Part shown: positions 1 to 23,793 of the stretch, in pieces | Layout of the letters: each line of letters begins with the position of its first letter | Position numbering within the stretch: position 1 is the first letter of the stretch | Origin: a virus | IMG/VR virus record: IMGVR_UViG_3300001352_000015 | Location: 1-23,793 of that record | Direction: 5' to 3' (one strand) | Length of the DNA: 23,793 bases | The notes under the pieces: generated by a model | Told to the model about the DNA's origin: nothing | What the model saw: the letters and a program-made list of their open reading frames with translations, nothing else | The model's database searches: none | Translations under genes and position numbers: made by a program

Positions 1-284
1 TAGACGTAAAAGCTATAACCCTGCTTTTGGCAGTAATCCTTAATGCTTTTTTCTGAATAAATAGCGAATTCAGAAATTTCTTTAGTATACAAGCTGATAA
101 TAGCAATCTTCTTGAATGGATTAAAGCAATTGAATCTATCTTCAGGTTCTTGAGTTGCGGGTATTTGAGAGCTTGTGTATTTAACCCAATCAAAAAGCTT
201 TCTGTGTTTTCCGAATCTATCATTGTTGAAAAAACTAAGCCATTGTTTTTTTAGGTCTATGAATTCTTGTTGTTTTTTATTCAT
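1..284 (-). CDS. Glycosyltransferase, GT34-like (N-terminal part, cut by window edge)
   Basis: This reading frame is open from an ATG at 284-282 to the window edge, giving about 94 codons of a truncated gene. After a lysine- and aromatic-rich leader of about 58 residues it reads KKIAIISLYTKE, then IYSEKSIKDYCQKQGYSFYV. That closely parallels the start of the complete GT34-like gene at 4466-5260 (KKIGICQLSD, then NSVIDYCNKKGYDHLG). In this family (galactosyltransferases related to GMA12/MNN10) this is the first beta strand and helix of the GT-A nucleotide-sugar fold. The DxD metal site would lie beyond the edge, so activity cannot be judged. The ATG directly follows the TAA of the upstream gene (285-287), and no Shine-Dalgarno is visible, so translation is probably coupled. 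The family call rests mainly on similarity to the paralogue. Confidence 0.6.
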   Translation of the reverse strand, partial: MNKKQQEFIDLKKQWLSFFNNDRFGKHRKLFDWVKYTSSQIPATQEPEDRFNCFNPFKKIAIISLYTKEISEFAIYSEKSIKDYCQKQGYSFYV

Positions 285-1886
285 TTAATATAATTTAAAA
301 TCTTCACTGTTTAAAATTTTTGCTCCTGCGTTTTTAATCTTGCTTGTTAATAATAACTCGTTAATTATGCACTCAGTTTTTTTCTTGAATAGTTTAACAT
401 TTGATTCTATCTTAAATTTACTATGCCAGCCTTTTGTTAGCCAGTTTATTATGTGATTCTTTAAATCGCTTGAAATCCTTGGCGAATTTAGAAATGAATT
501 TAATTCGTTTTCATCCTGAATTAATGAGTCAATTTTTATTTCCGAAGAGTTATCTAAATTTATTTTTTGCAGTATTTTATTTGGTATAATAATCGCGTTG
601 CTACAAATCCAGTTGTTAAATTTTATGTTATCTAGTGAAAAGTTTTTTTTTGATAAATTTAATCCATCAATCTTTCCGAAAACTATATCGTGTTTTTTTA
701 ATACATTTAATAAATCTTGATTTAAATGTTTGTCTATAATTTTTGTATTATAATTTAAGAAAGAATCATTTGTTATTAAAGTTAAATCATAATGCTTGCC
801 TTTTGATTCGTTGAATCCTTTTTGCCAGCCCGAAAATTCCCAGTTTAAGTTGTTACCTGGAATTATTGATATTTTTTTTCCTTGAAGTTTATTTAAGTCT
901 TCTCGTTTATTATCTATCACTATGCAATCAAAATCTATACCTTTATTGTATAAGGCGTCGGATAAAATTTTAAAAGAATGAGGATATTTGTTGGAATCGA
1001 ATTGAGTATATAAAACTAAAAGATTTGCTTTATTTTTAGGGTTAATTTTAAATCTAGAGCAATATCTATCATGCACTCCACATAATACGAAGATATCTGC
1101 ACCCTCTTTTTCTAAGCTGCAACAATAAGCCTTGTCTTCTGGGGCATTTATTTCTTTTTTTTCTTTTATTATTATTTCTTTATCTATTATTTCAAAGCTT
1201 ATCTCGTTAAACTTGTATTCGTATGTATCTCTTCTTTCGTGGCAAAGCATCTTAAATTTATTAGAATTAATATTTACAGGATTGCATGAGTTTCTGAGTT
1301 CTATAGGTTGTGTTAAGTTGGAGTTATTAAACGAAATATTTTCTAGTTTATCTGCTGTTGTATAAACGAGTGGGAACATGGAGCTTATTGCGTAAAATAA
1401 GTTTTCGTGCTTAAAGCACATCCAGTTTTTACTTGGATTGATTTGGTTTATTGGGTCAAACTTTTTAATATTAGTTATTTCTAGTTTGGATAAGTTTACT
1501 GAACAGTAACCTGCTGAAAAATCAATAGACAATTTTTTGCATTCTTCGTTATGGCAGACAACTTGGTTTATTATTGTGCACGTAGCTAAAGCAATGATAT
1601 CGCCGTTTTCTATTGTTTCTGTACCATGTATAAATCTTATATCTTCAGGAAATTTACAATCTGGATTTACGTCTTTTTTTATATAGCTGTCGAATTTTTC
1701 CCCTTTTATATTGAATTTTAATTTAACATATTCTCCGGAATTTTCTTTTAGCCAATAGGTAGATTGACCATTAAAGGAGCCTCTGGGCGGAGGTGAGTTT
1801 TTGTAGTCTTCTCCTCGCGCGATAGTATATTTTTTGCCATTAAAATTTATTGAGCTTGGATTAAAAATGTGAGTTGTTTTATTCAT
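285..1886 (-). CDS. Beta-propeller (GH130/GH43-like) domain fused to RgpF-like glycosyltransferase domain
   Basis: The product has 533 residues and looks two-domain. Residues about 10-285 carry signatures of five-bladed beta-propeller glycosidase or phosphorylase-like proteins. These are an EDIRF motif at 81-85 (usually EDPR), KNWMCF at 153-158 followed by a short strand and FP, and a CGVHDRY motif near 269. Residues about 287-500 look like a rhamnan-synthesis-F (RgpF)-type glycosyltransferase: NLLVLYTQFD opens a Rossmann strand, NLNWEFSGWQKGF (346-358) resembles the 'N.D.g.Wk.G' motif, and YDLTLITNDSFL resembles the 'l.NdS' motif. I see no signal peptide, so action would be in the host cytoplasm. 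The start overlaps the end of the upstream GT gene by 4 bases. The propeller could bind or trim glycan while the second domain extends it. Domain families are judged by motif only, and the propeller's catalytic residues are not certain. Confidence 0.55.
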   Translation of the reverse strand: MNKTTHIFNPSSINFNGKKYTIARGEDYKNSPPPRGSFNGQSTYWLKENSGEYVKLKFNIKGEKFDSYIKKDVNPDCKFPEDIRFIHGTETIENGDIIALATCTIINQVVCHNEECKKLSIDFSAGYCSVNLSKLEITNIKKFDPINQINPSKNWMCFKHENLFYAISSMFPLVYTTADKLENISFNNSNLTQPIELRNSCNPVNINSNKFKMLCHERRDTYEYKFNEISFEIIDKEIIIKEKKEINAPEDKAYCCSLEKEGADIFVLCGVHDRYCSRFKINPKNKANLLVLYTQFDSNKYPHSFKILSDALYNKGIDFDCIVIDNKREDLNKLQGKKISIIPGNNLNWEFSGWQKGFNESKGKHYDLTLITNDSFLNYNTKIIDKHLNQDLLNVLKKHDIVFGKIDGLNLSKKNFSLDNIKFNNWICSNAIIIPNKILQKINLDNSSEIKIDSLIQDENELNSFLNSPRISSDLKNHIINWLTKGWHSKFKIESNVKLFKKKTECIINELLLTSKIKNAGAKILNSEDFKLY

Positions 1887-3388
1887 TTGAATTTCATTTT
1901 GTTTTTATCTATGGGGTTTTTTACCCCCCAATGCTCAACACCGCTTTCGTCGTACATAGCTTCCTTTCCGAGACCGTTGGCTGTATTAAAGTTTTCTTTA
2001 TTGTATTGAAAAATAAAAGTTTTTTCAGGAGGGGTTTCTACGAAAGTTTGAACATACTTTGATTGATTTATTTTTTGAATTATTTTATCAAGAACTTTTT
2101 GACTCGGGCGCCTTTCGAGTGAATGGCCGTATATAATTTTGGTTAAACCATGAAAGTAGGTAATTGGTGCCAATGTTAGTATGTCCTGCCATCCTGACCT
2201 TCTTCTTCTGAGCATTAGGTCTAGCGCTGACTTATGTAGTGGATTATTTGGGGCGCTTATCATAATATCTTGCGAAAAATCTATAATTTTCCCATGATTA
2301 GAATGTAGTGGTAGAACGCATTTTGAATTTATATCTATAATTGAATTTAAGTTTTTATTTGCATGCCTGTCTATATCTGTATATAGGCCACCTTCGTTAA
2401 TTATTTTTAATAAACGCCATGTGTCAACTTTTGATACAATTGGGGCATCTTTTATTAAATTATAATCTATAGTTGATAAATTTTCTCTTAAATATAGTTC
2501 GACTTCATTATCATCTGAAATTTCAAGTTTCCATTCTGGGTTTATTTTTACTAGATTCTGTATTCCATTTACTGCTAATTGATTTGAGCTTTCTAATACA
2601 GACTTATCTTTCCATGAAATATGGATTTTCTTAGGTATTGAAGATAAAGGCTCAAGGAGGTCGTCTAAATTTTCTTTCTGCGAACTTATTCTCATCACGG
2701 AAGAGTTTTTAAAGAAATTAGATTTTTGATCCGACAACTCTATGGGGTCTGAAAAAACTTCTTTACTGTATCTTTCATTATTCAATTCAAAATTGGTTGC
2801 AGCCTCTCTCCCTCCAAGCTTTAAGTCCTGCAAGAAGAGGGGTTTTTTAAGCGCGTATACATTATAGTTTACTTGCATTTCAGCGGCAAATACATCCCAG
2901 ATCTTTTCTTGATAAAAGCCGTCGATCATAGCTTTTTGATAGGCTGAAGCGCCAAGCGGAGAGCAAATCATGATTGCGTGACCACTGAGCATGTTGAAAA
3001 TTTGATATACGTTTTCATCAATTTGTTGGGCGGAAATATTATCAATAGCTTTACCATCATTCATGGCTAGTTGAGATAGGCCTAGATAAAATAAATCTGC
3101 ATCATTAGGAATATCAATTTCCTTTGGCATTTCTCGATAAAAAGATACGTCATCCTCTAGTATTACGAATGGCTGAAATGGCCTTGAGTTATCTTGCTCT
3201 CTTAAGCCTGCTTCAATCATTCTTGCGTGACCTATGCTTCCGGATTTTTCTTTTGATATGCCTATTTCAAAAGGTATTATTTTTTTGCATTGATAATCTT
3301 TTAATATAGATTCTACGTGTTTAGAATTTTCACTATCTTCTGTTTTTGTGAGGTAGTAAAATTTAAGACTGTCTGTTTTTAATATCAT
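1883..3388 (-). CDS. Bifunctional glycosyltransferase: GT25-like domain plus GT32-like (DXD sugar-binding) domain
   Basis: The product has 501 residues. Residues 8-205 resemble GT25 (LPS galactosyltransferases): FYYLTKTED at the start, SIGHARMIEAG (51-61), then FVILEDDVSF with the EDD metal-site acidic triplet at 78-80. Residues 250-450 match the glycosyltransferase sugar-binding family PF04488 (GT32, OCH1-like): IPKKIHISWK at 251-260, a 'P-W' motif near 285, SKVDTWRLLKIINEGG, and YTDID at 336-340 as the DxD metal site. Both metal-binding motifs are intact, so two sequential sugar transfers by one polypeptide are plausible. The ATG overlaps the end of the upstream DUF2827 gene by 26 bases. 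There is no Shine-Dalgarno, only an A/T-rich upstream stretch. Donor and acceptor sugars cannot be read from the sequence. Confidence 0.75.
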   Translation of the reverse strand: MILKTDSLKFYYLTKTEDSENSKHVESILKDYQCKKIIPFEIGISKEKSGSIGHARMIEAGLREQDNSRPFQPFVILEDDVSFYREMPKEIDIPNDADLFYLGLSQLAMNDGKAIDNISAQQIDENVYQIFNMLSGHAIMICSPLGASAYQKAMIDGFYQEKIWDVFAAEMQVNYNVYALKKPLFLQDLKLGGREAATNFELNNERYSKEVFSDPIELSDQKSNFFKNSSVMRISSQKENLDDLLEPLSSIPKKIHISWKDKSVLESSNQLAVNGIQNLVKINPEWKLEISDDNEVELYLRENLSTIDYNLIKDAPIVSKVDTWRLLKIINEGGLYTDIDRHANKNLNSIIDINSKCVLPLHSNHGKIIDFSQDIMISAPNNPLHKSALDLMLRRRRSGWQDILTLAPITYFHGLTKIIYGHSLERRPSQKVLDKIIQKINQSKYVQTFVETPPEKTFIFQYNKENFNTANGLGKEAMYDESGVEHWGVKNPIDKNKMKFK

Positions 3389-4469
3389 TTATTATATTAT
3401 TATATATATTAATGTTGTCTTGATTATGTGGGCTATACTGTTTCAAAAAGTTTTTGTTATCGTCCTTCGTTTGTTCTAGCGTTTCGCTGTGATTTAGTAT
3501 AGCGTTCTTTAATTGGTTCGCCCCGAAGTCCACATCACAGTCCGGATAATAATAACCTACATCTTCTAAAGTTGAAGAGTTGTGTATCAAGGGCAGGTTT
3601 AGAAACAGAGCTTCAAGGTAGCTGTAGTTTAATTCGTTTTTAATTTGATGGCTAACTATGGTACTACCAAATTTACTTAACGCATCAAGCGTTCCCCATC
3701 TTTTATTGAAGTAGCAAAAGTCTTTCTTTTTTACAACCTCTAGTCTATTCATAAGCTTTTCGAAGAACGGATTAAACTTGATTCTTTGACAGCAGAATAC
3801 GTTTATGGATTTTAATATTTCCCGATCTTTGTTGTAAAGATTTTCCAATATGTTGATTGGTATTACGCAATTTTTAATAAAAGATATGTTTGGTTCAAAG
3901 ATGCATATTTTGTTGATTTTTTCTTTTTTAAAGCTTGGATCTAATCCTTTTTTTTGAAGTTCTTTGATTTTATCTTCCATAAAAAAAGAGTCCCATATGA
4001 AAGGAATAACTATAACATCTTTAAAATTATAATAAGTTTTTATATAGCTTTTGGAAAACTCGTGTTGGGGAGATATCCAGATTTGATTTAGGTATTTCGG
4101 TTTTTCTAGTGGCAGTTTTGTGCTTTTGCTTGATAGCGAGTGGTGAATATCATCCATCAATTTATTGCCAAAATGTATTAGTATCGTTTTGAAATTATTG
4201 TTCCTGGCTTTTAATTTGTCGTACATTTCTGGAAGTAAATCGAATCCGGCGACGATTACTAGGTCTAAATTTTCATTATCGTCGGCAAGTAAATCTTCTA
4301 AAAGCATACCTTTGTGATTCTTCTTTAGTTTGTGAGTCGGGTTTTTATGGGTGATATAAAAGCATTCGTGGCCGCATCTATCTATCATTTCATAAAGAAA
4401 TACGATGTTTTGTTGCATTCCGTTAGCCCAAAAAGCAATGGACATATCTAGGGTTATTCCTATTTTCAT
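3363..4469 (-). CDS. DUF2827 family protein, putative GT-B glycosyltransferase (copy 1)
   Basis: The product has 368 residues. It opens with MKIGITLDMS, then FWANGMQQNIVFLYEM (14-29), which matches the N-terminal signature of DUF2827 ('W.NGi.QN..fL'). This family sits in polysaccharide loci and is thought to have a GT-B fold. Later landmarks are a WISP motif (KYLNQIWISPQHEF), KTYYN, PFIWDS, an 'EPN' strand (ICIFEPNISF), and near the C-terminus NYSYLEALFLNLPLIHNS, which resembles the 'E..a....P.v' donor-binding region of GT-B enzymes. The gene overlaps both neighbours (26 bases downstream, 4 bases upstream). It is clearly paralogous to the gene at 5257-6336, sharing every landmark listed. The family assignment is good; the reaction is inferred. 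Confidence 0.7.
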   Translation of the reverse strand: MKIGITLDMSIAFWANGMQQNIVFLYEMIDRCGHECFYITHKNPTHKLKKNHKGMLLEDLLADDNENLDLVIVAGFDLLPEMYDKLKARNNNFKTILIHFGNKLMDDIHHSLSSKSTKLPLEKPKYLNQIWISPQHEFSKSYIKTYYNFKDVIVIPFIWDSFFMEDKIKELQKKGLDPSFKKEKINKICIFEPNISFIKNCVIPINILENLYNKDREILKSINVFCCQRIKFNPFFEKLMNRLEVVKKKDFCYFNKRWGTLDALSKFGSTIVSHQIKNELNYSYLEALFLNLPLIHNSSTLEDVGYYYPDCDVDFGANQLKNAILNHSETLEQTKDDNKNFLKQYSPHNQDNINIYNNIINDIKNRQS

Positions 4470-5260
4470 AATTTTATTTTTGTTTTTCGCAATGGTAAGA
4501 AGTCTATATTATTTGCGATCAGTAATATTGCCTGTTTATATATTTCAATAGGCCTATGGTTTATTTTGTCATCACCTTCGTAGCTTCTTTGATATGCCCC
4601 CCAAACTTGACACGAAAACACTAGCCAATAATACTCTAGTTCTATGTCGCACGAGATTTCTTCATTCGCGAATCTAACAAAACCATCATAATCTAAAGGG
4701 TGGTGACCCATAAAGTGTATTAAAAAGTCTCCACGATTGTATAGAGTTGGGTATATATTAAAGTGATGTGGGTTTACGGGGTTGAGTTTGCTATGTTTTT
4801 TTAGAATATCTACTAGCCTACCTTGGTCTTCATTGTTACCTCCATGCCTCCAGGGTTTGTCTACACCTATGTATCGAGATTCCCACCACTCATTTAACAC
4901 TTGTAGTGAAAAATCATTTGTTTTAAAAAACAAAACCCCACTATTTAGTGCTTGTCCTCCTAAGTCTTTTGCATGTAAAATATCTTGTTCTGAGTTTTTT
5001 AGATAATTATATAAATCGAAATTTCTATTAGCTATTGTAGTGTCCATATCTAGCCACCCTAAATATTCATATTCATTAAAATGATGTAATAATTTTAGCG
5101 GTTTTTGGTAGCAAAGGTGGGTTGATTTATCAAGGGTTCCTGCGCTTCCCAGGTGGTCGTAGCCTTTTTTGTTGCAATAATCTATAACTGAATTTACGCA
5201 ATTCTTGCGTTTTTCATAATATCTTGAATCGGATAGTTGACAAATTCCTATTTTTTTCAT
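4466..5260 (-). CDS. GT34-like glycosyltransferase (GMA12/MNN10-type, GT-A fold)
   Basis: The product has 264 residues, close to the family's catalytic core length. The N-terminus KKIGICQLSD is followed by VIDYCNKKGYDH. An acceptor-loop stretch (CYQKPLKLLHHF) then leads into WLDMDTTI near residue 70, where DMD is the DxD metal site. Downstream are ALNSGVLFFKTND (the 'NsGvfl.rn' motif), WWESR, NNEDQGRL (the 'DQ.al' motif) and LIHFMGHH near residue 180, the conserved 'HF.G' metal ligand. Every key motif of the GT34 fold is visible, so I expect an active retaining glycosyltransferase using a nucleotide sugar. It sits between two DUF2827 paralogues with 4-base ATGA-type overlaps on both sides, which implies coordinated translation. 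Confidence 0.8.
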   Translation of the reverse strand: MKKIGICQLSDSRYYEKRKNCVNSVIDYCNKKGYDHLGSAGTLDKSTHLCYQKPLKLLHHFNEYEYLGWLDMDTTIANRNFDLYNYLKNSEQDILHAKDLGGQALNSGVLFFKTNDFSLQVLNEWWESRYIGVDKPWRHGGNNEDQGRLVDILKKHSKLNPVNPHHFNIYPTLYNRGDFLIHFMGHHPLDYDGFVRFANEEISCDIELEYYWLVFSCQVWGAYQRSYEGDDKINHRPIEIYKQAILLIANNIDFLPLRKTKIKL

Positions 5261-6336
5261 GATAATAATTTTTTATATTTTTCTATAACAATTGGATTAT
5301 TTGGTGAGTGTTTGTAGATTGTTTTTTGCGCTTGCTCTTTGTATTTATCTAGATTTTGATCGTGATAATTTAAGGCGAGGTTTAGAGCCTCTGCCCCCAA
5401 CTTGGTGTCGTAATTAGGGTAGTAGTATCCAGATTCTTTAATCAGCTCAGAGTTGTGAACAAGGGGGAAATTGAAATGCAATGCTTCGAAATACGTATAA
5501 TTTAAGGCGTTCAATAGTTGATTTGAGATTATGACATTAGACATATCTGCAAATATTTTAGAAACTTTTATTCTTCCTTTAAATTCTATTTTATTTTCTT
5601 TTGTTACATCTAGGTTCCACATTAGGGATTTGAAGTATTTTTTATCAGTAAATTTTGCCGCGCAATAAACTGTTATTTTGTTAAAATCTTCCTTGCTGAC
5701 CTTTGTATAAAATTCTTCAGCTATCATTATCGATGGCAGGCAGTGTTTTGTTATGTTTAAATTAGGTTCGAGTATTCCAATATTTTTGTCTTCGCCTGGA
5801 CGGTAGTAGCAGGTCTTGTTTATTTTGTTCCATATTTTTTCATGCATGTCTATATATTTCGAGCTCCAGATATAAGGCAGTTCAAATACTCTTTCTGTGT
5901 TGTAATATGTTTTGTAGTAGTTATATGAAAATTTGTAATGAGGGGATATCCATACTTCGTCGACCATTTCTGGACTTATAGCTAAATGATCTTGCCAGCT
6001 ACATCTTTCTATGTCTGCCAGAAGACCATTTCCGTAAACAATATGTATGTTTTTGAAATTTTTATTTTTTTCTTTTATTGATTTTATTGTATCATTATTT
6101 ATTAGCCAGGAAGCGTTTAATATAAAAGATATATCTTCACAATATTCTAATAATTCATTTTCTTCTATAATTAATATATCAGATGGTGGATCAATGCATT
6201 CTTCTATTTTATGATTTATGGCAATAATTGGAGTAAAGCCAATGCCTTTTAATAGTTCAGCAAGGAAAACTATATTTTGTTGAAGTCCGTTGCTGAATAA
6301 CCCGTTTTTATAATTAGCAGTAAGCAATATATTCAT
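5257..6336 (-). CDS. DUF2827 family protein, putative GT-B glycosyltransferase (copy 2)
   Basis: The product has 359 residues. It begins MNILLTANYK, then FSNGLQQNIVFLAELL (14-29), the same family signature as the gene at 3363-4469. Shared landmarks are VWISPHYKF, KTYYN, LPYIWSS, IGILEPNLN, TVYCAAKF and NYTYFEALHFNFPLVHNS. The two copies are diverged rather than a recent duplication, so they may use different donors or acceptors. This is the first gene of the left glycan run and follows the tail protein after only a 30-base gap. That gap carries a copy of the putative late-promoter motif 5 bases before the ATG, with no Shine-Dalgarno. Predicted transcription would start on the ATG itself. Confidence 0.7.
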   Translation of the reverse strand: MNILLTANYKNGLFSNGLQQNIVFLAELLKGIGFTPIIAINHKIEECIDPPSDILIIEENELLEYCEDISFILNASWLINNDTIKSIKEKNKNFKNIHIVYGNGLLADIERCSWQDHLAISPEMVDEVWISPHYKFSYNYYKTYYNTERVFELPYIWSSKYIDMHEKIWNKINKTCYYRPGEDKNIGILEPNLNITKHCLPSIMIAEEFYTKVSKEDFNKITVYCAAKFTDKKYFKSLMWNLDVTKENKIEFKGRIKVSKIFADMSNVIISNQLLNALNYTYFEALHFNFPLVHNSELIKESGYYYPNYDTKLGAEALNLALNYHDQNLDKYKEQAQKTIYKHSPNNPIVIEKYKKLLS

Positions 6337-6341
6337 TGCAT

Positions 6342-6351
6342 TTTATTACAC
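6342..6351 (-). promoter_or_regulatory. Putative late promoter of the left glycan operon (GTGTAATAAA)
   Basis: Read on the minus strand this is GTGTAATAAA, ending 5 bases before the ATG of the DUF2827 gene. It differs by one base from the identical 10-mers ahead of the virion genes starting at 8952 and 10642. If TAATAA (6343-6348) acts as a -10 element, the predicted +1 falls on the A of the ATG at 6336. No -35-like hexamer lies at the right distance, as expected for phage late promoters of the T4 type. Functional assignment is inference. Confidence 0.45.
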
Positions 6352-6366
6352 AGCAATTTTCAATAT

Positions 6367-8952
6367 TTATTCAGAAATTACGAAACTAGCGGGATTTGAT
6401 GGAACTGCATTAGCGGACCTGTTCAATTTGTCTAGATTGAATATATAACTTCCGTTAGAGTCAGTGATTCCGTTTATGTCACATATCGCGAATTTATTAT
6501 TAATATCGTAAGTGTTGTCTAGTTGGGTTCCGTCTGCGTACGCTTGGTATGTATATATTGTTCCTCCGTTTTGTGCGGAACCTCCTTCCGAAATGTTCTC
6601 AAGGGATAAATTATTAGGGTTGGATACTGAGGTTCCTATGCTTGCTAAACCTTGCCCAATACTGTTGGGTGAAGCTTCTATCGTTCTTGAGGAAAAACCC
6701 TCCAATTTATATGTGGGGTTTACTGCTATTGACGTAGTTTCTATTCCTGCAAGATTGACTGCCGAAGCTTGCCAGGAGAAGGTTCCTTTTGTATCTACAT
6801 CTAGGGCTGTAATCGTATAAGAGTTGCTTAATTTTCCTGTACCTTGGGAGTTTTGAGATAGAGTTGACGAGTTTGCTTGGGCTGTATCAGTACTTAAGGT
6901 TGGGTTCGCTAACATTAGTTGGTCGCTCGCTAAAGAAAACTGATCTTGGTTTCCGCTCGGTGAGCTACTTAGTTTTTGAGAAAGGTTAATTATTGACAAG
7001 CTTAGTGGAGTGTTTGCGATATTTATAACATCTTCCTTTTCTATAGTTATTCCATTAGAGTTTTTTGTGGCGGATATTTTTATATTGTTATCTCCTCCGT
7101 CTGATTTTATATTATAACTACCATTTAAGTAGGATACATTTTTTAGGGATTCGAACGACGAGGAATTATCTATTGAGAGTTGATTGTTTTGAGAGGAATA
7201 AGTTATAATGTCGAAATTTGAAGCCGTGTTATTCAGGGCTGCTGATTCCGTGGATTTTATAGCTTGTTGTGAATTGGGGTAGGATATTGCTCCGATATTC
7301 ACAGACGGAAAGCTTAGGTTGTTAAGTCGAGCGGTGTCTGAAGTGGTGAATTTGTCGCTAGTAGAGCCAAAATTATTCTTAGCTATTATTGATATGGGGA
7401 GATCTCCATCTCTAGACGAAGAGCCTATTGACCCGAATACATTTATCGGAACTTCGAATTTAAAACTTCCGTCGCTCAATACGGTCTTGGAGAAGTTTGA
7501 GTTGTAGTTAGTTTGAGAGCCATTTGATAAACCTTCGTTTCTTATAGATATAGAAATGTCGTTTATATCAACCCCTTTTCCATCTATAAATATTTCTGAA
7601 CCTACTACGTCTCCAGCTTTCACCTCTGATGTCCCTATAGAGTGAGGCGGTATTGAGGATGTAGCTATAGCGGATAAATTTGCGCCTGTTATTGCGGGGC
7701 CGTTTTCGATTTTAACTTTTACTCTTTCCGTATCGGTTGCTCCGTTGTTTGTTCTTACTGCGTTAATTTCTATATTGTCTGAATTGTTGTATATTCCATT
7801 TACATAATTTACCGACTTGCTGCTTTCAAAGGTTGATGTATTGGATATCGAAATGTCTGAATTTAGGGCTGTGTATGAAACTGTATCGGAGGTGTTGGAC
7901 CAGTTTGAAATAGTGTTTGAGAAGGAGGTGCTCTCTCCCTCTCTTAATCCATCAGATCTTCCATTGTACGAACTGGGATTATTGGCTGATATTATGGGGT
8001 ATGATTGATCTAAATTTCTTGTCCCGCTAAAATGCATAAAGTCAGTAGATTCTTTAAGCTCTCCGGTAGAGCCGAAAGAGTTTATCGCTTGTATTGCAAC
8101 GGGTTGAGGTCCTGTTTCGTTAGAGATGGTCACTGGTATTGTGGCTCTATAACGGCCCCCCAGGTTTGATAGTTGATAGTTTGCGAAATCTATCTCTTGA
8201 GCTAATCCGTACCCGTGAACTTTTATTAAAGTTATATCGTTTGTGTCGAAGTCTGCATATATGTTTATTTTATCTCCAGCTTTTAAGTGGCTTACTCCTA
8301 GCTGTTGCTGGGGTTTTGGCGTAGCGTTGATAATTTCATCTATGAATATGTTTATTGGCTCAGGACCTAAACCTAGTTCGTTTAATGAAATTTCAGAAAC
8401 TCTTCCGTTCGCTGTTGCGGTTATTGATGTGGCTCCCTCTAGGTTTATATTATTCAAAAAACCTTTAAATCTTCGGGTGTCTTGCCCTAACTGCTCAATG
8501 TTACTTAAGGGTATTTTTTGATTATTAATAAAAGCTTCCCCCATGTAATCGTAATTTGGGCCATCCCATTGTATTTCCACTCTTAGATCTGATGCAGATG
8601 CAACTGTTATTCCTGATAAATAAAGATTTGGATCCGGGGAGTCAAAGAAGGTCTTGTTTGTTACGCCGTTATTATCTTGAACATCGGATATAAAAAGAAA
8701 TTCTGCAGCTCCAGATTCTACTTGGGATATTGATGTGCCCAGCTTGGAAACATCTACCCCTCCGAGCGTTAAGGAGTCTGTAAAATTTCCACTCACAAAC
8801 TCTACACTATCTGAGGTTCTTACGTTTTGGTCCATGGAGACCATTAATCCGCCAAAATATAAATTATCAAATACTCCTGTCGCCCAAGCTTTGTCTAGCC
8901 TGCCGACTCCACCTTCTCCGCTATTCCTTGGAACTAAATTTCTTGTAGCCAT
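6367..8952 (-). CDS. Phage tail/fibre structural protein with tandem Ig-like repeats
   Basis: The product has 861 residues. The first 80 (ATRNLVPRNSGEGGVG..., then W, YFGG and SLTLGGVDV) resemble the N-terminal region of marine phage virion proteins in which a short structural head precedes variable appendages; this is from memory of that group. Residues about 200-425 and 426-655 form two tandem copies of a Ser/Asn/Thr-rich beta-type unit. Paired landmarks are LKAGDKI/VKAGDVV, INSFGSTGE/KNNFGSTSD, STFESSKSVNYVNGIYN/SSFESLKNVSYLNGSYN and ENGPAITG/ANTPLSLS. The composition (no Cys-rich or catalytic region) suggests Ig-like or bacterial-cadherin-like folds. A C-terminal segment (about 656-861) is unique and ends KLNRSANAVPSNPASFVISE. 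A role in adsorption or as a surface-exposed, possibly glycosylated appendage is inferred. The start has the late-type motif 4 bases upstream and no Shine-Dalgarno. Confidence 0.75.
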   Translation of the reverse strand: MATRNLVPRNSGEGGVGRLDKAWATGVFDNLYFGGLMVSMDQNVRTSDSVEFVSGNFTDSLTLGGVDVSKLGTSISQVESGAAEFLFISDVQDNNGVTNKTFFDSPDPNLYLSGITVASASDLRVEIQWDGPNYDYMGEAFINNQKIPLSNIEQLGQDTRRFKGFLNNINLEGATSITATANGRVSEISLNELGLGPEPINIFIDEIINATPKPQQQLGVSHLKAGDKINIYADFDTNDITLIKVHGYGLAQEIDFANYQLSNLGGRYRATIPVTISNETGPQPVAIQAINSFGSTGELKESTDFMHFSGTRNLDQSYPIISANNPSSYNGRSDGLREGESTSFSNTISNWSNTSDTVSYTALNSDISISNTSTFESSKSVNYVNGIYNNSDNIEINAVRTNNGATDTERVKVKIENGPAITGANLSAIATSSIPPHSIGTSEVKAGDVVGSEIFIDGKGVDINDISISIRNEGLSNGSQTNYNSNFSKTVLSDGSFKFEVPINVFGSIGSSSRDGDLPISIIAKNNFGSTSDKFTTSDTARLNNLSFPSVNIGAISYPNSQQAIKSTESAALNNTASNFDIITYSSQNNQLSIDNSSSFESLKNVSYLNGSYNIKSDGGDNNIKISATKNSNGITIEKEDVINIANTPLSLSIINLSQKLSSSPSGNQDQFSLASDQLMLANPTLSTDTAQANSSTLSQNSQGTGKLSNSYTITALDVDTKGTFSWQASAVNLAGIETTSIAVNPTYKLEGFSSRTIEASPNSIGQGLASIGTSVSNPNNLSLENISEGGSAQNGGTIYTYQAYADGTQLDNTYDINNKFAICDINGITDSNGSYIFNLDKLNRSANAVPSNPASFVISE
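6988..8352 (-). repeat. Two tandem ~225-residue protein repeats in the tail/fibre protein
   Basis: Repeat 1 is about 8352-7678 (residues 201-425) and repeat 2 about 7677-6988 (residues 426-655). They align over their length at the protein level, for example AIQAINSFGSTG with SIIAKNNFGSTS and SSKSVNYVNGIY with SLKNVSYLNGSY. They are well diverged at the DNA level, so this is an old duplication of a surface module. Confidence 0.75.
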
Positions 8953-8956
8953 TACT

Positions 8957-8966
8957 TATATTACAC
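8957..8966 (-). promoter_or_regulatory. Putative late promoter of the tail/fibre gene (GTGTAATATA)
   Basis: The minus-strand 10-mer GTGTAATATA ends 4 bases before the ATG at 8952. It is identical to the 10-mer at 10650-10659. With TAATAT (8958-8963) as -10, the +1 would fall at about 8951, on the start codon. No TTGACA-like -35 is present 15-19 bases upstream. Together with the copies at 6342 and 10650 it suggests a phage-specific promoter class. Confidence 0.5.
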
Positions 8967-8974
8967 AAATATTA

Positions 8975-9379
8975 TTAAAAAGATATATCATCTGTAAAAG
9001 CTTCGGGGCCTGTATCATACCTCCAGATATTAGCTCTTAATTCTAGATTATTATCATCCCTTAATATCCACATTGAATCTGATATAAGTGGGGCGTTAGA
9101 AGGGGATATATCTCCCAGCTCATCTTTCTCAAAGGCTTCTGATATATCAAGCCTATTGTCTCGAAGGTTAGAGTTAAAAATTTGATCTTGCAGTGAGCTT
9201 CCTGTTATGTAGTCTGATACATTTAGGCCGTTTATAAATAAAGCGGAAGTTGCATATATCTCATCAACCTCAAGCCTGTTTCCATCTAGCCTTAACTGTG
9301 GTTCAGTTAAGCTTCTCCCGATTATATAACTATCTGGCCCTACCCTTTTTAGAGGGTCTTTGATTCTGAAATAGTCCAT
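8975..9379 (-). CDS. Small phage structural protein of unknown function
   Basis: The product has 134 residues. I do not recognise a named family. It is acidic and soluble-looking, without a membrane segment or signal peptide. It has the polar, hydrophobic-alternating pattern (LFINGLNVSDYI, MWILRDDNNLELRANIW) common in small virion or baseplate accessory proteins. It lies between two repeat-bearing virion proteins. Its ATG directly follows the stop codon of the 420-aa gene (0-base gap), so the two are probably co-translated, and 22 bases separate its stop from the next ATG. A small tail, neck or fibre-connector role is inferred from position only. Confidence 0.5.
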   Translation of the reverse strand: MDYFRIKDPLKRVGPDSYIIGRSLTEPQLRLDGNRLEVDEIYATSALFINGLNVSDYITGSSLQDQIFNSNLRDNRLDISEAFEKDELGDISPSNAPLISDSMWILRDDNNLELRANIWRYDTGPEAFTDDISF

Positions 9380-10642
9380 TTAGCCGTCGATCCTGTCTTG
9401 CTCCGCTGGAACTTTATATATAATTGCGTAATCTACTGAATATCCTGATATAGTATGCGGTCTTTTTACAAAAACTCTTCCTGCTTCGTCATTGTGTATC
9501 TTAACGGCCATATCTGGATCGAGGAATATTAAATTATCTTTTCCTTCTTTTACTGAATCTGTTATTGAAAACCTTCTGTCGCTCGTGTGAAACTGTATGG
9601 GGTAGGGAGAATGGTTGTATATTACAATATGATCAAGTAGTCCTCTTTCATATAATTCATTATAATCTTGTAATTCGTAAGAATTTTTTAAACTAGCCTT
9701 AAAGTTTTCTTGCCTTAATCCGTATTGAGTATCGCTATCAAAAGTAGAAAAAGAGTCTCTACATCTATCAGGTTTTGTATATTCTGCGTGCAGGAAAAAA
9801 TCTGGATGTGATTTTTCTGGTTCACTGGAATTTTTTCTTCCATTATTGAAGTAGTTTCCGAATAAATCATCTTTTATGTTTCTGTCTTGACCTAAGCAAT
9901 CTCCAGAGTTTGAGCCAAACCTTAATTCTTCAGGAATGTCTTCCATTAGTATGAAGTCTTCTTCTATTTTTTGCGAAACCGTCTTGGTTCTGAGTTTCCA
10001 TTGTTGAGACTTACTTCTTGATTGATTTCCAGTAATGGAGTCGGACGGGCTTACTCCTATTTGGTCAAGTTTTCCTATTACTCCCGAAAGTAGTTCGTGG
10101 GTTTTATTGTCATCTACATCTAGATTTGATAAACCTATGGATAAGCCTGATAGCAAACCGTGAGCTTTTGTGTCGTTTACGTCAAGATTAGTTAGCGAAT
10201 CTAAGACTCCAGATAGCAATCTATGAGATTCAACATCTTTATCTATCTCTACATCAATGTGTATGTTTGATAATTCTGATTTTACTCCTGATAGCAACTC
10301 ATGAGATCTCGTGTCGTTTACCCCTAGGTTAAGCAATTCGCCATGAATGCCTGATAGTAACCTATGGGATTCTATATCCCTGTCGATCTCAACCTCAACA
10401 TGAATATTTGAGAGTTCTCCTGATATACCTGACAATAACTTTACACTACTAGAGCTTTGCCTGTTTAACTCTGCGAGCTCTCCAGATAACCCTTCTAGTA
10501 TAAAATCTACTTCCGCTGCAGGGTCCCATCTTCCCGATGCTTTGTTCCAGTTATAAGAAAAAGATGGCGAGGGTGATAGCGCATCAAGTTTTGTTATATC
10601 CGTATATAACGGATTATTCTTAAAATCTCCTGGGTCTGACAT
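9380..10642 (-). CDS. Phage virion protein with alternating 26/21-residue repeats (stalk-like)
   Basis: The product has 420 residues. The N-terminus (NPLYTDITKLDAL..., then YNWNKASGRWDP) precedes a repeat region at residues 48-200. That region is built on LLSG(I/V/L)xxxLxNL followed by an acidic linker ending in SH or similar. Repeat units start at residues 48, 69, 95, 116, 142, 163 and 184, with lengths 21, 26, 21, 26, 21, 21 and a last partial unit. The pattern suggests short amphipathic helices with polar turns, as in a fibrous stalk or coiled-coil rod. Residues about 335-415 (HIVIYNHSPYPIQFHTSDRR... AIIYKVP) look like a compact beta domain. No family is recognised. It begins a three-gene virion set; the start has the late-type motif 7 bases upstream and no Shine-Dalgarno. 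Confidence 0.6.
   Translation of the reverse strand: MSDPGDFKNNPLYTDITKLDALSPSPSFSYNWNKASGRWDPAAEVDFILEGLSGELAELNRQSSSSVKLLSGISGELSNIHVEVEIDRDIESHRLLSGIHGELLNLGVNDTRSHELLSGVKSELSNIHIDVEIDKDVESHRLLSGVLDSLTNLDVNDTKAHGLLSGLSIGLSNLDVDDNKTHELLSGVIGKLDQIGVSPSDSITGNQSRSKSQQWKLRTKTVSQKIEEDFILMEDIPEELRFGSNSGDCLGQDRNIKDDLFGNYFNNGRKNSSEPEKSHPDFFLHAEYTKPDRCRDSFSTFDSDTQYGLRQENFKASLKNSYELQDYNELYERGLLDHIVIYNHSPYPIQFHTSDRRFSITDSVKEGKDNLIFLDPDMAVKIHNDEAGRVFVKRPHTISGYSVDYAIIYKVPAEQDRIDG
10043..10501 (-). repeat. Seven LLSG-type protein repeats, unit lengths alternating 21 and 26 residues
   Basis: Units begin (residue numbers of the 420-aa protein) at 48, 69, 95, 116, 142, 163 and 184. The long units carry an inserted VEVEID or VEIDKD segment, while the short ones carry VNDT or VDDN. 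A long-short pair (69-115) is repeated almost exactly at 116-162, so the higher-order unit is 47 residues, about 141 bases. Confidence 0.85.
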
Positions 10643-10649
10643 ACAGGAG

Positions 10650-10680
10650 TATATTACACCTAAAATTTAGGTGTTGTCAA
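10650..10680 (-). promoter_or_regulatory. Putative promoter of the virion operon (TTGACA plus GTGTAATATA)
   Basis: On the minus strand TTGACA (10675-10680) is followed after 18 bases by TAATAT (10651-10656). That hexamer lies inside GTGTAATATA (10650-10659), which is identical to the motif ahead of the tail gene. The predicted +1 is about 10644, leaving a leader of about two bases before the ATG at 10642. Of the three late-type sites this is the only one that also has a good -35. Confidence 0.5.
10656..10674. repeat. Perfect 9-bp inverted repeat (possible operator)
   Basis: ACACCTAAA and TTTAGGTGT flank a single central A. It overlaps the stop codon of the FmdB-like gene (10667-10669) and fills exactly the gap between the TTGACA and the downstream promoter bases. 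No T-run follows on either strand, so a Rho-independent terminator is unlikely; a dimeric repressor site is more plausible. Confidence 0.6.
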
Positions 10681-11011
10681 GAGGGTGCTTTATGCCCCTT
10701 CTCTTGCTACTATAATCCTTGAAGTATTTTTTTTGAACAGGGTCGTACCCTAGTTTATCTTTTCTCATTTGCCCCAACTCTTTACTTTTTTCTAGCACAT
10801 CGTTATAAGAACCTTTTTTATTAAAGGTTTTAGACTTGAACGCTTCTTTGTCGAACGGGTCAATACTTGAGTCTGTTGAAGCTTCAGGCGCGTAAAATAC
10901 TCTATTCCACTTTACTCCTTCATTGTCAATATATATGTGATCCTCTTTCATCGATTGAACTATGTCAATCAACTCTTCTGTTTCGGGGTGCTCATATGTA
11001 TATAGAGGCAT
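10667..11011 (-). CDS. FmdB-like small phage protein lacking the zinc-ribbon cysteines
   Basis: The product has 114 residues. The opening MPLYTYEHPETEELIDI and the following strand pattern (VKWNRVFYAPEAST) resemble FmdB-family proteins (start MPxYxYxC..C) and their common phage relatives that start MPxYxF. The protein has no cysteine at all, so it cannot form the usual zinc ribbon. The second half is basic and lysine-rich (KKYFKDYSSKRRGIKH), which could bind nucleic acid or a virion surface. It overlaps the upstream glycosyltransferase stop by one base (TAATG). The function is not known to me; the family link rests on the N-terminal pattern. Confidence 0.5.
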   Translation of the reverse strand: MPLYTYEHPETEELIDIVQSMKEDHIYIDNEGVKWNRVFYAPEASTDSSIDPFDKEAFKSKTFNKKGSYNDVLEKSKELGQMRKDKLGYDPVQKKYFKDYSSKRRGIKHPLDNT

Positions 11012-12063
11012 TATTCTAAAATCTTATTTAGTGTGTTTTCATAGGTGAACTTATGCTTTAATTTTTCACCTTCTGTATTTGTTATGGTACATTTTTCTTC
11101 AGCTTTTTCCATTGCATCGATGAATTCATCTTGATCAAAAGTATATATGTTGCCCTGATTAAACTCTTCTCCTTCTTTAAAAAACATATTATCATAAGCA
11201 GGCTCTTTGCCGCTTGGGTTTACTAGTACGCAGTTGTCTTTAGAAGCCCAATCTTTATGAGAGCTACTATTTAGTACTATGCTCCATTTTCCTAGGCAGG
11301 TTGCGTTAAAAGAGGGGAGGTTCCAACCTTCTGCGCCACTCATTCCTCCTAGGTCAATATCTATTGAGTTTAAGTAGTCGTTTACTTGAGAATTTTTAGG
11401 AAGGAAGGGTAAGAAATTAATGTTCTCACATCTTTCTCCTCCTAGAATTCGTGATATTACGGCCTCCATTTGTTCTTTCTTTAGAAATGGGTTTGTTATG
11501 CAGCATGTCAATTGGTAGTTGTGGTTACCTCCGTACTTACGGATCCAGCATTTTATTATTTTTTCGGTATGCTTTCTTTTTTCAAATTTACCCATTAACC
11601 CAAAGTGGGTTTTTCCCTCAAGGTATTTTTTTTCAGTTTTATGAAAAAAGCTATCAAACCCCAAAGGGGAAAACGATGAATCTGGAAAGAGAGATTGAGC
11701 TTGAGATGAGCTAAATACAGTCTTATCTTGAAAGTTTGCTAGGGAAATTTCCGTGCTAGTTGGCTTATCTAACTCGTAAAAAGTATACAGTATCTGCTTG
11801 GGGGATATTCTGTTTTCCGAACCATTTAAGTGCCACATTTGCAACGTTGTGTCAGATTTCTTGAATATTTGAAACCTATCATTAATCCCAGATTCTATCC
11901 ATGTTTTAAAATCTTGATCTATTTCGAAGGCGCTAACATCTATATTGCCATTCGGGAATATAGCTACGTTCATTCCCTTTTCGAACATTGCCTTTAGTAG
12001 GTTTACGGACACGTTCCCAAATGATAAGGAGTTTAGTGGGCCTTTATATATTATTGAATTCAT
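11011..12063 (-). CDS. Glycosyltransferase, GT-B fold (GT1/GT4-like)
   Basis: The product has 350 residues. An N-terminal Rossmann-like half opens IIYKGPLNSLSFGNVSVNLL (2-22) and includes ILYTFYELDKP, where a 'tmfE' acceptor-site motif is usual in related phage and bacterial enzymes. The C-terminal half starts HFGLMGKFEKRKHTEKII near residue 158, the 'G....rKg...li.af' donor-domain motif. It contains GGMSGAEGWNLPSFNATCLGK near residue 238, the GT4 'p...EGfglp..EAma.G' loop that binds the nucleotide sugar. It lies in the replication-type gene block, 1 base after SSB, apart from the two main glycan runs. Timing may therefore differ from theirs. The specific sugar is not identifiable. Confidence 0.75.
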   Translation of the reverse strand: MNSIIYKGPLNSLSFGNVSVNLLKAMFEKGMNVAIFPNGNIDVSAFEIDQDFKTWIESGINDRFQIFKKSDTTLQMWHLNGSENRISPKQILYTFYELDKPTSTEISLANFQDKTVFSSSQAQSLFPDSSFSPLGFDSFFHKTEKKYLEGKTHFGLMGKFEKRKHTEKIIKCWIRKYGGNHNYQLTCCITNPFLKKEQMEAVISRILGGERCENINFLPFLPKNSQVNDYLNSIDIDLGGMSGAEGWNLPSFNATCLGKWSIVLNSSSHKDWASKDNCVLVNPSGKEPAYDNMFFKEGEEFNQGNIYTFDQDEFIDAMEKAEEKCTITNTEGEKLKHKFTYENTLNKILE

Positions 12064-12064
12064 G

Positions 12065-12448
12065 TTAAAACGGGATGTCTGCGAAGTCGTCCTCTTCTAT
12101 TATTCGCTCAGCTTTCCTATCAACGTTTTCTTTTTGGTTCTCCTCTGAAGGCTTATCAAGAAAGTTTACAAAATCAGCCCTACAATAAGTCTTACTTCTG
12201 TTTTCTCCAGATTTAGAAACCCAGCTACTTGACAATAGTTTCCCTTCGAGTAAAACTTTTCTGCCTTTCGATAGGAACCTGTTGCAGTTTTCAGCCACAT
12301 TTCCCCATGCTTCTACGTCAATGTAGAATACTGAGTTGCTAGCCTTGTTGTTTATAGCGACACTAAAGTCACAAACAGTGTTTCCATTTTTTGTTTTTTT
12401 AATCGCAGGTTCCCTAGTTAGGTTACCAAGCCCTATGAATTTATTCAT
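12065..12448 (-). CDS. ssb: Single-stranded DNA-binding protein (bacterial type)
   Basis: The product has 127 residues with the OB-fold landmarks of bacterial SSB. These are NKFIGLGNLTREPAIK at the start, VCDFSVAINNK, FYIDVEAWGNVAENCNRFLSKGRKVLLEG (the 'W...AE....l.KG..v.v.G' core) and KTYCRADFVNFL. The C-terminus is EEDDFADIPF, the acidic tip ending in IPF through which SSB recruits other replication and repair proteins. It binds and protects ssDNA during phage replication. This is one of very few genes here with a strong Shine-Dalgarno, which implies high translation. It overlaps the sigma-factor gene by 4 bases. Confidence 0.95.
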   Translation of the reverse strand: MNKFIGLGNLTREPAIKKTKNGNTVCDFSVAINNKASNSVFYIDVEAWGNVAENCNRFLSKGRKVLLEGKLLSSSWVSKSGENRSKTYCRADFVNFLDKPSEENQKENVDRKAERIIEEDDFADIPF

Positions 12449-13041
12449 ACTTCCTCCTTTAGTTGTTCCTTGAAGCTGTTAATTGCAGAGTTATGTATAT
12501 TTATACAACCTTGTATACTTAATTTCATTACTATGCCTATTTTTTTCCAAGACATTACTTTATTTTTATGTCCTATTATATATCTCATATTAAAAATTCT
12601 TTTTACTCTTTTGTCTGGATGTTCATCTATTACATTTAATACTTTATTTAATAAATCTTTTTTGACGTTCGCGGACATTGGGTCGCATTGGAAGTCTGGA
12701 GATTCAGGTATATTTTCTAAGTAGTCTGAGTGCCATGTTGGTCTTCTTTTGTTCTTATTGTATATATTTAAGCACATCCATTTTGTTTCGTTTCCTAGGT
12801 AAGTACTAAACTTTGCCCCTTTAGTCTTGTCAAATTTTATTGCGGCGCTGTAAATTTTATATTCTTTATCGTTAACCAGATCATTGTAATCAATAAACGG
12901 GCTGTTTGGACTAGCATAAGAATTTACCATTTCTAAGTAAATTCCACTATGCCTTTCCACTAAGGCGTTTAAGCTGTCTTCTTGTTTTTTATTATTCTGT
13001 ATGTTCTCGATCAGAGTTAAGTCTGTAGTTTCTTCGTTCAT
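12445..13041 (-). CDS. Phage RNA polymerase sigma factor (sigma-70-like, region 2 and 4)
   Basis: The product has 198 residues. Residues about 25-100 fit sigma region 2: ALVERHSGIYLEMVNSY, a DLVNDKEYKIYSAAIKFD helix (core-binding 'DL.q.g.i.l..A...fd'), then GAKFSTYLGNETKWMCLNIY, the classical 'FstYa...i...i' -10 recognition helix. KRRPTW begins the linker. Residues about 140-190 contain a helix-turn-helix-like region (SWKKIGIVMKLSIQGCINIHNSAINSFKEQL), matching region 4. At 198 residues it is short, like T4 gp55-type late sigma factors or minimal alternative sigmas. It probably directs host RNA polymerase to phage promoters; the GTGTAATATA class in this window is the obvious candidate. It overlaps both neighbours by 4 bases. 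Confidence 0.75.
   Translation of the reverse strand: MNEETTDLTLIENIQNNKKQEDSLNALVERHSGIYLEMVNSYASPNSPFIDYNDLVNDKEYKIYSAAIKFDKTKGAKFSTYLGNETKWMCLNIYNKNKRRPTWHSDYLENIPESPDFQCDPMSANVKKDLLNKVLNVIDEHPDKRVKRIFNMRYIIGHKNKVMSWKKIGIVMKLSIQGCINIHNSAINSFKEQLKEEV
12453..12460 (-). promoter_or_regulatory. Strong Shine-Dalgarno of ssb
   Basis: The minus strand reads AAAGGAGG, 4 bases before the ssb ATG (12448-12446), inside the 3' end of the sigma-factor gene. Nearly all other genes in the window have no recognisable Shine-Dalgarno, so this one marks a gene that needs abundant product. Confidence 0.85.
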
Positions 13042-13586
13042 AAAATTGATTGTAAAGCTAACTCTACTGTATTTCTAAGTTTATCTATATATTTGTCAGG
13101 GAAATTATTGCAAGTTATGCGTATATTAGATTTACGCTTGAGTATGGGATTGTTAATTTCTTCGTCTAGATTAGGGGGCGCGGTACCCTCTCTGGTTATG
13201 TGTACCGTTTTTCCTCCCATTCTATGTATCCAGTCTATTTCATTTTCAAACCTTACATCTGTAATAAATACGACTTTGCCCAGGTTCAAATTTTTAAGAA
13301 CCTCTTCTTCTATTTTTTCTATCCAGCAGTTCTCGTTAAGCTTTCTTCTTATGTTTGTGCCATAAGCCACAAGAAGCGGTCTAATCATCTTCTTTTCCTC
13401 GTCCTTCTCAGTAAAGGATGATATATTAGTATATTTCCCTAGTAGCTCGTCGCATTCCAACTTTAGGGAATCAGCGAAAGCAAACTTCTTAGCCTCTGAG
13501 CCTTTCTCTCTTAATATACTTTTTGATATTTCAAAAAAAGTGTCCTTCCCGCACCTAGCTAAACCGCATATACCTATAAGTTTCAT
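13038..13586 (-). CDS. Deoxynucleoside monophosphate kinase (T4 gp1-like)
   Basis: The product has 182 residues with P-loop GLARCGKDTF (8-17). FAFADSLK (the nucleotide-monophosphate side of the fold), RPLLVAYGTNIRRK, and VVFITDVRFENEIDWI (the Walker-B-like 'DvR..nE' motif) follow. HITREG and a C-terminal helix complete the core. This matches the phage dNMP kinase family (T4 gene 1), which phosphorylates dNMPs to feed dNTP synthesis during phage DNA replication. The length is as expected. A GGAG 7 bases before the ATG is a recognisable Shine-Dalgarno. It overlaps the sigma gene by 4 bases and follows the 98-aa gene after 2 bases. Confidence 0.85.
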   Translation of the reverse strand: MKLIGICGLARCGKDTFFEISKSILREKGSEAKKFAFADSLKLECDELLGKYTNISSFTEKDEEKKMIRPLLVAYGTNIRRKLNENCWIEKIEEEVLKNLNLGKVVFITDVRFENEIDWIHRMGGKTVHITREGTAPPNLDEEINNPILKRKSNIRITCNNFPDKYIDKLRNTVELALQSIL

Positions 13587-13588
13587 AT

Positions 13589-13885
13589 TTACGCTCCGAA
13601 TATATGCTTCATGCTTGAGGATAAGTCATGCATTCCCGCATTGGCCAGCATCCTAGAAACTGAATGGTAGGATACCGGATCATCATACCTTTCGTCCATT
13701 ACATCTGGTATTAATTCTTGTGTTACCATAACTGAAGATAATTTTAAGTCTTTGCCCGACTTGTCCAACATTTCAGTTAATGCAGAGGTACACGCCTCTG
13801 TTTCGCTCGAGGCTTCGGTGATTACCGACCAGTCTGAGCACTTTACTAAAAAGAACCTTCCATCACTTAAATCTAAAAACTTCAT
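13589..13885 (-). CDS. Small conserved-looking phage protein of unknown function
   Basis: The product has 98 residues. I do not recognise a family. It reads as a compact beta-beta-alpha start (FLDLSDGRFFLVKCSDWSVIT, then ASSETEACTSALTEMLDKSG), resembling small phage early proteins, with a C-terminal helical stretch (HSVSRMLANAGMHDLSSSMKHIFG). It is the first gene of the leftward transcript. The promoter TTGACA-17-TATAGT predicts transcription starting on its ATG, so its mRNA would be leaderless. Being first behind a host-type promoter suggests early expression. Confidence 0.6.
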   Translation of the reverse strand: MKFLDLSDGRFFLVKCSDWSVITEASSETEACTSALTEMLDKSGKDLKLSSVMVTQELIPDVMDERYDDPVSYHSVSRMLANAGMHDLSSSMKHIFGA

Positions 13886-13891
13886 TCAACT

Positions 13892-13920
13892 ACTATATCA
13901 CCATCTATACAATTTGTCAA
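13892..13920 (-). promoter_or_regulatory. Sigma-70-type promoter of the leftward operon, leaderless
   Basis: On the minus strand a consensus TTGACA (13915-13920) is followed after 17 bases by TATAGT (13892-13897). Counting 7 bases on from the -10 places +1 at 13885, the A of the ATG. There is no room for a Shine-Dalgarno. Confidence 0.75.
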
Positions 13921-14023
13921 TTCTTATATTTATATAATATTAAAAAAATATATTAATGTATATCTATATTATTAACATTGTACAATTAATTGTATGTCGC
14001 ATGTACAGTTTTTTGAATGTTGC
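13921..14023. promoter_or_regulatory. A/T-rich divergent intergenic core with a 14-bp palindrome
   Basis: Between the two -35 elements lies about 100 bases of nearly pure A/T (especially 13921-13979), followed by the perfect palindrome TACAATTAATTGTA at 13981-13994 and a partial repeat, ATGTACA, at 14001-14007. It could be an operator controlling both promoters, an UP-element region, or an easily melted origin. Nothing here encodes a plausible protein or structured RNA that I can see. Confidence 0.5.
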
Positions 14024-14052
14024 TTGACAAAAGTAAGCTTTTATGATATTAT
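14024..14052 (+). promoter_or_regulatory. Sigma-70-type promoter of the rightward operon, leaderless
   Basis: TTGACA (14024-14029), a 17-base spacer and TATTAT (14047-14052). The predicted +1 at 14058-14059 coincides with the first in-frame ATG at 14058 that lies outside the promoter. No Shine-Dalgarno is possible. Confidence 0.75.
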
Positions 14053-14057
14053 CAAAC

Positions 14058-14372
14058 ATGATGAAAAAATTCACACAAATTCCAGTCGTTGTACAAGAAG
14101 ATATTATCAATGGAAACTTAATTGGTAATGATTTAGTTGTATATAACTATCTTGTTTCCAAGGCGTCCCACGGAAAGCCAATCTTTTTTTCTAACGAAAG
14201 AATAGGGTTGGATCTTGGGGGAATGTCATACGGAAAAATATCAGGAAGTCTTAACAGGTTAGCCAAGGCCAAGCATATCAAAAGAAAAAAAACTTGCAAT
14301 AAAACATTAACCCAGTTAACTACTGTAGTACTCGGCGGAGATAACGTAATAATAAGAGGCAGTAGACAGTGA
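14058..14372 (+). CDS. Small winged-helix DNA-binding protein, putative phage regulator
   Basis: The product has 104 residues from the ATG at 14058. A longer frame starts at 14043, but that ATG lies inside the promoter spacer and -10 region, so I reject it; 14061 is also possible. The pattern is winged helix-turn-helix: GNDLVVYNYLVSKASHGKPIFFSNERIGLDLGGMSYGKISGSLNRLAKAKHIKRKKT. It shows a first helix, then an 'S...Ia..l..s...i...l..L...g.I.r' recognition motif, then a beta wing (LTQLTTVVLGG). It is basic overall. As the first gene of the rightward transcript, next to two divergent promoters and a palindrome, an autoregulatory transcription-switch role is plausible. A replication-initiator fragment is the main alternative. 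Confidence 0.6.
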   Translation: MMKKFTQIPVVVQEDIINGNLIGNDLVVYNYLVSKASHGKPIFFSNERIGLDLGGMSYGKISGSLNRLAKAKHIKRKKTCNKTLTQLTTVVLGGDNVIIRGSRQ

Positions 14373-15319
14373 AGGTATCAGTAAGAATGGAGGGAGGGCT
14401 AGGAGACCATTTTGCGGCAAATCGTTTTGTTCCCGCAATAAAGGAGCTTTACCCAGATTGCTCTATAGATTTATTCTCAGACACACAAGGAAGCGAGAGT
14501 CAATCAAAGATACTTAATAAAATGTGGCCTTCTCATTTTAATGAAACATTCATCATTAAAGAAAAAAAATACAAAACATTTAAAATAAAATCATCCAATT
14601 TTCCAGATGAAGATCACATCGGCAATATAAAGAATGTACCCGATAACATATTCAATAAAATGAATAAAGAATATGATAAATTTTATGATCTACATATCGA
14701 TTCATTGGAATGGTTAAATTATAATTTTGACTGGTTTAAAAGATTTAATTTTTTCCCAAAACCAGAATGCCAAATAAACTCAAAAATAGATCTTCCAGAA
14801 AGATTCATAATGTCACATCTATATGCTAGAGATGGGGCAGATTCGAATATGGAAGATTGGTATATTGATAAACTCTTAAAGAATATTGCTCTAGAGTTTG
14901 ACGTGGTAGTACTTATGGATAAAGATTCCAAACACAAGTATCAAGATATAATTAATGACGAAAACCCTCGACTACACTTTGTGGAAGCTTCGCTAACAGA
15001 CATCTTCTTTATATCAAGTAAGTGTATCGCCGCCTTTGGAATTGATTCTGGAATAAGATTCATCCCCTACCACTATGGAAAGCCCACTTTTACGTTCTCA
15101 AAGTACTGCGAGTCTTACGGCGTAACTCAATATTCATATCTAATAAGATGGCTTTTTAATGAAAAGTTCGTGCTTCCCTTACACTACGACGTTAAGAGTG
15201 CGGGACAAATAATCAAAAACACATTAAGAAATCCTGCATACAGACTTTATCCATTTCTGCTGGATAATATCGAAAAGCTTGTAGCTCAGAGAAACATAAC
15301 GGAATATATCACAGAATGA
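14369..15319 (+). CDS. GT9/heptosyltransferase-like glycosyltransferase (GT-B fold)
   Basis: The product has 316 residues from a GTG at 14369 that overlaps the previous stop (GTGA). An in-frame ATG seven codons into the protein would remove the first strand, so GTG is preferred. KVSVRMEGGLGDHFAANRF (2-20) is the glycine-rich N-terminal loop seen in GT9 and related GT-B enzymes ('GglGD.l...p'). The C-terminal half has FIMSHLYARDGA, VVLMDKDSKHKYQDI and IAAFGIDSGIRFIPYHYGKPTFTF near 225-250. The last matches the 'g.DsG..hlA...gkP.i.l' donor-binding motif. This supports sugar transfer from an ADP-, GDP- or similar nucleotide donor. It opens the rightward glycan run. Confidence 0.65.
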   Translation: MKVSVRMEGGLGDHFAANRFVPAIKELYPDCSIDLFSDTQGSESQSKILNKMWPSHFNETFIIKEKKYKTFKIKSSNFPDEDHIGNIKNVPDNIFNKMNKEYDKFYDLHIDSLEWLNYNFDWFKRFNFFPKPECQINSKIDLPERFIMSHLYARDGADSNMEDWYIDKLLKNIALEFDVVVLMDKDSKHKYQDIINDENPRLHFVEASLTDIFFISSKCIAAFGIDSGIRFIPYHYGKPTFTFSKYCESYGVTQYSYLIRWLFNEKFVLPLHYDVKSAGQIIKNTLRNPAYRLYPFLLDNIEKLVAQRNITEYITE

Positions 15320-16134
15320 AAACAGCGCTACTATTTAGCGGAAAACTAGGAGACTGGGAAAACTGCATAGAATCCATAACGAAAAACATAATACAACCTC
15401 TCAGTCCAGATATTTTTATCAGCACTTGGGATGACCAACCCTATCAAGAATTCTGCCAATACTACAGGCCCACAAGGCAGCACATCTTAAATTTCGATCA
15501 AGTAATGAAAGTGGTAGGGTCAATAGATCAATTAAAACTCGAACCCAACCCAGGATTAATACCTATGCTAGCAGGACTAAAGACTTGCCACACAATGTAT
15601 CAGGATTACATTACTTACAAAAAAACTGAGTACGATCTAGTTGTCAGATTACGCCCAGATGTACAAGTTCTCGAGCCAATCAAAATTCACGAAAAAAATG
15701 ATTGCATAAAAAATAAATTAATTAGGTTACCCTTATTTGAGAGTGAAAACATTTACAACCACGAAGAAGAATTAAAAAAAGAATTTAGCTTCAGTTTTGT
15801 TTATGAAAAACAATCCTTACTAAATCAAATCAATGATCAATTTGCCATTGGGCACCCAGATCAAATGGATAAATATTTTAATTGCCTATCATTTATAAGG
15901 CAAGCCATAAAAATAATGTGGGAATGTGGATACCCGGAATATATGATTAAGGTTCCCGAATCAGTCATAACCATGTGTCTTAATTTGCAAAACTGCAAAT
16001 ACAAGCAATTAACCGGAACCAACTCTTTTGGCAACATAAAAACTATTTTATGCAAAGATGGAAAAAAGTGGAGAAACCAAGGACACAACTCTACAATCTA
16101 CAATGAAAGCCCCAATAGTACTAACAGCCTATAA
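15316..16134 (+). CDS. Putative GT-A glycosyltransferase of the 'RLRPD' type
   Basis: The product has 272 residues. It opens MKTALLFSGKLGDWENCIES, a start seen in a group of viral and bacterial LPS/capsule glycosyltransferase-like proteins, followed by PDIFISTWDD. The central motif YDLVVRLRPDVQV (106-118) supplies a DxD-like acidic site (RPD), and NDQFAIGHPDQMDKYF (173-188) matches the conserved 'DQfa.g....M..Y' motif of the same group. The start codon overlaps the previous stop region by 4 bases. The last 32 bases overlap the next gene. The family is not formally named here; the function as a glycosyltransferase is inferred from motifs and setting. Confidence 0.55.
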   Translation: MKTALLFSGKLGDWENCIESITKNIIQPLSPDIFISTWDDQPYQEFCQYYRPTRQHILNFDQVMKVVGSIDQLKLEPNPGLIPMLAGLKTCHTMYQDYITYKKTEYDLVVRLRPDVQVLEPIKIHEKNDCIKNKLIRLPLFESENIYNHEEELKKEFSFSFVYEKQSLLNQINDQFAIGHPDQMDKYFNCLSFIRQAIKIMWECGYPEYMIKVPESVITMCLNLQNCKYKQLTGTNSFGNIKTILCKDGKKWRNQGHNSTIYNESPNSTNSL

Positions 16135-17005
16135 TAGACCTGATTACTTTGAGCAAGTCTTAGATTCATTATCTCCGCAATGTTGGGACAGGAAGGTTTA
16201 TTGTGTTGTCGATGGACCTAGATTCAAGGAAGATATTCCCTTAATTGAAGATTCATTTAAACTGGTCAACCAATTCATTCCTCACTGCGAAACAGTGATA
16301 TCAAAATCAAACCAAGGTGTTGCTAGGATAATGAAATACGCAAGAGAGTTAGCCCTTAAAGACCATGAATTTGCTATAATCATTGAAGACGATTCCGTAT
16401 TGCAACCTCATTACATACAGCAGTTAGATTTTCTTATTGATAAATTTAAAGACGACGAAAGAATAGCAATGATTAATTGCTTCGGAGAGCATCATCGATC
16501 AAAGAAAACTCACCGTTATTCATATATAAATTATTTACATGATAGAGACGACAGGCTTTCTCTAAATATTCAAGAAGACAATAAAGATAAACTCATTTTA
16601 ATGGATCATCTTTGGGCTTATGCAATAAGGAGATCTTCTTACGAATCAATATGTGACATACTAGAGTCATACTGGAAGTTATTGCCGCAAGAATATAGAT
16701 TCAGACCTCATGGAGAAATTTTAAAATTAATGTCTTCCATTGGAGCTGATCCAAGAAAAATTGTCTCAAGTCAAGACTCATGCACCTCAGCAGCCTTTGC
16801 GGCTAGGGGTTTTATTAAAGTATCTACGTTCACTAATAACTTCAACTACATAGGAGAAATAGGAGAGCATAGCAACCCTGAAAATTTCAAACTTGATAGT
16901 TGGTTAAACCAAGAAGTTTACAAAAAATTTCAAAACAACTTTATTTGGAACGAGGATATATTTACAGAAATCAAATCCCACATGAAAAACAAATATTTAA
17001 AATGA
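16103..17005 (+). CDS. GT-A glycosyltransferase (GT2/GNT-I-like)
   Basis: The product has 300 residues from the ATG at 16103. An upstream in-frame ATG at 16058 would add 15 poorly conserved-looking residues lying wholly within the previous gene; MKAPIVLTAYNRPDYFEQVL is the typical start of this fold. AIIIEDDSVLQPHY contains the EDD metal site at 95-97. The 'DHLWAYAIRR' stretch near 168 resembles the 'g.aWa..r..w' acceptor loop, and FGEHHR lies between. The pattern is like GNT-I (N-acetylglucosaminyltransferase) relatives and GT2 enzymes. It overlaps the previous gene by 32 bases and the next by 4 (ATGA). Donor sugar unknown. Confidence 0.7.
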   Translation: MKAPIVLTAYNRPDYFEQVLDSLSPQCWDRKVYCVVDGPRFKEDIPLIEDSFKLVNQFIPHCETVISKSNQGVARIMKYARELALKDHEFAIIIEDDSVLQPHYIQQLDFLIDKFKDDERIAMINCFGEHHRSKKTHRYSYINYLHDRDDRLSLNIQEDNKDKLILMDHLWAYAIRRSSYESICDILESYWKLLPQEYRFRPHGEILKLMSSIGADPRKIVSSQDSCTSAAFAARGFIKVSTFTNNFNYIGEIGEHSNPENFKLDSWLNQEVYKKFQNNFIWNEDIFTEIKSHMKNKYLK

Positions 17006-17763
17006 AAAAAATAGGATCAATAACAAGCGTCAAGCCTAATCAGAGAATTTTAGCAAGAACACTAAAATCAATTCTCAATTATCAAAACGACCTAGATTTT
17101 GTATACGTTAATTTGTGCGATAGCGCACTAAGAGGAGATCATCTATCATTTCACAATAAGGAGTTAAGCGAAGAACTTTTTAATATTATAAATGAAAATA
17201 ACAATTTTCTAAAGTTAATTTGGTGCAAAGACTTAGGCCCATATACAAAACTTTTACCCACATTAAGTAAACATAAAAATGAAGATTGCATAATTATCAC
17301 TTTTGACGATGATACAATATATCACCCAAACCTAATCAGCAATTACATATCTGAATTTAATAAAAAACCAGGAATACTAACAGCAAGAGGATTCACCTTA
17401 GATATAAGTAAGGGCTGGAAAAATGTTGACTACAGAATTAGAGTTGAGCCCAAAAATAATGATTGCGTACATAATTTTCACACAGGAAAAGGCACAGTGT
17501 TATATAGTCCACTTTTATTTAAAGAAATCGAAAGCATTTTCAATTCAGATGTATATATGAAACTATGCCCAACAAATGATGATACTTGGTTTAACTTTTT
17601 TAGAATAAATCAAAAAATACCATGCAGATTAGTGCATAGCCTTCCCTATTCAGTTGCCGACTTAACAAACCATAACTGCGCCCTGCAGACAATTAACTGT
17701 GCAAATGCAAGTAGAGTTAATAATCAGCAAATACAGAATTGTGTTAAATATTTTAATTTATGA
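17002..17763 (+). CDS. Glycosyltransferase-like protein with DDD motif (GT-A)
   Basis: The product has 253 residues from the ATG at 17002, which overlaps the previous stop (ATGA). A frame extending back to 16900 would lie inside the previous gene and lacks support. It starts with SITSVKPNQRILARTLKSIL, the 'S.ts...Ri....tl.Sil.Q' motif of a bacterial LPS glycosyltransferase group. GPYTKLLPTL then leads to IIITFDDDTIYHPN with the DDD metal site at 102-104. CPTNDDTWFNFFRI near 192 is the conserved 'p.DD.Wf' motif of the same group. It is probably an inverting enzyme using a nucleotide sugar. The C-terminal residues NCANASRVNNQQIQ are polar and variable. Confidence 0.65.
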   Translation: MKKIGSITSVKPNQRILARTLKSILNYQNDLDFVYVNLCDSALRGDHLSFHNKELSEELFNIINENNNFLKLIWCKDLGPYTKLLPTLSKHKNEDCIIITFDDDTIYHPNLISNYISEFNKKPGILTARGFTLDISKGWKNVDYRIRVEPKNNDCVHNFHTGKGTVLYSPLLFKEIESIFNSDVYMKLCPTNDDTWFNFFRINQKIPCRLVHSLPYSVADLTNHNCALQTINCANASRVNNQQIQNCVKYFNL

Positions 17764-18416
17764 TAGAACACTTATTAAATGTATACCATTGTCCCAGTAA
17801 AATTAGAATAGGACCCAGAAGCGACGGTGGATATGTAGTTGACAGCAGCAACCTATCGGAGCAATTAATATCAGCTGGCTGCAATAATGAGACTTTATTT
17901 GAGTCAGAATACTTAAAAATACTACCTAATTCAAAAATTAAAATTTACGACCAAGGCGGAAGATGTGACTTGTCAAATAGTGACCCAAGGGTTAGCTTTA
18001 CTCAAAAATTTATAAAATCAATAGAAGATTTAGATATAACAGATGATTCCGTTTTATCTATAGATATAGAATCACATGAAATAAATTTAATCCAAGAAAG
18101 CGATATAGAATCCCTTTCAAAGATCAAGCAACTATTAATTGAATTCCACTTTTGGAACAATCCAAAAGAATGTGAAATTAAAGATATGTTCATTAAATTA
18201 AATAAAGTTTTTACATTAGTACATATTCATGCCAATAATAATAGAAGAACCTTCTATAAAAACAACATACCACAAGTAATAGAGCTTACATATGTAAATA
18301 AAAAAAATTGCAATTACAACCATCTTGAAAAATCAACCCTACCAACACCAAACTTAGATTTTCCAAATAATCCCAATCGGGCAGATATAAAATTAGACTG
18401 GATTAACAAAAAATAA
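17760..18416 (+). CDS. FkbM-like methyltransferase (divergent)
   Basis: The product has 218 residues, overlapping the previous stop by 4 bases. KIRIGPRSDGGYVVDSS (14-30) matches the 'riG...DGgYvv' opening of the FkbM/METTL24-type methyltransferase group. The SAM-binding stretch is recognisable but worn: LISAGCNNETLFESEYL (usually 'SfGvg.d..FE..l'), KIKIYDQ (usually 'fDp') and VLSIDIESHEINLI (101-110; usually 'KiDiEG.E...l'). An IPQVIELTYVNK strand closes the fold. Such enzymes O-methylate sugars or other small groups on polysaccharides. The substituted G after 'DIE' (Ser here) may reduce activity, so either a divergent active enzyme or a binding relative is possible. Confidence 0.55.
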   Translation: MIEHLLNVYHCPSKIRIGPRSDGGYVVDSSNLSEQLISAGCNNETLFESEYLKILPNSKIKIYDQGGRCDLSNSDPRVSFTQKFIKSIEDLDITDDSVLSIDIESHEINLIQESDIESLSKIKQLLIEFHFWNNPKECEIKDMFIKLNKVFTLVHIHANNNRRTFYKNNIPQVIELTYVNKKNCNYNHLEKSTLPTPNLDFPNNPNRADIKLDWINKK

Positions 18417-18432
18417 TAAATTAATTAAATAA

Positions 18433-19245
18433 ATGAAAATAGTCGCAGGAATACAATGTTATAACGAAGAAGATTTCATAAGGGAATCTATATCAAGCTT
18501 ATATTTGTTTTGTGATAAAATCATCATAACAGAAGGTTGCTGGGAAAGTAGCATAAAAATAGGCAAGAGCCCAAGAAGTTCAGACAATACAATTAACTAT
18601 ATAAAATCTATACCAGACCCATACAACAAAATAAAACTTTATCATTTCAACGGGTACAATCAAATGAGTCATAGGCACTTTACCTTAGAAAAAGCAAAAC
18701 AATACAAACCCGACTGGTATCTTAATGGAGATGGAGATGAAATTTTTCATGAAAACGAAATCGATTTTTTAATTAAAAATTTAAGTTCTGGAGTTAATGC
18801 ATTAAATCCAATGCATAAGTTATTTTGGAACGGTTTAGAGTTTTACGAAGAATGGAAGCCTATGGGTAGATTTTTTAAATTATCAAACTTAAATCCAAAC
18901 AAAGTTAAGGCATCAAAATTTAATTGCAACCATATCGATTACCCAGGAAATATTTTTAGCAATCCATTAACACCAAAAGATATTTACATATATCACCCAT
19001 CATACAGTAAAAATATTTCCCGACAGCAATTAAAAATAAACCACAGAAGCATAGATGATAAAACAAAATTCCCGCATTATATACAAGATGACTTAATGAT
19101 TAGGGGAAATCAAAATCTAAAATCTTGGCTAAAAAGTCTTACGCTTCATGAAGAAAATAAACTCCCAAAATGCCTACAAAAACATAAACTCTGTAATAAA
19201 AATTCAAAATTTCATAATTTAATAAATCTAGCAAAAAATGCATAA
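18433..19245 (+). CDS. GT2-like glycosyltransferase with GDGDE motif
   Basis: The product has 270 residues. MKIVAGIQCYNEEDFIRESI is the start of GT2-family enzymes ('i..yNee..i..sl'). PDWYLNGDGDEIF near 93-105 provides the DxD metal site at 100-102, followed by E103. The later CNHIDYPGNIF and IYIYHPSYSKN stretches resemble the substrate-side half of beta-1,4-type or LPS-core GT2 enzymes. It is separated from the upstream gene by 16 A/T-rich bases without a Shine-Dalgarno, and overlaps the next gene by 8 bases. The sugar is unknown. Confidence 0.7.
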   Translation: MKIVAGIQCYNEEDFIRESISSLYLFCDKIIITEGCWESSIKIGKSPRSSDNTINYIKSIPDPYNKIKLYHFNGYNQMSHRHFTLEKAKQYKPDWYLNGDGDEIFHENEIDFLIKNLSSGVNALNPMHKLFWNGLEFYEEWKPMGRFFKLSNLNPNKVKASKFNCNHIDYPGNIFSNPLTPKDIYIYHPSYSKNISRQQLKINHRSIDDKTKFPHYIQDDLMIRGNQNLKSWLKSLTLHEENKLPKCLQKHKLCNKNSKFHNLINLAKNA

Positions 19246-19879
19246 TTCAATGAACATAACATATACATACATTAGCCTTCAAAGAGATGAGTTGCGCTCT
19301 AAATTTGTAAATTCAATAGTAGATCAACACCCTCAAATAAAAGTCAATAAAGCCGTAGACCCCCAAGAAAAAAATGACTTAATAAACTTTTTGCGATATC
19401 TAGATAAAGAAGGCATACATATCGATAAAAAAAGAGACCCCAGAAACTACAAAGATCCACACTGCATAAAGTTCTTTTCTGCAAAAATCTCTATATTTGC
19501 TTCATACCTAAATGTCTTAAAAAAATACAAAGACTCAGATTACCTTGTTGTAATCCAAGACGACACCTATTTTAATAAAAGCTTTTTTAACGACATAAAT
19601 AACCTTATAAACTCAAATTATATGACAGATCAGGCTCCCTCTGCTCGTCTTGGTCAGTTTTTATCTGGAGCTATATTTAAAAAAAACTTTTACGACCTAG
19701 TGATTGAAAAATTAAAAAAAACAGGCATAGTAAGACCATTAGACCACACATTAAGCGGCTTAGCGCCCTGCGAAAAAATAATGCAAAATTGTAAACAAAA
19801 AATCGTCTGGGTACACAATTTTAAATCAAACGTCGGCCCGCCCCCTCAAAACCCCTCACCAATCAATATAAGTGATTAA
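19238..19879 (+). CDS. GT25-like glycosyltransferase
   Basis: The product has 213 residues from the ATG at 19238. An ATG at 19250 (four codons later) is equally usable and would give NITYTYISLQRDELR as the N-terminus, typical of GT25 ('i.y.islkRd..R'). SDYLVVIQDDTYFNKSFF carries the DD pair at 108-109 in the place of the EDD of GT25. SARLGQFLSGAIFKK and RPLDHTLSG follow as in that family. The enzyme is shorter than the GT25 domain of the 1883-3388 gene but has the same order of motifs. The last 8 bases overlap the HAD-nucleotidyltransferase gene. Confidence 0.6.
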   Translation: MHNSMNITYTYISLQRDELRSKFVNSIVDQHPQIKVNKAVDPQEKNDLINFLRYLDKEGIHIDKKRDPRNYKDPHCIKFFSAKISIFASYLNVLKKYKDSDYLVVIQDDTYFNKSFFNDINNLINSNYMTDQAPSARLGQFLSGAIFKKNFYDLVIEKLKKTGIVRPLDHTLSGLAPCEKIMQNCKQKIVWVHNFKSNVGPPPQNPSPINISD

Positions 19880-21254
19880 ATTAATTATATTTGATTTAGA
19901 TGGAGTATTAGTTGAGTCGCGAGAATTACATTATATTGCACTCAACAAAGCTCTGTCTGAAATAGGAGATCAATATACAATAAGCAAAGAAGAACATCTT
20001 TGTAAGTATGATGCATTAACAACTACGCAAAAACTAAAAAAGCTAACCGCCGAAAAAAATCTTCCAGAAAAATATCACAACAGAATATGGGAATTGAAAC
20101 AACAAAAAACATTACAAGAAATAGACGACTACCAGCGTGACCATAGAATAATAGATATTCTTAAAAAACTAAAATCACAAAATTATAAAATTGCATGCGC
20201 AACAAACTCTATAAGAGATACATCAAAATTAATGTTAATAAGAAAAGGTTTTTTTGAATACATAGATTTTCTATACTCAAATGAAGATGTAAACTTACCA
20301 AAACCCAATGCGGAAATTTACATGCAGTGCATGATCAAAGCGAAAGCTAACCCCGACGAAACTGTAGTTATAGAAGACTCTCACATCGGAAGAAAAGGAG
20401 CGATAAGAAGCGGGGCACATTTATGTGCAGTTACAGATTCTAACGACTTGACATTTACTAAGGTAAACAATACTATACTAAGTGCAGAAAAAACATCATC
20501 AATTTCACCCAAATGGCAAGGAGGTAAAATGAACGTACTCATTCCTATGGCTGGAGCAGGGTCCAGATTCGAGCAAGCAGGTTATACTTTCCCTAAGCCC
20601 CTAATTGATGTTGATGGAAAACCTATGATACAAAGAGTTGTCGAAAACTTAAATATCGACGCCAAGCATATCTTTATTGTACAAAAAGAACATTACGAAA
20701 AATACTCCCTAAAGCATACTTTAAATTTAATTTCTCCAAACTGCGAAATAGTTCAAGTAGAAGGCTTAACCGAGGGAGCGGCATGCACGACGCTTTTAGC
20801 TAAAGAGTTTATCAACAATAATCAACCATTAGTTCTAGCAAACTCCGATCAGTATGTACAGTGGGACAGTAATCAATTCATGTACTCATCTATGGCAGAC
20901 GACATCGATGCGTCCATTTTAACATTTCACTCAACTCACCCCAAGTGGAGTTACGCAAAATTAAATGATGACGGATTCGTGATTGAAGTAGCAGAAAAGA
21001 AACCCATCAGCGAACATGCAACTGTTGGTATATACTTCTGGAGAAAAGGCTCTGATTACGTAAAATCAGCAGAACAGATGATAGAAAAAAATATTAGAGT
21101 CAATAATGAATTCTACGTATGCCCAGTATATAACGAAGCTTTATTGAATGGAGCTAGAGTAAAAACGTTCCATATTGAAAAGATGTGGGGGCTAGGAACT
21201 CCAGAGGATCTAGAAACTTTCTTAAAATATGATATTAATATCCCACAGGGGTAA
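19872..21254 (+). CDS. HAD phosphatase fused to sugar-1-phosphate nucleotidyltransferase
   Basis: The product has 460 residues from a GTG at 19872, overlapping the upstream stop by 8 bases. Residues 1-190 are a HAD hydrolase of the beta-phosphoglucomutase-like subfamily: FDLDGVLVESRELH (D8 and D10 catalytic), CATNS (motif II), LPKPNAEIY (K144, motif III) and VVIEDSHIG (E168 and D169, motif IV). Residues 220-450 are a nucleotidyltransferase: NVLIPMAGAGSRFEQAGY (221-238), FPKPLIDVDGKPMI, LANSDQY (D326) and GIYFWRKG. The second domain closely resembles cytidylyl- or other NTP-transferases found in capsule loci, such as campylobacter Cj1416-type enzymes. Together they could dephosphorylate a sugar phosphate and activate it to a nucleotide sugar. 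A strong internal Shine-Dalgarno allows the second domain to be made separately. Confidence 0.85.
   Translation: MIKLIIFDLDGVLVESRELHYIALNKALSEIGDQYTISKEEHLCKYDALTTTQKLKKLTAEKNLPEKYHNRIWELKQQKTLQEIDDYQRDHRIIDILKKLKSQNYKIACATNSIRDTSKLMLIRKGFFEYIDFLYSNEDVNLPKPNAEIYMQCMIKAKANPDETVVIEDSHIGRKGAIRSGAHLCAVTDSNDLTFTKVNNTILSAEKTSSISPKWQGGKMNVLIPMAGAGSRFEQAGYTFPKPLIDVDGKPMIQRVVENLNIDAKHIFIVQKEHYEKYSLKHTLNLISPNCEIVQVEGLTEGAACTTLLAKEFINNNQPLVLANSDQYVQWDSNQFMYSSMADDIDASILTFHSTHPKWSYAKLNDDGFVIEVAEKKPISEHATVGIYFWRKGSDYVKSAEQMIEKNIRVNNEFYVCPVYNEALLNGARVKTFHIEKMWGLGTPEDLETFLKYDINIPQG
20448..20476 (+). promoter_or_regulatory. Possible internal promoter ahead of the nucleotidyltransferase domain
   Basis: TTGACA (20448-20453), a 17-base spacer and TACTAT (20471-20476) lie in the linker region between the HAD and nucleotidyltransferase domains. 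The predicted +1 is about 20483, about 46 bases before the internal ATG at 20529. The -35 is a perfect consensus and the spacing optimal, but the sequence is also coding, so chance occurrence is possible. Confidence 0.4.
20518..20531 (+). promoter_or_regulatory. Internal Shine-Dalgarno and start codon (nucleotidyltransferase domain)
   Basis: AAGGAGGT (20518-20525) lies 3 bases before ATG at 20529, in frame at residue 220, exactly where the nucleotidyltransferase domain begins (MNVLIPMAGAGSRF). It is the strongest Shine-Dalgarno on the plus strand here. Spacing is slightly short but usable. Confidence 0.7.
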
Positions 21255-21651
21255 CATTACTGGCCCTAACGAAAAAAGAGAAAACTCAATAAGTTACATA
21301 GAGGAAGCTCTAGAACTAGGATTTGATGTCGAAATTGACATCTGGGCAGATAAGCAATTATGGCTCGGGCATGATAACCCAGAAACTCCGTGTCCTACAA
21401 AATTTCTCATTCAGAACTTCAGACACTTATGGATTCATTGTAAAAACCTAGAAGCAATGGACCTACTTAGCCAGTTTAGAACTTTAAATTATTTTTGGCA
21501 TGAGTCAGACGACTTTACGTTAACTTCTAAAAATTTCATATGGACCTATCCAGGAAAAAGGGTCAGCAATAAAAGCGTTTTGGTTGTAGATGATGCAAGG
21601 CGGTATGCGGGGCCTCCATGCTTTGGCTTATGTTCTGATTATTTAAAATGA
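21229..21651 (+). CDS. Small GDPD-like phosphodiesterase
   Basis: The product has 140 residues from the ATG at 21229, which lies 26 bases inside the previous gene; MILISHRGN is the expected family start. The short glycerophosphodiester-phosphodiesterase-like pattern is visible: HRG at 6-8, ENSISYIEEALELGFDVEIDIW with the E-x-D metal ligands, LWLGHDNPE with the HD pair, WIHCKNLEAM, and IWTYPG. LCSDYLK closes the protein. It lacks the length of full GDPD enzymes (about 240 residues), but such 140-160-residue forms are commonly found beside HAD and nucleotidyltransferase genes in capsule or LPS loci. It probably cleaves or handles a phosphodiester sugar precursor. Confidence 0.7.
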   Translation: MILISHRGNITGPNEKRENSISYIEEALELGFDVEIDIWADKQLWLGHDNPETPCPTKFLIQNFRHLWIHCKNLEAMDLLSQFRTLNYFWHESDDFTLTSKNFIWTYPGKRVSNKSVLVVDDARRYAGPPCFGLCSDYLK

Positions 21652-22526
21652 ACGAATGGAACCCACACAAATTAAAAAACAAGGAAGGGCAAGAACTAAG
21701 TTTCGTTTCAAGTTTTACTAATTTTTCGATATCGCTACAAAAAGGAATATTAAAAAGATTCGAACAGCTCGAAAGAACAGTATCAATAATAATACAAGGA
21801 CCACTTCACGAAAGATCAATAAGCACCATCAATAACTATTTACGCTACGGAGAAGTTATAGTAAGTTGTTGGGACACAGATGACCTATCAAGACTAGATA
21901 ATTACAAAGATAAAATAAAAATCGTAGTCAATAAATATAAAAACGTAAAAGTTAAAAATAAAAAGCCAGGAAAACAAGCCCCATGGATATACCAAAACAT
22001 AACGACATTAAGCGGAATCAAAAAGGCGACAGGTTTCTTTTGCATAAAAGTTAGATCTGACGAGAGTTACCCAACCCTAGAGCCATTCATATCAAAATTA
22101 ATAAACAACTCTCACATAAATAAAAAAAACGGAGAATATCAATGGTTTAAAATAATAACTTCGAATATCTATTTTAGATTCTCAAGGCAGAACAAATTCC
22201 ACCCATCCGATCATATTGTAGCTGGAGAGCGAACAAGGATGCTTGATGTGTTTAAACTATCAACAGAGCTTTGTAATAAAAAAAGGATATCTCAATTTCC
22301 AGAACAGCTACTGTGTCGAGCTATAATAGAAAGCTTTTGGGACAAAAACTTAAAAAGGGCTGGCGTGCTAGATGAAAAAAAATGCACAGAACTAATGAAA
22401 AAACATTTTGACATAATAAGAATACGCGATTTACCAAATCACATATGGACATCTAGCTACAGAAAGTATGACGCGCTATACAACGAAGAAGACTGGTGTC
22501 ACGACATAGAATTAATTGATAGTTGA
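21648..22526 (+). CDS. WavE-like LPS biosynthesis glycosyltransferase
   Basis: The product has 292 residues. SIIIQGPLHERSISTINNYL near residue 46 is the opening signature of the WavE family (PF07507, core-LPS synthesis). Downstream are VIVSCWDTDD, FFCIKVRSDESYPT (the 'K.RsDe' acidic site) and ITSNIYFRFSRQNKFHPSDHIVAG near 160-183, the characteristic 'fhpSDhi..G' block. The C-terminal FPEQLLCRAIIESFW also fits ('PEq.l'). The fold is expected to be GT-A. It overlaps the GDPD-like stop by 4 bases. It is probably the last gene of the rightward glycan operon before a new promoter at 22523. Confidence 0.8.
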   Translation: MNEWNPHKLKNKEGQELSFVSSFTNFSISLQKGILKRFEQLERTVSIIIQGPLHERSISTINNYLRYGEVIVSCWDTDDLSRLDNYKDKIKIVVNKYKNVKVKNKKPGKQAPWIYQNITTLSGIKKATGFFCIKVRSDESYPTLEPFISKLINNSHINKKNGEYQWFKIITSNIYFRFSRQNKFHPSDHIVAGERTRMLDVFKLSTELCNKKRISQFPEQLLCRAIIESFWDKNLKRAGVLDEKKCTELMKKHFDIIRIRDLPNHIWTSSYRKYDALYNEEDWCHDIELIDS

Positions 22527-22550
22527 CAAAACAAATATGAATGTTATTAT
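22523..22550 (+). promoter_or_regulatory. Sigma-70-type promoter of the ssDNA-binding-like gene
   Basis: TTGACA (22523-22528), 16 bases, then TATTAT (22545-22550). The -35 overlaps the stop codon of the WavE-like gene. The predicted +1 near 22557 leaves a 15-base leader without a Shine-Dalgarno before the ATG at 22572. The -35 and -10 hexamers are the same as those of the rightward operon promoter at 14024. Confidence 0.7.
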
Positions 22551-22571
22551 TATTAAAATATCTTTAACATC

Positions 22572-23222
22572 ATGTCATTATCTTTATACAAACCAAACAG
22601 CAAAAACGCAGGTTGCGCTTTCAATTTCTCAATAGGTCACAACAAAAAGAAAGAGCCGGTTGTTTACGCAAACGCCATTCAACAGCACAGCTGGAACGAC
22701 AAAACAAAAACGGGAAGCTTTTCTCAAAATGCGAATGATCCAGATAAAAAAATAAATATAAAATTTACTGAATTCGAAATAGGCGGAGTAATAAGCGCGT
22801 TTAAAAACAGAAACGAATTCTCATCTTTTCATGCATTTGAAGACAACAAGACTTCAATAAAATTTACCCCCTGGGACAAGAAGTCAAAAATAAAAACCGC
22901 AGATTCTGAAAAATGGGTAACTCTTCCCGCCTTCGGAATAACCCTAACTAGAAATGGAAGTCAAAATTTCAGAATACCACTAGAACCTGGCGAGGTAGAG
23001 AATCTAACCGAATTTTTTAAACATTACCTTCATTGTCTCTACGAGTACAGAAGAATAGAGGACCATAAAAAGATGCAAAGCTATCGAGATAAAAGCGATA
23101 ATAGATCCCAAGATTATCTAGCTGGAGGATTAGGTATGCTTCAAAAACTACTAAACATTTCTTGTGATGGCGCAAATAATAAAACCGAAAAACCGACGCC
23201 CTCAGAGGATGCTCCGTTTTAA
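22572..23222 (+). CDS. Putative phage ssDNA-binding protein (PC4/whirly-like) with acidic tip
   Basis: The product has 216 residues. The first 150 (MSLSLYKPNSKNAGCAFNFSIGHNK... IKFTEFEIGGVISAF... IKFTPWDKKSK... WVTLPAFGITLTRNGSQNFRIPLEPGE) form a run of beta strands followed by a helix. I recall similar proteins in marine and jumbo phages. The pattern 'K.t.....g....i.l...E...l..f' resembles PC4/whirly-type ssDNA-binding folds. A flexible tail follows, ending SEDAPF, which echoes the acidic IPF-type C-terminal tip of SSB proteins. A second single-strand-binding or recombination-accessory role alongside the bona fide SSB at 12065 is inferred, with moderate confidence. It has its own promoter, and the next gene begins on its stop codon. 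Confidence 0.45.
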   Translation: MSLSLYKPNSKNAGCAFNFSIGHNKKKEPVVYANAIQQHSWNDKTKTGSFSQNANDPDKKINIKFTEFEIGGVISAFKNRNEFSSFHAFEDNKTSIKFTPWDKKSKIKTADSEKWVTLPAFGITLTRNGSQNFRIPLEPGEVENLTEFFKHYLHCLYEYRRIEDHKKMQSYRDKSDNRSQDYLAGGLGMLQKLLNISCDGANNKTEKPTPSEDAPF

Positions 23223-23793
23223 TGAATAAAAAAAAAATCTTAATACACTCCAATCACTGTAAAGCTTTTACTGGATTCGGAAAGCATACGAAAAATATAC
23301 TACTCTACTTACAAAAAACAGGAAAGTATGATATAGTAGAGTTCTCAAACGGCATACAATGGGGAGACTCGTCTTTAAAAAACTTGCCATGGAAGTGTGA
23401 GGGCTCTCTCCCTAACAATCCATCTTTATTAAGAAAATTAAAAGAAGATCCAAGTTTAGCAAGAAGCGCCAGCTACGGAACCCACACGATTGACAAGATA
23501 ATTGAACAGGAGAAACCTGATGTTTACATAGGTATAGAAGACATATGGGCCTTCTCAGGATATACAGAAAAGAAATGGTGGAACAAAATAAATTGCATGA
23601 TCTGGACTACTTTAGACAGCCTGCCAATACTACCCGAAGCAGAGAAAGTTGCCCCAGAGATCAAAAACTATTTTACGTGGTCATCCTTCGCGTCAAAAGC
23701 TTTAAATAAATTAGGTCACGATCATGTAAAAACTTTACATGGAGCCCTAGACACCTCAAACTTTAAAAAGTTAGAGGATCAAGATAGAAAGAA
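23222..23793 (+). CDS. GT4-like glycosyltransferase (N-terminal part, cut by window edge)
   Basis: An ATG at 23222 overlaps the previous stop (TAATG), and the frame stays open to the window end, giving about 190 codons. KKILIHSNHCKAFTGFGKHT followed by KNILLYLQKTGKYDIVEF is the N-terminal acceptor domain of GT-B, GT4-type enzymes ('...tGfg....nl...L...g..v'). KPDVYIGIEDIWAF and INCMIWTTLDSLPI supply the middle strands. FTWSSFASKALNKLGHDHVKTLHGALDTSNF is the linker to the donor domain ('s.f....l...G......v.. GvD...F'). The catalytic C-terminal half is beyond the window. Confidence 0.75.
   Translation, partial: MNKKKILIHSNHCKAFTGFGKHTKNILLYLQKTGKYDIVEFSNGIQWGDSSLKNLPWKCEGSLPNNPSLLRKLKEDPSLARSASYGTHTIDKIIEQEKPDVYIGIEDIWAFSGYTEKKWWNKINCMIWTTLDSLPILPEAEKVAPEIKNYFTWSSFASKALNKLGHDHVKTLHGALDTSNFKKLEDQDRK

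Follow-up and report, generated by a model that had tools for sequence, protein, structure and literature searches.

A viral protein that joins a predicted GH130-type propeller to an RgpF-like glycosyltransferase domain

What might a virus do with a glycosidase-type propeller and a glycosyltransferase domain on a single chain? The question is raised by positions 285–1886 (minus strand) of the 23,793-nt stretch of DNA analysed here (the window), part of the 53,193-base IMG/VR record IMGVR_UViG_3300001352_000015. This region is one open reading frame of 533 amino acids with an ATG start, which the initial annotation had read as a glycosidase- or phosphorylase-type propeller fused to an RgpF-like transferase, an uncommon architecture that could both recognise or trim a glycan and extend it, and might set chain length or branch points. 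The two-domain fusion, a GH130/BMT-like propeller followed by an RgpF-like GT-A domain, is real: the gene is intact in two other records, with a copy in L003 that is byte-identical over the gene and a full-length fusion in L002 that is 90% identical. The full fusion is found in three IMG/VR records, the window's own included, and a tblastn search with the 533-residue protein gave no match among 50,697 phage records, so that the description as uncommon stands. Each domain is of a known kind, and it is the fusion and its shuffling that were not met in the searches of phage records or of the literature; the latter, on phage bifunctional glycosyltransferases with propellers and on RgpF with propellers or phage glycosyltransferases, did not find the fusion, which does not in itself prove its absence from print. 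Both halves of the protein are under purifying selection, as dN/dS between the window and L002 is 0.24 for codons 3–285 and 0.15 for codons 286–533.

The protein was modelled with AlphaFold2 from an alignment of seven rows. In the full-length model (pLDDT 70, pTM 0.52) the first half is all-beta and the second alpha/beta, and residues 1–285 (1032–1886, minus strand) modelled alone give 20 strands with a pTM of 0.76 and a pLDDT of 70. Twenty strands fit five blades of four, a blade count that we infer. When the propeller alone was compared with solved structures by VIA alignment, most of the top rows were GH130 entries, led by 5ay9 (Z 17.1, rmsd 4.2, 243 aligned) and including 9gph (Z 16.3, rmsd 3.7, 238 aligned), 4kmi (Z 16.0, rmsd 4.3, 240 aligned) and 7fip (Z 15.8, rmsd 3.7, 236 aligned), with a single GH159 entry, 7zei, among them at Z 15.5. 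GH62 and GH43 followed at Z 14–15 and the GT108 entries 6q4z and 6q50 at Z 13.9. Foldseek similarly placed 9gph first (E 9.6e-6) and 6q4z third (E 4.3e-5). Paramyxovirus attachment proteins, retrieved by Foldseek with the full-length model, were set aside as generic propeller matches. Residues 1–285 are thus predicted to form a GH130-type five-bladed propeller whose nearest solved folds are the GH130 mannoside phosphorylases, in agreement with the propeller that had been proposed; neither a non-propeller fold for this half nor a single continuous glycosyltransferase fold was found. The Leishmania GT108 mannosyltransferase/phosphorylases (6q4x–6q50) are also five-bladed propellers and are capable of transfer from GDP-Man, though the fold score of the window's propeller against them is lower than against GH130 and they are likened to it by fold alone.

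The C-terminal half, residues 286–533 (288–1031, minus strand), is an RgpF/GT2-like GT-A domain according to both the model and profile comparison. Residues ~286–530 of the full-length model share the GT-A fold with the WrtF fucosyltransferase 9omk (Z 12.5, rmsd 2.9, 166 aligned) and the K4CP chondroitin polymerase 2z87 (Z 12.1, rmsd 3.6, 172 aligned), at an identity of 9–12%. The RgpF-type motifs that had been claimed for this half are present (NWEFSGWQKG...ND374S), and hhalign against eight RgpF proteins, those of a set of 12 that hold DFGSYK, gave 85.1% at E 6.1e-6, with controls at 0.1 and 0.2%. The alignment sets WEFSGWQKG against DFGSYKRG and NDS against NDS, so that the RgpF rhamnan synthesis family (PF05045) and the window domain share E/D-F-[SG]-x-x-[QK]-[KR]-G followed by NDS in register; the DXD-like NDS is N373-D374-S375 (762–770, minus strand). 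In contrast to RgpF, the window domain, of about 250 residues, has no GP after NDS and falls below Pfam detection: the window protein (P0001) and the stand-alone copies in L006 and L007 described below all score under the PF05045 cut-off. A profile of the domain run through 386 cyanobacterial genomes matched best a Pfam GT2 protein (L052, E 2.4e-6), then L053, and matched a Pfam RgpF protein (L056) at E 0.0056. Against Pfam, PHROG, NCBIfam and PDB sequences the window protein itself gave a direct family match for neither half; matches to haemagglutinin components among the PDB sequences were weak, not significant and covered only part of the domain concerned, and were set aside.

The sequence kinship of the propeller half was sought through intermediates. 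The window's propeller and those of its relatives form a four-member set, referred to here as the phage propellers, and cyanobacterial GH130-like proteins were collected for comparison. Two of the latter with a [KR]NW motif, L045 and L049, score 42.9 and 32.0 bits with Pfam GH130, whose cut-off is 26 bits. Across the 386 cyanobacterial genomes the phage propeller profile gave weak matches in 14, among which L028/L081 was the one found to be related. The protein concerned (L081/L082, 729 residues) is matched both by the phage profile (E 9.4e-4) and by a profile of L045 and L049 (E 8.9e-7); its gene lies at 4119–6308, and its layout is an N-terminal part that reads by eye as GT2, TPR repeats and a propeller. 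With 31.9 bits the propeller stretch exceeds the Pfam BMT cut-off of 28.3, and its match to GH130 is weak. This propeller in turn finds three phage proteins, from Synechococcus phage DSL-LC02, Actinomycetia phage DSL-LC01 and S-SCSM2R ('MGP protein'), two of the three annotated as beta-mannosyltransferases. We use the name KNW branch for proteins with NPS..R, ED.R, KNW, H and G..D in that order together with profile-level homology.

Compared by hhalign, the four phage propellers matched six KNW propellers at 95.9% (E 6e-9, 252 columns), rising to 96.5% (E 8e-10) when three GH130 proteins were added to the six, while controls with the reversed sequence and with the C-terminal domain gave 0.1% or less. 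On these profile comparisons residues 1–285 would belong, remotely, to the KNW branch of the GH130/GT108 clan. The link depends on intermediates, and most of all on L081. With only the three phage KNW proteins as target the match was weak (4.5%), against GH130 alone it was not significant (0.9%), and two other runs against GH130-only or small sets gave 4.7 and 1.8%. None of the four phage propellers matches PF04041 or the BMT family PF12141, the window record has no PF04041 match at E 10, and HMMs set against shuffled controls gave no support for the link. In 20 pairwise Smith-Waterman tests with 400 shuffles each, the L006 propeller with L045 was the sole pair whose score no shuffle reached; P0001 with L081 is weak pairwise, 13 of 1000 shuffles reaching its score. 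The phage propeller profile found no relative in genome contigs or in the genomes of L024–L027 (none of four), and scans of viral contigs with the profile of the set that gave 1.8% and with L081 found none either, nor were any found in plasmids. The long GH130 proteins L042, L043 and L051 were excluded from the final alignments (the first two had served in the GH130-only set) and L046 was unused. Also left out were L047, L048 and L050, which also score above the PF04041 cut-off but seem to be another kind of propeller, lacking KNW; they come from small-genome members of the cyanobacterial phylum searched, and in L047 and L050 the gene lies, by eye, beside TIM-barrel-like and methyltransferase genes.

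The KNW propellers of L081 and the three phages resemble that of the window in the order NPS/T, ED.[RK], KNW, H, G..D and in a neighbourhood of glycosyltransferase, TPR, methyltransferase or fibre genes. They differ in their remote sequences, which came up in profile searches or by way of L081 and not otherwise, and in being stand-alone or fused to GT2-like and TPR parts where the window's is fused to an RgpF-like domain. The stand-alone phage propellers adjoin methyltransferase/TPR genes, and the one in DSL-LC02 adjoins tail-fibre genes too; in this last phage (L083 3914–7034) the KNW propeller stands beside a TPR, FkbM methyltransferase and radical SAM/SPASM fusion, the two lying between tail-fibre genes. 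Pfam BMT, which represents the fungal beta-1,2-mannosyltransferases (CAZy GT91), is matched by L081 and not by the phage domain, and L081 would thus seem to bridge BMT/GT91 and the GH130/GT108 propeller clan. The GT91 fold is given as unsolved, and predicted or probably novel, in a 2021 account (PMC8476585).

Which of these activities the propeller might have was considered from an alignment of 13 sequences: the four phage propellers, six KNW and three GH130 proteins. The N-terminal landmarks lie where they had been placed, as E81-D82-x-R84, K153-N154-W155 and C269-G270-V-H-D273, and vary little or not at all in relatives at 32–34% identity. N9, D82 and G270 are kept in 13/13 sequences, R24, R84, K153 and H216 in 12/13 and D273 in 11/13. 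According to PMC4599007, the GH130 enzyme BT3780 has N74 as the –1 subsite Asn and D142 as candidate catalytic acid, along with a specificity Lys and an O4/O6-binding Asp. By our own mapping to that enzyme these would correspond to N9 of NPS (1860–1862, minus strand), to D82 within E81-D82-I83-R84 (1635–1646, minus), to K153 of KNW (1422–1430, minus) and, against BT3780 D363, to D273 of CGVHD (1068–1070, minus), aligned with the Asp of the GH130 YGxAD motif. The acidic catalytic residue looked for in the propeller thus has a fully conserved candidate in D82. At the KNW site the N and W are present in 10/10 phage and KNW sequences, whereas all three GH130 proteins have KD. H216 (1239–1241, minus) is replaced by Gln in L006, and D273 by Asn in L007 and His in L049.

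A propeller that works as glycoside hydrolase or phosphorylase, trimming a glycan that the C-terminal domain extends, is what its nearest solved folds, the GH130 phosphorylases and hydrolases, would suggest at first sight, and the candidate catalytic Asp is preserved. The window propeller shares the –1 subsite residues as well as the predicted fold with these enzymes (PF04041), but lacks, besides the Pfam match, the Arg that precedes Pro in the GH130 HRP motif. The four phage propellers have Phe, Phe, Asp and Phe at this position, which is non-basic in all six KNW proteins, although the His aligned with that of HRP is kept in three of the four phage propellers. We take this Arg to be one of the three phosphate-binding basic residues of PMC4599007, and because it is replaced in the phages and non-basic in the KNW proteins the phosphate site of the phosphorylases is read as lost in both. 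The same paper gives the rule that hydrolases are expected to have a Glu at the phosphate-site position; contrary to this, no Glu is consistently found in the propellers at what we map as that place. The closest profile family, moreover, is one of transferases, and the nearest kin in sequence are annotated or profiled as beta-mannosyltransferases. The suggestion that the propeller might recognise or trim is therefore doubtful, and trimming is a role we consider improbable: either a transferring enzyme or a module that binds the acceptor without catalysis would fit better, and a second transferase, of the beta-mannosyl type, is more likely than trimming.

The non-catalytic option would make the propeller a catalytically dead, lectin-like module that binds the acceptor and presents the glycan to its transferase partner. 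It would account for the pairing of the propeller with varied transferase partners in varied orders, for the imperfect preservation of D273 and H216 among relatives and for the faster evolution of the N-terminal half (dN between window and L002 of 0.083, against 0.025 for the C-terminal half). The complete conservation of N9, D82 and G270, and of the NW pair among phage and KNW sequences, is on the other hand more than a bare scaffold would need, and phages have KNW propellers that stand alone with no fused transferase to serve. We regard this option as somewhat unlikely. The reading that we prefer remains a transferase propeller, and its strongest general argument is that four arrangements (window, L006, L007 and L081) combine the propeller with glycosyltransferase domains, taken together with the contexts of the stand-alone phage propellers.

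Two of these arrangements are in viral relatives of the window's cassette, where the N-terminal domain (32–34% identity to that of the window) sits within larger proteins: in L006 a 754-residue protein with propeller, RXYLT1_C/GT47 and GT34 parts, and in L007 one of 723 residues in the order GT47, propeller, GT34. The C-terminal domain is a stand-alone gene in both (245 and 246 residues, 34–37% identity), and the start of another is seen in L008, where the contig end cuts it. Both parts are thus found apart or reordered in related viruses, which suggests a shuffled toolkit for an unusual sugar coat. Since the C-terminal domain has its own gene in L006 and L007, and in L008 within the reach of its contig, one could argue that only this domain matters and that gene shuffling produced the fusion as a passive side effect. 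Selection acts on both halves, however, and transferases accompany the propeller in the cassettes of the window, L002, L003, L006 and L007; we consider this explanation very improbable. A further long fusion within the same type of cassette is a 901-residue multi-domain transferase of L006 (2293–4998), with GT25-like and DXD sugar-transferase-like stretches recognised by eye.

The surrounding cassette, of two DUF2827 genes, GT25-like/sugar-transferase genes and GT34, is conserved among the relatives. In the window it comprises at least five glycosyltransferase-like genes with overlaps of 4–26 bp, all on the minus strand. The start of the fusion gene overlaps by ATGA the stop of the upstream gene (1883–3388), which has a phrog_24091 domain and Gly_transf_sug by PHROGs and Pfam; next come, by Pfam, a DUF2827 glycosyltransferase-like protein (3363–4469), a GT34-like protein (4466–5260) and a second DUF2827 protein (5257–6336). 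Downstream, the window edge leaves only the start of another GT34-like gene (1–284), whole in L003 (6603–7379) and with a homologue in L002 that matches Pfam GT34. The paired DUF2827 genes are kept in the cassettes of the window, L002, L003, L006 and L007, and have relatives at about 30% identity in Picosynechococcus and Prochlorococcus, a hint that the host may be a cyanobacterium. The cassettes of L006 and L007 end at a large, repeat-rich gene of structural appearance, and the 53,193-base record contains tail-type structural genes: an 861-residue neighbour has a tail-sheath PHROG match, and proteins of 1,643 and 1,540 residues read, by eye only, as tape-measure type and tail-tip-like respectively. 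A second sugar cluster lies on the opposite strand of the window (14369–22526, plus), with GT2-like and GT25-like genes and a WavE protein at 21648–22526. It also includes a fusion of a HAD hydrolase/phosphatase with a sugar nucleotidyltransferase (19872–21254, plus), possibly a one-chain maker of donor sugar in a phage.

Taken together, the protein may be a two-site transferase, with a beta-mannosyltransferase-type propeller and a GT-A transferase, that helps to decorate a virion protein, a proposal for which we consider the evidence evenly balanced. For activity, donor sugars, order of steps and target we infer the following. The propeller would be a catalytic domain of the GH130/GT108/BMT kind in which D82 takes part in acid/base catalysis, N9 and D273 hold the donor hexose and K153 touches the acceptor. 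As donor it would take a nucleotide sugar (by analogy GDP-mannose) instead of a sugar phosphate. The RgpF-like GT-A domain would attach a further sugar by way of ND374S, probably with a metal, so that two sites on one chain could place two successive sugars on one acceptor. Working within a phage glycosyltransferase cassette beside tail- or fibre-like genes, the enzyme would most probably decorate a virion protein, a target suggested by the gene neighbourhood only; virion glycosylation is known in mycobacteriophages, according to PMC12619734.

Catalysis by a propeller is rare among glycosyltransferases, GT108 being the case described in PMC8476585 and PMC8950772. A broader picture, offered tentatively and rather unlikely to hold in full, is that one chain with two transferase sites of unrelated folds, a BMT/GT108-like propeller and a GT-A domain, builds a disaccharide of beta-mannose and another sugar on phage structural proteins, either alternating or in two steps, and that related phages rewire this pathway by shuffling whole catalytic domains; as a corollary the fungal GT91 enzymes would fall in the GH130/GT108 propeller clan, to which the KNW proteins of bacteria and phages would link them. 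This bridge is the part that specialists may find most useful, and it may already show in the AlphaFold DB; the KNW branch offers a testable fold for GT91. The divergent propeller branch in environmental phages, fused to a GT-A domain and shuffled among cassettes, would provide a natural panel for the passage from a hydrolase/phosphorylase scaffold to a transferase, and a candidate mechanism by which phages may diversify their virion glycans.
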